From Actinomyces naeslundii (GTDB taxonomy: Bacteria > Actinomycetota > Actinomycetes > Actinomycetales > Actinomycetaceae): a stretch of 64,000 bases of DNA. The DNA is taken from assembly GCF_001956585.1 (NCBI RefSeq), contig NZ_MSRR01000002.1, positions 1-64,000 of the forward strand, read 5' to 3'. Numbering within the stretch: position 1 is the stretch's first letter; each line of letters begins with the position of its first letter. Below the pieces are notes generated by a model, which was given only the letters and a program-made list of their open reading frames with translations, searched no databases and was not told the DNA's origin. Shown here piece after piece: positions 1-64,000 of the stretch. The position numbers and the translations under genes are program-made.

Positions 1-65
1 CGCGCGGGTCGCCGCCCTTCGCTCGGTTCGCACGCCCACCCGTCACCTGTTCTCTTCTGAACACA

Positions 66-863
66 ATGCGAGAAACACCCATGCCAGACCACGTCGATCC
101 CGTCGCCTCCTCTCAGGAGGCCACTGACAACACCATTTCACCTCCTGCCGACACCCCGTTCGCAGTCATGGAGAAGACCCTGGGACCGCAGAGCGGTGAT
201 GACGGAAAGGGGCATCGCGCTCGGCGTATACCCGTGACCGTGCTGTGGGTGATGGCGGTCGTCATCGTCGTCGTCGACCAGATCAGCAAGCAGTGGGCGC
301 TCTCGGCCCTGTCAGACGGACGGCACACGGCCCTGATCGGACGGGCGTTGGGACTCGTCCTAGTGCGAAACCCCGGTGCCGCTTTCTCCTTCGCCACCGG
401 ACAGACCTGGATCTTCGCGATCATCGCCCTGTTCGTGGTGCTGATCATCATCCGCGTCTCCCGGAATCTGGCATCGCGATCATGGGCGGTGGCCCTTGGC
501 CTGGTGCTCGGCGGCGCCGTTGGCAACCTGATCGACCGCCTCCTTCGAGAGCCCGGGTTCCTGCGCGGCCACGTCATCGACTTCATCGACTACGGCGGCT
601 ACTTCGTGGGTAACGTCGCAGACATCGCGATCGTGCTCGCCGCCGTGGGCATCATCGTCCTGTCCCTGGGAGGCTGGGAGATCGACGGAACGCGCGCCGG
701 ATCCCAAGATGCCTCGCAGTCCGAGAAGACCAAGGGGACGACATCCTCGTCCGATCGGGACCCGGGCTCTGAGGAGCGTCGAGGCAACGACGACGCCACG
801 TCCTCACAGTCCGCAGAGGCTCCAGGGTCCTCTGCGCCGGCCGGGCCTGCGGAGCCGGAATGA
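66..863 (+). CDS. lspA: Lipoprotein signal peptidase II
   Basis: Membrane aspartyl protease that cleaves the signal peptide from diacylglyceryl-modified prolipoproteins. The 265-residue product has a polar N-terminal extension of about 55 residues, four hydrophobic segments (about 58-75, 105-130, 140-157, 180-205) and a long Ser/Glu-rich C-terminal tail. Family motifs are visible: DQISKQWA in helix 1, [18 protein letters not shown] (catalytic Asp about 172) and NVAD (catalytic Asp about 186). Both extensions exceed the usual 160-170 residue core, as is common in Actinobacteria. An alternative start is the ATG at 81. The last four bases overlap the pseudouridine synthase start (ATGA), so the two genes are probably co-translated. 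Confidence 0.93.
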
Positions 864-1780
864 GCCTGCGTCTGCTGCCCGTCCCCGACGGATTCGACGG
901 CGAGCGCGTCGATGCCGCCCTGGCTCGCATGACGGGCCTGTCCCGCAGCCGGATCGGTGACCTGTGCGAGAGCGGCGATGTGCGCAGGAACGGTGAGGGG
1001 CTCCCCAAGTCCGCTCGCGTTCAGGCCGGTGATCTTCTTGAGGTCGATTTGCCCGATCCGCGTCCCATCGAGCCCGTTCCTACCCCCGTTGAGGGGATGG
1101 AGCTGCTCTATGAGGACGAGGACATCGTCGTCGTCGACAAGCCGGCGGGTGTGGCTGCCCATCCCTCCATGGGCTGGGACGGCCCCGATGTGCTGGGCGC
1201 CCTCAAGGCGATGCACGTTCGGGTGGCCACCTCCGGGGCGGCCGAGCGTCAAGGTATCGTCTCGCGCCTGGACGTGGGCACCTCCGGCGTCATGATCGTG
1301 GCCAAGGGGGAGCGGGCCTACTCCGTGCTCAAACGCGCCTTCCGTGAGCACACGGTGAACAAGGTCTACCACGCCCTGGTCCAGGGGCACCTTGATCCGT
1401 CCAGCGGCACGATCGACGCCCCCATCGGCCGTCATCCCAGCCGGGAGTGGAAGATGGCCATCATCGAGGGCGGGCGGGAGTCCATCACCCATTACGACGT
1501 CATCGAAGTGATGCCAGGGGCCTGCCTGGCCGAGATCCACCTGGAGACCGGACGCACCCACCAGATCCGCGTCCACATGGCCGCTGTCGGCCACCCCTGC
1601 GTTGGAGACGCCACCTACGGCGCCGACCCGGCCATGACTGCGCGCACCGGGCTCATTCGCCAGTGGCTTCACGCCCGCGAGCTCGGTATCGCCCACCCCA
1701 TCACCGGGGAGCACTTGGTCTTCACCTCCGACTACCCCGACGACCTCGTCCACGCCCTCGACGCCCTGCGCCTGCCGTGA
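860..1780 (+). CDS. rluD: RluD-family large-subunit rRNA pseudouridine synthase
   Basis: Converts uridine to pseudouridine in structured RNA, probably 23S rRNA helix 69 if it is a true RluD. The 306-residue protein has an N-terminal S4 RNA-binding domain (about 15-65, with [16 protein letters not shown]), then the RluA/RluD catalytic core. The catalytic Asp (about 138) sits in [15 protein letters not shown], where Ser replaces the more usual His of [20 protein letters not shown] is the conserved second motif. The lspA-rluD pairing is common across bacteria and here they overlap by 4 nt. The exact target base is inferred from the family. Confidence 0.92.
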
Positions 1781-1809
1781 ACAGGATGCCGTGGAGGTGA
1801 ACGAGCACA

Positions 1810-2439
1810 GTGACTGATCACCTGCATCAACCGACCATGGACCCGACGGCGAGGCCGAGCGGGGACGAGGCGGTCCCGGGAGCCCCCGTCCTCGAGATCC
1901 GTCCCGCCACGTCGGTCCAGGAGCCCCTCAGCTTTACCACCGCACGCGGCGACCAGAGCGGGGCCGAGGCCGAGCGGTTACGCAAGGCCGTGGCCGATGT
2001 TCGCCTCGAGGTCTTCGTGGGGGAGCAGTCGGTCCCCTTCATCCAGGAGATGGATGCCCGCGACGACGAGTCCACCACGATCCACCTGCTGGCCAGCGGA
2101 GCCGATGGCACACCCCTGGGTGCCGGGCGGATTCTGCTGGAGCCCGAGAACCCCGCTCGGGTCCACCTCGGCCGTCTGGCCGTCCGCAGCATTGCTCGCG
2201 GGAGGGGGCTCGGGGCCCGTGTGGTCGCGGCCCTTGAGCAGACCGCGCTGAGCCACTCCGGTCGCTCCAGCGTGCAGGTGGTTCTCTCCGCCCAGGAGCG
2301 GGCTATGAGATTCTACGAGCGCTGCGGATACCGGGTCCTAGGCGGGCGCCGCTATCTCGACGCCGGCATCTGGCACCAGGACATGGCACGAACCGTCAGC
2401 ACCGTCAACTCCACGGCCAGTGCCAGCAGCGCCACCTGA
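1810..2439 (+). CDS. GNAT-family N-acetyltransferase (ElaA-like)
   Basis: Predicted acetyl-CoA-dependent acetyltransferase of 209 residues; substrate unknown. After an approximately 35-residue Pro/Ala-rich leader the GNAT fold follows: EVFVGEQSVPF, then LGRLAVRSIARGRGLGARVV carrying the acetyl-CoA pyrophosphate-binding R/Q-x-x-G-x-G/A pattern (RGRGLGA), and AMRFYERCGYRVLG near the C-terminus. The EVFVGEQ and HQDM segments resemble the ElaA subgroup. The GTG start lies about 11 nt after GGAGGT (1792-1797), a long spacing, so an internal start such as the ATG at 1837 is possible. It is close to, but separate from, the lspA-rluD pair. Confidence 0.8.
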   Translation: MTDHLHQPTMDPTARPSGDEAVPGAPVLEIRPATSVQEPLSFTTARGDQSGAEAERLRKAVADVRLEVFVGEQSVPFIQEMDARDDESTTIHLLASGADGTPLGAGRILLEPENPARVHLGRLAVRSIARGRGLGARVVAALEQTALSHSGRSSVQVVLSAQERAMRFYERCGYRVLGGRRYLDAGIWHQDMARTVSTVNSTASASSAT

Positions 2440-2514
2440 GGCAGGCATCTGCTACCCGCGCCAGGCGCGGGCAGGCAGACGAACGGGGAGAAGCAGAACC
2501 GAGAGGAGACAGGC

Positions 2515-3483
2515 ATGCGGATCGTCGTCATCGGCGCCGGAGGCATCGGCGGCTGGCTCGGTGCCCGGCTGGCCTCGACCGGCCAGCAGGTCGGGTTCCT
2601 CGTTCACGGAGGCACCCTGGAGGCACTGCGCTCGGAAGGACTGACGCTGCTCGACGGCTCCGGCGGCGAGCCCGGTACTGTGACCGCCCGCATCGATGAG
2701 CCGCTGGTGAGCCAGGATCCGGGTACCCTTGTCGACGCCCTGGGTGGGCACCCGGACCTGGTGTTCGTGACCACGAAGGTCGATGCGCTGCCCGGGCTGG
2801 CCCCTGCGCTCAGACGCCTGATCGGCCCCGGTACCGGCGTCGTCTCCACTCAGAACGGGATCAGCGCACCCGGAATGCTCGCCGGCGCCGTCGGGACGGA
2901 GCACGTCCTGCCCGGTGTGGCCCGGGTCTACTCGGCCGTCGTCTCGCCCGGAAACGTCTGCACCATCGGCAGCGCCGGCTCCCTGGCCCTGGGGGAGTGG
3001 GACGGTGCGGCCTCCGCCCTGACCGCCGGCGCCGTCGGGGTCCTGGAGGCGGCCGGCATCCGCGCCTGGGTTCCCGACTCGATCTGGGCCGAGCTGTGGC
3101 GCAAGGTCTCCTTCGTCGCCGTCCAGGGGGCACTCGGTGCCGCCGCGAACGCGCCCATCGGCGTCCTGCGCAGCGAGTTGCGCGACGTCTTCACCGCTGC
3201 CGTGGGCGAGGTGGTCGAGGTTGCGGCCGCGCTGGGGCACGACCTGGCCACCGACGACGTCTCCGATCCGGTCACCGCCGTCCTGGCCCTTGCTGACGCC
3301 CAGCCCGCCGGCGCCACCACCTCGATGCAACGCGACATCGCCGCCGGGCTGCCCAGCGAGCTCGACGCCCAGGTCGGTTCCGTGTGCCGTGCCGGAGACG
3401 ACACAGGGGTGGCAACCCCTGTTCTCGACCTCGCCCACGCCGTCCTGGCCCCGAGAGAGGCCCGCGCCCGGGGCCGACAGTGA
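2515..3483 (+). CDS. panE: Ketopantoate reductase family protein (2-dehydropantoate 2-reductase)
   Basis: Predicted NADPH-dependent reductase of ketopantoate to pantoate in coenzyme A synthesis. The 322-residue protein starts with a Rossmann dinucleotide-binding loop (IGAGGIGGWLGARL, residues 5-18). It has the ApbA/PanE VTTKVDAL segment with its conserved Lys, TQNGI (about 116-120), and a C-terminal helical domain with a Lys-bearing WRKVSFVAVQGALGA and the late SMQRDIAAGLPSELD segment, where the conserved Asp and Glu are expected. GAGGAGACAGGC immediately precedes the ATG. Actinobacteria often carry several paralogues of this family, so the panE assignment is probable rather than certain. Confidence 0.82.
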   Translation: MRIVVIGAGGIGGWLGARLASTGQQVGFLVHGGTLEALRSEGLTLLDGSGGEPGTVTARIDEPLVSQDPGTLVDALGGHPDLVFVTTKVDALPGLAPALRRLIGPGTGVVSTQNGISAPGMLAGAVGTEHVLPGVARVYSAVVSPGNVCTIGSAGSLALGEWDGAASALTAGAVGVLEAAGIRAWVPDSIWAELWRKVSFVAVQGALGAAANAPIGVLRSELRDVFTAAVGEVVEVAAALGHDLATDDVSDPVTAVLALADAQPAGATTSMQRDIAAGLPSELDAQVGSVCRAGDDTGVATPVLDLAHAVLAPREARARGRQ

Positions 3484-3593
3484 TCCCGCACCGGACAGGC
3501 ATACCGACGGGCTCGGTGGCGACGTCCACTCGGAGCGGATTTCTCACATGAACCTGCCGACCGAAAGCGGGACTGCCCAGTCATTGCAACGCT

Positions 3594-3615
3594 CTCGCGG
3601 CGACATCGCCGCGAG
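3594..3615 (+). terminator. Hairpin after panE, upstream of dnaE
   Basis: Perfect inverted repeat CTCGCGGCG (3594-3602), 4-nt loop ACAT, and CGCCGCGAG (3607-3615). It lies between the panE-like stop and the dnaE promoter. There is no T-tract, so termination is likely but not proven. Confidence 0.5.
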
Positions 3616-3647
3616 CGGCCTCCCGGAGGCGGGGCGCCCCGCGGGCC

Positions 3648-3653
3648 TAGGAT
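3648..3653 (+). promoter_or_regulatory. -10 element TAGGAT, leaderless start of dnaE
   Basis: TAGGAT is followed by 6 nt and then the dnaE ATG at 3660, with no Shine-Dalgarno sequence between. Transcription would start at or next to the A of the ATG, giving a leaderless mRNA. Confidence 0.55.
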
Positions 3654-3659
3654 GGTCCC

Positions 3660-6600
3660 ATGGCGCAGACGACCGGTCAGGAAGAGGCATCCCCCAAGGA
3701 CGACTTCGTCCACCTTCACGTCCACACCGACTACTCCATGCTGGACGGTGCCGGAAAGATCAAGGACTACGTGGCCGAGGCCAAGCGCCTGGGTCAGCCC
3801 GCCCTGGCGATCACCGACCACGGCTACATGTTCGGCGTCTACGAGTTCTACGCGGCCGCCAAGGCGGCCGGCATCAAGCCGATCATCGGGGTGGAGGCCT
3901 ACATGACGCCGGGCACCTCGCGCTTCGACAAGACCCGTGTCTTCTGGGGCGATGAGTCTCAGAGAAGCGACGACGTCTCCGCCCGCGGCGCCTACACGCA
4001 CATGACGCTGCTCTCACGCAACAACGAGGGCCTGCACAACCTCATGCGCATGGACTCCTTCGCCTCCCTGGAGGGCCAGTGGGGCAAGGCGCCGCGCATC
4101 GACCGAGAGCTGCTCTCCCGCTACGGGGCCGGCCTCATCGGTTCCACCGGCTGCCCATCGTCGGAGGTCCAGACCCGCCTGCGTCTGGGCCAGTGGGACG
4201 AGGCCCTGCGCACCGCCGGGGAGCTGCAGGACATCTTCGGCAAGGAGTTCTTCTACGTCGAGCTCATGGACCACGGCCTGGAGATCGAGCAGCGCGTCAC
4301 CAAGGACCTGCTGCGTCTGGCCCAGAAGCTCGACGCCCCGCTGCTGGCCACCAACGACTCCCACTACGTGCGTCCCGAGGACCGCACCATCCAGGACGCG
4401 ATGCTGTGCATCAACTCCGGCTCAGTGCTTTCCGATCCCGACCGTTTCAAGTTCGACGGCGACACCTACTACCTGCGCCCCGGCTCCGAGATGCGCCGCC
4501 TCTTCTCCGAGATGCCCCAGGCCTGCGACAACACCCTGCTCGTGGCCGAGCAGTGCGACGTGCACTTCCGCACCGTGGACGAGGGCGCCTCCTTCATGCC
4601 GGCCTTCCCCGTCCCCGAGGGCGAGACGGATGAGTCCTGGTTCATCAAGGAGTGCTGGCGCGGCATGGACCGCCGGTTCAACGGTGACATCCCCGAGGAC
4701 TGCCGCAAGCAGGCCGAGTACGAGATCAGCGTCATCACCCAGATGGGATTCCCCGGCTACTTCCTCGTCGTGGCCGACTACATCAACTGGGCCAAGTCCC
4801 ATGGCATCCGGGTGGGACCGGGGCGAGGCTCGGGCGCCGGATCCATGGTGGCCTACGCCATGGGCATCACCGAGCTCAACCCGCTGCGCCACGGACTCAT
4901 CTTCGAGCGCTTCCTCAACCCCGAGCGCATCTCCATGCCCGATATCGACGTCGACTTCGACGAGCGCCGGCGCGACGAGGTCATCGAGTACGTGCGCGAG
5001 AAGTATGGCGCCGACCGTATCAGTCAGGTCGTCACCTACGGCGTCATCAAGGCCAAGCAGTCCCTGAAGGACTCCAGCCGAGTCATGGGCTACCCCTACG
5101 CTGTCGGTGACCGGCTCACCAAGGCCATGCCCCCCTCGGTTCAGGGCAAGGACATCTCCATCAAGGGCATCTTCAACCCCGACGACGAGCGCTATGGGGA
5201 GGCCGAGGAGTTCCGCAGGCTGCACGCCGAGGACCCCGATGCCCAGAAGATCGTGGAGCTGGCCAAGGGCCTGGAGGGGATGACCCGTCAGTGGGGCGTT
5301 CACGCCTGCGCGGTCATCATGTCCTCGGCAACGCTGACCGACATCATCCCCATGATGCAGCGCCTTCAGGACGGCGCAGTCATCACCCAGTTCGACTACC
5401 CCACCTGTGAGCACCTGGGCCTGCTCAAGATGGACTTCCTGGGACTGCGCAACCTCACGGTCATCTCCGACGCCCTGGACAACATCGTCGCCAACGGAAA
5501 GCCCGCCCTGGACATCGACCACGTCGAGCTCGATGACCGCGGCACCTACGAGCTGCTCTCACGCGGCGAGACCCTGGGCGTCTTCCAGCTTGACGGCGGT
5601 GGGATGCGCACGCTGCTGCGCCTGATGAAGCCCGACAACTTCGAGGACATCTCCGCCGTCGGCGCCCTCTACCGGCCCGGCCCCATGGGGGCGGAGTCTC
5701 ACACCAACTACGCGCTGCGCAAGAACGGCTTGCAGGAGGTCGTTCCGATCCACCCCGAGCTCAAGGATGCCCTTGAGCCGATCCTGGGAACCACGCACGG
5801 CCTCATCGTGTACCAGGAGCAGGTCATGAAGATCGCCACGGACCTGGCGGGCTTCTCGATGGGTAAGGCCGACGCGCTGCGCAAGGCCATGGGTAAGAAG
5901 AAGATGGACATCCTGGCCAAGATGTTCGTCGAGTTCGAGGCCGGCATGGTCCAGGCGGGGTTCTCCAAGGAGAGCGTCAAGACCCTGTGGGACGTCGTGG
6001 TGCCCTTCGCCAAGTACGCCTTCAACAAGGCCCACTCGGCGGCCTACGGGGTCGTGTCCTACTGGACGGCCTACCTCAAGGCGCACTACCCCACCGAGTA
6101 CATGGCGGCCCTGCTCACCAGCCAGAAGGACAACAAGGACAAGCTGGCCGTCTACCTGGGGGAGTGCCGTCACATGGGCATCACCGTCCTGCCCCCGGAC
6201 GTCAACGCCTCGCGGGCCCAGTTCTCCGCTGTCGACGAGGACGTGCGATTCGGTCTGTCCGCGGTGCGCAACGTCGGCATCAACGTCGTTGACGCGATTG
6301 TGGCCGCCAGGGAGGAGAAGGGCGAGTTCACGTCCTTCGAGGACTTCCTCGACAAGGTTCCTGCTGTCGTGTGCAACAAGCGCACCATCGACTCCCTCAT
6401 CAAGGCCGGGGCCTTCGACTCACTGGGCCACACCCGGCGCTCCTTGCAGGCCTGCCACGAGGACTTCGTCGACGAGGTCATCGGCGTCAAGCGCAACGAG
6501 GCCGCCGGTCAGTTCGACCTCTTCGCCTCCCTCATGGGTGGTGGCGACGACGCCGAGGGCTCGCCCTTCGGCAACGGCCCCGTCTTCTCCTCCGACGTTC

Positions 6601-7253
6601 CCAACCTGCCGGAGTGGGACAAGAAGGACAAGCTCGCTTACGAGCGCGACATGCTGGGACTCTACGTCTCCGATCATCCCCTCATGGGCCTGGAGGGACT
6701 GCTCGGCAAGCTTGCGGACAAGGAGATCTCCGAGCTCCACGAGAACGATGAGCTGCCCGACGGCGCCATGGTCACCATCGCTGGCCTCATCACCTCACTG
6801 ACACGCAAGACCACCAAGCAGGGCAACCTGTGGGCCATCGCCCAGATCGAGGACCTGGCCGGAAGCATCGAGGTGCTCTTCTTCCCCCAGACCTATCAGA
6901 CCGTCTCCACCATGCTCGCCCCGGACACGGTGGTCACGGTGCGTGGCCGTCTCAACCGACGTGACGGCCAGGTCGCCCTGTACGCCCAGGAGATGACGAT
7001 TCCTGACATCTCCAGCGCCGCCCACGAGGCGGTTCTCATCACTCTGCCCACCAACCGGTGCACCGGGCCACTGGTGGAGCAGTTCAAGGACGTGCTCACC
7101 AAGCACCCCGGTGGATCGACGGTGCGTCTGACGCTCACCAGCCCAGGGCGTGAGGTGCGCACCCAGCTGGACGCCTCGCTGCGGGTGGAGGCCTCGCCGG
7201 CCTTCTACTCCGACATCAAGGCCCTGCTCGGGCCGGGTTGCCTGCGCCACTAG
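3660..7253 (+). CDS. dnaE: DNA polymerase III alpha subunit
   Basis: Replicative DNA polymerase catalytic subunit, 1197 residues, the normal length for actinobacterial DnaE1. The N-terminal PHP domain opens with HLHVHTDYSMLDG (His18, His20 and His22 as metal ligands), compatible with the PHP-linked proofreading exonuclease known in actinobacterial DnaE1. The C-family polymerase core carries GPGRGSGAGSMVAY and MPDIDVDFDERRRDE with the catalytic Asp pair about 428/430. FAKYAFNKAHSAAYG is also family-typical. Near the C-terminus is an OB-fold (about 1035-1110, VTIAGLITSLTRKTTKQG). It sits alone after a terminator hairpin, with its own leaderless promoter. Confidence 0.97.
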   Translation: MAQTTGQEEASPKDDFVHLHVHTDYSMLDGAGKIKDYVAEAKRLGQPALAITDHGYMFGVYEFYAAAKAAGIKPIIGVEAYMTPGTSRFDKTRVFWGDESQRSDDVSARGAYTHMTLLSRNNEGLHNLMRMDSFASLEGQWGKAPRIDRELLSRYGAGLIGSTGCPSSEVQTRLRLGQWDEALRTAGELQDIFGKEFFYVELMDHGLEIEQRVTKDLLRLAQKLDAPLLATNDSHYVRPEDRTIQDAMLCINSGSVLSDPDRFKFDGDTYYLRPGSEMRRLFSEMPQACDNTLLVAEQCDVHFRTVDEGASFMPAFPVPEGETDESWFIKECWRGMDRRFNGDIPEDCRKQAEYEISVITQMGFPGYFLVVADYINWAKSHGIRVGPGRGSGAGSMVAYAMGITELNPLRHGLIFERFLNPERISMPDIDVDFDERRRDEVIEYVREKYGADRISQVVTYGVIKAKQSLKDSSRVMGYPYAVGDRLTKAMPPSVQGKDISIKGIFNPDDERYGEAEEFRRLHAEDPDAQKIVELAKGLEGMTRQWGVHACAVIMSSATLTDIIPMMQRLQDGAVITQFDYPTCEHLGLLKMDFLGLRNLTVISDALDNIVANGKPALDIDHVELDDRGTYELLSRGETLGVFQLDGGGMRTLLRLMKPDNFEDISAVGALYRPGPMGAESHTNYALRKNGLQEVVPIHPELKDALEPILGTTHGLIVYQEQVMKIATDLAGFSMGKADALRKAMGKKKMDILAKMFVEFEAGMVQAGFSKESVKTLWDVVVPFAKYAFNKAHSAAYGVVSYWTAYLKAHYPTEYMAALLTSQKDNKDKLAVYLGECRHMGITVLPPDVNASRAQFSAVDEDVRFGLSAVRNVGINVVDAIVAAREEKGEFTSFEDFLDKVPAVVCNKRTIDSLIKAGAFDSLGHTRRSLQACHEDFVDEVIGVKRNEAAGQFDLFASLMGGGDDAEGSPFGNGPVFSSDVPNLPEWDKKDKLAYERDMLGLYVSDHPLMGLEGLLGKLADKEISELHENDELPDGAMVTIAGLITSLTRKTTKQGNLWAIAQIEDLAGSIEVLFFPQTYQTVSTMLAPDTVVTVRGRLNRRDGQVALYAQEMTIPDISSAAHEAVLITLPTNRCTGPLVEQFKDVLTKHPGGSTVRLTLTSPGREVRTQLDASLRVEASPAFYSDIKALLGPGCLRH

Positions 7254-7588
7254 CTACGCGTCCTGCGCGTCGGTTTGCGCGGCCGCCTGGCACTACGTGC
7301 CTGCAGGCGGCTGCATCGCTCTGATGCAGCCGAACTCACACCGGTCGGCCGGCGTCCTCTTCCGACAGGTCGGTCGTAACTCGCCGTATCCTCGTCAGTG
7401 CTTGACAAGCAGCAGGTCAGAAGCGGTCCCAGCTGATTACCAGGAGGGTCGGGGCGGGCTTTGGCGCTGCATTCTGGGGTGCCTCGAAACCTGTATCAGC
7501 CTGCTCTCAGGTCGCGGTCCGTTAACGTCTTGATACTCTCGTAATGTCCTAAAGCAGTCAGTGACTGTATTGTCTACGAGGTAATTTA
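7254..7588. other. Intergenic region between dnaE and the BCCT transporter
   Basis: No convincing gene is seen in these 335 bases. The first half contains GC-rich short palindromes (for example GCAGGCGGCTGC around 7312). The last 100 bases are markedly more AT-rich, with TTGACA at 7402-7407 and TTGATA at 7530-7535 as possible -35 elements. I cannot assign a convincing -10 to either. GAGG precedes the BCCT start by 8 nt. Confidence 0.4.
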
Positions 7589-9580
7589 ATGAGTGACGCG
7601 GATCTGAATCCTCCAACGTTGACGCAGGAGCAGGGGCAGGAAGGCTCCCCGTCGGACGGAGCATCGTCCCCGGAGCCGACCACCACGCCGGCCTTCCAGA
7701 CGTCGCCGGCAACGGTGAAACGGAGGCAGCGTCATCTGCTCGAGCGCCTGAGAAGATCGGTCTCCCGCCAGCCTCATGACATCGGTGAGGGAATGGACAA
7801 GGTGGTCTTCGGCGTCGCCGCGACCGCAACCATTGCGTTTGTGGTGTGGGGCTTCGTCGATCCGCACGGGCTGGGGCGAGTCTCCAAGTGGGCCCTGGGT
7901 GGAACGATTAGCAACTTCGGCTGGCTATTCGTCCTGTCATCAACCCTGTTCGTCGTGTTCATCGTCTTCGTCGCAGCCTCCCGGTTCGGCAAGATCCCAC
8001 TGGGCGGGGACGCCGAGGAGCCCGAGTACTCCACCGGCTCCTGGGTCTCCATGATGTTTGCCACTGGAATGGGGATCGGCCTGATTTTTTATGGAGTCGG
8101 TGAGCCGCTCTACTTCTACATGTCGCCCCCGCCGGACACCGTCGATCCTCAGACGGCCAAGGCCGCCAGCACGGCGATGGGCACCGCGCTGTTCCACTGG
8201 ACCATCTACCCGTGGGCGATGTACGCCTTGGTAGGGCTCGGAATGGCCTACGGAACCTACCGCCTGGGACGCTCTCAGCTCTTCTCCGCGATGTTCACCT
8301 CCCTGTTCGGGCGGCAGGCCATTGATGGGGTCGGTGGGCGCATCATCAATATTCTGGCGATCGTCGCCACCCTGTTCGGTTCCGCCTGCTCCCTGGGGCT
8401 GGGGGCCCTGCAGATCGGGGGAGGCATGATGTCGACCAATCTCGTCGACAAGGTGAGCTCGGGGATGCTCGTCGCCATTATCGCGGTCCTGACCGCCTGC
8501 TTCGTCGCCTCGGCCATCTCCGGTATCGAGAAGGGCATCCAGTGGCTGTCGAACATCAACATGGTGCTGGCGGTGCTTCTGGCAATCATCGTCTTCGTCG
8601 GAGGGCCCACCCTGTTCATCCTCAACATCATCCCCTCGGCAATCGGTGACTTCATCGATGAGCTGCCTGCCATGGCCTCACGCACCGCGGCAGTCGGGAA
8701 CAAGGACATGTCCGAGTGGCTGTCCTCCTGGACGATCTTCTACTGGGCCTGGTGGATCTCCTGGACGCCCTTCGTGGGCATGTTCATCGCCCGCATCTCG
8801 CGCGGCCGCACCATCCGGCAATTCGTTACCGGGGTCATGTTCGTCCCCTCGGTCGTCTCCCTCATCTGGTTCGCCATCTTCGGCGGCGGTGCCATCGGCC
8901 TCCAGGAGCGGGCCGAGCGGGCCGGGAGGACGGCAGACGCCCTTGTTCATCTCAAGGCTGACGGCACACCTGACGTGAACTTCGATACCGTCCTGTTCGA
9001 CCTGCTCAACGCCATGCCGGTGCACAGGGCGGTCCTCATCGTGCTCATGGTCCTAGCAGTCGTCCTAGTGGCGATCTTCTTCGTCACCGGTGCGGACTCG
9101 GCCTCCATTGTCATGGGAGGGCTCTCGGAGAAGGGTGCGATTGAGCCGAGCCGTTTCACGGTTGTCTTCTGGGGCGTGGCCACCGGTGGTGTGGCCTCCG
9201 CCATGTTGCTCGCCGGAGGAGACGATCCTGCAGAGGTGCTCACTGGTTTGCGGGACATCACGATCGTCTCGGCTCTGCCCTTCGTCTTCGTCATGCTGCT
9301 GCTATGCGTCTCGCTCTACAAGGACCTCAACAATGACCCCATGCTGCTGCGGCACTCGCTGGCCAACCAGGTCCTGGTCGACTCGGTGACCACTGCGGTC
9401 ACGGCTGCCGACGAGCCTCATGAGGTCGAGGCCATCGAGCTGCACACCACCTTGTCCTCCACCTCTGCCAGTGAGGACAAGCAGGGCGGTTGTGGCGACG
9501 TCGGGCGGGAACCGGTTCCCGACGTCGACGGCAGCGCTGATGGTGGTGCTGCCGACTCCGACGGGGAGCAGAGCAGGTAG
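7589..9580 (+). CDS. BCCT-family betaine/carnitine/choline transporter
   Basis: Secondary transporter for quaternary ammonium osmolytes such as glycine betaine, expected in the cytoplasmic membrane with twelve helices. The 663-residue protein has a cytosolic N-terminal extension of about 65 residues, the BCCT signature GMGIGLIFYGVGEPLYFY in TM3, the HWTIYPWAMYALVG segment, and WAWWISWTPFVGMFIARIS with the Trp-rich TM8 that forms the aromatic substrate cage in BetP-type carriers. The Gly-rich TM3 resembles sodium-coupled members. The acidic, Ser/Gly-rich C-terminal tail of about 75 residues may regulate activity in response to osmolarity, by analogy to BetP. The exact substrate is not decided by sequence. 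Confidence 0.92.
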   Translation: MSDADLNPPTLTQEQGQEGSPSDGASSPEPTTTPAFQTSPATVKRRQRHLLERLRRSVSRQPHDIGEGMDKVVFGVAATATIAFVVWGFVDPHGLGRVSKWALGGTISNFGWLFVLSSTLFVVFIVFVAASRFGKIPLGGDAEEPEYSTGSWVSMMFATGMGIGLIFYGVGEPLYFYMSPPPDTVDPQTAKAASTAMGTALFHWTIYPWAMYALVGLGMAYGTYRLGRSQLFSAMFTSLFGRQAIDGVGGRIINILAIVATLFGSACSLGLGALQIGGGMMSTNLVDKVSSGMLVAIIAVLTACFVASAISGIEKGIQWLSNINMVLAVLLAIIVFVGGPTLFILNIIPSAIGDFIDELPAMASRTAAVGNKDMSEWLSSWTIFYWAWWISWTPFVGMFIARISRGRTIRQFVTGVMFVPSVVSLIWFAIFGGGAIGLQERAERAGRTADALVHLKADGTPDVNFDTVLFDLLNAMPVHRAVLIVLMVLAVVLVAIFFVTGADSASIVMGGLSEKGAIEPSRFTVVFWGVATGGVASAMLLAGGDDPAEVLTGLRDITIVSALPFVFVMLLLCVSLYKDLNNDPMLLRHSLANQVLVDSVTTAVTAADEPHEVEAIELHTTLSSTSASEDKQGGCGDVGREPVPDVDGSADGGAADSDGEQSR

Positions 9581-9605
9581 TCGTCGCCATAGATAGGGTC
9601 CGGGG

Positions 9606-9872
9606 TCAGTCCTCGGGCCCCGTCTGTTCGACAACGGCGCCGACCTGGCCGGCGGGGTGATCGACGACGACCACATCGCCGCCGGAAAGATGGTGCCCAC
9701 GACGCATCTCTGTGGCGCCATTGACCGTGACGTCCCCGGACTGGATGGCGATGCGTGCCTCGGCGCCGTCCTCCACCAGGCCGGCCAGCTTGAGGAACTG
9801 GCCGAGCTTGATGCTTCCAGACACTGAGACATTCGGATACCGCGATGTGTTCGGGGATGTTGCGTGCGTCAT
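9606..9872 (-). CDS. Small S4-domain RNA-binding protein (YbcJ-like)
   Basis: Predicted RNA-binding protein of 88 residues consisting of one S4 domain: IKLGQFLKLAGLVEDGAEARIAIQSGDV followed by TVNGATEMRRGHHLSGGDVV matches the YbcJ/YaaA-type stand-alone S4 module. The start is taken as the ATG at 9872 because GGAAGGATC lies 7 nt upstream; the reading frame extends 12 codons further to 9908. It converges on the BCCT gene with a 25-nt gap. The RNA target is unknown; ribosome assembly or tRNA/rRNA binding is the usual guess for the family. Confidence 0.82.
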   Translation of the reverse strand: MTHATSPNTSRYPNVSVSGSIKLGQFLKLAGLVEDGAEARIAIQSGDVTVNGATEMRRGHHLSGGDVVVVDHPAGQVGAVVEQTGPED

Positions 9873-10058
9873 AGGTTGATCCTTCCAGAAAGGGGGTGTG
9901 GAGCGCACGTCGGGCCAGGTAGCACCTGAGACAGGCCTGTGACTGTGATGTCGGTGAGAGAAGCCTCTCTCGGAAGTAAGCGGATATAACGGATGCTAAA
10001 CAAAATTTATCACGGTAGGGTAACGGCGTTCTGATAACACTACGGAGACGGAGACACC

Positions 10059-12497
10059 ATGAAGCGTCGAATCGTCGCCCAGATGGCGATACTCGCTCTA
10101 TCGCTGTCGGCGCCTGTTCTGGCCGTCACGCACGCGCCAGAAGCCGCTGCTGCGGACGGCAGCACCATCCATGTCTCAGCCGAAGGAGGCTCGGACGCGG
10201 GAGACGGATCCGCTGCGAAGCCCTTCCAGACCATCAAGGCGGCCCTCAAGAAGGTCGGCAACGGTGACACCATCGAGCTGGCCAACGGCACCTACCGTGA
10301 GGGTGAGCTCGCCGTGGACAAGGGCGTGACCATCAAGGCGGCCGAGGGGGCCAAGCCGGTCCTCACCGGTGCCGAGGTTCCCACCAACTGGAGTGCGGGG
10401 GGTGACGGAAAGTGGTCCACGGGTAAGGACATGGTCCGTTTCTGCACGGTCTGCACCATCAACGCCGACCCCGCCAAGGAGGGCGTTGCCGCTCACCCCG
10501 AGCAGGTGTTCGTCGACGGCAAGCCCCTGACCCAGGTGCTCAGCCGTGATGAGGTCACCGCGTCCACCTTCTACGTTGACGATCCTGATCCGGTCACCCT
10601 GAAGAACCCGAACAACAACCAGGCCGGCTACAACGCCAAGCCCCACCGGGGCACCTCCTACGTCATCGGCGTCGACCCCAGCCAGCACCAGGTCGAGGTG
10701 GTTCAGCACTCTCGGGCCCTGTCCTTCAACACCGACAACATCACGCTGTCCGGGCTGACGGTGGAGAAGTACTCCGCAGTCCAGCGCTGGGACTACCCGG
10801 ACCCTGAGATCGGCACCATCTCCGGTGGTGGAATGATCGTGGCCGCTCACGGTGCTCCGCGCATTGAGAACTCCACCTTCCGCTACTCCTCGACCGCCGG
10901 TGCGCTGCAGGTCATCGACTCGACCAACGCCGTCGTGTCCAACAACCTGTTCGAGAGTAATGGCTCCAACGCCTTCGGTATCAACGACTCCAGCGGAGCC
11001 AAGGTCGAGAACAACCTGTGGAGGAACAACAACACCTCCGGTTTCATCACCAAGGACTGCGGTGCCTACTGCACCTTGGCGGACACCAAGATCACCCACT
11101 CCAAGAACATTCGCTTCGCCAACAACACCGTGGACTACTCGGCCACTGGCGTGGACATCTCAGATCCCAACGCCTATGACCAGAACCGCGGCGCGGGCAT
11201 CTGGTTCGACGAGGGCGTGATGGACTCCGAGATCGTTGGCAACTACTTCGTCAACGTCCCGGTGGCGATCTTCAACGAGGTCTCCGCCAACAACCTCATC
11301 GCCTCCAACATCGTGGCCGGGGCCGGTATTGGCATCCACGTCTCCGGCTCCAACGACACCCGGGTGTGGAACAACACCGTCTCCCACGCGCTCACCAGCC
11401 TGTGGATCCAGGAGGACACCCGGTCCGACGGCTGCAACGCCCGTAACGCCCAGGGTGCGTGCACCCAGGTGCAGAAGTGGAGCGCCGAGCACGGACTGAG
11501 CTGGGACACCACCAACACGACGGTGATGAACAACATCTTCTCCTCCGAGCAGACCACCCCCAAGCCCGGCGACGAGTGGCGCTACTCGGCCATGGTCCAG
11601 GTTCTCGGCGGGGCCAACGATGACGGCTCCGGTGCGGTCTACGCCAATGAGATGGTCTCCACCATCGACTACGACGTCTACTACCGCCACGAGAACCCCC
11701 AGACCCTGTCCACCACGGTCCTGTGGAACTACGGCGCCGACCGCAAGACTCAGTCGGTCAATGCCGAGAAGCTCTCTGACTTCACGGCCAACTCGAACGT
11801 GAAGGCCGCCGGTAAGGAGTCCAACGGCCTGGACCTGCACGGATCCCCAGAGAACAACCCGTTCTTCGTCAAGGAGTCCGCCAACCCGATGGATAAGACC
11901 TCTGACTTCCACCTCAAGGAGGGCAGCCCCGCCTCCGGCTCCGGCCACGCCCTGCCTGAGGATGTCGCCAAGTCTCTCGGTGTCAACGCCAACGTCGCCG
12001 TGGACCGCGGTGCGCTGGTCAATGTTGCCTGGGGTGGGGGAGCCGTCCCAGGAGCTGGTGACAACGCCGGTAACAACAACGCTGGTGGTGCCAACAACAA
12101 CGCTGGCAACAACAATGCTGGTGGTGCCAACAACAATGCCGGTAACAACAACGGCGGTGGTGCCAACAACAACGCCGGCAACCAGCCCTCCACCGCGGCT
12201 CCCCAGGACGGCAGCGGCTCCACCACTGGTGAGACCGCTAGCGGCACTGCCGGCCAGAGTGCCCAGAGCGCCAGCCCCTCAAACTCCAAGGCGGGTGCTG
12301 GACAGAAGAACTCCCACGTCGCCAAGCCCGGCGCCAACGCCGCGGCCGGACAAGGGCAGGACGCTGCTGCCGCAGCGGCTGCCGGTGGTGGCCGGCTGCC
12401 GCTGACCGGAGCCAGCATGGCCGCCATGGTGCTGGCGGTGGCCGCCATCGCCATGGGGGGCGGATTCATCCTGGTACGTCGTCGTATGTCCAGCTGA
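10059..12497 (+). CDS. Sortase-anchored surface protein with right-handed beta-helix
   Basis: Large cell-wall protein of 812 residues. A signal peptide (MKRR, hydrophobic core, cleavage near HAPEAAAA about residue 32) is followed by a DUF1565-like start (IHVSAEGGSDAGDGSAAKPFQTI) and about 500 residues of NN-rich beta-helix coils (repeated asparagine-ladder segments such as VVSNNLFESN and TVMNNIFSSE), typical of polysaccharide lyases, epimerases and adhesins. Next come an Asn/Gly/Ala-rich linker (about 669-708), a Ser/Ala-rich stretch, and the sorting signal LPLTG (12396-12410), a hydrophobic segment and RRRMSS. It is therefore exported and probably attached to peptidoglycan by sortase. No catalytic triad can be assigned, so enzyme versus adhesin is open. 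GGAGACGGAGA precedes the ATG, in an AT-rich promoter region. Confidence 0.88.
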   Translation: MKRRIVAQMAILALSLSAPVLAVTHAPEAAAADGSTIHVSAEGGSDAGDGSAAKPFQTIKAALKKVGNGDTIELANGTYREGELAVDKGVTIKAAEGAKPVLTGAEVPTNWSAGGDGKWSTGKDMVRFCTVCTINADPAKEGVAAHPEQVFVDGKPLTQVLSRDEVTASTFYVDDPDPVTLKNPNNNQAGYNAKPHRGTSYVIGVDPSQHQVEVVQHSRALSFNTDNITLSGLTVEKYSAVQRWDYPDPEIGTISGGGMIVAAHGAPRIENSTFRYSSTAGALQVIDSTNAVVSNNLFESNGSNAFGINDSSGAKVENNLWRNNNTSGFITKDCGAYCTLADTKITHSKNIRFANNTVDYSATGVDISDPNAYDQNRGAGIWFDEGVMDSEIVGNYFVNVPVAIFNEVSANNLIASNIVAGAGIGIHVSGSNDTRVWNNTVSHALTSLWIQEDTRSDGCNARNAQGACTQVQKWSAEHGLSWDTTNTTVMNNIFSSEQTTPKPGDEWRYSAMVQVLGGANDDGSGAVYANEMVSTIDYDVYYRHENPQTLSTTVLWNYGADRKTQSVNAEKLSDFTANSNVKAAGKESNGLDLHGSPENNPFFVKESANPMDKTSDFHLKEGSPASGSGHALPEDVAKSLGVNANVAVDRGALVNVAWGGGAVPGAGDNAGNNNAGGANNNAGNNNAGGANNNAGNNNGGGANNNAGNQPSTAAPQDGSGSTTGETASGTAGQSAQSASPSNSKAGAGQKNSHVAKPGANAAAGQGQDAAAAAAAGGGRLPLTGASMAAMVLAVAAIAMGGGFILVRRRMSS
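12063..12182 (+). repeat. In-frame 36-bp tandem repeat (Asn/Gly/Ala-rich linker)
   Basis: About 3.3 copies of a 12-codon unit reading NAGNNNAGGANN, with synonymous changes between copies and one A-to-G residue change in the third. It forms a flexible linker between the beta-helix and the wall-spanning region of the surface protein. Confidence 0.85.
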
Positions 12498-12506
12498 CCA
12501 GTGCCG

Positions 12507-12521
12507 GCCTCGGGGCGAGGC
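12507..12521 (+). terminator. Short hairpin after the surface protein gene
   Basis: GCCTCG, loop GGG, CGAGGC, 9 nt after the stop codon. The stem is only 6 bp and has no T-run, so it is a weak terminator candidate. Confidence 0.3.
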
Positions 12522-12568
12522 GTGGCGGGCTCTTGTGACGAGCACCGGATATCTCGGACTATTGCCTT

Positions 12569-12955
12569 GTGTCACAACCGCTTGCCATCACTGTCGGTGA
12601 CCGTTTCCCGGTAGGGGAGAGGCTCTACCGGCTCACCCCGAGGCTGGCTGAGTCCACCATCGCAGCACGCTCCGTCCTTCTCGATATCGCAGAGCACCGT
12701 GAGGTCATCACCTACGGCGAGCTGAGCGAGTCGATCGGGCGGAGCGTGCTGCCGCGTCATATGGGGCCGTTGCTCTCCATGATCGGCCATGACTGCGCTG
12801 CTCGAGGGGAGCCGAGTCTGGCCTCCCTGGTGGTGTCGGCCGCCACCGGTGAGGTCGGTACCCGGGACGAGAGCTGGGCCCCGCCTGAGCGTCTTGCCTG
12901 CTGGGCGAGGTGGGGCGGGGGAGTGCTGGAAGGATCGTGTCAGCAGGAGGTGTGA
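12569..12955 (+). CDS. Hypothetical protein with a YGEL winged-helix-like motif
   Basis: A 128-residue protein I do not recognise. The central segment HREVITYGELSESIGRSV, followed by MGPLLSMIGHDCAARGEP and LASLVVSAATGEVG, resembles a small winged-helix or MGMT-like DNA-binding module (pattern YGEL-x3-IG) that occurs as a stand-alone domain or attached to nucleases. No catalytic PCHR motif is present, so it is not an alkyltransferase. The start is GTG, with no clear Shine-Dalgarno sequence. Codon usage fits the neighbours. The function is unknown. Confidence 0.6.
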   Translation: MSQPLAITVGDRFPVGERLYRLTPRLAESTIAARSVLLDIAEHREVITYGELSESIGRSVLPRHMGPLLSMIGHDCAARGEPSLASLVVSAATGEVGTRDESWAPPERLACWARWGGGVLEGSCQQEV

Positions 12956-13155
12956 CTGTCCTGAGGCGGCGGCGCGATCCTGTTCGTGGTGGTTGCCCCT
13001 CGTACAACCCCGTTGTCCCGGCACCTTGTGACATGACCTCTCGGCCAGCGTCCTGCCCGGGACAGGCCGCCAGAAAACTTGCTGGATGGAAGTTAGGTTC
13101 TCACTATCTGGGATGTTGGCAGAAGTGGGGATCGGGCATGGTTTGATACGCTCGA

Positions 13156-13236
13156 CCATCCAGAGCGGCCGAGAGACCTGGTTCGATGACGCCGCAGCAA
13201 CCCGGTGCGCGGGTGCTTCAGCCAGGATCGATGGAG
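13156..13236 (+). ncRNA. SAM-I-like (S-box) riboswitch controlling metF-metE
   Basis: The sequence follows the SAM-I consensus in order. P1 5' strand is CCATC (13156-13160), then CAGAG. The P2 kink-turn region has GAGAGACCTGG, then TTCGATGACGCCGC. GCAACC leads into P3 (CCC...GGG), then GTGCTTCAGCCAG for P4, and P1 closes with GATGG (13230-13234). The 3' P1 strand overlaps GGAG (13233-13236), the apparent Shine-Dalgarno of metF, 5 nt before the GTG at 13242. SAM binding should stabilise P1 and hide the ribosome-binding site, repressing methionine synthesis at translation. SAM-IV shares this core and cannot be excluded by eye. Confidence 0.82.
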
Positions 13237-13241
13237 ACGAC

Positions 13242-14426
13242 GTGCTAGACAACGAGCCCACTGAGTCCGCCTCCGTGCCCGGGAGCAGCGGCGATGACGC
13301 GGGTAGTGCCAGGCGCGAAGCAGGACGGTCACTGCCCACTGTCAGTCTGGAGCTCTTCCCCCCTCGGCCCGGTAAGGCCGCCTCAGCGACCTGGGGGCGA
13401 ATCGACAGGCTCCTGGCCACCGGCCCCGACTTCGTCTCGGTGACCTACCGCCCCACCTTCGTCACCGAGCCTGTCCCTGGAACCGGCAGAAGGAGCGGGG
13501 CGGATCAGGAGTGCCTTCCTCGCGTGCGCGTGGTCCAGGAGGAGACCAACCCCTCCGAGGGTGTGCTCGCCCACGTGCTGGAGTCCAGCACCATCCCGCT
13601 GATGGCTCACCTGACCTGTATCGGTTACTGCAAGCAGGAGGCCGTCGACATCGTCACACGTTTTCTGCGCATGGGCGTGCGGCGCTTCCTGGCGCTGCGC
13701 GGCGACCCCCCTGCCGGTGCCCGGGCCGACGAGGTCGCCGGGGAGCTGCGCCACGCTGACGACCTCGTTCGGGTCATCCGGGAGGTCGAGGCCGACTTCT
13801 TCGGTGACGGCAAGCGCCATGTCACGATCGCCGTGGCCGCCTACCCGGCCACGAACGATCACATCGAGGCCATCGAGGTCCTGGCCGCCAAGCAGGCCGC
13901 CGGTGCGGACCTGGCCATCACCCAGGTCTTCTACGACCCGGCCGACTACGTGGCGCTGACCAACGCGGCCTCCTACGCCGGCGTGAGCATCCCGATCCTT
14001 CCCGGGGTCATTCCGCTGACCGACCTGCGCCGGCTCGCCCGGCTCGAGGCACTCACCGGTGTCAGGGTGCCTGACGCCCTGCGATCCTCGCTGGGATCCG
14101 CCAGCGGTGCCACGCTCGTGGAGCGCGGCATCGGTGCGACACTCGACCTGGCCACGGCGCTGTTGCGCGCCGGGGCGCCCGGACTGCACCTGTACACCTT
14201 CAATCGGACCCGGCCCGCCCTCGACGTCATCAGTCATCTTCGTCTGGGCGGCATCCTGGCTGGGGCCGCCCCTGACCGGGAGGTGCGTGACGCCGTCGAT
14301 CGCGGCTACCTTCAGGCCACCCCTGGGCGTGGCCCCTCCTTCCTGCGCAGCGGCTCCCCGGGCGCAGCAGCCTCCCCCCGCCACCCCGTCCAGCCCCACA
14401 ACACCATCACCAAGGAGAACGCATGA
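13242..14426 (+). CDS. metF: 5,10-methylenetetrahydrofolate reductase
   Basis: FAD enzyme reducing methylene-THF to methyl-THF, the methyl donor used by the adjacent metE product. The frame is open from 13086, but that part lies inside the SAM riboswitch. GTG 13242 is chosen because GGAG ends 5 nt before it, giving 394 residues. The TIM-barrel motifs are VSLELFPPRPGKA near the N-terminus (the conserved Glu of the active site), DFVSVTYRP, PLMAHLTCIGY, FLALRGDPPAG, ADLAITQVFYD, and GLHLYTFNR near the C-terminus. A Ser/Gly-rich leader of about 30 residues precedes the barrel. It overlaps metE by 4 nt (ATGA), giving translational coupling. Confidence 0.93.
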   Translation: MLDNEPTESASVPGSSGDDAGSARREAGRSLPTVSLELFPPRPGKAASATWGRIDRLLATGPDFVSVTYRPTFVTEPVPGTGRRSGADQECLPRVRVVQEETNPSEGVLAHVLESSTIPLMAHLTCIGYCKQEAVDIVTRFLRMGVRRFLALRGDPPAGARADEVAGELRHADDLVRVIREVEADFFGDGKRHVTIAVAAYPATNDHIEAIEVLAAKQAAGADLAITQVFYDPADYVALTNAASYAGVSIPILPGVIPLTDLRRLARLEALTGVRVPDALRSSLGSASGATLVERGIGATLDLATALLRAGAPGLHLYTFNRTRPALDVISHLRLGGILAGAAPDREVRDAVDRGYLQATPGRGPSFLRSGSPGAAASPRHPVQPHNTITKENA

Positions 14427-16813
14427 GCGCCACCCCCGAGTCGGCCCCCATCGCCTCACCGGCGGAGATCGCCGTGACCGAGTCGCAGGTCCCCTCGACC
14501 CCTCTGCCGGGGGCCACCATCCTGGGCTACCCCCGCATCGGCAGGGACCGCGAGCTCAAACGCGCTGTCGAGTCCTTCTGGAAGGGAAACCTGAACGCCG
14601 ACGAGCTGCGCCACGCAGCTTCCGAGCTGCGCGGGGCGACGCGCTCGCGCCTGGCGGACCTGGGGCTGACTCAGCCCGCCTCGGTGCCCGCCGACTTCAC
14701 CCTCTACGACCAGGTCCTCCAGGTGACCGCCACCCTGGGGGCGGCCCCCGCCCGTTTCCGTGACCTGCTGGACGCCGACGGCGCCCTGGACATCGAGGGC
14801 TACTTCACGCTGGCCCGTGGAGAGGGCGCCCGTCCGGCCCTGGAGATGACCAAGTGGCTCGACTCCAACTACCACTACCTGGTTCCTGAGATCGACGCCT
14901 CGACGCCCATCGACTACGTCGACACCGCCATCGCCGACCAGGTCCGCGAGGCCAGGGCCGCCGGGGTGGAGGTGCGTCCCGTCGTCGTGGGACCGGTCAG
15001 CTACCTGCTGATGGCCAAGCCCTCTGACGAGGCACCCGAGGGCTTCCACCCCCTGGACCGGCTCAGCGACGTCCTGCACGCCTACGGCCACCTGCTCATG
15101 GACCTGCAGAAGGCCGGTGCCACCTGGGTCCAGCTCGACGAGCCCGCCCTGGTCTCCGACTCCTGGAACGTCGATCGCGGGCGCATCCTCGATGCGGTGC
15201 GCGACGCCTACACCTGGCTGGGAGCGATCGTGGAGCGGCCCCAGATCCTCGTGGCCGGAACCTACGGCTCACTGGGCGACGCCCTTCCGGTCCTCGGGCA
15301 GGCCCCGATCGAGGCCGTCGGCCTCGACCTCGTCGCGGGCTGCCTTCCCGAGACCGGTGACCTGGCCGCCCTGGCGGGCAAGGCCGTCGTCGCCGGCGTC
15401 GTCTCAGGACGTAACATCTGGCGCACTGACCTGGATGCGGCGCTGACGACGCTTGAGCAGCTGCGCGAGCGCCTGACCGAGGGCACTCCCATCACCGTGG
15501 CCACGTCCACCTCCCTGCAGCACGTCCCGCACGACGTCGAGCGGGAGACCGCCATCGACCCGCAGATCCGCTCCTGGCTCGCCTTCGCGGACCAGAAGGT
15601 CGGCGAGGTCATCACCCTGGCCAAGGGGCTGGCTGAGGGGCGCGAGGCCATCGCCGCCGAGCTCGCTCAGGACACCGACCTGCGCAACCAGCGCGCCGCC
15701 CACCCGGGCGTGCACCGCGATGAGGTGCGCACCGCCGTCGCCGCCGTCACCGAGGGCGACCGCACTCGCGCTCCCTATGCCGAGCGCAAGGCCGCTCAGG
15801 AGGCGCGTCTGGGCCTGCCGGAGCTGCCCACCACCACCATCGGGTCCTTCCCTCAGACCGCTGAGATCCGCAAGGCCCGGGCCGCCTGGCGCAAGGGCGA
15901 GATCGACGACGCCGCCTACGACGCCGCCATGCGCGCCGAGATCGCCAGCGTCGTCGCCCTCCAGGAGCGTCTCGGCCTGGATGTACTGGTGCACGGCGAG
16001 GCCGAGCGCAACGACATGGTCCAGTACTTCGCCGAGCTGCTCGACGGCTTCGTGACCACCGAGCACGGATGGGTCCAGTCCTACGGGTCGCGCTGCACCC
16101 GCCCCTCCATCCTGTGGGGGGACGTCGTCCGCCCCGAGCCGATGACGGTGACCTGGTCGGCATACGCCCAGTCACTGACCGACAAGCCCCTCAAGGGCAT
16201 GCTCACCGGCCCGGTGACGATCATGGCATGGTCCTTCGTGCGTGATGACGTCCCGCGCGCCCAGGTCGCCGACCAGCTGGGCCTGGCCCTGCGTGAGGAG
16301 GTGGCGGACCTCGAGGCCGCCGGTATCGGCGTCATCCAGGTCGACGAGCCCGCCATCCGCGAGACCCTTCCACTGCGTCGCGCCGACCGCCCCGCCTACC
16401 TGGAGTGGTCCGTCGGCTCCTTCCGCCTGGCCACCGGGGGTGCCGCGCCGGCGACCCAGGTCCACACCCACCTGTGCTACTCGGAGTTCGACGTCGTCAT
16501 CGACGCGGTCGACCACCTCGACGCTGACGTGACCTCCATCGAGGCATCCCGCTCGCGCATGGACATTCTTCCCGCCGTGGCTGAGCACGGCTTCGAGCGT
16601 CAGCTCGGCCCGGGTGTGTGGGACATCCACTCCCCGCGCGTTCCCAGCCAGGCCGAGTGCACCGAGCTGCTCCAGCGGGCCGTCGGTGCCCTGGGGGCGG
16701 AGAAGGTCTGGGTCAATCCCGACTGTGGCCTCAAGACCCGCGCCTACGCCGAGACCGAGGCGAGCCTGACCAGTCTCGTGGGCGCCGCCCGCGCCGTGCG
16801 TGAGTCCCTGTAG
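14423..16813 (+). CDS. metE: Cobalamin-independent methionine synthase
   Basis: Transfers the methyl group of 5-methyl-tetrahydropteroyl-glutamate to homocysteine to make methionine, without B12. The 796-residue length and two-barrel architecture are normal. The N-terminal barrel contains GYPRIGRDRELKRAVESFW; the C-terminal barrel contains LPTTTIGSFPQT, VHGEAERNDMVQYF and the zinc ligands His683 and Cys685 (THLCYSEF) and Cys768 (NPDCGLKTR). It is translationally coupled to metF, so both are under the upstream SAM riboswitch, and a strong hairpin follows the gene. Confidence 0.96.
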   Translation: MSATPESAPIASPAEIAVTESQVPSTPLPGATILGYPRIGRDRELKRAVESFWKGNLNADELRHAASELRGATRSRLADLGLTQPASVPADFTLYDQVLQVTATLGAAPARFRDLLDADGALDIEGYFTLARGEGARPALEMTKWLDSNYHYLVPEIDASTPIDYVDTAIADQVREARAAGVEVRPVVVGPVSYLLMAKPSDEAPEGFHPLDRLSDVLHAYGHLLMDLQKAGATWVQLDEPALVSDSWNVDRGRILDAVRDAYTWLGAIVERPQILVAGTYGSLGDALPVLGQAPIEAVGLDLVAGCLPETGDLAALAGKAVVAGVVSGRNIWRTDLDAALTTLEQLRERLTEGTPITVATSTSLQHVPHDVERETAIDPQIRSWLAFADQKVGEVITLAKGLAEGREAIAAELAQDTDLRNQRAAHPGVHRDEVRTAVAAVTEGDRTRAPYAERKAAQEARLGLPELPTTTIGSFPQTAEIRKARAAWRKGEIDDAAYDAAMRAEIASVVALQERLGLDVLVHGEAERNDMVQYFAELLDGFVTTEHGWVQSYGSRCTRPSILWGDVVRPEPMTVTWSAYAQSLTDKPLKGMLTGPVTIMAWSFVRDDVPRAQVADQLGLALREEVADLEAAGIGVIQVDEPAIRETLPLRRADRPAYLEWSVGSFRLATGGAAPATQVHTHLCYSEFDVVIDAVDHLDADVTSIEASRSRMDILPAVAEHGFERQLGPGVWDIHSPRVPSQAECTELLQRAVGALGAEKVWVNPDCGLKTRAYAETEASLTSLVGAARAVRESL

Positions 16814-16838
16814 GCGCTGACAAGGATCAAGACGTCTC

Positions 16839-16875
16839 AGGCGGCCTGGGAGAGGACGTTCCTCCCAGGCCGCCT
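16839..16875 (+). terminator. Strong hairpin after metE
   Basis: 14-bp perfect stem AGGCGGCCTGGGAG (16839-16852) with CTCCCAGGCCGCCT (16862-16875) and a 9-nt loop. It ends the metF-metE unit before the hisD promoter. T-tract is weak, as is usual in high-GC actinobacteria. Confidence 0.7.
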
Positions 16876-16949
16876 CGTACGTGGTCGGCGGAGGCCGCAT
16901 TCAAGCGCGCCATCACATAGGCGGCCCGGGCGGCTGCGTGTGCGGCCGG

Positions 16950-16955
16950 TAGGCT
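16950..16955 (+). promoter_or_regulatory. -10 element TAGGCT, leaderless start of hisD
   Basis: TAGGCT, 7 nt (TGCACGC), then the hisD ATG at 16963, without a Shine-Dalgarno sequence in the gap. Confidence 0.55.
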
Positions 16956-16962
16956 TGCACGC

Positions 16963-18303
16963 ATGCTCACCCGTACTGATCTGCGCAGCTCCCGACTCGG
17001 CCCCCGCGAGCTGGCACAGGCTCTTCCCCGGGCCACCCTCGATGTGACCACCGCTCAGGCCGCTGTGGCTCCGTTGATTGAGGACGTCCGCTCCCGGGGC
17101 GCGGCCGCCCTGCGCGACGCTGCCGAGCGCTTCGACGGCGTACGCCCCGTTCACCTCCGCGTGCCCGCCCAGGCCATCGACCAGGCACTCGGCGACCTGG
17201 ACCCTGCGGTGCGCGAGGCCCTGGAGATGTCCATCGCCCACAACCGTGCCGGGCACGCCGCTCAGGTGCCCACCGAGCGCGCGACCCAGATCGTTCCCGG
17301 CGGCACCGTCGCCCAGCGCTGGGTGCCGGTCAGGCGCGTCGGGCTCTATGTCCCCGGAGGACTGGCCGTCTACCCCTCCAGCGTGGTCATGAACGCCGTG
17401 GCCGCCCAGGTCGCCGGTGTCGAGCAGATCGCCCTGGCCAGCCCGCCCCAGGCCGAGTTCGGCGGACTGCCCCACCCCACGATCCTGGCGGCCTGCGCCC
17501 TGCTGGGCCTGACCGAGGTCTACGCCGTCGGAGGCGCCCAGGCCATCGCGATGCTCGCGTACGGGGCTCATGCCCAGGACGACACCGACCGTGCTGACGT
17601 CGGGGGAGAGGTCCTGTGCCAGCAGGTTGATGTCATCACCGGCCCTGGCAACGTCTACGTGGCCGCCGCCAAGCGCGCCGTCATGGGGGTGGTGGGTATC
17701 GACGCCGAGGCCGGCCCCACCGAGATCGCCGTCCTGGCCGACGCGGGCGCCAACCCCGAGTACGTGGCTGCCGACCTGCTCTCCCAGGCCGAGCACGATC
17801 CCAACGCGGGCAGTGTCCTCATCACCGACTCCCCGGAGCTGGCCGACGCCGTCGACGCCGCGCTCGAGCGCAGGCTCAGTGCGACCCGTCACCGGGCTCG
17901 GGCGGCGGCCGCCCTGACCGGTCCGCAGTCAGGGACCGTGCTGGTGCGCGACCTCGATCAGGCCATTGAGGTCGCCGACGCCTACGCCGCTGAGCACCTG
18001 GAGATCCACACCGCCGATGCTCCCGCGGTCGCCCGTCGCATCCGCAATGCCGGTGCCGTCTTCATCGGCCCCTACAGCCCGGTTCCCCTGGGGGACTACC
18101 TGGCCGGTTCCAACCATGTGCTGCCCACCGGCGGCACCGCCCGTTTCGCCGCCGGGCTGAGTGTGATGGCCTTCCTCAAACCAGTCCAGCTCATCGAGTA
18201 CAACGCGAGCGCACTGGAGGCGATGACGCCTGCACTGGAGGTCCTGGCGAGGTGCGAGGACCTGCCCGCCCACGGTGAGGCGGCCCGGGCCCGCCAGGAG
18301 TGA
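16963..18303 (+). CDS. hisD: Histidinol dehydrogenase
   Basis: Catalyses the last two steps of histidine synthesis, oxidising L-histidinol to L-histidine with two NAD molecules. The 446-residue protein has the family signature DVITGPGNVYVAAAKRAVMG, GPTEIAVLADAGANP, the LSQAEHDPNAGSVLIT segment with the zinc/catalytic His, and AEHLEIHTADA near the C-terminus. Length is normal. In many actinobacteria hisD is followed directly by hisC and hisB. Here hisC-hisB lie 12 kb downstream, separated by the polysaccharide locus, recQ and an antiporter. Confidence 0.95.
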   Translation: MLTRTDLRSSRLGPRELAQALPRATLDVTTAQAAVAPLIEDVRSRGAAALRDAAERFDGVRPVHLRVPAQAIDQALGDLDPAVREALEMSIAHNRAGHAAQVPTERATQIVPGGTVAQRWVPVRRVGLYVPGGLAVYPSSVVMNAVAAQVAGVEQIALASPPQAEFGGLPHPTILAACALLGLTEVYAVGGAQAIAMLAYGAHAQDDTDRADVGGEVLCQQVDVITGPGNVYVAAAKRAVMGVVGIDAEAGPTEIAVLADAGANPEYVAADLLSQAEHDPNAGSVLITDSPELADAVDAALERRLSATRHRARAAAALTGPQSGTVLVRDLDQAIEVADAYAAEHLEIHTADAPAVARRIRNAGAVFIGPYSPVPLGDYLAGSNHVLPTGGTARFAAGLSVMAFLKPVQLIEYNASALEAMTPALEVLARCEDLPAHGEAARARQE

Positions 18304-18370
18304 AAAAGTTGGCTGAGCAGGTCATCTGAGATCATTCTGTTATCTCTTGTGACCATCTCTCCGGTCCGTC

Positions 18371-18406
18371 AAGGAGGGGGTGCCGATCGCGGGGCACCCC
18401 CTCCTT
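18371..18406 (+). terminator. Strong hairpin after hisD
   Basis: Perfect 14-bp stem AAGGAGGGGGTGCC (18371-18384) and GGCACCCCCTCCTT (18393-18406) with an 8-nt loop, 67 nt after the hisD stop. Confidence 0.75.
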
Positions 18407-18495
18407 GATGTTTCAAGCGTTGAAATGGCGGGGATTGAGGAGGCTCTGAGTCTTCCTCTAAGATCTTGCCGATCGGGTAGGTGATTGACACAGTG

Positions 18496-18689
18496 TTGCG
18501 AGACGTTATTCGTTTGTTATATTTGGTTTCGACGCACGGTGTGCCGTGCCCGACGGGCTGAGTTCCCACATCCCGTCACCCCCGGGCACGCCGCACCGAG
18601 GCGTTGGTGCCGGCTGGCTCTGCTTGCTGTCCCCGGTTTGCTGCAGCCGGTGATGCCGGTCGGTACCGGCCCCTACCCCTTGGATCCAG
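18496..18689 (+). promoter_or_regulatory. Promoter and long leader of the polysaccharide locus
   Basis: TTGCGA (18496-18501), 16 nt, TATATT (18518-18523) forms a plausible sigma-70-type promoter in a locally AT-rich patch. About 165 nt of leader follows, containing the palindrome GCACGGTGTGCCGTGC and several GC-rich stems. I tried to match a cyclic dinucleotide riboswitch and could not. The frame is open through this leader, but its composition does not look coding. Confidence 0.4.
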
Positions 18690-18950
18690 ATGGATGGCCT
18701 TATGCACTACTCCCCATTCGCTGCCGGAACCGGATTGTTCGTCGTGTGGTACGTCGCCCCGGCAGGCTCCCCTCCCGCCCTCGTTGCCCGTTTCCTCATC
18801 GACCTGGCCGGACTGTTCTTCGTCGCTATTCTGGTCTTCTTCCTGCTGACCAATCTCTACGGCGCGGCAAGCGGCCTCATCCCGCGCTCACGGCGCAGCG
18901 GCGGACGCCATGCCCAACGGCGCAGCGGCATGATGAGTCTGCGGGCGTGA
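18690..18950 (+). CDS. Small membrane protein of the polysaccharide locus
   Basis: An 86-residue protein I do not recognise by family. It has two hydrophobic segments (about 10-25 and 34-55, with LIDLAGLFFVAILVFFLLTNLYG) and a basic Arg-rich C-terminus, so it should sit in the membrane with the tail in the cytosol. The stop TGA (18948-18950) overlaps the ATG of the glycosyltransferase (18950), so translation is coupled. Position and topology recall the small partner subunits of processive synthases (for example PgaD beside PgaC), but no sequence similarity is claimed. Confidence 0.65.
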   Translation: MDGLMHYSPFAAGTGLFVVWYVAPAGSPPALVARFLIDLAGLFFVAILVFFLLTNLYGAASGLIPRSRRSGGRHAQRRSGMMSLRA

Positions 18951-20503
18951 TGAGTACGCAGGCCCCTTTCATGCGTATGGAGCTTGGTCCTTCAAGCCTT
19001 CTGGGAATCCTCGACCGGTTGGGCTGGTGGGGCGCTCTGGGAATGATCGCTATCGCCCTCGTCTACACGCTCTTCATGCTGCTCGTCTCCCGAGGCGCCC
19101 CGCGTCACGGCGGACCCTCGCACCCGGACGCGCCACTTCTCGTCGTCATCCTCATGCCCTGCCTCAACGAGGCGGAGGTGATCGGTGCCAGCGTCAGGCG
19201 ACTCACCTCGATCCCGGACCCGGGGCTGCGCATCATGGTCATCGATGACGGCTCCGACGACGACACCGCTCAGGCGGCCGCCCAGGCCGGGGACCAGCGC
19301 GTCGAGGTGGTCCGCCGCCGGCCGCCCCACGCCCGTTTGGGTAAGGGGGAGGCGCTCAACGACGCGTTGTCGATCGTGCGTTCCCGCTGCACCGCAGTGT
19401 CCTCCTCGAGAGTGGTCGTCGGAGTGATGGACGCCGACGGCAGGCTCGACCCCCACGCCATCGGCGAGGTCCGCAAGGCCTTCGCCCCGCAGGAGGTCGG
19501 TGCCGTCCAGATGGGGGTGCGCATCAACAACCGCTTCGGTTCCCTGCTCGCCCGGATGCAGGATATGGAGTTCGTTATCTTCACCGAGGTCTTCCAGCGG
19601 GGACGGCGTCGCGTGCGCAGTGTCGGTATGGGTGGAAACGCCCAGTTCGTCCGTCTCAGCGCGCTCGACGCCCTGGGGCCCCGGCCCTGGACCCGGTCCC
19701 TGACCGAGGACTTCGATCTGGGGATCAGGCTCAACGCCACCAGCTGGACCAACGAGTTCTGGCCCTCGGCCTCCGTCCACCAGCAGGGCGTGACCAATAT
19801 GCGGCGCCTTCTGCGTCAGCGCACGAGGTGGTTCCAGGGGAACCTTCAGGCGCTTCACCTCCTGCGCTCCGTGGCCCGGGAGCAGCGGGGGCTGGGGCGC
19901 GCCGACACGCTCTGGCAGATTCTCACGCCCTACCTGCTTCTGACCGGATCGCTGCTGACCCTGTCCTTCCTCATCACCATGGTGACCGCCGCCGTGGCTG
20001 CGGTACTGCGGTGGGAGCAGTCATGGATATGGCTTGTCGGGGCCTACGTCATCGCCTTCGGGCCGGCGCTCATCTACGCCTGGATCTACTGGCGCATCGA
20101 GCGCCGCGAGGGCCTGAACCTGATCAAGGCCGTGGGCTACGCCCATCTGTTCGTCCTGTACGGGCTCCTGCCCAGCCTCTACGGCTGGCGCGCCTTGGCC
20201 AGGGAGCTGACCGGACGCACCGGGTGGGCCAAGACCGCTCGGGAGGCGGAGCCGGCTCAGGTCGCACAACCCTTCCAGGCCGCTGCCCCCGCCGCCCCCG
20301 GCGGGCCGGTACCCACGGGACCGCCGGCGCTGGGCAGTCAGCCTCCGCCCCATGAGGCCGTTAGGAGGGCTCCTATCCCGGCACCCGGGACCATGAGGGC
20401 CGGTAGCGCCGCTCCGGCCGGATCCTCACTGGGTCACCCGGCCGTCGTGGGGCGTCGCACTCACCGTGCAGTCAGCAACCTGAACAACGAGGAGATGAGA
20501 TGA
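18950..20503 (+). CDS. Processive family 2 glycosyltransferase (polysaccharide synthase type)
   Basis: Predicted membrane beta-glycosyltransferase of 517 residues that would polymerise or extrude a polysaccharide. One N-terminal TM helix (about 27-47) precedes a GT-A domain with MPCLNEAEVIG, IDDGSDDDTA, MDADGRLDP, TEDFDLGIRL and the QRTRWFQG (QxxRW) motif, the hallmark of processive GT2 enzymes such as PgaC, BcsA and HasA. Three or four C-terminal TM segments follow, then a Pro/Ala-rich tail. The start is ATG 18950, overlapping the small membrane protein stop; the open frame continues upstream to 18485 but that part overlaps the other gene and lacks coding character. The stop overlaps the next gene (ATGA at 20500). 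Sugar specificity is not visible. Confidence 0.88.
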   Translation: MSTQAPFMRMELGPSSLLGILDRLGWWGALGMIAIALVYTLFMLLVSRGAPRHGGPSHPDAPLLVVILMPCLNEAEVIGASVRRLTSIPDPGLRIMVIDDGSDDDTAQAAAQAGDQRVEVVRRRPPHARLGKGEALNDALSIVRSRCTAVSSSRVVVGVMDADGRLDPHAIGEVRKAFAPQEVGAVQMGVRINNRFGSLLARMQDMEFVIFTEVFQRGRRRVRSVGMGGNAQFVRLSALDALGPRPWTRSLTEDFDLGIRLNATSWTNEFWPSASVHQQGVTNMRRLLRQRTRWFQGNLQALHLLRSVAREQRGLGRADTLWQILTPYLLLTGSLLTLSFLITMVTAAVAAVLRWEQSWIWLVGAYVIAFGPALIYAWIYWRIERREGLNLIKAVGYAHLFVLYGLLPSLYGWRALARELTGRTGWAKTAREAEPAQVAQPFQAAAPAAPGGPVPTGPPALGSQPPPHEAVRRAPIPAPGTMRAGSAAPAGSSLGHPAVVGRRTHRAVSNLNNEEMR

Positions 20504-21213
20504 CAGCCACCAACGCGCCTCAGCGCGCAGGAGCACTCGACGGATCCGGTCACAGCAGGATCCTGCGCCGCGTAGTGCTGGTGGGCTGCGTCCTGGCCCT
20601 GATCCTAGGAATCACTGTGTACTGTCACGCCAGAGAGACCGACGCCCAGAAGTGCTCGCAGTGGGAGATCGTCTTCGACGGCTACGGCGAGGCCTCATGC
20701 TCCGACGGCCTGCTGCGTCTGAAGCCGACATCTGCCAACTCTCAGGACAAGACCCACGCAGGACTGGCGAAGTCCACCACGGTCGAGATCGAGTCAGGCA
20801 GTGTCCACACCGTCCACACCACGATGACCACTGTCGGCCAGCTCCGCCAGGACGGCAGCCCCAACGCATGGGAGGTCGCCTGGCTCCTGTGGAACTACTC
20901 CGACAACAACCACTTCTACGCCCTGGCGCTCAAGCCCAACGGCTGGGAGGTCTCCAAGCAGGACACCAACTATGACGGGGCCCAGCGATTCCTGGCCTCG
21001 GGCAACACGCCGGTCTACCCGCCCGGGACGAGCCACAACGTCACCGTCACTATTGACACCACCAACCCCGCAGCGGCCACCTTCGTCGTCACGGTGGACG
21101 GCCAGGAGCTCGGAAAGGTCACCGACTCCGAGTCCCCCTACCGATCAGGTGCCGTAGCGGCCTACTGCGAGGACTCCGACGTCACCTTCACACCGATCAC
21201 CGAGGACCAGTGA
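20500..21213 (+). CDS. Membrane-anchored LamG-like (beta-sandwich) protein
   Basis: A 237-residue protein with a single N-terminal TM anchor (about 25-43, VVLVGCVLALILGITVY) and an extracellular domain with the alternating-strand pattern of concanavalin-like/LamG or DUF1080 sandwich folds: WEVAWLLWNYSDNNHFYALALKPNGWEVSKQ, then HNVTVTIDT and a closing SGAVAAYCEDSDVTF. Three Cys residues outside the TM segment may form a disulfide. It overlaps the GT2 gene by 4 nt. A role in binding the polysaccharide product outside the cell is inferred only from fold and context. Confidence 0.68.
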   Translation: MTATNAPQRAGALDGSGHSRILRRVVLVGCVLALILGITVYCHARETDAQKCSQWEIVFDGYGEASCSDGLLRLKPTSANSQDKTHAGLAKSTTVEIESGSVHTVHTTMTTVGQLRQDGSPNAWEVAWLLWNYSDNNHFYALALKPNGWEVSKQDTNYDGAQRFLASGNTPVYPPGTSHNVTVTIDTTNPAAATFVVTVDGQELGKVTDSESPYRSGAVAAYCEDSDVTFTPITEDQ

Positions 21214-21298
21214 GACCGGTTCGCGGCAGCCACCACCTGGCCGGACCGCCGGTCGGCTCCGCCCTCTCCCTCCCCAACGCACCAGAGCAGGAGAACTC

Positions 21299-22501
21299 AT
21301 GACAACAGACTCCACCCCAACGGGCGGCCCCCTTCGGGTCATGCTCGTCTACGGCACCCGCCCGGAGGCGATCAAGCTTGCTCCCCTGGTGACCGCCATG
21401 CGCGACGACGAGCGCTTCAACCCGATCGTGGTCGTCACCGGACAGCACCGCGAGATGCTCGACCAGGTCCACGACTTCTTCGGCATCGTGCCCGACGACG
21501 ACCTCGACATCCACTCTCCGGGACAGACCCTCACCCAGATCACCAACCGCTCCTTGCAAGGGGTGGGGCGGGCGATCGAGGCCCACCGGCCCGACGCCGT
21601 CGTGGTCCAGGGAGATACCACCTCCGCCTTCGCCGCGGCGCTCGCCGCCTTCTACCACGAGATCCCGGTTCTTCACGTTGAGGCCGGCCTGCGCACCGGC
21701 GACATCTCCTCTCCCTTCCCCGAGGAGGCCAACCGGCGTCTCATCAGCCAGTTGACCGCGCTGCACCTGTGTCCGACCACCAGCAGCCGGGACAACCTCC
21801 TGCGAGAGAGCACCGATCCCCAGATCGTCCGTGTCACCGGAAACACGGTCATCGACGCCCTCCTGGTGGCCGTCGACCGCCGGGTCCCGCCACCCGACGA
21901 GGACCTGGCGGCAGCCCTGGCCGACACCTCCCGGCGGGTCGTGCTGGTGACCGCCCACCGCCGCGAGTCCTGGGGGGAGCCGATGCGGGCTATCGGACGT
22001 GCCGTCGCCCGCCTGGCCGGGCAGCACCCCGAGGTGCTCTTCGTGCTGCCGGTTCACCGCAACCCCAAGGTCCGCGAGGACCTCCTGCCGCAGATCGAGG
22101 GCCACGGCAACGTCATCTGGTGCGACCCTCTGGAGTACGGCGCCTTCTGCGCGCTCATCAACCGCTCCGACGTCGTCCTGACCGATTCCGGGGGTGTCCA
22201 GGAGGAGGCCCCCGCGCTGTCCAAGCCGGTCCTGGTCATGCGTGACAACACCGAGCGCCCCGAGGCGGTCGCCTTCGGGGTGGCCGAGCTGGTCGGAACC
22301 GACGAGGACCGCATCGTCGAGCGGGTCTCCACCCTGCTGACCGACGAGACGGCTTACGCGGCCATGGCGCAGGCCGCCAATCCCTACGGCGACGGACACG
22401 CCTGCAAACGCATCCTGGCCGCCACCGCCGCTCTGTTCGGCCGTGGTGTCCCCCTTCCTGAGTTCGATCCTGTTCCCAACTCATCCAAGGAGGATTCATG
22501 A
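21299..22501 (+). CDS. wecB: UDP-N-acetylglucosamine 2-epimerase (non-hydrolysing)
   Basis: Interconverts UDP-GlcNAc and UDP-ManNAc in the cytosol. The 400-residue GT-B-fold enzyme shows YGTRPEAIKLAPLV, VVQGDTTSAFAAALAAF, HVEAGLRTGD, PFPEEANRRL, TAHRRESWG and LTDSGGVQEEAPAL, all strongly conserved in WecB/MnaA. AGCAGGAGAACTC precedes the ATG. The stop overlaps the next start (ATGA). Its place between a processive GT2 and a deacetylase-like gene suggests that the polymer may contain ManNAc or a derivative; alternatively it serves linkage units of wall polymers. Confidence 0.93.
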   Translation: MTTDSTPTGGPLRVMLVYGTRPEAIKLAPLVTAMRDDERFNPIVVVTGQHREMLDQVHDFFGIVPDDDLDIHSPGQTLTQITNRSLQGVGRAIEAHRPDAVVVQGDTTSAFAAALAAFYHEIPVLHVEAGLRTGDISSPFPEEANRRLISQLTALHLCPTTSSRDNLLRESTDPQIVRVTGNTVIDALLVAVDRRVPPPDEDLAAALADTSRRVVLVTAHRRESWGEPMRAIGRAVARLAGQHPEVLFVLPVHRNPKVREDLLPQIEGHGNVIWCDPLEYGAFCALINRSDVVLTDSGGVQEEAPALSKPVLVMRDNTERPEAVAFGVAELVGTDEDRIVERVSTLLTDETAYAAMAQAANPYGDGHACKRILAATAALFGRGVPLPEFDPVPNSSKEDS

Positions 22502-24453
22502 TTTCCCCGACTCTTGGCTCCGCTCGACGGCGTCGCTGCGCACTGGCCGCCATCGCGGTGTGCCTGGGCGCCTCGATCGGCTCCGCGGGCCCCGCCCAGG
22601 CCACGCCGGCCGCCGGCGTGCAGGCCCCCATCGTGGCCCGGGCCGCCGCGGCCAAGCCTGCGGACGGCGCACAGGCCAATGACGCGGATCCGGCCAAGAA
22701 CCCGCTTCCGGCTCCGCCCGAGCCCGCTGCCGCGGCCAAGAAGGAGCTCCCCCTCAAGGGCGATAAGCAGGCCGGCGTTGATCTGAACAAGCCCGCGCCC
22801 GCTGCGGGGCAGGTCCAGATCCGCGACCTGAAGAAGAATGCGCCCGACGTTCCTGCCGGTGCGGTGAGCTTCTCCAACCAGGACGCGGGACCGGCCTCGA
22901 CCCTGGTCCTGTTCGACACGACCGGTGACTACGCCAAGCTGGGGGAGTACTACGCCCTGAGCATGGGCACCCTGGCCAGCCACTCCGGAACCGTGACCAC
23001 CCTTCCCGTCAAGGACTATGTCGCCGGTCTGGCCGGCCGCTTCACCAACGTGGTCTACATCGGTTCGACCTACGACGAGCCCCTGCCGCGGGCCTTCATC
23101 GACGACGCCCTGACCGGCAACGTCCCGGTGATGTGGTCCGGCTTCAACATCTGGCAGCTGGCCAAGACCGACGCCGACCGCGCCGCCTTCACCCAGCGCT
23201 ACGGCTGGGACGCCGCCACCTCCTACATCGACTCCACCGACCGGGTCACCAAGATCAGCTACAACGGCGCCTCCCTGAAGCGCAATGAGCTCAACACCGG
23301 TGGGATCACCGCCCCGCACATCACCCGCGAGAAGGACGTCAAGGTCCTGGGGCGCGCCGAGTGCTCCAAGCCCGACGGTGCGGCCACCGCCTGCGCCTCC
23401 GTCGCCCAGTCCGGCACCAGCTCCTTCCCCTGGGCGGTCAGCTCCTCCGGACTGACCTTCATCGGTGAGATCCCCCTGACCTACCTGGGTGAGCAGGACC
23501 GCTACATCGCTGCCGCTGACATCCTCCTGGACACGCTTCAGCCCAATGCTCAGCAGTACCGTCAGGCCGCCGTGCGCCTGGAGGACGTGACGCCTGACAG
23601 TGACCCCGAGGAGCTGCAGGCGATCGTCGACTACCTCCACAGCGAGAAGGTGCCCTTCCAGATGGCGGTGGTGCCCAAGTACGTCGACCCCAAGGGCACC
23701 GAGAACAACGGCACGCCCAAGGAACTCACCCTGAAGGACTCCCCGGAGCTGGTGGCCGTTCTCCAGGACGCCGTGAGCAAGGGCGGAACGATCGTCCAGC
23801 ACGGCACCACCCACCAGTTCGGAACGCTGGACAACCCGTACAACGCCGTCTCCGCCGACGACTTCGAGTTCATCCGTTCGTGGTGCTCCACCACGAACGA
23901 CACCAAGGCTCCCGCCGTCGACTGCGAGGACAAGTCCTACGTGCAGATCGGAGGCGCCCTCCCGGGCACCTCCCAGGCGTGGGCCGCGGAGCGTGTGGAG
24001 CAGGGGCGCGAGATCTTCGACGAGGTCGGGCTGCCGACTCCGGAGATCTTCGAGACCCCGCACTACTCGGCCACCCGCGAGGCCTACTACGGCATCGGCG
24101 AGCAGTACTCGGTGCGCTATGAGCGCGAGCTCCTCTACGCCGGTACTCTGACCAACACCCAGGCCGGTCCCCACGACTACTACGGGCAGTTCTTCCCCTA
24201 CGCGGTCAACGACCCCTACGGGGCCCATGTCCTGCCGGAGAACCTTGGCAACTTCGAGCCCAATGAGATCAACCAGCACCCGCCGCGCCTGGCCCAGGAG
24301 GTCGTCGACGCGGCCAAGCTCAACCTGGTGAACACCCACGCCACCGCCAGCTTCTTCTTCCACCCCTACTACCCGCTGCCCGAGCTGAAGAAGATCGTCG
24401 CCGGCATCAAGGCCGAGGGGTACACCTTCGTTCCGGCCTCGGAGCTGAAGTGA
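22498..24453 (+). CDS. Secreted DUF2334-family polysaccharide deacetylase-like protein
   Basis: Exported protein of 651 residues. A signal peptide (RRRCALAAIAVCLGASIGSA, cleavage near AQA about residue 36) is followed by an Ala/Pro/Lys-rich region to about 120, a domain with LVLFDTTGDYAKLGEYYALSMGTL, and from about residue 360 a NodB-like DUF2334 barrel. The putative metal ligands are Asp in RLEDV and the His pair in QHGTTHQF. ETPHYSA and a late FFFHPYY segment fit the family. DUF2334 proteins are predicted de-N-acetylases of polysaccharides. Together with wecB and the GT2 it would modify the polymer after export. Catalysis itself is not shown. Confidence 0.8.
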   Translation: MISPTLGSARRRRCALAAIAVCLGASIGSAGPAQATPAAGVQAPIVARAAAAKPADGAQANDADPAKNPLPAPPEPAAAAKKELPLKGDKQAGVDLNKPAPAAGQVQIRDLKKNAPDVPAGAVSFSNQDAGPASTLVLFDTTGDYAKLGEYYALSMGTLASHSGTVTTLPVKDYVAGLAGRFTNVVYIGSTYDEPLPRAFIDDALTGNVPVMWSGFNIWQLAKTDADRAAFTQRYGWDAATSYIDSTDRVTKISYNGASLKRNELNTGGITAPHITREKDVKVLGRAECSKPDGAATACASVAQSGTSSFPWAVSSSGLTFIGEIPLTYLGEQDRYIAAADILLDTLQPNAQQYRQAAVRLEDVTPDSDPEELQAIVDYLHSEKVPFQMAVVPKYVDPKGTENNGTPKELTLKDSPELVAVLQDAVSKGGTIVQHGTTHQFGTLDNPYNAVSADDFEFIRSWCSTTNDTKAPAVDCEDKSYVQIGGALPGTSQAWAAERVEQGREIFDEVGLPTPEIFETPHYSATREAYYGIGEQYSVRYERELLYAGTLTNTQAGPHDYYGQFFPYAVNDPYGAHVLPENLGNFEPNEINQHPPRLAQEVVDAAKLNLVNTHATASFFFHPYYPLPELKKIVAGIKAEGYTFVPASELK

Positions 24454-24547
24454 CGAGGGCGCTGGGTACAGCCCTGAACCGTTTCGGCCTCACCACTGTG
24501 GAACCGTTCGGTCGGGAGAGCTCTCAAGAGACGGGAATAATGGCCCC

Positions 24548-26044
24548 ATGACTCTTGAGACGAACCGTAGAAGGGCGCTGGCGCTCCTGGGGGCCGGGGT
24601 TCTGGGAGCGTCAGTGTCCTCCTGCGGTCACGGACATGTGACTACGCCACCGGCTGTGGGCGACGGGGCAACCACCCACCTGAGCCTCCACGTCAGTGAC
24701 GCGCAGGGCGGTGTCCTCAACCTGGAGGCGCTGCGTCGCATCCAGTCCAACGGTAAGGGCGAGCCCGGTTACGACGACGCCCTGCTGGACGCCAAGACCC
24801 TGGAGGTCATCACCGTCGGACCGCTCTATCAGGATGAGAACGGCGCCATCGGTATCGATGTGCCCACCGGGCGTGACTGCACGCTGACCATGTCGTGGCC
24901 CACCAGTCATGGGTACTCGGCCCTCATGGCGGATCTGCCCGCCTCCGGCGAGCACGACCTCCTGGAGCTGGCGGCCCGGACCCTCCACGAGCGGCAGGCC
25001 GAGCGCTACCAGCAGGCCACCGCGCAGGGGCTCAAGGGCGCTGACGAGGCGGTCACGCTGCGGGACTCTGCTCAGCAGTCCCTGGACGCCTGTGCCACGG
25101 CCCAGTCCTGGGCCGACAGAGGCCGCCTGGCGAACTCTGCGCTGGAGTCCGCCGCCGGGGCGCAGCTGGCCCTGGACCGGGCACTGGTGGCCCAGGCGCC
25201 GCAGGACGCGATCATCGGGGTCACCTTCACCCGGGTGCCCACAGCCGCCGAGGTCGTCGCCGCCCTGGCCTCCAACGGGCCGGGAGGCGGGAAGCGGAAG
25301 GTGTCGGCCCGCCTGGTGATCGGTGATCCCGGCGACGCCCAGGAGATGGCCGGCTGGCGCACCACGGTGGAGTCCCTGCACGCGCAGGGAGGTCTGGCCC
25401 TGGCCCAGATCTGCGACTCCCACGACGTGGCAGCCCTGACTGACGCCGCCTGGGACGCCCGGGTCGATGCCCTCATCAAGGCGCTTCCCAATGTCGATGC
25501 CTGGGAGATCGGCAACGAGATCGGAGGGGACTGGCTGGGCACCGGCCCGGTGGCCAAGGCCCAGCGCGCGGCCAAGGCGGTGCGTGAGCGCACCAGCGCC
25601 ACGACGGTACTGACCCTGTACTACCAGCTCGGTCAGGCGGACCCGGCCTACTCCCTGTTCAGCTATGCCGCCAGGGAGGTCCCCCAGTCGATCAGGGAGC
25701 TGGTCGACGTCGTCGGACTGTCCGTCTACCCCCAGCTTCACCCGCTGGGAACAGCCGCAGACCGGGTCCTGAGCGCCCTGGACACTGCCTTCCCGTCCTC
25801 CCGGATCGCCGTCACCGAGCTGGGCTACGGGGCCGAGGACCTCAACGCCGGCCCCTGGTGGTTCGGTTCGGCCTCCGACCCCGTGGTGGCTCGCACCGCC
25901 GTCGCCGAGCACGTCACCGGCGCCGCACTGGGCCGATCCGATGCCTGGGGAGCACCATTCTGGTGGTACTACCTCGAGGATCAGGTCGGAACCCCGGGGG
26001 GCAAGGTGGCTCCGGCGCTGGCCGCCGCCTCCAACGGGTTCTAG
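24548..26044 (+). CDS. Glycoside hydrolase-like lipoprotein
   Basis: A 498-residue putative lipoprotein: Arg-rich start, hydrophobic core ALALLGAGVLGASVSSC with the lipobox Cys about residue 26. The N-terminal half (about 45-120) looks like a beta domain and is followed by a helical segment rich in Ala/Gln. From about 220 a TIM-barrel-like part includes WEIGNEIGGDW (candidate acid/base Glu in GNE), VVGLSVYPQLHPLG and RIAVTELGYGAE (candidate nucleophile Glu), the spacing of clan GH-A glycosidases. It ends in FWWYYLEDQ. It may trim or release the locus polymer. Whether the Glu pair is truly catalytic is inferred. Confidence 0.72.
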   Translation: MTLETNRRRALALLGAGVLGASVSSCGHGHVTTPPAVGDGATTHLSLHVSDAQGGVLNLEALRRIQSNGKGEPGYDDALLDAKTLEVITVGPLYQDENGAIGIDVPTGRDCTLTMSWPTSHGYSALMADLPASGEHDLLELAARTLHERQAERYQQATAQGLKGADEAVTLRDSAQQSLDACATAQSWADRGRLANSALESAAGAQLALDRALVAQAPQDAIIGVTFTRVPTAAEVVAALASNGPGGGKRKVSARLVIGDPGDAQEMAGWRTTVESLHAQGGLALAQICDSHDVAALTDAAWDARVDALIKALPNVDAWEIGNEIGGDWLGTGPVAKAQRAAKAVRERTSATTVLTLYYQLGQADPAYSLFSYAAREVPQSIRELVDVVGLSVYPQLHPLGTAADRVLSALDTAFPSSRIAVTELGYGAEDLNAGPWWFGSASDPVVARTAVAEHVTGAALGRSDAWGAPFWWYYLEDQVGTPGGKVAPALAAASNGF

Positions 26045-26052
26045 CACCTCGG

Positions 26053-26096
26053 AGCCGGGTGGGCGCTGGACGCACCTCTGCAGCGCCCACCCGGCT
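26053..26096. terminator. Bidirectional terminator between the lipoprotein gene and recQ
   Basis: Perfect 16-bp stem AGCCGGGTGGGCGCTG (26053-26068) and CAGCGCCCACCCGGCT (26081-26096) with a 12-nt loop, exactly filling the gap between two convergent genes. Confidence 0.8.
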
Positions 26097-28436
26097 CTAC
26101 CGCTGCGCCAGGACGAAGGGGTGAACCGTTGCCGCCCCCGCCTCTCGCAGGAGGCGGGCCGCCACCGTGAGTGTCCAGCCGGAGTCGCTCCAGTCATCCA
26201 CCAGGACGACGACGCTGCCCCGAAGCGCCTCAAGCGCCTGAGCCGGCCACTCCTGAAGCGTCAGATCACGGGCCACCTGCGCCAGGCGGAACGCAGAGCC
26301 CACGTCGTGGCGCGGGGGATCCTGGTCGGTATGCCCGACGATCCCCAGCGGCCTGGCGCCCAAGCGCGTGGCCACGGCGCGCCCCAGCTGGCGAACCAGG
26401 TAGGGGCGGGAACGAGAGTCCACAATGACGACGACGATCGGCCTGCTCAGCGTTTCGGTGCGAACGGGGTCCTGATCGCCCTGGATGATCTCGCCGAGCC
26501 GGTCCACCGTCTCAAGCACCAGCGGCCTGACATGCACCGGGACCTCGCCATCGGAGTCGGAGGTCACCAGCTCACGCAGCGCTGCCGAGGGTCCCAAGCC
26601 ATCCAACCGCCCCACAGCCAGACCGGTCGCCGCCTGCTGCTCGGCACTGATACGACCCTTGAGGCGGCCCAGCCCCAGCCTCTCCATCCCGGTGGGCCAC
26701 TGACGGCGCGCTCGTAGCTCGAACCCGGCGCGACCGAGTGCCTGTCGAGCGGCACTGACCTGCTTCTCATCCGGGGCGTCGGGCAGCTCCAGGCCTCCGC
26801 ACAGGTCGCAGGCTCCGCAGCGCCATTCCCGGTCGAGGTGCGGATCATCGAGCGCCGACCTCAGGAATGCCATCCGGCAGGGGACGACAGTCGTCGCGGG
26901 ACCGGCATCGGCGCCGAGCCGCTCATAGGCGATCATCGCCTCCTGCTCGGCCAGGCGTGCGGCATCGACTCTGGCATAACGCTGGGCGTCATAGGACCAG
27001 GGCTGGCCGGTGGACTCCCAGCCACCGCGTACCCGGCGCACGGCGCCGTCGACGTCAAGGACCTTGAGCATGGACTCCAACCGGGTGCGCCGCAACGAGG
27101 TCACTGTCTCCAGCACCGCCGTCGACATCGGCCCGGCCCCCGACTCCCGCTGCTTGTCCAGTCCGGCCAGGACCGTACGAACCTGGTCCTCGGGAGGGAA
27201 GCCCTGGGAGCCGAACCACTCCCAGATGGCGCGGTCCTCGTCCCCCGGCAGCAGGACCACCTCGGCCCGCTCCACGCCACGACCGGCGCGCCCCACCTGC
27301 TGGTAGTAGCTCACTGGTGAGGACGGTGCCCCCACGTGCACCACGAAGGCCAGATCCGGCTTGTCAAAGCCCATGCCCAGGGCCGAGGTCGCCACCAGCG
27401 CCCTGACCCGGTTGGCCTTGAGATCCTCCTCGAGGCGCTCACGCTCGGCGGCGTCGGTCTGCCCCGTGTAGGCGGCTACCTCCACACCCGCGGTGCGCAG
27501 GTACTCGGCAACCTCCAGCGTCGCCGAGACGGTCAAGCAGTAGACGATGCCGCTTCCAGGGGCGTGCCTGAGGTAGCCGGCAAGCCATGCCAGGCGGGTG
27601 GCCGAGTCCGGCAGGACCTTGACCCCCAGGTGCAGGGAGCGGCGTTCCAGGGAGCCGCGCAGCACCAGGACCGGGGAGTCGTCCGAGCCATCGGCTCCGG
27701 TCGCGCTCAGGGACGCCCCCAGCTGCTCGGCGACGTCGGCACTGACCCGGGCGTTCGCGGTCGCCGTGGTCGCCAGGACCGGGGTGCGCGGTGGCAGACC
27801 GGCCAGCAATGTGCGAATGCGCCGATAGTCCGGGCGGAAGTCGTGCCCCCAGTCCGAGATGCAGTGGGCCTCGTCAATGACCACCAGTGCGGCTCCGGCC
27901 GCCAGGTGCGGCAGGATCTCGTCACGGAACACAGGGTTGTTGAGTCGCTCGGGGGAGACCAGCAGGACATCCACCTCGCCTGCACGCACCCGGATCTTGA
28001 TCTCCTCCCACTGGGTGACGTTGGCCGAGTTCATGGTCACGGCCCGGATCCCGGCACGCTCAGCGGCGGCGACCTGGTCGCGCATCAGGGCGAGCAGCGG
28101 CGAGATGATGACGCTCGTCCCGACGACTCCGGACCGGCTGCGAGTGCCGGATACGGGCGGCGGTGTGCCGGGTCGCCAGTCCCCCCAGCCCTCACGCAGC
28201 AGCATCGTCGCCACGAAGTACACCGCCGATTTTCCCCAGCCAGTGCGCTGGACCACCAGAACCCGGCGGTGGGCGAGAACCAATGCCTCGATCGCCCGCC
28301 ACTGGTCCTCGCGCAGGTGCGCATCGCTGCGGCCCACGAGCTCGCGCAGGACGGCCTCGGCGCGCTCACGCAGCGGCGAGGCGAGTGGCTGCGAGCGCTC
28401 GGTGCGCTGCGGGTCCTCAGTGCCCGGGATCGTCAT
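26097..28436 (-). CDS. recQ: RecQ-family DNA helicase with C-terminal phosphoribosyltransferase-like domain
   Basis: Predicted ATP-dependent 3'-5' DNA helicase, 779 residues from ATG 28436 (the frame stays open to 29225, but that part lies opposite the antiporter gene and looks non-coding). Helicase motifs are RTGWGKSAVY (Walker A variant, about 64-73), SPLLALMRDQ, VIDEAHCISDWGHDFRPDY, TATAN, GIVYCLTVS and QVGRAGRG. A zinc-binding part follows with CRMAF and CGACDLCGG. The last 110 residues, VVVIVDSRSRPYLVRQLG to VVVLVDDWSDSGWTLT, look like a PRPP-binding Rossmann domain (PRTase fold), unlike the HRDC domain of E. coli RecQ. It starts without a Shine-Dalgarno sequence, 6 nt from TACCGT. Confidence 0.88.
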   Translation of the reverse strand: MTIPGTEDPQRTERSQPLASPLRERAEAVLRELVGRSDAHLREDQWRAIEALVLAHRRVLVVQRTGWGKSAVYFVATMLLREGWGDWRPGTPPPVSGTRSRSGVVGTSVIISPLLALMRDQVAAAERAGIRAVTMNSANVTQWEEIKIRVRAGEVDVLLVSPERLNNPVFRDEILPHLAAGAALVVIDEAHCISDWGHDFRPDYRRIRTLLAGLPPRTPVLATTATANARVSADVAEQLGASLSATGADGSDDSPVLVLRGSLERRSLHLGVKVLPDSATRLAWLAGYLRHAPGSGIVYCLTVSATLEVAEYLRTAGVEVAAYTGQTDAAERERLEEDLKANRVRALVATSALGMGFDKPDLAFVVHVGAPSSPVSYYQQVGRAGRGVERAEVVLLPGDEDRAIWEWFGSQGFPPEDQVRTVLAGLDKQRESGAGPMSTAVLETVTSLRRTRLESMLKVLDVDGAVRRVRGGWESTGQPWSYDAQRYARVDAARLAEQEAMIAYERLGADAGPATTVVPCRMAFLRSALDDPHLDREWRCGACDLCGGLELPDAPDEKQVSAARQALGRAGFELRARRQWPTGMERLGLGRLKGRISAEQQAATGLAVGRLDGLGPSAALRELVTSDSDGEVPVHVRPLVLETVDRLGEIIQGDQDPVRTETLSRPIVVVIVDSRSRPYLVRQLGRAVATRLGARPLGIVGHTDQDPPRHDVGSAFRLAQVARDLTLQEWPAQALEALRGSVVVLVDDWSDSGWTLTVAARLLREAGAATVHPFVLAQR

Positions 28437-28442
28437 GGACCC

Positions 28443-28485
28443 ACGGTAATGCCGGCGATCGCAGAGGGCAGGCCTTGGATACCCT
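28443..28485. promoter_or_regulatory. Divergent leaderless promoters of recQ and the CPA1 antiporter
   Basis: On the minus strand TACCGT (complement of 28443-28448) lies 6 nt before the recQ ATG. On the plus strand TACCCT (28480-28485) lies 6 nt before the antiporter ATG. The start codons are only 55 bp apart, so the two promoters share the same short DNA segment and their -35 regions overlap the opposite unit. Confidence 0.5.
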
Positions 28486-28491
28486 GGGCCC

Positions 28492-30459
28492 ATGGACCTC
28501 CTCATCATCGCCGTGCTGGGCATCCTGGCCATTGCTGCGGCCTCGCAGCTCAGTGACCGCATCGGTGTCGCCCCGGCGCTGATCCTTCTGGCGGGCGGTA
28601 CGGCGGTCGGTTTCCTGCCCTTCATCCCGGCGATCGAGCTGGACCCCCAGGTGGTCCTGGAAGGAGTTCTTCCTCCGTTGCTGTTCTCCACGGCGGTGAG
28701 CATCTCGACGATCAACTTCCGTCGCGAGCTCGCTCCGGTGGCGGTACTGGCCATCCTGCTGGTGGCCCTGTCCGCCGCGGTGATCGGTGTAGCCCTGGCC
28801 CTCGTGGTCCCGGGACTCTCCCTGGCCTGGGCGATCGCGATGGGAGCGATCCTCAGCCCCACCGACGCCGTGGCCATCTCCATCGCGCGCCGGCTGGGAG
28901 TCTCACAGCGCATCATCACCGTCCTGGAGGGGGAGGGGCTCCTCAACGACGCCACCGCCCTGGTGCTTCTGTCCTCGGCCGTCTCCGCGGCCACGTCGGG
29001 AGGCATCAGCATCGGAGGTGTGCTGGGCGGTTTCGCCCTGGCCGTCGTCGTGGCCCTGGGGGTGGGCTGGCTCGTCGGCGAGGTGAGCCTGCGGGTGCGC
29101 TCCCACATCACCGACCCCACCGTGGACACGGTCGTGTCCTTCACTGTTCCCTTCCTGGCAGCGATCCCGGCCGAGCACATGCATGGCTCAGGCCTGGTGG
29201 CCGCTGTCGTCGCCGGACTCATCACCGGTCACCGTGGCCCGCGGATGCTTCCGCCGGCCCACCGGGTGGCCTCACGCACCAACTGGCACACCGTCGAGCT
29301 CACGCTGGAAGGACTCATCTTCCTGTTCATGGGGCTGGAGTTCTTCGGCATCGTTGAGAAGGTGGACGCCTCGGATCTCGGCGTTCGCCGGGCCGTCGGG
29401 GTTGCTGTCCTCGCCGGAGCACTGACCGTCGTCGTCCGGGCTCTCGTCGTCGCCCCGATGCTCAAGCTCCTCAGCCACCGCACGGCGCGCTGGGCGGTCC
29501 ACTGGGAGGAGAATGAGGAGGCCATCCACCAGTTCCAGAACCGCTGCGCGGCCATTGTGCGCGGTGAGGCGGAAATGCCTCAGGTCCCGTGGGACCGCCG
29601 CCGCTTCGTCCAGGTCCAGCGCAAGCTCCGTCGAGACCCCAGCCACGAGAGCATCGCGCGGCGCGCCCGCCGAATCTCCAGCCGGGCCCGACGTCGAGGG
29701 GCCGACCTGGACTACTTCGCCGCAGATCCCCTGCGTTCCCGTGAGGGCGCCGTCATCGTCTGGGCGGGTATGCGCGGCGCCATCACCCTGGCTGCGGCCC
29801 AGACCCTACCGACCACGGCGCCGCACCGGCCCTTCCTCCTCCTGGTGGCCATGCTGGTGGCAGCCGGCTCCTTGACGCTTCAGGGGCTGACGCTGCCAGC
29901 GCTGGTGCGCTTGTCCAAGCCCGCGATGGCCGGTTCCGCCGACGAGGAGGAGAGGGCAGCCGTCATCTCGCTGCTGGTCAACGCCGCCCGTGACGTCGTC
30001 GGCGATGGCCACGATCTCACCGGCCGCAGCGTCCACGGGGCCGTCGCCACCAGCGTCGAACCGGTTGCTGAGGTCTCGCGTCCCGCACCGCAGGCCGAAG
30101 GGACGGCTGTCCTCGAGGAGCCTGCCGCCTTCGAGGCGAAGGCGGAGCCGGGCACGCCCTCGACCTGTGCTCAAGATGGCGAGAACCTCAGCCCAACGCT
30201 CGATCAGCCCGCCCTGCTGCGGCGCGAAGGCACGGACATCGTTCTCTCACCGGCCGCAGTCGCCCGGGCATGGACCGACCCCACGTGGCGGTACGACGAG
30301 CTCGCCCCGATGCGAGAGCGCGCCCTGGACATGATCCGCGCTCAGCGCGAGGCCCTTCTGGACGCCGGTGACGAGGGGCTGTACTCGGCAGACTCACTGG
30401 AGCACGCCCTGGACCGCCTCGACTTCCAGGAGATCATGCTGACCAGCGAGCCCCACTGA
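28492..30459 (+). CDS. CPA1-family Na+/H+ (monovalent cation/proton) antiporter
   Basis: Membrane antiporter of 655 residues exchanging cytosolic Na+ or K+ for external protons. About 12 TM helices occupy residues 1-325 and again about 425-470. Family features are SPTDAVAISIARRLG (the ion-binding TD motif), EGEGLLNDATALVLLSSAV (the paired-acid GEGLLND motif), and IVWAGMRGAITLAAA near the last helices. A cytosolic insert of about 100 Arg-rich residues separates TM blocks, and a long acidic cytosolic tail (about 475-655) follows. Divergent from recQ, with its own leaderless promoter. Confidence 0.9.
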   Translation: MDLLIIAVLGILAIAAASQLSDRIGVAPALILLAGGTAVGFLPFIPAIELDPQVVLEGVLPPLLFSTAVSISTINFRRELAPVAVLAILLVALSAAVIGVALALVVPGLSLAWAIAMGAILSPTDAVAISIARRLGVSQRIITVLEGEGLLNDATALVLLSSAVSAATSGGISIGGVLGGFALAVVVALGVGWLVGEVSLRVRSHITDPTVDTVVSFTVPFLAAIPAEHMHGSGLVAAVVAGLITGHRGPRMLPPAHRVASRTNWHTVELTLEGLIFLFMGLEFFGIVEKVDASDLGVRRAVGVAVLAGALTVVVRALVVAPMLKLLSHRTARWAVHWEENEEAIHQFQNRCAAIVRGEAEMPQVPWDRRRFVQVQRKLRRDPSHESIARRARRISSRARRRGADLDYFAADPLRSREGAVIVWAGMRGAITLAAAQTLPTTAPHRPFLLLVAMLVAAGSLTLQGLTLPALVRLSKPAMAGSADEEERAAVISLLVNAARDVVGDGHDLTGRSVHGAVATSVEPVAEVSRPAPQAEGTAVLEEPAAFEAKAEPGTPSTCAQDGENLSPTLDQPALLRREGTDIVLSPAAVARAWTDPTWRYDELAPMRERALDMIRAQREALLDAGDEGLYSADSLEHALDRLDFQEIMLTSEPH

Positions 30460-30533
30460 CGAACTGAGCGGATCCTCCTCCCAGTGGTGTCACATCCGGT
30501 GACGGATCCCGACCATGCCCGGAGACGGGGCCG

Positions 30534-30539
30534 TAGACT
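30534..30539 (+). promoter_or_regulatory. -10 element TAGACT, leaderless start of hisC
   Basis: TAGACT is followed by 7 nt (CCAACCC) and the hisC GTG at 30547. This fixes the start: the frame is open back to 30484, but those codons would precede the transcription start. Confidence 0.55.
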
Positions 30540-30546
30540 CCAACCC

Positions 30547-31689
30547 GTGAGCGCGAACCTGCCCCTGAGACCCGACCTGGAGGGCGAGGCGCCCTACGGC
30601 GCCCCTGAGATCGACGTCCCTGTCCGGCTGAACGTCAACGAGAACCCCTACCCGCCCTCGACGGCAGTCATCGAGTCGATCGCCACCGCCGTGGCTCGGG
30701 CCGCCCAGGGCCTCAACCGCTACCCGGAGCGCGACTTCCCCCGGCTGCGGGAGGCGCTCGCGGACTACCTCGAGGCCGAGTCCGGTGTGCACCTGACCCC
30801 TGAGCAGATCTGGGCCGCCAACGGCTCCAACGAGGTCATGCTCCACGTGCTCCAGGCCTTCGGCGGCCCCGGGCGCACCTGCCTGACCTTCACCCCCACG
30901 TACTCGATGTACCCCGAGTACGCCCGCGACACCCTGACCGACTACGTCACCCGCCCGCGCCGCGAGGACTTCACGCTCGACGTCGAGACCGCCGTGGCCG
31001 CGATCAGCGAGCTGCGACCGGCCGTCGTCATCCTGGCCAGTCCCAACAATCCGACCGGGACGGCTCTGCCGCTGGAGGACATTGACCGGATCCTTGAGGC
31101 GGCCCGCGGCCACGGCCCCATGCTCGGAGCCGAGATCGGCTCACCGGCCCGGGCCGGCGACTGCGTCGTCGTCATCGACGAGGCCTACGCCGAGTTCCGC
31201 CGCCCGGGCGTGCCCAGCGCCCTGGAGCTGCTGGGGCCGGCCCACCCGCACCTGGCTGTCACCCGCACCATGTCCAAGGCCTTCGGAGCCGCCGGCCTGC
31301 GCCTGGGCTACCTGGCCGCCGACCGCGCCCTGGTCGACGCCCTGCGCGTCGTGCGCCTGCCCTATCACCTCTCCGCCGTCACCCAGGCCGCCGCCCTGGC
31401 CGCCCTGTCCCACCGTGATGAGCTCATGGCCCAGGTCGCCTCCCTACGGGACGAGCGCGACGCCCTGGTGGCCTGGCTGCGAGGCCAGGGCCTGACCGCC
31501 CACGAGTCGGATGCCAACTTCGTCCTGTTCGGCCCGTTCCCCGACCGCGAGGCCGTCTGGCAGGCCCTGCTCGACGCCGGGGTCCTCATCCGCGTCGTCG
31601 GTCCCGAGGGCTTCCTGCGGGCCAGCATCGGTACGCCTGAGGAGATGGAGCGGCTGCGCAGTGCCCTGGCCACGGTCATCGGAGGGTGA
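30547..31689 (+). CDS. hisC: Histidinol-phosphate aminotransferase
   Basis: PLP enzyme converting imidazole-acetol phosphate and glutamate to histidinol phosphate. From GTG 30547 the product has 380 residues. Motifs: RLNVNENPYPPS at the N-terminus, ANGSNEVMLHVLQAFGGPGR, SPNNPTGTALP, VVIDEAYAEFRRPG, and TMSKAFGAAGLRLGY with the PLP Lys at about 244. A short extra loop (GPMLGAEIGSPARAGD) sits before the DEAY strand, a minor variation. It is followed 113 nt later by hisB in the same direction. Confidence 0.94.
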   Translation: MSANLPLRPDLEGEAPYGAPEIDVPVRLNVNENPYPPSTAVIESIATAVARAAQGLNRYPERDFPRLREALADYLEAESGVHLTPEQIWAANGSNEVMLHVLQAFGGPGRTCLTFTPTYSMYPEYARDTLTDYVTRPRREDFTLDVETAVAAISELRPAVVILASPNNPTGTALPLEDIDRILEAARGHGPMLGAEIGSPARAGDCVVVIDEAYAEFRRPGVPSALELLGPAHPHLAVTRTMSKAFGAAGLRLGYLAADRALVDALRVVRLPYHLSAVTQAAALAALSHRDELMAQVASLRDERDALVAWLRGQGLTAHESDANFVLFGPFPDREAVWQALLDAGVLIRVVGPEGFLRASIGTPEEMERLRSALATVIGG

Positions 31690-31721
31690 GCGCCGATGCC
31701 GCACGCGGACGGAGCCGAGGA

Positions 31722-31740
31722 CCGGTAGGGTTGCTACCGG
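31722..31740 (+). other. Hairpin between hisC and hisB
   Basis: Perfect inverted repeat CCGGTAG (31722-31728), loop GGTTG, CTACCGG (31734-31740). It is immediately followed by TTGATACACCTAGG. It could be an attenuating stem or an operator; there is no T-run. Confidence 0.35.
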
Positions 31741-31802
31741 TTGATACACCTAGGAACCAGTACCGCTGAAAAAGCACGACACACGATGCTGAGGAAGCAC
31801 AC

Positions 31803-32402
31803 ATGAGCCGTACCGCGCGCATCGAGCGAGCCACGAGTGAGTCCAGCGTCGTCGTCGAGATCAACCTCGACGGCACGGGCCAGACCGACATCTCCACCAC
31901 TGTCCCCTTCTACGACCACATGCTCACCGCTCTGGGGCGTCACTCCCTCATCGACATCACGGTGCGCGCCACCGGTGACACCGAGATCGACGTGCACCAC
32001 ACCGTGGAGGACACCGCTATCTGTATCGGCGAGGCCCTGCGTGTCGCGCTGGGTGACAAGCGCGGCATCCGTCGCTTCGGTGAGGCCAGTGTCCCCCTGG
32101 ACGAGGCCCTGGCCCATGCGGTCGTCGACATCTCCGGGCGTCCTTTCCTGGTGCACGAGGGCGAGTCCGAGGCATTCGTCCACCACCTCATCGGGGGCCA
32201 CTTCACTGGCTCGATGGTGCGTCACGTCCTGGAGGCCATCGCCTACCACGCCGGCATCTGCCTGCACGTGCGCGTGCTGTCCGGGCGCGACCCCCACCAC
32301 ATCGCCGAGGCCGAGTTCAAGGCCCTGGCTCGAGCCCTGCGCGCCGCCGTGGAGGACGATCCCCGTGTCGAGACCATCCCGTCCACGAAGGGAAGCCTGT
32401 AA
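31803..32402 (+). CDS. hisB: Imidazoleglycerol-phosphate dehydratase
   Basis: Manganese enzyme that dehydrates imidazole glycerol phosphate to imidazole-acetol phosphate, the substrate of HisC. 199 residues, the normal monofunctional length. Conserved His-rich metal sites are visible: [36 protein letters not shown], and [46 protein letters not shown] precedes the ATG. The stop TAA overlaps the ATG of the next gene (TAATG). Confidence 0.96.
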
Positions 32403-33307
32403 TGGCTCAGACCCCCGACCCTGATGGGAACCAGGACGGCCAGCGCGATCTGGACGCCGAGTTCGCCGCGCTCATGGGCGATGTCGAGATTCCCGACGAC
32501 CTCTCGACGGTTGACGACCTTGAGGCGCCTGAGGGCACCCGCAGCGGGCAGGACCGGGGCGGCTCGAATGAGGATGGCCCCGCCTCAGTCGCTGATCCGG
32601 GGCAGGCCGGCCCTCAGGGAGTGAGTCCTCACGATGTCCCTCATAACACCTACCACCCTCTCAGTGAGGCGGACGGGGGAGTGCAGGCCCCTGACGGCTC
32701 CTCGCGGCTCACCGACGCCCAGGAGGCGCAGATCGCCGCGGCGGCCGACTCCTTGAGCTCCTACGGATCCGGTGAGTCCGGCGATCAGGCCCCGAGGGCG
32801 GTCAAGGTCGCGGTCGTCATGACGCCGCTGAACCGGGCAGACGGGCTGGCGGGCATGTGCTCCCTCCTGGACCTCGACTGCACCGTGGTGCCCTCCTCCA
32901 ACGGAGCCTTCGCGGTCAAGCAGTTCGTCTCGGCCCACTCGGACTGGGACGTGGCCGAGCTCCTGGGCGGATCCGACTCCGAACCGGCAGAGGCCGCCGA
33001 GCTGGCCGCCCAGCTCTCCCGCCTGTCACGAGCCGGCGCAGTGCTCATGACCGCCGACCTGGCCACCGACGTCGGTATCGAGTCCGGCCTGTCCGGAACG
33101 ATCACCGCGCGTCACTTCACCAACGGTCAGCCTGGTGAGGAGGCATCGGCGGGGCTCCTCCTGGCCTCCATGGACCAGGTCGTCGAGGACGTGCTTCTGG
33201 GCGTCATCGACGCCGACGACGTCCCCGGTGCCGTGAGGTCCTCGGAGATCAAGGCGCCTCGGGCGATGCGTTGGTTCGGCCGCGGGCTGCGCCGTCCCCC
33301 GCAGTGA
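32402..33307 (+). CDS. Hypothetical protein coupled to hisB
   Basis: A 301-residue soluble protein I do not recognise. The N-terminal 130 residues are acidic, Gly/Ser/Asp-rich and probably disordered. The C-terminal part (about 135-300) looks folded: VKVAVVMTPLNRADGLAGMCSLLDLDCTVVPSSNGAFAV, then a helical AELAAQLSRLSRAGAVLMTADLATD and a closing IKAPRAMRWFGRGLRR. The start ATG is embedded in the hisB stop (TAATG), so it is translated with hisB. hisB-hisH neighbours of this kind occur in Actinomycetaceae, but I know no function. Codon usage is native. Confidence 0.75.
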   Translation: MAQTPDPDGNQDGQRDLDAEFAALMGDVEIPDDLSTVDDLEAPEGTRSGQDRGGSNEDGPASVADPGQAGPQGVSPHDVPHNTYHPLSEADGGVQAPDGSSRLTDAQEAQIAAAADSLSSYGSGESGDQAPRAVKVAVVMTPLNRADGLAGMCSLLDLDCTVVPSSNGAFAVKQFVSAHSDWDVAELLGGSDSEPAEAAELAAQLSRLSRAGAVLMTADLATDVGIESGLSGTITARHFTNGQPGEEASAGLLLASMDQVVEDVLLGVIDADDVPGAVRSSEIKAPRAMRWFGRGLRRPPQ

Positions 33308-33347
33308 GGATCGGAACCACCGCTTCCCTGAGAGCCGCCTACGGCTC

Positions 33348-35132
33348 CTAGCCGGCGTACGAGCTCGTCCGCTGCCCGCCCTTCAGGTCCGAGGCGATGC
33401 ATGAGAAACCACGCCGCCCGGCGTTCCAACCCGCCTCACCGGGGCCCAGCACCGATGTGCTCGGATTGGCCGCGCCGTACTGCTTGGCGGCCTGCGAGGT
33501 GCAGGTGTTCTGCACGTTGGGATCGGCGGCCAGATCGTCGTCACTGGAGCCCGTGGTGCTCTCCGCCAGCGTCCCCACCTCATAGACCTCCCAGGAATGG
33601 GGCTCGTTGCAGTCCACCTTCCTGGCCGTGGTCTGCCCCGAGACGGACGTGGTGCCGGCCAGACAGGTACCGACCGGATACGGCGGGGTCGAGGCGGTGT
33701 CCTGACCCGATGATGAGGAGTGGGACGCCCCAGCGCCGGACGCCGCTCCCGAGGCCCCGGCAGACGCGCCCGTCCTGGCTGTTGAGACAGCGGGAGCCAG
33801 CCAGGTACCCGCCATCCAGCCGGCGACCAGCCCGATGACGAGACCGACAACCGCTCCCACGATCCCGGCGCGCAGCCCGACCTGACGGCGCTCGCGCTTG
33901 GTGATCCTGATGGACCTGCCCGCGCCCGTCACTCCTGCCCCGCTCAGAGAGGCGTTCAAGGAGTCCGGCGAGGACACCGGCATCGACGACTGCTCGTAGT
34001 ACTCCAGCTGGCCGGAGAGGGGCGACGGTGCGGACTGCGCAGAGCGGGCGGACTGTGCCGAGACGTTGCGACCAGGTGGAGGTGCCAGACCTGCCTCGAC
34101 CAGCTGCAAGGAGGTCACGGGGCCGCCGACGGCCAGGTTTCCCGTCCCGAGCTGTTCGCGAACCTGCCCCAGGGCACCAGTGAGCTCGGTGCCGTTGCGG
34201 TAACGGTCTGCCGGATCCGGCGCCATGGCCTTGCTCAGCACAGGAAGAAGGATCTCGGGAACGTTCGGGTCACTGAGGTTGAGGGGGGCATCGAGGGATC
34301 GGACGATCTCGGGCAGGCTTCGCTGCACGCCGTCGGGTCCGCGTCTGGGTCCCCGCCCCGTCAGCAGGGAGAAGAGGACCGCCCCCATGGACCACACATC
34401 CCCCTCGGGGCCGGGACTGGTCAGCATGAAGGCCTCCGGCGCGGCGAAGTCGGGAGTCAGGCACTCCAGGGTGACGGTGGGGTCCTGTCCCTCGCGCTGG
34501 ACCGAGGCAATGCCGAAGTCCGAGAGCCGCGGTGAGCCGTAGGAGTCCAGAAGGATATTGGCGGGCTTGACGTCCCGGTGCATGACGCCGGCCGTGTGAG
34601 CCGCCCCGAGTGCCGAGGCCGCGGCCTCCACCAGTGCCACGGCGTCCGATGCGGGTGTCGGTCCGCGCGATACGAGGTCGTAGAGGCTGCCGCCGGCGCA
34701 CAGCTCCATGACCAGGTAAGGGCGTAGGTCGGGCAGCTTACCGGTGTCCACCAGAGAGACCACGTGCGGATGCCCCGAGATCCGTGAGGCCGCCTGCACC
34801 TCGCGCATGAACCGCCTCTCGTTGCGCGGATCGTCCAGAGGGCGGGAGTCGACCTTGACGGCGACCGGACGCTCCAGGGAGTCCTGCACACCGGCATAGA
34901 CCGTGGCGAAGCCTCCTCGCCCCAGCACCGAGGTGATCCGCACCCCGGGGATGGAGAACGGTGCAGCGCTGTGGGACTCACCAGATCCGCGTGTACCTGT
35001 GCTAGCCGCCCCTGAGGAGTGGCTCGCCGAGGGCGATGGAGGAACTGGCGGCGGTGCCGACGAAGGCGTGTGCGAAGACGGGGGCGCCTCACCGGGTGGG
35101 AACTGCATGCTCACGGACAAATCTTCGCCCAT
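33348..35132 (-). CDS. Membrane Ser/Thr protein kinase with Cys-rich extracellular domain
   Basis: Hanks-type kinase, 594 residues from ATG 35132. The frame is open to 35279, but TAACCT lies 5 nt before 35132 and the upstream part looks non-coding. A Pro/Ser-rich leader (about 10-58) precedes the kinase: glycine loop [11 protein letters not shown] (71-81), AVK with Lys93, [11 protein letters not shown] (catalytic Asp187), DFGIA (Asp205), APE. A TM helix lies at about 440-460. The external C-terminus resembles a septum-formation domain, with Cys in [23 protein letters not shown] and GFSCIAS. Convergent with the hisB-coupled gene. It interrupts the histidine genes; its targets are unknown. Confidence 0.88.
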
Positions 35133-35333
35133 GTTGGAGGTTAGCGAAAGGAAACCGGCTGCCCAGTGTCGGATCGGGTGCTCGGCGCGGTCCTCAACCG
35201 ACCGGTTGAGGACCGTCATGACCTGTCCGGAGCGCGCCGAAACTGTTGCGCAGACACTGCAGGTACCGGGTCTGCGCATGTCAGTGGTTGTTTCAGAGTG
35301 TGGAGGAGGCCCCAGAACGATCTGCCGGGACGG

Positions 35334-35339
35334 TAGGGT
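35334..35339 (+). promoter_or_regulatory. -10 element TAGGGT, leaderless start of hisH
   Basis: TAGGGT, 7 nt, then the hisH ATG at 35347; no Shine-Dalgarno sequence in the gap. Confidence 0.55.
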
Positions 35340-35346
35340 ATGTCAC

Positions 35347-35985
35347 ATGCAAGCGCCCCGAGTCACCGTCTTGTCCTACGGATCCGGCAATGTCCGTTCG
35401 GCGGTGCGTGCCCTGGAACGCGTCGGAGCGCAGGTCTCCCTGTCCAACGACCCCCACGAGGTCACCGAGGCCGACGGCCTGGTGGTTCCCGGTGTCGGTG
35501 CCTTCGGCGCGGTCATGGACCAGTTGCGGGCGGTTGATGCTCCCCGCCTTATCGAGCAGCGCCTGGCCGGCGGACGCCCGGTCCTGGGAATCTGTGTGGG
35601 CATGCAGGTCATGTTCGAGCGATCCGAGGAGCACGGCACCACCGAGGAGGGCCTTGGGCAGTGGCCCGGAACGGTGACCAGGCTGCATGCCGACGTCGTC
35701 CCTCATATGGGATGGAGCCAGGTCCGCCCGCCCCAGGACTCGGTACTGTTCGACGGCGTCGCCGACGAGCGCTTCTACTTCGTCCACTCCTACGCGGCCG
35801 CCCAGGACCCCGCGGAGCTGCTCGCTCCCGGCCCGACCCGGCTGCCCCGGGCCACCTGGGCGACTCATGGGCAGGACTTCCTCGCCGCCGTCGAGAACGG
35901 AGTCCTGTGCGCCACACAGTTCCATCCCGAGAAGTCCGGCGACGCGGGGGCGCAGCTCCTGCGCAACTGGATGACAACTCTGTGA
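35347..35985 (+). CDS. hisH: Imidazole glycerol phosphate synthase, glutamine amidotransferase subunit
   Basis: Class I glutaminase subunit that supplies ammonia to HisF for the synthesis of imidazole glycerol phosphate and AICAR. 212 residues from ATG 35347, set by the leaderless -10; the open frame upstream to 34903 overlaps the divergent kinase. Motifs: [28 protein letters not shown], nucleophile Cys83 in [11 protein letters not shown], and [14 protein letters not shown] with catalytic His193. Followed 50 nt later by hisA. hisF is not in this window. Confidence 0.95.
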
Positions 35986-36035
35986 ACCACCCGATCCACG
36001 CTCGAACCAACCCACGACCACCGTAGGAGAAAGTC

Positions 36036-36788
36036 ATGCTCACCCTACTTCCCGCCGTCGACGTCGCCGATGGCAAGGCCGTCCGGCTCCTCCAGGGAGA
36101 GGTCGGCTCGGAGACGGACTATGGCAGCCCCGTCGACGCCGCCCGAGACTGGGTGCGGGCTGGGGCCGAGTGGATTCATCTGGTGGACCTCGATGCGGCC
36201 TTCGGGCGGGGCTCCAACTCCGAGCTGCTCTCGCGCATTGTCGGTGAGGTCGGCATCAAGGTGGAGCTCTCCGGGGGTATCCGCGATGACGCCTCACTGG
36301 CTCGGGCGCTGGCCGCTGGTGCCGCCCGGGTCAACCTGGGCACGGCGGCCCTGGAGGATCCTGAGTGGACCGAACGCGTCATCGCCGAGCACGGCGACAA
36401 GATCGCCGTCGGCCTCGATGTCCGCGGAACGACTCTGGCCGCCCGCGGCTGGACCAAGGAGGGTGGCGACCTGTGGGAGACCCTTGAGCGGCTCAACGCC
36501 GCCGGATGCGCACGCTACGTCGTCACTGACGTCACTCGTGACGGCACTCTGAGCGGTCCCAACACCACACTGCTCACCGAGGTCTGCCAGCGCAGCCCTG
36601 CACCGGTGGTCGCCTCGGGCGGCATCGCCCACCTCGATGACCTGGTCGCCCTGCGGCGCCTGACCCCGCTGGGGCTGGAGGGCGCCATCGTCGGCAAGGC
36701 ACTCTACAACGGCAACTTCACGCTCCAGGAGGCGCTGGCCGTGGCCGGTGACGAGGAGCTGCGCGAGCCGTCGAAGGAACGTGCCTGA
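36036..36788 (+). CDS. hisA: Phosphoribosyl isomerase (HisA; PriA in actinobacteria)
   Basis: TIM-barrel isomerase converting ProFAR to PRFAR in histidine synthesis. In many actinobacteria the same enzyme (PriA) also does the TrpF step of tryptophan synthesis. The 250 residues show [19 protein letters not shown] with the catalytic Asp, [42 protein letters not shown] with the second catalytic Asp, and [26 protein letters not shown] precedes the ATG. Dual function is inferred from taxonomy and cannot be decided by eye. Confidence 0.95.
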
Positions 36789-36835
36789 ACCCCTGCCTGG
36801 CGCCGCCCGATCGCGCCGCGGATGCTGTGCAGCCA

Positions 36836-38128
36836 CTACGGACGTCCAGGACGCTTCGGGCGCTGCCAGTGCCTGATGACATGTCGAAGCGCGGTGGCGA
36901 ACACGACGCCAGTGGCCGCCAGGTAGGGGCCATAGTGCTGCCGGGTGATCGGTCCCAGCGGCTTGCCCAGCGTCTTGACGATGGCGGTGGAGGCCGCCAT
37001 GCGCGCGGCACGCTCGCCGGCCGCGTGAATGACGACTGAAGGCAGGGGCAGGTTACGGCGCCCGGACTCGGCGGCGAAGAGCTTCACCGGGATCCCGGTC
37101 AGTGCCTGCTTCCAGTATCCGCGGGGGCCTTGACTCAGGTAACGGGAGGTCGCCGTCCTCATCTCCGGTGTGGTCCACGGCGCGGGAGGCTGGTGTCCGC
37201 CCCGGGTCAGCAGGTGCGTGACAGCCACTCCGGTGACCGATCCCGCCACGATCATCGCTGCGCGCCGCCACATCCGCTCAGGGTGGGTCAGCCCCAGCCA
37301 CACCTGGCTCATCTCCGCCATGATCGGGAAGGAGATGGCCTCGGCCATGCCCCAGACGAACATCACGGCGTCTCCGCGGCCGCCTTCCATCGCGGTGTGC
37401 AGGATGGTGAAGACGTCTGAGACCGGCTCGGGTCTGCGGGGGCGCTGGAGCATCTCCATGATCTGCTCGCGCGCCAGATCGCTGACGCCCTCCACGTCGT
37501 CGCTGGGGGCGATCGGCTCGCCGACACGGACCTCGATGGGGGAGTAACGGGGCAGGCCGCCCTTCTTGGGCATCATCTCCCGCGTCCCCACCAGCGCGAC
37601 CGGTAGCACGGGGATGCCGAAGTCACGGGCGAGCCGGGCGGCCCCGGAGTGGAAGCGGCTCATCCTCCCGTCCGTGGAGCGGGTGCCCTCGGGGAAGATG
37701 AGAATGCTCATCGACTCCGCCACCCGGTTGGCCAGCGTTCCTCGCAGCTCCTCGTAGGCCCCCTCGCCGTCGCGCCGTACCGGGTAGGCGCCCAGCAGTC
37801 CCCTGGCCACGAGGCGACGAGAGCGACGGGTGAACCAGTAGTCCTGGGCAGCGACCGTGACTACTCGCATGAGGGTGGGGGAGGCGCTCATCATGGCGAT
37901 CGTGTCGGCATGGGAACCATGGTTGGCGACGACGACATAGGGGCCGTCGGCATCGAACTCGCCCTCGACCCGCACGCCTCCGAACGGAGCGATGACGGCG
38001 GACCAGAAACGCTGACGCAGTACCGCGCGCCAGGTGACCTTCTGGGGTGTTTGCACAATCGATCGCAGGCGGTGCCCCGCCGAGGCGATCTCGGCCGAAC
38101 CTGGCATCGAGGGTATCTGAAGGGGCAT
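36836..38128 (-). CDS. Lysophospholipid acyltransferase (PlsC-like) with C-terminal extension
   Basis: Predicted 1-acyl-glycerol-3-phosphate acyltransferase of 430 residues. Residues about 55-235 carry the acyltransferase motifs: NHGSHADTIAM (the catalytic HxxxxD block), LFPEGTRSTDGRMSRF seen as IFPEGTRS, and GIPVLPVALVGTREM. The last 180 residues form an unusual extension with a hydrophobic stretch (AAMIVAGSVTGVAVTHLL) and a Pro/Arg-rich end; I do not recognise this part. It is the third gene of a minus-strand lipid cluster with cdsA and a CDP-alcohol transferase. The start has AAAGG about 8 nt upstream. Confidence 0.86.
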   Translation of the reverse strand: MPLQIPSMPGSAEIASAGHRLRSIVQTPQKVTWRAVLRQRFWSAVIAPFGGVRVEGEFDADGPYVVVANHGSHADTIAMMSASPTLMRVVTVAAQDYWFTRRSRRLVARGLLGAYPVRRDGEGAYEELRGTLANRVAESMSILIFPEGTRSTDGRMSRFHSGAARLARDFGIPVLPVALVGTREMMPKKGGLPRYSPIEVRVGEPIAPSDDVEGVSDLAREQIMEMLQRPRRPEPVSDVFTILHTAMEGGRGDAVMFVWGMAEAISFPIMAEMSQVWLGLTHPERMWRRAAMIVAGSVTGVAVTHLLTRGGHQPPAPWTTPEMRTATSRYLSQGPRGYWKQALTGIPVKLFAAESGRRNLPLPSVVIHAAGERAARMAASTAIVKTLGKPLGPITRQHYGPYLAATGVVFATALRHVIRHWQRPKRPGRP

Positions 38129-38225
38129 CGGGCTACCTTTCCGTGGGGTGTGCAGACGATGGGAGGCGATTCGGAACCGGAGAGAACGGGACGGGCTGGG
38201 ACGGACATCGGGAGGACTGGTCCAC

Positions 38226-39161
38226 TCATCCCAGAACGGCGGCCAGAGGCAGGACCAGGAGCAGGGAGTCGACGCGGTCCAGGAGGCCTCCGAAACCCGG
38301 TAGCCAGGTGCCGGCGTCCTTGACCCCGGCGGTGCGCTTGACGAGCGACTCCAGAAGGTCGCCCAGGACGCCGCCCAGGCCGACGGCGATCACCAGGCCG
38401 GGGGTGATGTGGCCCAGCAGGGTGAGGATGAGGGCGGCCCCGATGACGGCTCCCGCCAGTCCACCGAGCGTCTTGTTCGGGGACAAGGGGGACAACGGAC
38501 GGCGCGCCCACGCCATTGGACGCAGGAAGGTACCGCCGGCCCACGCGGCCACATCGGCGGCCGCAGCCGCGAAGGCGATGAGGAACGCGTCGTGCCACAG
38601 CACTACGAGGTGCGCCAGGGACCAGGGAATCCAGATCGAGGCGAAACCGGCAATCGTCGCCCTCCTCAGGCCGTGCTCGACGTCGCCGGACAGGACTGCG
38701 GGCACGGCGCACACGAGCACCGTGAGCGGAGCGAGTGCCATGAGGCCCGGACGCATCCAAGCGGCCAACGGATAGATCACCGCCAGTGACGCCAGCACCA
38801 GGGTCTCCACCCTGGGCAGCCGAGTGAGCCGGGAGAGCTCACGAACCGACTGCAGCCCGAGGGCGGCGGCGAGCAGCGCCGTCGTCCCCCGTCCGACCCA
38901 GATAGGGATACCGACCGCCGGGATGATGATGGCCCAGGTGGTCCAGCGATGGCGCAGCTCCGCCTTGCGGGACAGGGCCACACCGATGCCGGCCAGGAGC
39001 AGGATCGCCACGGCCGTGGTCGCGAGGAACACCGCTCGACCAGTGAGGACCCACCCCGGCCCGGGAACGGTCACGGTCCACGAGCGGCTTCCGCCCACGA
39101 TCCAGTCGATCACCCCGCCGGTCGCCCCATGACCCGCCCAGGCGCTGATACTGGTGTTCAC
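38226..39161 (-). CDS. cdsA: Phosphatidate cytidylyltransferase
   Basis: Integral membrane enzyme forming CDP-diacylglycerol from phosphatidic acid and CTP. 311 residues with about eight hydrophobic segments. The C-terminal family signature is clear: LGDLLESLVKRTAGVKDAGTWLPGFGGLLDRVDSLLL, with the Asp, Lys and DR/DS residues of the CTP site (given here in two parts: LGDLLESLVKRTAGVKD, then LPGFGGLLDRVDSL). The start overlaps the previous gene by 4 nt, so its product probably supplies CDP-DAG to that gene's CDP-alcohol transferase. The essential housekeeping cdsA (beside frr/pyrH) may be elsewhere, in which case this is a paralogue. Confidence 0.85.
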   Translation of the reverse strand: MNTSISAWAGHGATGGVIDWIVGGSRSWTVTVPGPGWVLTGRAVFLATTAVAILLLAGIGVALSRKAELRHRWTTWAIIIPAVGIPIWVGRGTTALLAAALGLQSVRELSRLTRLPRVETLVLASLAVIYPLAAWMRPGLMALAPLTVLVCAVPAVLSGDVEHGLRRATIAGFASIWIPWSLAHLVVLWHDAFLIAFAAAAADVAAWAGGTFLRPMAWARRPLSPLSPNKTLGGLAGAVIGAALILTLLGHITPGLVIAVGLGGVLGDLLESLVKRTAGVKDAGTWLPGFGGLLDRVDSLLLVLPLAAVLG

Positions 39162-39856
39162 GACTGGGTTCCCGGAGCAGCCTCGTCCTCAGGGACACTG
39201 CGGCCGATACGGGTGATGTCCTGCGGCGGTGGCGGCGCCATGGTGTCGGCCAGGGCCGGACCGGTGCGCCCGGCGAGCGCGGCGGCTGTGCGCGACAGCC
39301 GTACGCAGGCCGTCACCGCCGAGCCCACGATGATGCCCCAGGCGATTATCGCCAGGTACTGGGGCAGGGCGGCGGCTACGACCGCTGCCAGGCACCGCTC
39401 GGTCTTGCCGAACGGCCCGCCGTTGAGCCTGGCGGCGCCAGCACCCGCGGCGGCCAGGGAGATGAAGGTCGGTAGCGTTGCCGCTGCCAGAGAGACCAGA
39501 GTCAGGTAGACCGTGGCGGTCGATGAACCGGTGCGCAGGGCGAGACCCACCAGACCGGCCATGATGAACAGGTCGGAGACCCGGTCCCCGATCTCGTTGA
39601 GGACGAAGCCGAAGGGCCTCGACACGCCTCGCGCCCGAGCCACGGCGCCGTCCAGATTCGCGCCCCCGAGCCGGGCGGCCAGCAGGATGAATGCCAGGAG
39701 CCACCAGCCCATGACCAGTGCCCCGCAGCCCAGTGCGGCGGCGATGACGCCGATGGCGGTCCATACGTCAGGGGAGATGCCGCGGCGCACCGAGGCCTGG
39801 ATGATGACCCCCAAGCGGCGGGTGTACCAGTACTTCAACGAGTAGAGCGATGCCAC
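39158..39856 (-). CDS. CDP-alcohol phosphatidyltransferase with degenerate motif
   Basis: Membrane protein of 232 residues with about six hydrophobic segments. The family signature Dx2DGx2ARx8Gx3Dx3D is recognisable but altered. The read-out is ANLDGAVARARG followed by VSRPFGFVLNEIGDR: the first Asp is Ala and the third Asp is Asn, while DG, AR, the Gly and the last Asp remain. These Asp residues normally bind two metals, so activity or specificity may differ. Translation starts at GTG 39856, 6 nt after TAGCCT (complement of 39863-39868). First gene of the lipid cluster with cdsA and PlsC. Confidence 0.82.
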   Translation of the reverse strand: MASLYSLKYWYTRRLGVIIQASVRRGISPDVWTAIGVIAAALGCGALVMGWWLLAFILLAARLGGANLDGAVARARGVSRPFGFVLNEIGDRVSDLFIMAGLVGLALRTGSSTATVYLTLVSLAAATLPTFISLAAAGAGAARLNGGPFGKTERCLAAVVAAALPQYLAIIAWGIIVGSAVTACVRLSRTAAALAGRTGPALADTMAPPPPQDITRIGRSVPEDEAAPGTQS

Positions 39857-39862
39857 CGAAAC

Positions 39863-39868
39863 AGGCTA
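39863..39868 (-). promoter_or_regulatory. -10 element TAGCCT, leaderless start of the phospholipid cluster
   Basis: On the minus strand TAGCCT is followed by 6 nt (GTTTCG) and the GTG start at 39856. Confidence 0.5.
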
Positions 39869-39941
39869 TCGACCCGAGATCTCGAAGGTGCGTGGTTGGA
39901 CCGGAAGGCCCTGGGGAGTAATCCCCAGGGCCCGGACGCGC

Positions 39942-39947
39942 TACGGT
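39942..39947 (+). promoter_or_regulatory. -10 element TACGGT, leaderless start of the SseB-like gene
   Basis: TACGGT is followed by 7 nt and ATG 39955. It overlaps an alternative in-frame GTG at 39946, which is therefore unlikely to be used. Confidence 0.5.
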
Positions 39948-39954
39948 GAGCGTT

Positions 39955-40800
39955 ATGAGCAGGTCTTCGGATAACCCACTGCCGACTCCTCGGCCCGAGG
40001 CGGCGCCCCAGGTGGCCGCTGCTATGGCGGCCAGGGCGAAGCTGGAGCGGCTCCTCGCCGCGCCCTCACCCTTCGCCGGAGATGATGGGACGGTCCGTCC
40101 AGAGGTTGAGACGGCCTTGGCGGCCACGGACCTGGCGCGCCACGAGTACCTCGACCGGTTGTGGTCAGCGCTCGTGGACGGACGTCTCATCGTCCCGGTT
40201 GCCGCTCACGCCTTGCCAGGGTCTCCGGAGAAGCGGGGCCTCCAGCGCGTCGACCTGTCGCACGGCGTCGCGCCCGAGGTCCCGACCCACGAGGTGCATA
40301 CTGCCGACGCCTGCCAGGACGCGGCGACCCTGGCGGTGAGCCTGCCCGATGGGCACATCGCCCTGCCGGTGTTCACCAGCGCCGAGGCGATGAGCCGGTG
40401 GCGCAGCGACGTGCGCCCCGTGCCTGTCGCGCCCGAACGGGCGGCCCAGGTCGCGTGCCTGTCTACCGACCAGCTGTGGGTGCTCGACCCCGGTAGTCAG
40501 GATCTACGCCTGCCGCGTCCTGCCGTGGTGGCTCTGGCCGGGGGAGAGCAGTGGGTGCCGTCGTGGCGCAATGAGCCGGTTCAGGCCGAGGTACGTGCTC
40601 AGCTCGAGGCCGTCGACGGCGTCACCGGCGTGGCCTTCGGCCCCGGAGAGGACGCCGAGCTGAGGGTCTTCATCCGCATCGATGCCGCGGGCGGCCGGTC
40701 CGGTGTGGCCCGGAGCCTGGAGGACTGCCAGTACGTCATGGTCAACCCGGCCTGGGGGGATCTCATCGACACCGTGGAGCTGTGCCCGCTCCCGGCCTGA
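39955..40800 (+). CDS. SseB-family protein
   Basis: A 281-residue protein with an SseB-like N-terminal domain: LDRLWSALVDGRLIVPVAAHAL, then LAVSLPDGHIALPVFTSAEAMSRW (the family pattern G-x-x-LPVFTS-x-E), and CLSTDQLWVLDPGS. The C-terminal part (VQAEVRAQLEAVDGVTGVAFGPGEDAELRVFI) matches the SseB C-terminal domain of actinobacterial members. In actinobacteria such genes commonly lie close to infC; here an ABC exporter is in between. The molecular role is not established; enterobacterial SseB is linked to serine-sensitivity phenotypes. Confidence 0.8.
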   Translation: MSRSSDNPLPTPRPEAAPQVAAAMAARAKLERLLAAPSPFAGDDGTVRPEVETALAATDLARHEYLDRLWSALVDGRLIVPVAAHALPGSPEKRGLQRVDLSHGVAPEVPTHEVHTADACQDAATLAVSLPDGHIALPVFTSAEAMSRWRSDVRPVPVAPERAAQVACLSTDQLWVLDPGSQDLRLPRPAVVALAGGEQWVPSWRNEPVQAEVRAQLEAVDGVTGVAFGPGEDAELRVFIRIDAAGGRSGVARSLEDCQYVMVNPAWGDLIDTVELCPLPA

Positions 40801-40827
40801 AGCACTTCTTGCCGCGACTGCAGGCGC

Positions 40828-40845
40828 GGCCGGGTGGCCCCGGCC
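40828..40845. terminator. Bidirectional terminator hairpin
   Basis: GGCCGGG (40828-40834), loop TGGC, CCCGGCC (40839-40845), between the convergent SseB-like gene and the small minus-strand gene. Confidence 0.55.
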
Positions 40846-40852
40846 AGACGAC

Positions 40853-41170
40853 TCAGGGACGCCCCAGAATCACGGTGCTCCATTGCTCGACCTGACCGTA
40901 GTGGTCCTTCATGGGGCCGGCCACCTGGTCGAAGCGGGCGACGATATCGCGCAGAGCCAGGGCGTCCTCTTCCCTCCCGTCGTTCTGGGCGATTCGGGCG
41001 GAGGCCTCCGCGATCGCGCGAACCTGGGCGAGGTCCCGGGTGGAGACCGTCACCCGGCCAGGGCCCGGGTCCCTGGTGGTGCTCCAGTCCGCACCCGCCT
41101 GACGGGAGGTAGAGAGATCGCCGTCGGTCTCGCCGTGAGGGGGCGAGGTCCTCACACTGTTCCATTCCAT
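40853..41170 (-). CDS. Hypothetical protein, 105 residues
   Basis: Small soluble protein I do not recognise. A polar N-terminus (about 1-35) is followed by a helical region with VSTRDLAQVRAIAEASARIAQNDGREEDALALRDIVARFDQVAGPMKDHYG, i.e. an amphipathic two-helix pattern, and a final STVILGRP (quoted here in parts: RDLAQVRAIAEASARIAQ, then RDIVARFDQVAG). ATG 41170 is chosen over the open extension to 41323, because the extension overlaps the divergent ABC gene. TACGCT lies 8 nt upstream. Native codon usage supports it as real. Confidence 0.6.
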   Translation of the reverse strand: MEWNSVRTSPPHGETDGDLSTSRQAGADWSTTRDPGPGRVTVSTRDLAQVRAIAEASARIAQNDGREEDALALRDIVARFDQVAGPMKDHYGQVEQWSTVILGRP

Positions 41171-41237
41171 GGGGTCGGAGCGTAGGGCATCCGTTTTGAC
41201 CAGACCACCGAAAAAAACGTGTGTTGGAATAGTGCTA

Positions 41238-42056
41238 ATGACCACTGCATCTCGTTTCCGCGCGAGCAGCGCCCCCGGACCCGTATCTCGGCCCGATTCC
41301 GTTGACGACGTGGCCAGTGCCACCCTTGGGGAGATGTCCTCGATGGGTGGGGCCGGGAGCCCTCAGGCGCCTCCCGAGCCCTTGGTGAGCGCCCACGATC
41401 TCAGTGTCGGCTACAGCGATGAGCCGGTCTGCGCTCCGGCGACCTTCAACCTGCTGCCTGGTCAGGTCCTTGCCCTGGTCGGGGTCAATGGGGCGGGGAA
41501 GTCGACGATCCTGCGCACATGCTGCGGGCTCCTGCACCCGCTTCGAGGTGAGGTTCGGGTTCTTGGGCACGTCCCTGACCCCCGCTCGGGCGCTCAGCGC
41601 GCCGCCGTTGCCACCGACCTGGGACAGGAGTCCTTCTTCCCCACACTGACCGTCGCCGAGCACCTGCGTCTGGTGTGCTTCGGTCATGGTGTCGCCGACG
41701 CCGACGACGTCGTTGGTGACCTGCTGGAGGATCTGGATCTGACCCGAGTGGCGGGGCACCTGCCCGAGGAGCTCTCCTCGGGGCAGCGGCGTCGTCTGGC
41801 GCTGGCGTCGGTTCTGGCCCGGCCTCGCAGGCTGCTGATCCTCGATGAGCCGGAGCAGCGGCTGGACCGGGTGACCCGTCTGCTTCTGGCCGACCGTCTC
41901 ATCGAGGAGCGCGACTGCGGTGGGGGAGTGCTCATGGTCTCCCACGATCCTGAGATCGTGGAGGAGGCCGCCACCCAGGTTCTCCTCGTGGGACGCAGCA
42001 CCCGGCTGCTGAACATGGCCGATGGCGTACGCGCCATCGAGGATGGGCTCCAGTGA
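41238..42056 (+). CDS. ABC transporter ATP-binding protein
   Basis: ATPase subunit of a probable exporter, 272 residues. A Ser/Pro-rich leader of about 50 residues precedes the nucleotide-binding domain: Walker A GVNGAGKST, Q-loop LGQESFFPTLTVAEHL, signature LSSGQRRRLALASVLARP, Walker B LLILDEPEQRLD (Glu present), and H-loop MVSHDPEIV. The ATG at 41238 is preferred to the open frame from 41169, which overlaps the divergent gene. The stop overlaps the permease start by 4 nt, so the pair forms one transporter. Substrate unknown. Confidence 0.85.
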   Translation: MTTASRFRASSAPGPVSRPDSVDDVASATLGEMSSMGGAGSPQAPPEPLVSAHDLSVGYSDEPVCAPATFNLLPGQVLALVGVNGAGKSTILRTCCGLLHPLRGEVRVLGHVPDPRSGAQRAAVATDLGQESFFPTLTVAEHLRLVCFGHGVADADDVVGDLLEDLDLTRVAGHLPEELSSGQRRRLALASVLARPRRLLILDEPEQRLDRVTRLLLADRLIEERDCGGGVLMVSHDPEIVEEAATQVLLVGRSTRLLNMADGVRAIEDGLQ

Positions 42057-43654
42057 CGCAGATGGGATCCTCAGGCGAGGCAGTCTCGGCCCGGTCGGGG
42101 TTGGCCGTCTTCCCCGACGGGGCCGAGCTGCGGCGATGGACCAGGAGGCGCACTCGCAGGCATCGCCGCGGTGTGTGGGCGCTCGTGGGTGACATCTACT
42201 CCGGGCTTCTGACGATTGTCGTCGTCGGAACGATCCTGGTCCCTCACCTGAGCCGGCTGGTTGCTACCCGGCCCTCGTCGTCGAGCCAGGAAGCTACCGG
42301 GCTCGGAGCGCTCGATCTTGACCCGGGGTGGCTGGTGCTGGCCCTGACGATGCTGCTGCTGGCACTCGGGATCGGTCCGCTCAGTCGGCTCGGTCCGCTC
42401 TTCCTGCGCCCCCACGAGGCTGCCTGGTGGCTGCCGATGCCCGGGGACCGGGGCACCCTCCTGGTGCCCGTGGCCCGCGTCGAGTACCTCGCCGCAGCCA
42501 CTGCGGGCGCGGTGATGGGAGTGTTTCCAGCACTGGCCTCCGCAGGCGGATGGGGCGCCGCCGTGGCGTGGTCGGTCCTGATCGCGGCCGGGACCTGCCT
42601 GGTGCTCTCCGAGCTCATTACGGCGCAGGTCCAGGGCCGAGGGGTAACGCGTCTGCGCCGGTTCCTGATCCTGCTCGGGGCGGCAGCCTGCTTGGCGGGG
42701 ACGACTTTCCCCTTCCCGCGCTCGATGACCGGGAACGTGGTGGTGGCGACCCTGGCCGGGATGCTGGTCGTCGCTGGGACTCTGCGCTGGAGGCAGGCAC
42801 GACTCATCCTGGGGCACGTGCGCGACGAAGGGCTTCTTACCGTCGTCGCCCGATCCTTCGGTGCCCACGTCTCATTGCTGTCTTTGGACACCAGAGCCGT
42901 AGGGCGGCTGCTGTCGCCGGCGCCGCCTCGGCCGGCAGCCCCTTCACCGCTGCGATTGGCCCGGATCGGGCGCCGGCTGCCTCGGTCTGTCAGAGTGCTG
43001 ATGGGGGTGGCTCAGGCGGACTGGATCCTGCTGCGCCGCCAGCCCCGGCGACTGCTTCAGATCGGGGCAGGTCTGGCCGTTGCGGTACTGCCTCTCCTGT
43101 CGGAGTCTGTCGGCATCCCGATGCGCGCTCTGACCTACCTCGCCGGTGGCTGGATCGCGACCCTGGCCGTCGCCGAGCCGGCCCGTCAGGCATGGTTCGA
43201 CGGGGCTGCTGACACCTCATGGCCGGTGCCGCCCTGGCTGGTGCGGGTGGGGCACCTGCTCGTGCCGGGGCTCTTCATGAGTACGTGGTCCCTGCTGAGC
43301 CTGGCGCCCGCTATGACGTCCCTGGGCGCTGCGGGGGCATGGAAGGCTCTCGGGGTAGTGGCGGCCCTGGCACTCGTGAGCGGATGGGCCTGGGCGGGAG
43401 CGGCACTGCGCTCCGGGTTCAGGGCGATGCCCGACTTCGCCGCGGGACTCGTGACCTCTCCCGTGGGGTCGCTGCCGCCGGGACTGGTGCAGATGCTGGT
43501 CGAAGGGCCTGATGCCGCGCTCGTGGGAGCGCTGGCCACTGCGCTCGTCGCTTGCGGAATCGCGGCGCCGACGACGACGGTGCTCGGGATACAGGCCGCT
43601 GCCGGCGCCGTCGTCATCCTGTGGGGCGTCCGAACGAACAGAAGGGCCTCCTGA
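42053..43654 (+). CDS. ABC transporter permease (multi-spanning)
   Basis: Membrane subunit of the transporter, 533 residues with about ten to twelve hydrophobic segments, for example LVLALTMLLLALGIGPLS and ALVGALATALVACGIAAPTTTV. The cytosolic N-terminus is Arg-rich (RRWTRRRTRRHRRG). The pattern of large paired-helix blocks resembles ABC-2-like exporters of actinobacteria; no known substrate family is apparent. Translation is coupled to the ATPase gene. It lies directly upstream of the infC leader. Confidence 0.78.
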   Translation: MTQMGSSGEAVSARSGLAVFPDGAELRRWTRRRTRRHRRGVWALVGDIYSGLLTIVVVGTILVPHLSRLVATRPSSSSQEATGLGALDLDPGWLVLALTMLLLALGIGPLSRLGPLFLRPHEAAWWLPMPGDRGTLLVPVARVEYLAAATAGAVMGVFPALASAGGWGAAVAWSVLIAAGTCLVLSELITAQVQGRGVTRLRRFLILLGAAACLAGTTFPFPRSMTGNVVVATLAGMLVVAGTLRWRQARLILGHVRDEGLLTVVARSFGAHVSLLSLDTRAVGRLLSPAPPRPAAPSPLRLARIGRRLPRSVRVLMGVAQADWILLRRQPRRLLQIGAGLAVAVLPLLSESVGIPMRALTYLAGGWIATLAVAEPARQAWFDGAADTSWPVPPWLVRVGHLLVPGLFMSTWSLLSLAPAMTSLGAAGAWKALGVVAALALVSGWAWAGAALRSGFRAMPDFAAGLVTSPVGSLPPGLVQMLVEGPDAALVGALATALVACGIAAPTTTVLGIQAAAGAVVILWGVRTNRRAS

Positions 43655-43977
43655 CGTCCTCATCCGCCTTGTGTCCGTCGCATACGTGGGAGGACTCACG
43701 TCAAGTAGGGGTGGAGATGCTTGGGAATGCCTGCCTGTGTCCTGGTAGTATTCCTCACTGACCAACCGGGGTTCGCCCCGGTGCGCAAGCGGAGCGATCC
43801 CACCTGGGTTCCTTCACGGGAATCGGGTTCATGCAAGGACAGTAAGTCCTTCACGGTCAACTCTCAGCCCCTGGCCGAGAGGCAGCCGTGCTCAGTTCGA
43901 GGCCTCCGACCTGCGCGGCAGGGACGGGGGCCTTTCCTCGTTCCGCAATCATCCGTGACTCAGAGTGAGGAACCGAC
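43655..43977 (+). promoter_or_regulatory. Leader region of infC-rpmI-rplT
   Basis: About 320 bases without a convincing gene. TAGTAT (43746-43751) is a good -10, with TTGGGA (43721-43726) a poor -35 at 19 nt. The putative transcript leader of about 220 nt has GC-rich complementary blocks such as ACCGGGGTTCGCCCCGGT, a hairpin at about 43762-43780. Leaders of this operon are regulatory targets of L20 or IF3 in many bacteria, so this region may carry such an element. The Shine-Dalgarno TGAGG is at 43966-43970. Confidence 0.5.
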
Positions 43978-44619
43978 ATCAGCGAGCCCCGTATCAACGA
44001 ACGGATCCGCGTTCCCGAAGTGCGTCTCGTCGGCCCCAGCGGCGAGCAGGTCGGCGTCGTCCGTGTGGAGGACGCCCTGCGTCTGGCTGAGGAGGCCGAT
44101 CTCGACCTGGTCGAGGTGGCTCCCGACGCTCGCCCTCCGGTGTGCAAGCTCATGGACTACGGCAAGTTCAAGTACGAGTCGGCCATGAAGGCACGCGACG
44201 CGCGACGCAACCAGGCAAACACCCAGCTCAAGGAGATCCAGTTCCGCCCCAAGATCGATGAGCACGACTACGCCACCAAGCGCGGCCACGTCGAGCGATT
44301 CCTCAAGGGCGGGGACAAGGTCAAGTGCATCGTCCGCTTCCGTGGCCGTGAGCAGTCCCGGCCCGAGCTCGGAATCAGGCTCCTCCAGGGCCTGGCCGAG
44401 GAGATGGCCGAGCTGGGCACCATCGAGTCCCACCCCCGCCAGGACGGCCGCAACATGGTCATGGTCCTGGCCCCGGTTCGCAAGAAGGCCGAGGTCAAGT
44501 CCGATCAGCGCCGCCGTCGCGAGGAGGCCCGTGCCGCCCGCCGTGCCGAGAAGCACGCGGGGCGGGCGCCCAAGGGCGCCAAGGCCTCAGACAGGGAACC
44601 TGCCAGCGAGAACGCCTGA
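43978..44619 (+). CDS. infC: Translation initiation factor IF-3 (predicted ATC start)
   Basis: Binds the 30S subunit, monitors start-codon fidelity and prevents subunit joining. The universally conserved IF3 N-terminus [20 protein letters not shown] begins a few codons before the first standard start codon (44020). Upstream, an in-frame TGA at 43966 closes the frame, and between the two the only sensible start is ATC at 43978, placed 7 nt after TGAGG. IF3 genes classically use AUU/AUC-type starts for autoregulation. From ATC the product has 213 residues: N-domain, linker with [16 protein letters not shown]-domain with [15 protein letters not shown] [13 protein letters not shown], and a basic tail. 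First gene of infC-rpmI-rplT. Confidence 0.93.
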
Positions 44620-44743
44620 GAACGCCCGACGGCGGTCTCGACACTCACCTGACACCCAACGACCCACCCCCTCGCCACCGTGAGCGGGGTCCGCAGTCCC
44701 GGCGACCACCTGTCTTCCAGGGACCGAGAAGAGGAAATTACCC

Positions 44744-44938
44744 ATGCCGAAGAACAAGACGCACTCCGGTGCCAAGAAGCGCTTCCGGGTCACCGGCAGC
44801 GGCAAGCTCATGCGCGAGCAGGCCAACAAGCGCCACCTGCTGGAGGTCAAGTCCTCCCGCCGCAAGCGCAAGCTGTCCCAGGACCAGCCGGTCGCCCCGG
44901 CCGACGTCCGCCAGGTCAAGAAGCTGCTCGGTCGCTGA
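44744..44938 (+). CDS. rpmI: 50S ribosomal protein L35
   Basis: 64-residue basic ribosomal protein with the family start [21 protein letters not shown] and the [14 protein letters not shown] segment (the opening is quoted here as [18 protein letters not shown]). Located between infC and rplT as in most bacteria; AAGAGGAAATTACC precedes the ATG. Confidence 0.97.
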
Positions 44939-44965
44939 CCGCCCAACCCACCAAGGAGTCTCACC

Positions 44966-45346
44966 ATGGCACGTGTGAAGCGGGCTGTTAACGCCCAGAA
45001 GAAGCGTCGTTCCGTTCTCGAGAAGGCCTCGGGCTACCGCGGCCAGCGCTCGCGCCTCTACCGCAAGGCCAAGGAGCAGGTCACCCACTCCGGCGTCTAC
45101 GCGTTCCGCGACCGTCGCGCCCGCAAGGGCGACTTCCGTCGCCTGTGGATCCAGCGCATCAACGCTGCCGCCCGCGCCGAGGGCCTGACCTACAACCGCT
45201 TCATCCAGGGGCTCGGTCTGGCCGGCGTGGAGATCGACCGCCGCATGCTCGCCGAGCTGGCCGTCAACGAGCCCGAGGGCTTCAAGGCTCTTGTGGAGGT
45301 CGCCCGTAAGGCCCTCCCCGAGGACGTCAACGCCCCCAAGGCCTGA
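44966..45346 (+). CDS. rplT: 50S ribosomal protein L20
   Basis: 126-residue ribosomal assembly protein; in many bacteria it also represses its own operon by binding mRNA. Family features: [55 protein letters not shown] and [33 protein letters not shown] precedes the ATG. It is the last gene of the operon; a strong terminator follows, and then the AT-rich island begins. Confidence 0.97.
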
Positions 45347-45391
45347 TATCGACCAGTAGGCCGGTGGTCTACTGATCGATACCTATCTTCA

Positions 45392-45425
45392 GTGGTGCCG
45401 CCACCCGATCGGGTGGCGGCACCAC
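45392..45425 (+). terminator. Strong terminator after rplT
   Basis: Perfect 15-bp stem GTGGTGCCGCCACCC (45392-45406), loop GATC, GGGTGGCGGCACCAC (45411-45425). It marks the end of native sequence; low-GC sequence starts within about 20 nt. Confidence 0.85.
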
Positions 45426-45542
45426 CATCGTGTCTGCGTGGTAGTGTACGTAACAATACGGATCAATCGGACTGCAACTTGCGCCTTGGGCTTCAAGGAT
45501 GAACAGCCTCAGCGTGAGCGTCAACCACAAAGGGAGCTCCCA

Positions 45543-48365
45543 ATGAAGCGAGACTTTGTCGACAAACTGACGTCTATGGTGAAAGCTCAATGGATGCGAT
45601 GGAAGCATCGGCGAGTAGGCAACTTTGACGTGTTCATTTCCTACAGTCACGACCCATCTAGAACGCTCGCGTTTGCGTTGCACGACAGCTTAGAGAAGCT
45701 CAGTCGAAACTGGTACAGTTTCCGGGCGCTAAATGTCTTCTTAGATCGAAGTTCACTCGGACCGACGATGAGGCTGGAAAAAGAGCTTGAGAGTATTGTG
45801 AGTCGGTCTGAATGGCTTGTATGTATTTGTTCTGAGAACGCTGCCAAATCGGACCCAGTCACTAAAGAACTTAATTGGTACATTGAACGGAACGGTGTTG
45901 AGAAACTCATACTTATTGTGGATGATGGTGTAATCTGTTGGGATCGAGAAGCGAAGAGTTTTTCTCAAACAACAACAAACATACCGAACGAGGTGCTGAG
46001 CAAAATTAAAGATGAGCCTCTATGGATAGATCTGAGAGGGAGGAACGAGTCGCAGGATTCCTTAGAAAATTATCCAGAATTTCTCGACGCGGTCCTTAGT
46101 ATATCATCGCGAGTTCAGAACACGTCGAAAGAGACTCTTTTAGATCGCGAGAACAAGCGTCAGAATCGCCTTGTGAGATTTCGGTGGATGTCTTTCTCAG
46201 TACTTATCATCCTTCTCACAATCTCAGTGGCAATTTCTTGGTTTGCGGTATCTGCACGGAATGAAGCATTATCGAACTTAAATGTCGCGACTGCAAGAGC
46301 ATTCGCTTCTCGAGCTAATGAGTTGTCTGATAGCGATGTAGCTGATTCTCAATTATATGCCGCGCAAGCGTGGGATCTTCATCAAGATGAAGTCACTCGG
46401 GCGGCGCTATTCAAATCCGTTGTAGAATCTCGCAATCTGGTGGGGAATCGAATTACGTCAAGTAGCGTTACGTCGCTAGCCGCAAACTCTGATGCAACAC
46501 TGATATTCGTTGGACATGAAGATGGAACGATGGAACGTTGGGAAACCAAAACGAACGCGCTGACACAGGTCGGAAAACTACGTTTTGCAGTAAAAAAAAT
46601 TTCTGTGAATCGTTCCGGAGACGTTGTTGTGGCAACGGGATGGCGTGACGTTTACCCTGGATACTATGAAGCCGAAGTAAAACTGTGGAAGTCGGGACAG
46701 GAAAAATGCGTCAGCAAGTTAGATCGTTATGGCGGTGCCGCCGTGTCTCCATCCGGAAAAACAGTTGCGCTACCGCCACAGGGATCTGGAGTTATGAAAG
46801 TACTGCATAGCGAATCGCAAGATTGCGGATGGTTGGATGTTGACATGCATAGTCACTTCTCCACTAACGAGAACGATGCAATTGCGTTACCTGATGATAA
46901 TTCTGTGGTCATTCAAAGCTACACATCAATAAGCACATACTCGCTTTCCGACCAGCAGCTTGTGTACCGTACTTGTAATTATATTGAGGGTCCAGACGAT
47001 CAGTCTCCTGTTCTTTCGTCAAATGGTGGTCATAGCTTCGGGGAAAAGGGTGCTGTTTCATCGCATCAGAGTACTCCCGTGAATACTGACCCGGCTGTAT
47101 CTCATGCGGAACTTGATTGGGAGAAACGTTACTACATAAGATCGCCGTTGCCGGCACTCTCAGATGATGGATTGACGGCTGCGGTAATTAACGCAGAGGG
47201 ACTTACTGTATACGATGTCGAAGATGGTCGACCTAATCAATGGACCTTCACCTCTCTGCCTGTCGGTAATGAACTCTCCGCTTTGTCTGTGCCAACCAAG
47301 CATGTGATTATCACTGCAATCGGTTCAAACGTGTCATATTGGAGGATGGATATCCCGTCAAAAGTAATTCGGGAATATGAATCAACGGCAGGTCCCATGT
47401 GTGATGACTGCGCGGTTTCCCGAATTGCCCCATCTCAGTCAGGAAAGTATTTGGCTCAGTACTGGAACAGCTCTAAAGGTGGCCGCATTTTTGTCCTTAA
47501 TTTTGACGACGGTACGGAAAGTGTGGTTGAAGAAGGGGATTTTCTTGCGTGGCGAACCGATGAAGAATACTTTGCTATTCATGGTGGGAAGACTTGCCTT
47601 TATCGTGCGGTAGATGGCGCTTCTGAGCAATGCTGGAGCATACCTTCCTGGACCGATAATGACTCTACTTCTGGTCGTATTAAAGGAGTGTGGGATGGAA
47701 ACTCTCTAAAGTTCTCAAATGGTGCAAGTGTTTGGAGTTTTGACTACAAAACGCATCAGTTCGGTCAAACTACGCCCGAGGGGCGTGTAGTTGAAATGAC
47801 TGGCCATGGGATTGTGGTCTCTGAAGGTGGAGGCGATAGTTCTAGTCCTGGCATGTTCAAAGTAATTTATGACGATGGAGAAGTGGAGGCTTACGATCGT
47901 TATGTTTGGCTAGCTAATGATGGTTCTACTGTCAGTACGTCGGGGAGCGGAACTGTCGTTGCTAATACAAGATACGGAAAAATTGAGCAGCGTTCCTTTC
48001 TGGAAGGGCCTTCGGCTGTAAGTATTTCCAACAATGGTGAGTATCTTGCCTATGCTGATTCTCAGAATACTGTTTCGATATATTCTCTGGCTGCGGGCAT
48101 GACGGTTGGAACAATTACGTTAACGGGGCGGCCGTATTCTGCTGCTGCAGTTCAATTTAGCCCCTCAGGTTCGTCACTTTATGCGAACTACTTCGATTCT
48201 TCGAAAGGTGTAGAAGTAACAGTGAAAGTTAATCTTGATCCCAACGTTTGGTACAGCAATGACTGTGGGGTTGTGCGTAGATCGGTTTCATCGGCAGAGT
48301 GGCGTCGGGTTACCGAAATGGATGAACCAAAGTCAGGCTTTGCTTGCTCAAGTTACGTCAATTGA
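45543..48365 (+). CDS. TIR domain-transmembrane-WD40-like propeller protein
   Basis: A 940-residue protein with native-atypical AT-rich codons. Residues about 26-125 form a TIR domain (NFDVFISYSHDPSRTLAFAL, BB-loop LGPTMRLEKE, catalytic Glu expected at 109 in SDPVTKELNWY), quoted in parts. A TM helix follows (215-237, MSFSVLIILLTISVAISWF). Then comes the helical segment ATARAFASRANELSDSD that in many STAND/WD40 proteins precedes the propeller, and about 600 residues of WD40-like blades (for example SLAANSDATLIFVGHEDGTME and NNGEYLAYADSQNTVSIYSL). ATG 45543 follows GGGAG by 6 nt. Likely a membrane-bound sensor (propeller) with a TIR NADase effector; an immune role is inferred. Confidence 0.82.
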   Translation: MKRDFVDKLTSMVKAQWMRWKHRRVGNFDVFISYSHDPSRTLAFALHDSLEKLSRNWYSFRALNVFLDRSSLGPTMRLEKELESIVSRSEWLVCICSENAAKSDPVTKELNWYIERNGVEKLILIVDDGVICWDREAKSFSQTTTNIPNEVLSKIKDEPLWIDLRGRNESQDSLENYPEFLDAVLSISSRVQNTSKETLLDRENKRQNRLVRFRWMSFSVLIILLTISVAISWFAVSARNEALSNLNVATARAFASRANELSDSDVADSQLYAAQAWDLHQDEVTRAALFKSVVESRNLVGNRITSSSVTSLAANSDATLIFVGHEDGTMERWETKTNALTQVGKLRFAVKKISVNRSGDVVVATGWRDVYPGYYEAEVKLWKSGQEKCVSKLDRYGGAAVSPSGKTVALPPQGSGVMKVLHSESQDCGWLDVDMHSHFSTNENDAIALPDDNSVVIQSYTSISTYSLSDQQLVYRTCNYIEGPDDQSPVLSSNGGHSFGEKGAVSSHQSTPVNTDPAVSHAELDWEKRYYIRSPLPALSDDGLTAAVINAEGLTVYDVEDGRPNQWTFTSLPVGNELSALSVPTKHVIITAIGSNVSYWRMDIPSKVIREYESTAGPMCDDCAVSRIAPSQSGKYLAQYWNSSKGGRIFVLNFDDGTESVVEEGDFLAWRTDEEYFAIHGGKTCLYRAVDGASEQCWSIPSWTDNDSTSGRIKGVWDGNSLKFSNGASVWSFDYKTHQFGQTTPEGRVVEMTGHGIVVSEGGGDSSSPGMFKVIYDDGEVEAYDRYVWLANDGSTVSTSGSGTVVANTRYGKIEQRSFLEGPSAVSISNNGEYLAYADSQNTVSIYSLAAGMTVGTITLTGRPYSAAAVQFSPSGSSLYANYFDSSKGVEVTVKVNLDPNVWYSNDCGVVRRSVSSAEWRRVTEMDEPKSGFACSSYVN

Positions 48366-48775
48366 GTCCTTCCTGCCTAGGTCTTTGCGAATGATGTTCG
48401 AGAATGGTGTCGAGATAGTTCTGTTCTGGAGGTGAGGGGTAGGGCTGATGTGTCCCACTGGCGAGGTGACGACCGTTTTCACGAGGACGGCACGGTGCTG
48501 CGGCACCTGGACATCAGCTTATCGGCCCGCACAACATGATCCACGACGGAGACTTCTACAACCCACGATCGGCAGCACAGTCATCCATTGCTGCTTGACA
48601 TACCAATTAGGAGCACCCCAGGTGAGAAAACCAGCTCTCTTTGTAGTGGTGGGTATGTTTCGGAACTGAGTTGCACAGTTCGGGCTGGTATGTGCTTCTG
48701 GATGGGATTTTTCGTTGGAATGGTAACGGTGGGGTGGTCGTTGTAGGTCACTAAGCTGACGGTAGGATCTGGGGG
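48366..48775. other. Non-coding debris at the start of the insertion-sequence block
   Basis: No intact gene in about 410 bases. GC content rises from about 48,430. A short stretch at about 48,440-48,570 reads like a broken coding fragment in shifting frames (RFHEDGTVLRHLDI, then IGPHNMIHDGDFYNP), which I cannot name. The last 100 bases precede the IS1634-like start and may include its left end. Confidence 0.35.
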
Positions 48776-48902
48776 TGAGCCCGTACCTGCGCAAGGTCAA
48801 GACCATCTCGGGGGCCACGGCCGCGTAGGTCTTGGTCAAGGAGAACGGTGTGCGCCGGATTGTGGAGCACCTGGGATCGGCTCATGACGAGGCAGGGCTG
48901 GA

Positions 48903-50284
48903 TGTCAAGCCCCGGGTTTTGTGGAGGCTGGTTTATCTGGTGCCGGTGGTTGCCGGTTGTGATTGTTCCTGGCGGTGGCAGTCGGGTGCCCAGGCGGCTT
49001 CGTGCTCGGCGGGGGTTCGCATCCCGATGGCGGAGTGTGGCCGGGTGGTGGTGAACCAGTGCACCCACTCAGCGGTGGCGACCACGGGCGGCGTCGATGT
49101 CCTGCCAGGGTCCTTGGTTGCGGATGAGCTCGGCCTTGTACAGCGAGTTGAGCGCCTCGGCCAGAGCAAAGCCAAAAGGAGTCGCCCTTCGACCCCACCG
49201 AGGCGACCGCCTCGCAGTCGGCCAGAGCCTGACCGTAGCGAATAGACCTGTACTGCACCCCACGGTCGCAAGTGATGCACCAGGCCCGTCAGGTCGGCCC
49301 CCTGACGTTTCCGTTGCCAGACGGCCATCTGAAGGGCGTCCAGGGCCAGGTCGGTGCACAGGCTCGTGGAGGTCTGCCAGCCGATGAGCCTCCGCGAGTA
49401 CACGTCGGTCACGAAAGCCACATAGACCCACCCGGAGAAGGCGCGTACATAGGAGGGGGCATTTCCCGCTTGCGGGGGAATGTCGGCGACCCACAGCTCA
49501 TCGGGAGCAAACGCCTCGAAGTGGCGCTTGACCAGGTCGGCCGGATACTGCTCTCGCGGCGCGCTGCGCGTGGTGCGCGGGGACCTGGCACGGCGGACGC
49601 CGCGCAGGCCCAGGTCGCCCATGAGGCGTTCGACGGTGCACCGGGCCACGTAACCGGCACCGTGACGCTCGGCGCTCTCAGGTCGGCCCCGCATCACGTG
49701 CATCTTGCGGGTCCCCAGCACCGAGTAGCTGGTTCTCATGGACTCGTCTGATCTCGGCCTTGAGGATCTCATCGCGCACGCTCCTGGCGCTAGGAGACCG
49801 GCTACGGCGGGCGTGAGTCACGTGCTCGGGGCGATCTTGACTCCGGCGCCAGTGAGCACCTTGCAGATCGGCCAGGCCCCGAACTCCTCCTTCTTGATCG
49901 CAATGTACTGGCAGATCAACGAGATGGGCGCTCACACTCCGCCGCGATAGACAAGCCGACGCTCTCTTCAGCATCGCGTTGGCTCTTCGCAGCTCTCGGA
50001 CCTCTTTCTCAAGCTCCTTGATCCGCTGCGCCTCGTCAGTGGTGGTTCCCGGCCTCAGACCACCATCGACCTGGGCCTTCTTGACCCAGGTGCGCAGAGC
50101 CTCAAGGTGGACACCCAGCTCCTCGCCGATCCTGCGGATCGCGCCCTTGGCCCGCGCCGGGTCAGCCAACGCGTCCAACGCCATCCTCGTGGCCCGCTCG
50201 CGCAGCTCATCGGGATACTTCTTCTGTCCCATGACAGTGATCCTTCCGTGTCATCACTGCCTCCATCAAACCCGGGACGATTCA
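48903..50284 (-). mobile_element. IS3-family element inserted in the IS1634-like gene
   Basis: Imperfect inverted repeats bound it: left TGTCAAGCCCCGGGTTTTG and, reading inward on the other strand, TGAATCGTCCCGGGTTTGA, sharing CCCGGGTTT and TGGAGGC. A 3-bp direct repeat GGA flanks it (48900-48902 and 50285-50287). Removing the element and one GGA restores the reading frame EAGLEVLLEAGRQ of the host gene. The length of about 1.38 kb fits IS3 family. Confidence 0.75.
48933..50232 (-). pseudogene. IS3-family transposase OrfA/OrfB, frameshifted
   Basis: OrfA starts at 50232 (MGQKKYPDELRERATRMAL, HTH, then the Leu-zipper-like EAQRIKELEKEVRELRRANA). OrfB fragments follow in changing frames: ARSVRDEILKAEIRRVHE, then YVARCTVERLMGDLGLRG, DELWVADI, FSGWVYVAFVTDVYSRRLIG, then a frame change to the middle and an end WVHWFTTTRPHSAIGMRTPAE. 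The DDE domain is split by several frameshifts, so the element cannot transpose on its own. Confidence 0.75.
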
Positions 50285-50828
50285 GGAGGTCTTGCTGGAG
50301 GCTGGGCGGCAGAAGATCGCCGGCAGGCAGGGTCAGGGGCTGCTGGACCTGGAGTCCCTGGAACCAAAACCTGGATGTACTGGCCTGGTCGGCACCACGG
50401 TGGAGACCAAGCGCTCGGTCCTGCTGTGGGAGGTCCTGCACCCACCTGGGGCTGGGCGAAGCGGCCGGGGGTGATTGGGCTTTTGAGCAGATGGTTCTGA
50501 CGCGCTTGATCGAGCCGACCGCCTGCAAGGCCCAGGTTCCCCGTGTGCTGGGTGACCTGGGCCTGGATGCGGTCAGCGTACGGACCTTGTTCCGGTCTCT
50601 TGGGCATTGTGCCGAGCGGGGTTACCGGGAGGCGATTTCTCAGGTCCTGTTCGATCACGTCACCGTCACCAGGGAACTGGCGCTGTGCCTGTACGACGTG
50701 ACCACCCTGTACTTCGAGGCTGAGCGTGAGGAAGACCTGAGGCGGGTGGGTTCCTGGTAAGGAGAGGAGGTCGATCCCCGGATCTTCGTGGGGGGGGTGA
50801 GGCCTGTCCGGTTTGCTGTGTAAGCGTT

Positions 50829-51072
50829 TTACAGGTAGGGGGTTGATTTGGTCGGGGTATGCGGTGTGGTGGGACTGGGCCGGGGTCTTGTATCTGGTCG
50901 GTGGTGCTCTGTCCTTCGACGAGCTTTCCCTTGGCCTTGCGCTTGACTGGGGCGGTCCTTTGTCTTTGTCGCGTTCTCGGGCTCGTTTGTCCACAGGTGT
51001 CGCAGATCGCCAGCTTTCAGCAGCTTGATTACCGCATCGTCAGGGGGGGAGTGTCCGCGGTTCATCGGTGAT
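50829..51072 (-). pseudogene. C-terminal remnant of a transposase (IS256-like)
   Basis: On the minus strand MNRGHSPPDDAVIKLL is followed, in another frame, by DKRARERDKDKG and then AYPDQINP. This resembles the C-terminal end of IS256-type transposases as I remember them. It is short, frameshifted and has no recognisable ends. Confidence 0.4.
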
Positions 51073-51143
51073 CCTTGCGTAGCTGGTTGGAGTGCGTTGT
51101 GTTTCTCGGACAGGGGGAGTTTTTCTTCCTGTGAGTCGATAGG

Positions 51144-51437
51144 ATGGAGACCATGCCAGCAGCGAAATACTCGGAGGAGTTCAAGGCCCAGGTCGTGCGT
51201 GAGGTCATTGAGAAGGACCGCACGATCGCCTCGGTGGCGGCCTCGTATGATCTTGTGGCCCAGACGGTGGGTAACTGGGTAGCAAAGTACAGAAAAGATC
51301 ATGCCACCGATCAGGACCGCCAGAAGGCCTCCGAGTCAGCGGAGATCGCAAAGCTGAAGGCGGAGGTTCGTGAGCTGCGTCAGGAGAACGAGTTCTTGAA
51401 AAAAGCTGCCGCCTTCTTCGCAAAGGAACGACCGTGA
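51144..51437 (+). CDS. IS3-family transposase OrfA
   Basis: 97-residue DNA-binding component: MPAAKYSEEFKAQVVREVIE with an HTH (TIASVAASYDLVAQTVGNWV) and a C-terminal Leu-zipper-like coiled coil (EIAKLKAEVRELRQENEFL). An inner ATG at 51153 is an alternative start. It overlaps OrfB by 4 nt; in this family a -1 frameshift can fuse the two. Confidence 0.85.
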   Translation: METMPAAKYSEEFKAQVVREVIEKDRTIASVAASYDLVAQTVGNWVAKYRKDHATDQDRQKASESAEIAKLKAEVRELRQENEFLKKAAAFFAKERP

Positions 51438-52319
51438 CCGAGCGTTACGAGCTCATCAATCGCGAAGAAGGCCATTACCCTACCTCCTCGATGTGCCGGT
51501 GGGCCGGTGTCTCACGGTCCGGCTACTACTCCTGGCGCGACCGACCTGAGTCCATCACCAAAACGAAAAGAAAAGAGCTCAGTATCATCATCAAGGATGC
51601 CTTTGCCGACTCCGACGGCACTTACGGGTACCGAAGGATCCAGGCCTGCCTGGAGAGGCGTGGCGTGAGAGTAGATGGCGCCACGATCCGCTCCATCATG
51701 CACGAGCTGGGCCTTGAGGCCGCGCAGCCACGGGCGAAGGTCCGTACTACCGGGCCGGCCGCGGACCTCGATGAGCGCCCCGACCTGGTGGGGCGGGGCT
51801 TCACCGCCGACAAGCCTGGGCGTAGGTGGTGCGGGGACATCACTTATATCAGTACGTGGGCCGGGTTCGTCTATCTTGCTACGGTTCTGGACTGCTGCAC
51901 CAAGAAGGTCGTGGGGTACGCGATGGCCGATCATATGCGCACCTCGCTGGTGTGTGAGGCCATCGACATGGCAGCCAGGCGCTGTCCGGCCCGGGAAGGG
52001 TGTGACGGTCTTTCACTCCGACCGGGGCAGTCAGTGCACGTCGCAGAAGTTTCTGGACCACCTGAAGTCCTATGGTATCCGTCCGTCCGTGGGGCGTACG
52101 GGGGTGTGCTGGGACAATGCGTGGGCGGAATCATTTAACGCCACGCTCAAGAACGAGAGAGTGCATAGAATGGTGTACCCCACGAGACAGAAAACGGTTA
52201 ACGATATTGACTCGTGGATCGAGCTGAGATACAATCATGTTCGCCTTCACTCAGCCCTGGGATACCGCACACCTAATGAGGTTGAGCAAGAACTCCTGGG
52301 CCTAACCAAGGCAGCCTGA
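51434..52319 (+). pseudogene. IS3-family transposase OrfB with a single-base frameshift
   Basis: The DDE integrase reads well from 51434 (INREEGHYPTSSMCRWAGVS, GTYGYRRIQACLERRGV, RRWCGDITYISTWAGFVYLA with the first Asp) up to CPAREG at about 52000, then stops making sense. The remainder (VTVFHSDRGSQCTSQKFL with the second Asp, DNAWAESFNATLKNERV with the Glu, LHSALGYRTPNEVE) continues in another frame to 52319. One extra G in the GGG at 51998-52000 explains it. All catalytic residues are otherwise intact, so this is a recent break or a sequencing error. Confidence 0.85.
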
Positions 52320-52413
52320 AACACCAAACAAGCAGTGTCCGAAAAACACCCAGCAGTCCAGGTAGTTCGCAGTTGACCTGTTTCAGTGTTGTTGTCGGCT
52401 TTGGGTGGTTGGA

Positions 52414-53850
52414 TCAGGCATCATTGTGGTCTTCTGGGTTGGTTTGATTGTGTTGTTGTCTTTCTGTTGTGGGCAGGTCGTTGTCGGGCGGCTTGTTCCA
52501 GCTCGTCCTGGCGGGCTTTGCGGATGGCGGGTCCGCGTCCTTCGTGCTCATCGAGAGGGGCGGATGTAGCCGATGTCCGGGGTGCAGGGGCTGGCTGTTG
52601 TACTCGAGGCGGACCGAGTCGGGCTCGGCGGTGAGTACGGCGGGGTCGGTGATGGCCAGCAGGTGGGGCCGCTCAGCCTTGATCGTTCCGCCCCGTGACT
52701 CGATCCAGGTCTGGTCGGTGGCAGTCGCCGGGCGCCCGAAGTGCTGAGCGATGGCGACCATGGCCATGAACCGGCGGGTGCTGGCGGCGATCATCTGAGT
52801 CCCGTTGTCCGAGACGGCCAGCAGCAGCGCAGTCAGATCATCATCGCCGTCCAGGACCAGCTGACGCTTAAGGGCGTCAGCGCGTTCCAAGGCGGAGGTG
52901 AGCAGGTCCTCGGCCTCCAGGGCCTGCCAGGTGGCGAGGCGGACCTGGATGTGGGTCTCCTCCGCGGAGACGGGCGTGGGTGATCCGCTTGCGCCAGACA
53001 GGTCCTCGATGATCAGCACCGTCATCGCGCAGGTGGCGAAGTGGGTGGAGTCGTGGATCTATATCGAGCTGGGCTGGTACGTTGCCCGGTCAGGGAAGGG
53101 ACGACGCTTGGAGCCCGACGGCCGGGGCGGGTGCCCGGTAGCGCAGGTCATGGTCGTTCAGCACTCGGCGGATCGTGGAGGCCCAGGCCCACAAGCAGCC
53201 CGCCCGTAGGAGCCGTGGTGAGCCAGGCGCCGGTGGGAGAAGTCCTTGGCGGCGAAGGTCTCGAAGGCCTCCACGATCGCCTCGGCCTCGCTCGGCACCA
53301 GCGCGCCCGGCGAGGCTCCGGGCCGACCATCATCCAGCTTCTTCCCACTGTCCTGGTGGCGTCTGAAGCGCCGGTGGCGTCTGTCGGACAGCCCTAGGAC
53401 CTCACAGGTTGGAGACGGGCCAGCCCCAGCCTGCGGCGTAGTCGACCAGGTCGAGTAGCCCCTGCTTGGTGGCTGTGTCCACACCGGCGGGAACCGGTTC
53501 GGTGGGCATCAGGCCAAGCCACCCTTTTTCCTCCAGCACCACCAGCCCGGCCGCCTGCTCGGTCACCGCGTGCGTGAGTCGGTCAATCTCGGCCCGGGCC
53601 TGGTCAAGCACGACGTTACGGGCAGGCTTACCCGAGACTCCTGGCCGTGAGGCGGCCAGCGCCTCCACAGCGCCCTGCCTGGCGACCTGCCGCAACCGCA
53701 TGATCGTGGAACGGTCCACCCCGGCCTGCGCGGCAGCCGCTCCGACCATGGTCTGGCCACGCATCAGCTGCACGTAGATGTCGTACTTCTTTGAGGGAGA
53801 CAAGAACACCTTGGCCCGGCGCCCAGCGCTTTCGTCGTGTCAGCATCACT
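52414..53850 (-). pseudogene. Decayed IS3-superfamily integrase-type transposase
   Basis: Minus-strand fragments in different frames line up as one protein: SPSKKYDIYVQLMRGQ and VDRSTIMRLRQVARQG (helix-turn-helix, about 53800-53690), ARAEIDRLTHAVTEQA, LGLSDRRHRR, EAIVEAFETFAAKDFSHRRLAHHGSY, then TVLIIEDLSGAS, RQLVLDGDDDLTALLLAVSDNGTQM, AIAQHFGRPATATDQTWIES and ALEAEDLLTSALERA from the integrase core. At least three frameshifts separate the pieces; the C-terminus trails into low-complexity sequence. No ends could be identified. Confidence 0.65.
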
Positions 53851-53867
53851 ATCACTCATCGCACACC

Positions 53868-54244
53868 CTCCTCAGGTGCCACGAAAACCTTACAGACGCG
53901 GTCTAATCATCACCCCAAGACCAGACACGAACACTGCATCAAGTCAGAAGGCGCCCAAAATCAACAATATGAGGAGAGGTTATTGTGACGACTCCGTTAG
54001 TGTGGGTTGTAGGAGAATCTAGAAGGATCACACAGCGACCGCGTTGCCACCAACAGCAGCCCAACCACCGCTCTACACCACATTACGGAGCACTACCTGG
54101 CTGAACCGATACAACACTGTGCGCCGCCATTCCTGCTGTAACCACCTACAAAAAAACTCAACGGTGACAACCGCCGGATAAACCAATCTCCGTGCCCAAC
54201 AACAAGCGACAAGGTTCATTCTCAAATACGAAGACCGAAATATT
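53868..54244. other. Intergenic region between insertion-sequence remnants and the TIR/SLOG cassette
   Basis: No convincing gene in about 375 bases. GC content falls from left to right and the region looks like a junction. It lies downstream of the minus-strand cassette. I saw no clear terminator hairpin. Confidence 0.4.
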
Positions 54245-54754
54245 TCAATATTCTCTATAGTGCGCCCTAACTTTTCCAGCCCAGTTCTGGATCACCGTCT
54301 TAAGTAGTTGATCCTGGTAACCTGTAGGTAGATTTCTAGGAAGATTCTGGATGAATACTTCGCTCACGCCGGGATCGAAGACACCTCCACCTATACCGTC
54401 TTCGCAAAACACGACGAGCGGAAGGCGCAACGCAAAAAGAAGACCCGCTTCTAGATTGTTCCAGGGAGTCGGAAAAGACACGTCCTTGACCATCTTTTGC
54501 TGAGATGTTCCAGGCTTTATCGTTACCGCCTCAGCAAACATCTGTTCGAATCCAAGTATAACACCGCCTGAGCAGTGCCTTGCGATTGAATACACCTCTT
54601 TGAGTGGAAACTCAATACCAAAGTCAGAACCGCCTAAAGTCCTCGGTTCAAGTCCTTCGCTCGTGAGTAGATCCGTCATGTAATCCCGAACAGCACTTTG
54701 CTCGATCGACATTTTAGTGGGGCATGAAACAAACACAGGAATACGTGCCGGCAT
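54245..54754 (-). CDS. Small TIR-like / deoxyribosyltransferase-like protein
   Basis: A soluble 169-residue Rossmannoid protein. The first strand is RIPVFVSCPTKMSIEQSAV, then helix and strand GLEPRTLGGSDFGIEFPL, GGVILGFEQMF, and PWNNLEAGLLFALRLPLVVF, where Glu102 in NNLEAG is placed like the catalytic Glu of TIR and nucleoside deoxyribosyltransferase folds. GIGGGVFDPGV follows. ATG 54754 is preferred because GGAG lies 9 nt upstream; ATG 54769 is an alternative. It is third in a minus-strand cassette, 276 nt after the second TIR/SLOG gene. I infer a nucleotide-related immune role from fold and context; no exact family is claimed. Confidence 0.72.
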   Translation of the reverse strand: MPARIPVFVSCPTKMSIEQSAVRDYMTDLLTSEGLEPRTLGGSDFGIEFPLKEVYSIARHCSGGVILGFEQMFAEAVTIKPGTSQQKMVKDVSFPTPWNNLEAGLLFALRLPLVVFCEDGIGGGVFDPGVSEVFIQNLPRNLPTGYQDQLLKTVIQNWAGKVRAHYREY

Positions 54755-55030
54755 AATTGTATACTCCATCTGTGTGTGAGACTACGATAGTAAAAAGTGA
54801 ATATCTTGCTCACGTGCGAGGAACGCACCTGAAGTTAGCATTACCATAGTCAGCCATCCCCTCTTGCTCTCAAAGGTACAACTATAATTTTACTATGGTG
54901 TAAAGATAACGAAAACGGCAGAATCTACCGTTAAGAAACATAACCTAGTACCTGCATAAGAAGATGATCATGATGATGCCGTACATGTTTGGTGTAACGG
55001 CAGAAAACATCAAATAACGCAAAGTGTGTT
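54755..55030. other. AT-rich gap inside the cassette
   Basis: 276 bases, very AT-rich, between the second TIR/SLOG gene and the small TIR-like gene. It could hold a separate promoter for the small gene, but no element is convincing. No ORF of note. Confidence 0.35.
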
Positions 55031-57268
55031 CTAAGAATGTTGTTCATTAGTTAGTCCTTTCACCAAAAGCGTCGCTAACTCCGTTGGTCGATACGATGAT
55101 GTGAATGTTCTAAGTTCCTCAGAACTCAAATGATTATTCTCAGCACGATACAGCGTACGGATTTCTTGCAACGCATCTACGCACAACGGATTCCGAAGCA
55201 ACGTCGACAAAGCATCTTTCCCGCACTCAGCGCCAGGAATGTCTAGATATGAGGCGATGGCAGAAGCTGCCCCACCGTATCCAGCTGAAATATAGACATG
55301 TTTGTGAGCACGTAGCGATAGTAGCGTTTCTTCGACAACGCCAGGAATATCGCCACTATAACCTTCGTTAGGTTCTCTAGACTCACTCTGAGGAATTATT
55401 TTGCCCCCCAACGCCAAACGCACTGTAGATTTGGCGACTAGCGTCTCTCTGAACTTAGTAAACAACGCACTAGAACTCGAACTTACGTCATGCCCGTCTA
55501 ACGGCAAAGGCACATTATCTGGAGTATAGTAGTCACTATTCCATCCGACGACGCGAATCTGACCAATGTCCCCGTAAGCCGTTCGATAACGTCTCAGTTC
55601 TGAAATAATCTCATCACGTTCTTTCCAATTCTCGCGTATCTTATGCAACGGTACCCACAGATAAAAGTATCGTCGAGAGAAAGAAACTGCATTGCTTTCC
55701 TCGTAGCAAGGGGAGCTACGAGCGTAACTGAAGACAGATTCCATCATTGCTTTCGAAAGATCTGGTGAATGCGTCCCCACCATTCCGCCGTAAAGCAATG
55801 CTCCACCACAGGCCGAAACAAGTCGAGAAATTTCGGCCACTACTCGTGCGAGATGAGAACCATGAAGCCCCAAACTAGCAAGATTATTACTTCTAGCCAT
55901 AGAAAAGCCGACAATTGTACTAGGCGAAAGCAAATGAATTTGATCAACACTTGAAATGTCGGAAGAATTACTGGAGGCACTTTCTCCACGGACGATCACT
56001 GATCTGGGGGTTCGAATATGTAAGGAATCTCTGTTAATTCCTGCGATGGCGCAAGCCCGAATAATTTCCTCGTGTTCGGGCTCTTGAATCGTTGGGTCTG
56101 GATGAAGTATCCAGAACGAATTACGGTTCAACATTTCGTTCTTAGTTAGATTAATAATATGTGAATTTAGTGTCAACAACTCTGGCGATGTCGCCGGGTA
56201 CCAATCGAATGTCCGCACAGATAATCTTTCCTTAGATTCGTGCCAAAGAACAAATCTAAGCGTCTCATCGATGAGACGATTGATCGCTCGAACTATCGAT
56301 ACTTTAGCCCGACCGGGTTGAAATCGTACTGTAGGTACTTGATCAAGTAGGAATGAACCTCTTGATTCCCCTTCGGTGAGCGCTGAAATCGCGACAATCG
56401 GTACTTCGTTATGCTTCGCCAATGTTACCTCACGTTGAGTATTCGGACTAACTGCATAGTTGTCCGTCCGTATAACCAAAAGTGCACTAATGTAACGATC
56501 GGAAGACGAAAGTGCGTCATCTATAGAGGACTTCCAATTGTCTAGAGGTACTAAGTGTAATTTGTCAACGAAGTTATCAATACCGAGATCCTTGAATGAA
56601 CTGATGGCCTCCTGCAACACTGTTTTGTTCTGAGAATCGACTTGATCGACGTTATCCTTATTTGCGTAACTAACGAATATACGCAAAGATGGTGAGCTGG
56701 AACCTGCCGCTGATGCTTTCTCAATTATAACCCTGTTGAGATCGCGTTCTAATCGCCCGAGTTCTTGCGCATTTGCGTCGTCTATTTCAATGTCGGCAAC
56801 AGAAAAAATGTCTTCGGGATACGGCGCCAAATATTGAAACTCTTTAAGATATTTGAGATCATTCGAATCAAAGAATGACAGATCAACGCCAACTAATGGG
56901 AGAGGAATGACAGCGTACGTAAGATCATTGGTCCCACCGTTAAGAGTCGCTGATAAATATTTTCTCCATTTTTCGTTGTCGATATAAGCGTCACGCAATT
57001 CCTCTCCGACAATCGGAATCACCACTGTAAACTTCGACGCACGCGCATCGATTTTCAACGGCGGGGTATCGAAATTTCCATCAGGTGACGCGGAACGCGA
57101 AAAAACCTCCACGACTCCGCTCGCCAATCCTGACAGTGCATCGGAGCGGTAATGCTTCAGTAATCGCTCGTATATTAATTTTCCAACCTCATCGCCGGGG
57201 TGCCACAATACGAATATTTCAAGAATAGACGGGGATGGAGAAATCATAGTTGTGTTGAATTGATTCAT
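55031..57268 (-). CDS. TIR-like/TIR/SLOG protein, second paralogue
   Basis: A 745-residue soluble protein in three parts. Residues about 15-165: a TIR-like Rossmannoid domain (LEIFVLWHPGDEVGK, VVEVFSRS, FTVVIPIVGEEL). About 195-316: a canonical TIR domain (RIFVSYANKDN, NFVDKLHLVPLDNWKSSID, candidate catalytic Glu280 in NTQREVTLAK, SALTEGESRGSFLLDQVPT). About 385-680: a SLOG (LOG-like) domain with LLYGGMVGTHSPDL, RLALGGKIIP, GDIPGVVEETLLSL and AGYGGAASAIA. ATG 57268 is chosen over a TTG at 57334 because it aligns with the paralogue start; no Shine-Dalgarno is obvious. 92 nt after the first paralogue, same direction. SLOG is known to bind NAD- or nucleotide-derived ligands; defence is inferred. 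Confidence 0.83.
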   Translation of the reverse strand: MNQFNTTMISPSPSILEIFVLWHPGDEVGKLIYERLLKHYRSDALSGLASGVVEVFSRSASPDGNFDTPPLKIDARASKFTVVIPIVGEELRDAYIDNEKWRKYLSATLNGGTNDLTYAVIPLPLVGVDLSFFDSNDLKYLKEFQYLAPYPEDIFSVADIEIDDANAQELGRLERDLNRVIIEKASAAGSSSPSLRIFVSYANKDNVDQVDSQNKTVLQEAISSFKDLGIDNFVDKLHLVPLDNWKSSIDDALSSSDRYISALLVIRTDNYAVSPNTQREVTLAKHNEVPIVAISALTEGESRGSFLLDQVPTVRFQPGRAKVSIVRAINRLIDETLRFVLWHESKERLSVRTFDWYPATSPELLTLNSHIINLTKNEMLNRNSFWILHPDPTIQEPEHEEIIRACAIAGINRDSLHIRTPRSVIVRGESASSNSSDISSVDQIHLLSPSTIVGFSMARSNNLASLGLHGSHLARVVAEISRLVSACGGALLYGGMVGTHSPDLSKAMMESVFSYARSSPCYEESNAVSFSRRYFYLWVPLHKIRENWKERDEIISELRRYRTAYGDIGQIRVVGWNSDYYTPDNVPLPLDGHDVSSSSSALFTKFRETLVAKSTVRLALGGKIIPQSESREPNEGYSGDIPGVVEETLLSLRAHKHVYISAGYGGAASAIASYLDIPGAECGKDALSTLLRNPLCVDALQEIRTLYRAENNHLSSEELRTFTSSYRPTELATLLVKGLTNEQHS

Positions 57269-57360
57269 ATTACAATGCCTGGGGTGTAGACGCAAGAAGT
57301 GATTTTGAACTATTTTGCAGAAAGCGCAGATCAAGACGACGTTACATGAACTTCATAATG

Positions 57361-59700
57361 TTAGTCGGAAGGATTCGTACACGTTCGTTTGTGTCCAACT
57401 AAACCTTTGACGACAAGACCGCCAACTTCTGAAGGGCGTTGGGTTGTAGCAAGTTTCTTGACATCTTCCTCTTCAAGACAAAGAACGTCCCTCCTATAAC
57501 TCTCCCTGATTTCATCGATCGCATCTCGGCACATGTCGTTATGCAATACTGCGTCCAAGGTCTGTTTCGGTACTGGAATCTTGTCCGCCAGTCCAATTGA
57601 GCGGGCTAGAACTGCTGCGGCACCACCGAAGCCACCCGCGATATAGACAGGCTGGCGATTTCTAAGGGCCTCCAGAGTTTCTTCGATGATTCCTGGAATG
57701 CTCCCTATGTATCCATCGGAATAGTCGCTGGATTTGGGTATAGTCTTTCCTCCAATAACCAGGCGAGCTTGAGCAAACTTATACAAGGACTTTCGAATAC
57801 TAGATAGTGCCTCAGCTGTGCGATCTGTTGATGTAGCTTCCCAAATGTGCGTGTTTTCAAGAGCCACCTCCTCTCCTCGATCGTTGATAACACAAATTTT
57901 TCCTGTGGATGCAAATTGTGTCTTGGAAGACAAGAGTTTTTGGAGTACTTCTTCCGATGTGATGCTTGTGCATGGGACTGTGAGATTGAACATGTGTCCA
58001 GCATGTATCGGTGTTAGTCCATAGAATGCCTGACTACATTGTCTATGCTGCCTGAGCTGAGCTTCCTCAATGTACTTTTTGATGACCTGAAGAACAGATT
58101 CTGTGAGGTCTGGTGAGTGTGTTCCTATGGCTCCTGCGTACGAAATTTTGCCGCCTGAGATTAACGCCAGTTGAGCCGTTTCGGCGACAACCGATTCTAA
58201 ATGACTGGTGGTGAGCCCTAATCTATGGAGGTCCTCACTGGCTGACGCAGAGATGGACAGAGTAAAGTTGGATAGCGGTCGCTCTATCGATAGATTCGGC
58301 GTTTTAACTTCAGGCTCGCCGTGGCCGAAGGTTCCTCCTGCTGCAAAGAACAAACGAGGAGTTAAAAGATGAATATTATTTTTACTATAGTTGGCAAGTA
58401 TGCATAGCTCTACCATCGTTTCATGTTCTGGTGGGAGAAGTGGCGGATCTGGATGTAGTATCCACAAATGGTTGTCGTTAGGGTACCTTTTGCGATGTTC
58501 GGATAGAAAACTGGTCAACATCAGAGGTTCTGGAAGACGAGGAGGCATAGCGTCGAATCCGCGATTGTTGTTATCGGTGTGGCCGGTATTTTTTGCGTGT
58601 CGCTCGAACTCCAGATACACTTCCTGGTTTTGCCATAGTGCATGTTTTAAGGTTTCGTCAATTAGGCGATTTAGCGCTTTTATGATTGAGAATGCTTCCG
58701 ACGTTTCTGAATGGTTCTGATATGCCACCGTAGGTACGTGGTCTAGAAGAAATGATCCTCTTGATTCCCCTGTTTCTAATGCACTTAAGCAGACGATCGG
58801 CATCCCTGCTTTCTTCGCTTCCAAAACTTCCCACTGTGTCCACTCGCGAATGCTGTAGTGGTCAGTTCTAACCATCAGAAGCGCGCTCGTTTTTGCCTGT
58901 TGTCGTATGGTCTCGTTCCATTCTTGTCCAGGTTGAAGATCGTGGATATCAACAAAACTGCAGAGTTGTGTTTTTTTGACCCAACTGGCGATCTTGGAAA
59001 CAACACCGTTTGTGTGAATTGTGTGCTGGTCGGATTCGGGTATATCTCGGCGAGCGTGGCTTACGAATATCTTTAGTCTGTTGCTCAGGGGAGCCTTGTG
59101 AAGTAGGTTTTGAACAACGGCTTTGCCGACATCTCTGGATAGTCGACCGTAGTCGGCTGGTGAATTATATGACTCGACTTGCGATATCGATTTAATGTTC
59201 CCTTGCGAGACTCCCTGGATGCTTGCTAACTCGTTAATAAGTGGAGCGTTTGAATAGTCGACTGTTTGCTCGGGAAGTATTGGGATGATGAGTGTTCTGT
59301 TGTCGCTGGCGTTTCGGTGATCAATTATTTGTCGAAGATACTTTGCCCAAGGGGAGTGAGTGTTAGTAGAAGTTCTGACTAGATTTTCTTCGATGTAGAT
59401 TAAGATTACGGTGAATCGTGCTGGATTCCCTGTGAACGAATCGTTGGCTCCGATCATTCCTGTGGGGGTTGGTATGGGTAAAGGTGTCTCGTTCGTCGGA
59501 GATATGGATGTTGAACGTGAGTACACTTCGATAGAGCCTCCAGCCAGACCGGAGAATGCGTCGGAGTGATAATGTTCGAACAGTGAATTGCAAATTTGGG
59601 TTCCATTTTGGTCGTTTGGGTGCCAGACCACGAACATGTCTAACGTTGTCGGAGATGGAGCCGTTTTTGTTGCTTGTTTCATAGGTGTGCGGTTGTTCAT
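57361..59700 (-). CDS. TIR-like/TIR/SLOG protein, first paralogue
   Basis: A 779-residue soluble protein with the same layout as its downstream neighbour: TIR-like domain about 20-150 (LDMFVVWHPNDQNGTQ, SIEVYSRS, FTVILIYIEENL), TIR about 208-325 (KIFVSHARRDIPE, SFVDIHDLQPGQEW, Ser/Trp and Glu291 in SIREWTQWEVLEAK), then SLOG about 475-705 (HRLGLTTSHLESVVAE, SYAGAIGTHSPDLTESV, RLVIGGKTIP, GSIPGIIEETLEAL, IAGGFGGAAAVLA). ATG 59700 follows TACCAT by 7 nt, a leaderless start; the frame is open to 59751. The pair looks like an ancient tandem duplication: conserved motifs but different connecting segments. AT-rich codons mark it as foreign. Confidence 0.85.
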   Translation of the reverse strand: MNNRTPMKQATKTAPSPTTLDMFVVWHPNDQNGTQICNSLFEHYHSDAFSGLAGGSIEVYSRSTSISPTNETPLPIPTPTGMIGANDSFTGNPARFTVILIYIEENLVRTSTNTHSPWAKYLRQIIDHRNASDNRTLIIPILPEQTVDYSNAPLINELASIQGVSQGNIKSISQVESYNSPADYGRLSRDVGKAVVQNLLHKAPLSNRLKIFVSHARRDIPESDQHTIHTNGVVSKIASWVKKTQLCSFVDIHDLQPGQEWNETIRQQAKTSALLMVRTDHYSIREWTQWEVLEAKKAGMPIVCLSALETGESRGSFLLDHVPTVAYQNHSETSEAFSIIKALNRLIDETLKHALWQNQEVYLEFERHAKNTGHTDNNNRGFDAMPPRLPEPLMLTSFLSEHRKRYPNDNHLWILHPDPPLLPPEHETMVELCILANYSKNNIHLLTPRLFFAAGGTFGHGEPEVKTPNLSIERPLSNFTLSISASASEDLHRLGLTTSHLESVVAETAQLALISGGKISYAGAIGTHSPDLTESVLQVIKKYIEEAQLRQHRQCSQAFYGLTPIHAGHMFNLTVPCTSITSEEVLQKLLSSKTQFASTGKICVINDRGEEVALENTHIWEATSTDRTAEALSSIRKSLYKFAQARLVIGGKTIPKSSDYSDGYIGSIPGIIEETLEALRNRQPVYIAGGFGGAAAVLARSIGLADKIPVPKQTLDAVLHNDMCRDAIDEIRESYRRDVLCLEEEDVKKLATTQRPSEVGGLVVKGLVGHKRTCTNPSD

Positions 59701-59707
59701 ACAGAAC

Positions 59708-59713
59708 ATGGTA
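59708..59713 (-). promoter_or_regulatory. -10 element TACCAT of the TIR/SLOG cassette
   Basis: On the minus strand TACCAT is followed by 7 nt (GTTCTGT) and ATG 59700. Transcription of the three-gene cassette would begin here, leaderless. Confidence 0.45.
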
Positions 59714-59798
59714 TACCGTGATTTGTGACGTGTCAGTTGTTGATCTGACAACCTGCTGCTCGTTATGTCGTAGTTGGGATATCGGAGTCGAAATCCCG

Positions 59799-59804
59799 TA
59801 TTCT
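59799..59804 (+). promoter_or_regulatory. -10 element TATTCT, leaderless start of the rRNA methyltransferase gene
   Basis: TATTCT is followed by 6 nt (GTTGGC) and ATG 59811. TTGGGA at 59774-59779 is a possible -35 at 19 nt. Confidence 0.55.
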
Positions 59805-59810
59805 GTTGGC

Positions 59811-60725
59811 ATGACTCGTGTTTCGACTGTCCACCCTGACGAACTTCTAGATGACACTGCCGAGAGGCCTGCTGCCTGCGGGCCGCGGCGGCGCACCGTC
59901 AGCGAGGGGCCGGCCACCGGCCACGAGGTGCTGAACAACCCGGCCTCGGCCCGTATCTCCCGTGTGGCGGGCCTGTCCCGCCGAAACGTGCGGACCAAGC
60001 ACCGTCGCTTCCTCGTCGAAGGCCCCCAGGGCGTGCGTGAGGTCATCCGTCATGCTTCTGAGCGCGTGCTCGACGTCTACCTCACCGAGGCCGCCGTCGA
60101 GCGTTACAGCGAGATCTGGGATGAGGCGGTGGCGGCCGAGCTCTACGTGCACGTCACCAGTGAGCAGGTCATGGACGCCATGAGCACCGATGCCCAGGGC
60201 GTCCTCGCCGTCGTCGCCATTGAGGAGGCCTCCGGCTCCGAGGCGCTGGTCACCGCCCTGGACGGGGCTAGGCTCGTTGCCGTCCTCACCCAGGCCCAGG
60301 ACCCCGGAAACGCCGGCGCCATCATCCGAGCCGCCGATGCCGCCGGAGCCGACGCCGTCGTCCTTGTGCGGGGCAGCGTGGATCCCACCGCGCCGAAGGT
60401 CGTGCGCTCCACCGCCGGAAGCCTCTTCCACCTGCCTGTCGTCACCGGTGTGGCCCTGGACGACGCCGTGGCCGCCCTTCACGAGGCTGGACTCACCGTC
60501 CTGGCGGCCGACGGACGCGGGGACTTCGACCTATTCGAGGCCGAGTCTCTCCTGGAGGCACCCAGCGCCTGGCTGCTTGGCAACGAGGCCCGCGGGCTGC
60601 CCGCAGAGGCACTGAGTCGGGCCGACGCCGTCGTCTCCATTCCCATCTACGGCAAGGCGGAGTCGCTCAACGTCGCGGCCGCCGCAGCCGTCTGCCTCTA
60701 CGCCAGTGCCCGGGCACAGGCGTAG
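59811..60725 (+). CDS. TrmH/SpoU-family RNA 2'-O-ribose methyltransferase
   Basis: SAM-dependent RNA methyltransferase of 304 residues, likely acting on 23S rRNA. An N-terminal L30e-like substrate domain (about 40-140: SRRNVRTKHRRFLVEGPQGV) precedes the SPOUT knot: motif 1 LTQAQDPGNAGAIIRAADAA, motif 2 LLGNEARGLP, motif 3 VSIPIYGKAESLNVAAAAAV. ATG 59811 is chosen over the open frame from 59685 because of the leaderless -10; the upstream codons overlap the foreign cassette. In actinobacteria this gene normally follows rplT directly, here 14 kb away. GC-rich native codons resume here. Confidence 0.92.
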   Translation: MTRVSTVHPDELLDDTAERPAACGPRRRTVSEGPATGHEVLNNPASARISRVAGLSRRNVRTKHRRFLVEGPQGVREVIRHASERVLDVYLTEAAVERYSEIWDEAVAAELYVHVTSEQVMDAMSTDAQGVLAVVAIEEASGSEALVTALDGARLVAVLTQAQDPGNAGAIIRAADAAGADAVVLVRGSVDPTAPKVVRSTAGSLFHLPVVTGVALDDAVAALHEAGLTVLAADGRGDFDLFEAESLLEAPSAWLLGNEARGLPAEALSRADAVVSIPIYGKAESLNVAAAAAVCLYASARAQA

Positions 60726-60765
60726 GACGCAGGCCGGCGGACCGCAGCAGACAGACGCAGCAGAC

Positions 60766-62046
60766 TCAGAGCAGCTTGCAGATCGCCTCGGCCGCCCGGC
60801 CCGGGCCGTCCAGGCCCTTCATGAGGTCGGCCACGCGCCGAGCACGAGAACGCATGACGTCGTCGGCCAGGGCCTCGCGCACCAGGGCGGCCCAGTCGGC
60901 CCTGCGAGCCTCCTTCTGGGAAACGAGCCGAGCCGAGCCAAAGGCCACGCAGCGCTGGACATTGAAGCGCTGCTCGAGCTGCAACGGGATCCCGATGAAG
61001 GGCCACCCCTGCACGCAGCTGGTCTGTACCGTTCCCTCTCCGCCGTGGGTGATGGCCAGGTCGACGGCGTCGCCCAGCTGATGGGTCGGGATCCAGTCAG
61101 TGACATGGATGTTGAGGGGAAGTGTCTTGAGGTCCTCCTGGTGGAGGTGGGAGCGCACCGGAGCGAGCACCTGGCAGTCCGCCCGTCCCAGACCTCTGAG
61201 TACGTCAAGGACGAGCTCACGGTTCCCCGATGAGCCCACTGCGAAGTACACCAGGGGCTTGGGGCCGGCGGCCAGGTCGGTGACGAACTCGGGAACCTCT
61301 CCGGGCAGGTTGGCGTACACCGGTCCCACCACCTGGTGCCCGTCAGGCATCTCCAACCACCGGGGCAGAAGGTGCGGAGCACTGGCGATGAGGTTGAGGT
61401 CCGCGGTGAGCCCGGCGAACAGCCCCTGGGGCAGGGACACTCCGTTGGCCTTGGCCACTTGGTGGAAGGCGCGTGACAGGGGCACTCGGGTTCCAACCGT
61501 GTGGAGCAGGTGGGCGGCCGCGTTGTCGACCAGGCACTCCTCGGGGGTGGTACGGGGCAGAAAGCCGGTGGCGCCCACCTTGCGGGCAGCCTCCAAGTGG
61601 GCCAGCGAGTAGGCGAAGGGCCGTACGAAAACCAGTGGCACGCACTCGGCCCGGGCCGAAATAAACTGGCTGGGAGTTACTCCGATAACGACGGCGTCCG
61701 GACGCAGGCAACGCAGTAGCACCCGCTCGCTCGCGACTCTCTGGGCGAGCATCTGCTCGGTGAACGGGTGGCGCAGGCTGCGTCCCTGGTCGAATTCCAG
61801 CGCCAGCCGGCCCTCCTCGTCGCTGAGGTGCGGAGTGAGCAGGCGGAACTCAAAGCCTGCCGCCTTGATGTACTCGGAGTTGCGCCGCGAGAATCCCGCA
61901 AAGACGCACTCCACGTTCGAAGGCATCCGGCGCGCTACCTCAATGGCGCGGGTCACCTCGGCGAAGTTGAAGGTCTCTGGAGCAAAGAGAACCCGCGACG
62001 TGCTTTTACCTACAGCCACCGCGCACCCAGTAGTGCCTTCAGGCAT
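60766..62046 (-). CDS. GT1-family (UGT/MGT-like) glycosyltransferase
   Basis: Predicted NDP-sugar-dependent glycosyltransferase of 426 residues with the GT-B fold. The N-terminal acceptor domain begins RVLFAPETFNFAEVTRAIEV. The C-terminal donor domain has PLVYFAVGSSGNRELVLDVL and the GT1 signature THGGEGTVQTSCVQGWPFIG followed by IPLQLEQRFNVQ, a variant of the plant and macrolide UGT motif. GGGGGAG lies 6 nt before the ATG. It follows a TetR gene in the same direction with a 239-nt gap, which suggests repressor control. Acceptors might be lipids, natural products or xenobiotics. Confidence 0.85.
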   Translation of the reverse strand: MPEGTTGCAVAVGKSTSRVLFAPETFNFAEVTRAIEVARRMPSNVECVFAGFSRRNSEYIKAAGFEFRLLTPHLSDEEGRLALEFDQGRSLRHPFTEQMLAQRVASERVLLRCLRPDAVVIGVTPSQFISARAECVPLVFVRPFAYSLAHLEAARKVGATGFLPRTTPEECLVDNAAAHLLHTVGTRVPLSRAFHQVAKANGVSLPQGLFAGLTADLNLIASAPHLLPRWLEMPDGHQVVGPVYANLPGEVPEFVTDLAAGPKPLVYFAVGSSGNRELVLDVLRGLGRADCQVLAPVRSHLHQEDLKTLPLNIHVTDWIPTHQLGDAVDLAITHGGEGTVQTSCVQGWPFIGIPLQLEQRFNVQRCVAFGSARLVSQKEARRADWAALVREALADDVMRSRARRVADLMKGLDGPGRAAEAICKLL

Positions 62047-62285
62047 GATCAGCTCCCCCTCTAAGGGTGAGGGGCACCTCAGTGCGAGGATCCCTCATCG
62101 TCTCTTATTGCACGTCGCGTACAACTGGAGGAGAGGTTAGCACGTTTATTCTTACACAGATGCCATTCTTACGATGCGGTTGGAATGCCGGAAAAATGCA
62201 TGCAAGGTGGATTGGCTGGACAGGTGCTGTGGGGCGGGCTGCTTCGGAGGGGGCCTCGGCGGCGGTTGACGCACGTCCGCAGTGG

Positions 62286-62927
62286 CTACTCGTCAGATCG
62301 CTCCAGAGGGTGTGCCGAGGTGTGCTCCGGGGGCTGTGCATCGCCCTGCAGCGCCTGCGAGACCAGGCTTCGCAGCGCCTGAGCGGACATGTTCGTGATG
62401 GTCTCCTGGCTGATCTCCGGGTGGTCCAACCAGGCCAGGCACAGAGCGATCATCGTGCTGATCCACACCTTGGTCGCGAACATGGCGCGCTCATCAGGTT
62501 CCGTGACCCCCAGCAGCATGAGGACGAGGCGCCCGTATCGCTCGAAGCTGGTGGCCAGGGCGGCCGCGATCTCCGGGTCCTGGTCGAGGCCGCCGGTGTG
62601 CAGGGCCCGAAAGCTGTTCGGTCTGGCCTTCACATAGCCCGCGAAGGTGAAGATCGCAGCCTCCGGTGTCGGCTCGACCTGCTGCTCGACCAGGCCGTGA
62701 AGGTGAAGGATCTCGTGCTCCACGATGGCTCGGGCGAAGGCGATCTTGGAGGGGAAGTAGTGGTAGAAGAGCGTGCGTGAGACGCCGGCCCGCTTGATGA
62801 TCTCGTTGACGTGGGTGCGGTCGAGCGTTCCTTCTGCGAACAGCTCGACCCCGACTCTCACTAGCTCCTCCCGACGCTGCTCGGGCTGGAGTCGGCGACG
62901 CGGATCGGCTGTATTCGCGGGGCTCAT
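62286..62927 (-). CDS. TetR-family transcriptional regulator
   Basis: A 213-residue repressor-type protein. The N-terminal HTH reads RREELVRVGVELFAEGTLDR, then HVNEIIKRAGVSRTLFYHYFPSKIAFARAI, given in parts; the C-terminal ligand domain is helical (TPEAAIFTFAGYVKARPNSF). ATG 62927 is chosen because TAGTCT lies 7 nt upstream on the minus strand; the frame is open to 62972. It probably controls the glycosyltransferase downstream and perhaps the divergent ABC gene. Ligand unknown. Confidence 0.88.
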   Translation of the reverse strand: MSPANTADPRRRLQPEQRREELVRVGVELFAEGTLDRTHVNEIIKRAGVSRTLFYHYFPSKIAFARAIVEHEILHLHGLVEQQVEPTPEAAIFTFAGYVKARPNSFRALHTGGLDQDPEIAAALATSFERYGRLVLMLLGVTEPDERAMFATKVWISTMIALCLAWLDHPEISQETITNMSAQALRSLVSQALQGDAQPPEHTSAHPLERSDE

Positions 62928-62934
62928 GCGCATG

Positions 62935-62940
62935 AGACTA
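62935..62940 (-). promoter_or_regulatory. -10 element TAGTCT, leaderless start of the TetR gene
   Basis: Complement of 62935-62940 reads TAGTCT, 7 nt before ATG 62927. Confidence 0.5.
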
Positions 62941-63274
62941 CGACCGGATGGTCGACTTGCGCGGTTAGGCACTCTGCGCGGCGTGTGACCATGATCCCAG
63001 TAGGGGAGCGGTGATGAGACTCGGTTGACGTCCTGGATGTGGGCGGTGCTACTCTTCCTGACGAAAGGTCAGAACTGCGACGGCCTGCTATCCACGAGTC
63101 CTTATCGCGGGAAGTGAGTGAGGGGATTGCGGTAGGCGCAGGGATTTTGACCCGATTTTCTCAAGGCTGAGGCCGGCGTGAGCTGAGGAGGAATGTAGTG
63201 CGCATGTGGATGTGTTGCTGTTGCTGTCGCTGAGACAGATATCGCTCCTATATCCACGTTGAGACGAGGTACTC
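62941..63274 (+). promoter_or_regulatory. Divergent intergenic region with promoter and leader of the amino-acid ABC gene
   Basis: No gene is seen in about 335 bases. TTGACG (63025-63030) and TACTCT (63050-63055) with 19 nt between may be the promoter of the ABC gene, leaving a leader of about 220 nt. GAGG precedes the GTG start at 63275 by a few bases. No clear TetR operator palindrome could be pinned down. Confidence 0.4.
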
Positions 63275-64000
63275 GTGACCACATCCGCACCTTCTTCAGG
63301 CCAGGCAGCCGCAGACGCGACGGACGACGTCGAGCGCACCATTGACGGCGATGTACTGGTGCGCATCAGCCACGTCACCAAGTACTACGGCCGCTTCAAG
63401 GCTCTCGACGACGTCTCGCTCGACATCCACCGTGGCGAGGTCGTTGCAGTCATCGGTGCCTCCGGCTCGGGCAAGTCGACCCTGTGCCGTACCGTCAACC
63501 GCCTGGAGCCGATCCAGGAGGGTGAGATCGAGATCGACGGGATTCCGCTGCCCCAGGAGGGAAGAGCGCTCGCACAGCTGCGAGCCGAGGTGGGGATGGT
63601 CTTCCAGTCCTTCAATCTCTTCCCGCACCGAACGGTGCTGGACAACATCACCCTGGCACCCATCAAGGTGCGCGGAATCCCCCGAGGGCAGGCCGAGGAG
63701 CGGGCGCACGAGCTGCTCACCCGGGTCGGCCTGGAGGACCAGGCGGACAAGCGCCCCGCCCAGCTCTCGGGAGGTCAGCAGCAAAGGGTCGCCATTGCTC
63801 GTGCCCTGGCCATGGACCCCAAGGTCATGCTCTTCGATGAGCCCACCAGCGCCCTGGACCCGGAGATGATCAACGAGGTTCTCGACGTCATCAAGGACCT
63901 GGCCTCCTCCGGCATGACGATGCTCGTCGTCACCCATGAGATGGGATTCGCCCGTTCCGTCGCCGACAGCGTCGTCTTCATGGACGGCGGACAGATCGTC
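63275..64000 (+). CDS. glnQ: Polar amino-acid ABC transporter ATP-binding protein (3' end outside window)
   Basis: ATPase of an importer, 242 codons seen and no stop before the window ends. After a polar leader of about 30 residues: [17 protein letters not shown], Walker [24 protein letters not shown]-loop [18 protein letters not shown], signature [19 protein letters not shown], Walker [17 protein letters not shown]-loop [10 protein letters not shown]. This fits the GlnQ/HisP group for polar amino acids. GTG 63275 is in frame and preceded by GAGG. The permease and binding-protein genes would lie to the right. Exact substrate open. Confidence 0.9.

Follow-up and report, generated by a model that had tools for sequence, protein, structure and literature searches.

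Diverged TIR-SLOG paralogues in an Actinomyces naeslundii island as candidate effectors of a Thoeris-like system

The window analyzed here is a stretch of 64,000 nucleotides (bases 1-64000 of contig 2) from the 3.12-Mb genome of Actinomyces naeslundii. GC content is 45-49% at 54-60 kb and 47% at 46-48 kb, and lies at 60-72% in the remaining 2-kb steps. The AT-rich stretch at 54-60 kb carries three genes, A, B and S, as the original prediction had stated; all are on the minus strand. The features of this island and its borders are as follows.

44966-45346: rplT-like gene, following an infC-like gene, at the other border of the island (both presumed from their translations)
45438..48365, plus strand: TIR-WD40 gene (Pfam TIR_2), at the opposite end of the island and convergent with B-A-S
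48519..53809: ORFs between the TIR-WD40 gene and S (ORF list) that we take, from their translations, to be transposase-like (IS insertions)
54245..54754, minus strand: gene S, 169 aa (ORF list, alignment, AF2 model, fold searches)
55031..57268, minus strand: gene A, 745 aa (ORF list, Pfam, homologues, alignment, tree)
57361..59700, minus strand: gene B, 779 aa (ORF list, Pfam, AF2 model, VIA-align, alignment)
59766..60725, plus strand: SpoU/TrmH-type RNA methyltransferase gene, bordering the island (Pfam, tblastn)

The three genes are transcribed in the order B, A, S, with intergenic gaps of 92 nt (B-A) and 276 nt (A-S). Their starts were suggested by the database copies P0241 (A), P0121 (B) and P0001 (S), and with these starts Glu280 of A, Glu291 of B and Glu102 of S fall where they had been placed. 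Homologues exist in a large protein database (854 for S and at least 187 for B), so these are not chance ORFs; the searches with B and A scored about 8000 candidates each, which makes their homologue numbers lower bounds. Promoter-like sites were fewer than in shuffled sequence (4 versus a mean of 7.9), and terminator-like sites were slightly more frequent (8 versus a mean of 5.1, sd 2.3); neither count is used to argue for an operon. When the genus relatives L032-L037 were read with tblastn, a SpoU-type gene was found near the family gene in all six. It adjoins the family gene or the partner of that gene in L033, L035, L036 and L037; in L032 and L034 the distance is 2-7 kb.

Domain searches bore out the proposal that both paralogues contain TIR and SLOG domains. 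Pfam TIR_2 and LD_cluster2 (SLOG cluster 2) were above cut-off in both, and LD_cluster2 scored 90 bits in A and 113.3 bits in B against a cut-off of 25.3. Pfam found no SIR2 in either protein and no match to STALD, the SLOG family named for its SIR2/TIR association. A whole-genome search for a STALD-type SLOG gave no match either, though its control gave none as well, so nothing follows from it. B consists of an N-terminal alpha/beta region (about 1-203), a TIR domain (about 208-347), a linker region and a SLOG cluster 2 domain (about 471-779), and A has the same layout. The AF2 model of B (pLDDT 81.4, pTM 0.85) uses a 771-aa numbering that is 8 less than that of the 779-aa protein. Structure comparison of this model with VIA-align recovered the TIR and SLOG folds, and the nearest fold to the SLOG domain was the 3'cADPR-binding SLOG of ThsA. 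Among solved structures there was no sequence match to A/B or to S (E up to 0.1 and 1), and no relatives of A or B were found in viral contigs.

The N-terminal region had been described as TIR-like, which is not established. When it was compared with profiles of the family's TIR, of ThsB, of the small TIRs, of S and of the SLOG, the probability never exceeded 6%, one of the eight small-TIR rows (L004) being out of frame. VIA-align, which hardly probed this region of B, gave no reliable fold match covering it, and the strand and helix order of the model is alpha/beta.

B is a canonical member of the TIR-SLOG family. WxxxE marks TIR NADases, and B carries this motif in full as WTQWE (Trp287 and Glu291 in the 779-aa numbering), whereas A keeps only the Glu. 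In the alignment, the TIR of A reads SPNTQ[RH]E instead of xxWTQxE and contains a 5-residue insert, and the Trp is replaced by Asn. This Asn is present in all three rows of the A clade (A, P0242 and P0243), while 33 of the 35 other rows have Trp; the row of L045 in this alignment is misframed, though only within its SLOG part, and the tree used its right frame. All three A-clade rows contain the insert and retain both the Glu and the SLOG motifs. The missing WxxxE Trp in the TIR of A is counted against the main reading given below. Most of the motifs that the two proteins were said to share were also confirmed: WHPxD and GGK occur in both, and PGxxEE is found in B and as PGVVEE in A, but GGxGGAA holds for B alone, A having AGYGGAA. 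The GGK Lys and the PGxxEE Glu are thus present in both by alignment, which is not a residue-level superposition on ThsA.

In the tree the A clade has support of 100/100, and its stem is 2.29 changes per site long. The neighbouring group holds the remaining fused Actinomycetaceae members apart from that of G008; the joint group of 24 rows is supported at 98/99, and the other 21 rows at 96/94. The tree was rooted at the midpoint and carries a long-branch warning, and A was flagged for unusual letter composition. Because of the midpoint root and the long branches, the exact position of the A clade is less sure than its support suggests. Judged by this clade, A is not a recent copy.

A scan of genome contigs returned 19 family loci, all in Actinomycetota, and the nearest named relatives belong to Actinomyces, Schaalia and Peptidiphaga. 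In five loci from these three genera (one of them, L007, frameshifted) a single fused TIR+SLOG gene is followed immediately by a TIR gene of 206-276 aa. The other 14 have a TIR part of about 405 aa and a SLOG part of about 280 aa in separate frames, next to a ThsB-like gene. Clear overlapping TIR/SLOG gene pairs are seen in L008, L011, L012, L013, L015 and L017; L020 and L021 look broken. In L016 and L020, a 173-aa gene next to an AAA ATPase was considered as HORMA and had no Pfam match. Further family loci came from four Actinomycetaceae genomes (L032, L034, L036, L044) and seven plasmids from five phyla.

In 29 of 30 relatives from five phyla, the family gene has a separate TIR gene within 1.5 kb, usually adjacent. 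The 30 loci were L003-L021, L032, L034, L036 and L044-L051; duplicates from genomes already represented, L037 (G021) and one plasmid hit (H10) were set aside. Several of the 30 are closely related, and they are not 30 independent events. With partner-TIR profile HMMs alone, 28 of the 30 had a match within 1.5 kb, and no additional gene of the two narrow kinds that these HMMs cover was found in the flanks. The HMM seeds were seven Pfam-checked neighbours, and no seed was used on its own locus, which the remaining seeds tested. In the two loci without a match, a Pfam TIR_2 gene lies 1.1 kb away (L046) and a TIR-TIR gene is split by an IS3 transposase (L051). The HMMs also miss the TIR genes L045:16857-18017 and L032:11091-11585, which Pfam finds, and the TIR-WD40 gene of the window. 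An Aureispira plasmid has three TIR partners and lies beside a type III-B CRISPR locus. In G024 a fused gene and two small TIR genes are followed on one strand by a TIR-NACHT-WD40 gene (its TIR just below cut-off).

The family is present in 11 of 213 Actinomycetaceae genomes and in 7 of the 49 genomes of the genus. The ten other Actinomycetaceae carriers have one copy each, in two overlapping frames in G028 and G150 and truncated in G021. In all nine carriers other than G021, a small TIR gene lies directly downstream of the family gene. A SLOG sensor with an NADase-type domain and a ThsB-like TIR in the relatives form the Thoeris pattern, with TIR replacing SIR2. Most likely, the TIR-SLOG family supplies the effector in a two-part system akin to Thoeris, having TIR where ThsA has SIR2. 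An immune role, as first proposed, is likely from this family context.

Compared with Thoeris type I (ThsA, SIR2-SLOG, plus ThsB, TIR), the SLOG fold is nearest to that of ThsA, an NADase-type domain is fused to or encoded with the SLOG, and a ThsB_TIR gene stands next to the family gene in relatives of the split and distant form. However, the effector domain in A and B is TIR and not SIR2, their SLOG is Pfam LD_cluster2 and not STALD, and they have an extra N-terminal region. The own genome also has no ThsB_TIR match, while most relatives have an adjacent ThsB. Thoeris type III, known here from the NCBIfam models ThcA and ThcB4 alone, combines SLOG with TIR. ThcB4 was weakly matched by the TIR of B (25.1 bits) and by B, its relatives and partners in general (25-57 bits, cut-off 220), and gave no match to A. 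ThcA was weakly matched by the SLOG of distant relatives (16-23 bits, highest 23.2 in L050, cut-off 110) and gave no match to A or B. The wide shortfall of A and B from both cut-offs, like their lack of a STALD match, counts against the main reading given below. These matches suggest that ThcA is likely a SLOG protein; it is modelled at 184 aa, whereas A and B are fusions of 745-779 aa. A Thoeris type with weak likeness to A and B is thus already named. Burroughs et al. are said to have linked predicted TIR and SLOG domains in nucleotide-centred conflict systems in 2015. The available part of PMC9503650 mentions "TIR-SLOG-based antiviral systems", but neither that part nor the available part of PMC12847820 describes this family; most subscription literature was outside the scope. 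Within the same partial literature, no report of a ligand for SLOG cluster 2 was found.

The window is an exception within the family. No partner TIR gene was found in the flanks of A and B with the partner HMMs. As these are narrow, the absence leans on the whole-genome TIR_2 search, which found no small TIR gene and matched only the TIR-WD40 protein, A and B. For ThsB_TIR, which gave no match in the own genome, the control matched in 1 of 14 genomes. Adjacent family copies were seen only in the window among the 213 Actinomycetaceae genomes and 19 further loci, and samples of 49 genomes from the genus, 394 from the class and 396 from the order gave S in the own genome alone. The co-occurrence survey proposed earlier therefore returned the A-B-S trio from no other genome searched, which agrees with the claim that this exact gene set is undescribed. 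As far as these genomes reach, it is also the outcome that the original prediction had named as a refutation of its proposal: no co-occurrence of the three genes beyond this strain. Close orthologues of all three proteins do exist among metagenome proteins. Among the matches listed, they diverge alike (63% for A, being P0242 and P0243, 73-74% for B and 72-78% for S), and sister copies are at 83-98%. Such parallel divergence is suggestive of genes that may travel together.

Our main reading, to which we give a probability of about 0.55, is that A and B are Thoeris-like effectors whose usual partner is replaced by A and/or the TIR-WD40 protein, with S as an accessory. A somewhat unlikely alternative is that A and B form a self-contained pair, in which A is the signal maker and B the sensor (or both join in a mixed oligomer), A being a neofunctionalised substitute for ThsB. 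A occupies the position directly downstream of B where the nine other Actinomycetaceae loci with a whole or frameshifted gene have their small TIR gene, its clade is coherent in its altered TIR site, and the searches found no stand-alone ThsB or TIR gene in the genome. On the other hand, A keeps SLOG ligand motifs that a pure synthase would not need, and its loss of the Trp may equal a loss of activity.

It is unlikely that the island is merely decaying or stacked, with B an orphaned effector that has lost its partner, A and S separate arrivals and no joint function. The middle of the island is filled by the transposase-like ORFs, and S is missing from all other genus genomes searched. At the same site in G021, the family gene is cut after about 168 residues and followed by other ORFs and the TIR-WD40 gene, with no partner TIR; from this site, loss of the partner may mean decay. 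Against this, A, B and S are all open with conserved motifs, and the matching divergence of their metagenomic orthologues is what kept, co-travelling genes would be expected to show. Very unlikely is the original idea of one polypeptide that makes and senses its own signal, which would act as a feed-forward amplifier: TIR and SLOG do share a single chain by Pfam, but the separate TIR of 29 of 30 relatives and the 14 loci with TIR and SLOG in separate frames argue for the partner as the normal origin of the signal.

S had been described as a small TIR/deoxyribosyltransferase-like fold. N-glycosidase and nucleoside deoxyribosyltransferase-like folds did come first in the fold search with its AF2 model (pLDDT 85.3), but TIR folds came close behind, and most rows were tied within 1 Z. 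Glu102 is invariant in 16 aligned relatives, and the first strand has Phe and not Tyr. S had no match in Pfam, PADLOC or NCBIfam at E 1 or in PHROGs at 0.01, and hence matches no ThsB model. According to the part of PMC11204291 seen, some ThsB proteins share an active-site Tyr with NDT and DNPH1, and the usual residue of TIR NADases at that position is Phe or Ala. If Phe13 of S, placed by motif, is that position, a substrate with a 2'-hydroxyl, such as NAD+ or a ribonucleotide, would be tolerated. S resembles the EcThsB2 class of ThsB, which has an NDT/DNPH1-like active site, in its related fold, its conserved Glu and the presence of relatives beside TIR genes. However, that class has the active-site Tyr and goes with a TM-macro ThsA according to the same part of PMC11204291, and no macro-domain protein was noticed in the island.

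S relatives were found once in viral contigs and in two plasmid records, and none was found in phage records. All three readable outside S loci have TIR genes nearby, though three neighbourhoods are few and islands gather defence genes. On the viral contig a ThsB_TIR gene is followed by an 8xMP membrane protein gene and then S. On a Halorubrum plasmid, ThsB_TIR lies 150 nt upstream of S, and another ThsB_TIR is nearby with an 8xMP gene. R. jostii pRHL1 has a 101-aa TIR_2 ORF 1.2 kb from S, a pterin-dehydratase-like ORF between them, and a family locus with ThsB about 11 kb from S. The TIR-WD40 gene is found in 2 of the 49 genus genomes, the own genome and G021, facing the family gene at the SpoU site both times. 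Given 7 of 49 genomes with the family, both carriers having it has a chance of about 0.018, calculated by hand from these two genomes. The TIR-WD40 protein is a possible upstream sensor. Since S is absent from the six other genus genomes with the family and the A-S gap is 276 nt, the presence of TIR-WD40 and S in the island beside the family genes may be coincidental.

Under the main reading, a phage cue would lead a TIR protein of the ThsB kind to turn NAD+ into an ADP-ribose-type signal, which would be bound by the SLOG domain of the TIR-SLOG protein. The TIR of that protein would then assemble, destroy NAD+ and halt the infected cell. Here the stand-alone partner would be gone and its place taken by the diverged paralogue A and/or TIR-WD40, and S would make, edit or remove the nucleotide signal. 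In the parts of PMC10022894 and PMC11204291 available, the SLOG of ThsA binds an ADPR-type signal, which releases the NADase, and R371, K388 and E403 contact 3'cADPR; by analogy, the SLOG of A and B would do the same. B retains every testable feature of such an effector. We infer the defence role, the ligand, the NADase activity and what A, S and TIR-WD40 do, and likewise that A, TIR-WD40 or S would be the signal maker here. More speculative, and rather improbable, is that the A clade is a former effector turned SLOG-gated signal source, closing an A-B loop that replaces a ThsB-type synthase, with S as a ribonucleotide-preferring N-glycosidase that edits or ends the signal.

These results point to a widespread Thoeris-like layout in which TIR, not SIR2, destroys NAD+ under SLOG read-out. 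One enzyme fold would then serve twice, in making the messenger and in killing. With a split form, a fused form and a partnerless member, it becomes testable which TIR signals and which executes. If the closed A-B loop is true, this would be a Thoeris-like system whose messenger maker and reader come from the same protein family.

Relatives of the two fused TIR-SLOG paralogues and of their small neighbour S, which has an N-glycosidase / nucleoside deoxyribosyltransferase-like fold, were compared by the genes around them.

L032:7977-15004, fused TIR-SLOG gene, then two TIR genes (the first small, the second of 165 aa) and lastly a TIR-NACHT-WD40 gene (1140 aa)
Window 45438-48365, TIR-WD40 gene in the SpoU-side hotspot; counterpart in genus genome G021 at L037:11078-13966
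L047:6939-11444, Aureispira plasmid, fused TIR-SLOG gene accompanied by one NDT-like and one ThsB-like gene and by two further TIR genes
L043:6915-8501, viral contig, S relative with genes for a ThsB_TIR protein and an octameric 8xMP membrane protein close by
L052:5757-8480, haloarchaeal plasmid, S relative near the same two kinds of gene

The four genes of L032 share one strand, with overlaps. The window's TIR-WD40 gene is about 70% identical to that of G021, and only 2 of 49 genus genomes carry it. The five genes listed for the Aureispira plasmid lie inside 5 kb and adjoin type III-B CRISPR genes. On the viral contig and the haloarchaeal plasmid, the S relatives may belong to a separate TIR-membrane-protein system.

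An AAA ATPase gene lies upstream of ThsB and a TIR-TIR gene in three loci (L016, L018 and L020), and a 173-aa gene without an assigned family also precedes this pair in L016 and L020. This layout resembles HORMA/TRIP13 control of CBASS. A HORMA identity for the 173-aa gene was rejected, as Pfam gave no HORMA match.

Relatives with TIR and SLOG in separate frames stand in a base-modification neighbourhood (L008-L015, L019, L021). Counted as gene clusters, each named from a scan of one representative, a 5-hmdU DNA kinase-like gene was present at 10 of the 14 split loci, Nmad2 at 7, a thymidylate-synthase-like gene at 6 and a MazG-like gene at 3. The split-form loci are possibly an immune system that guards or watches hypermodified DNA.
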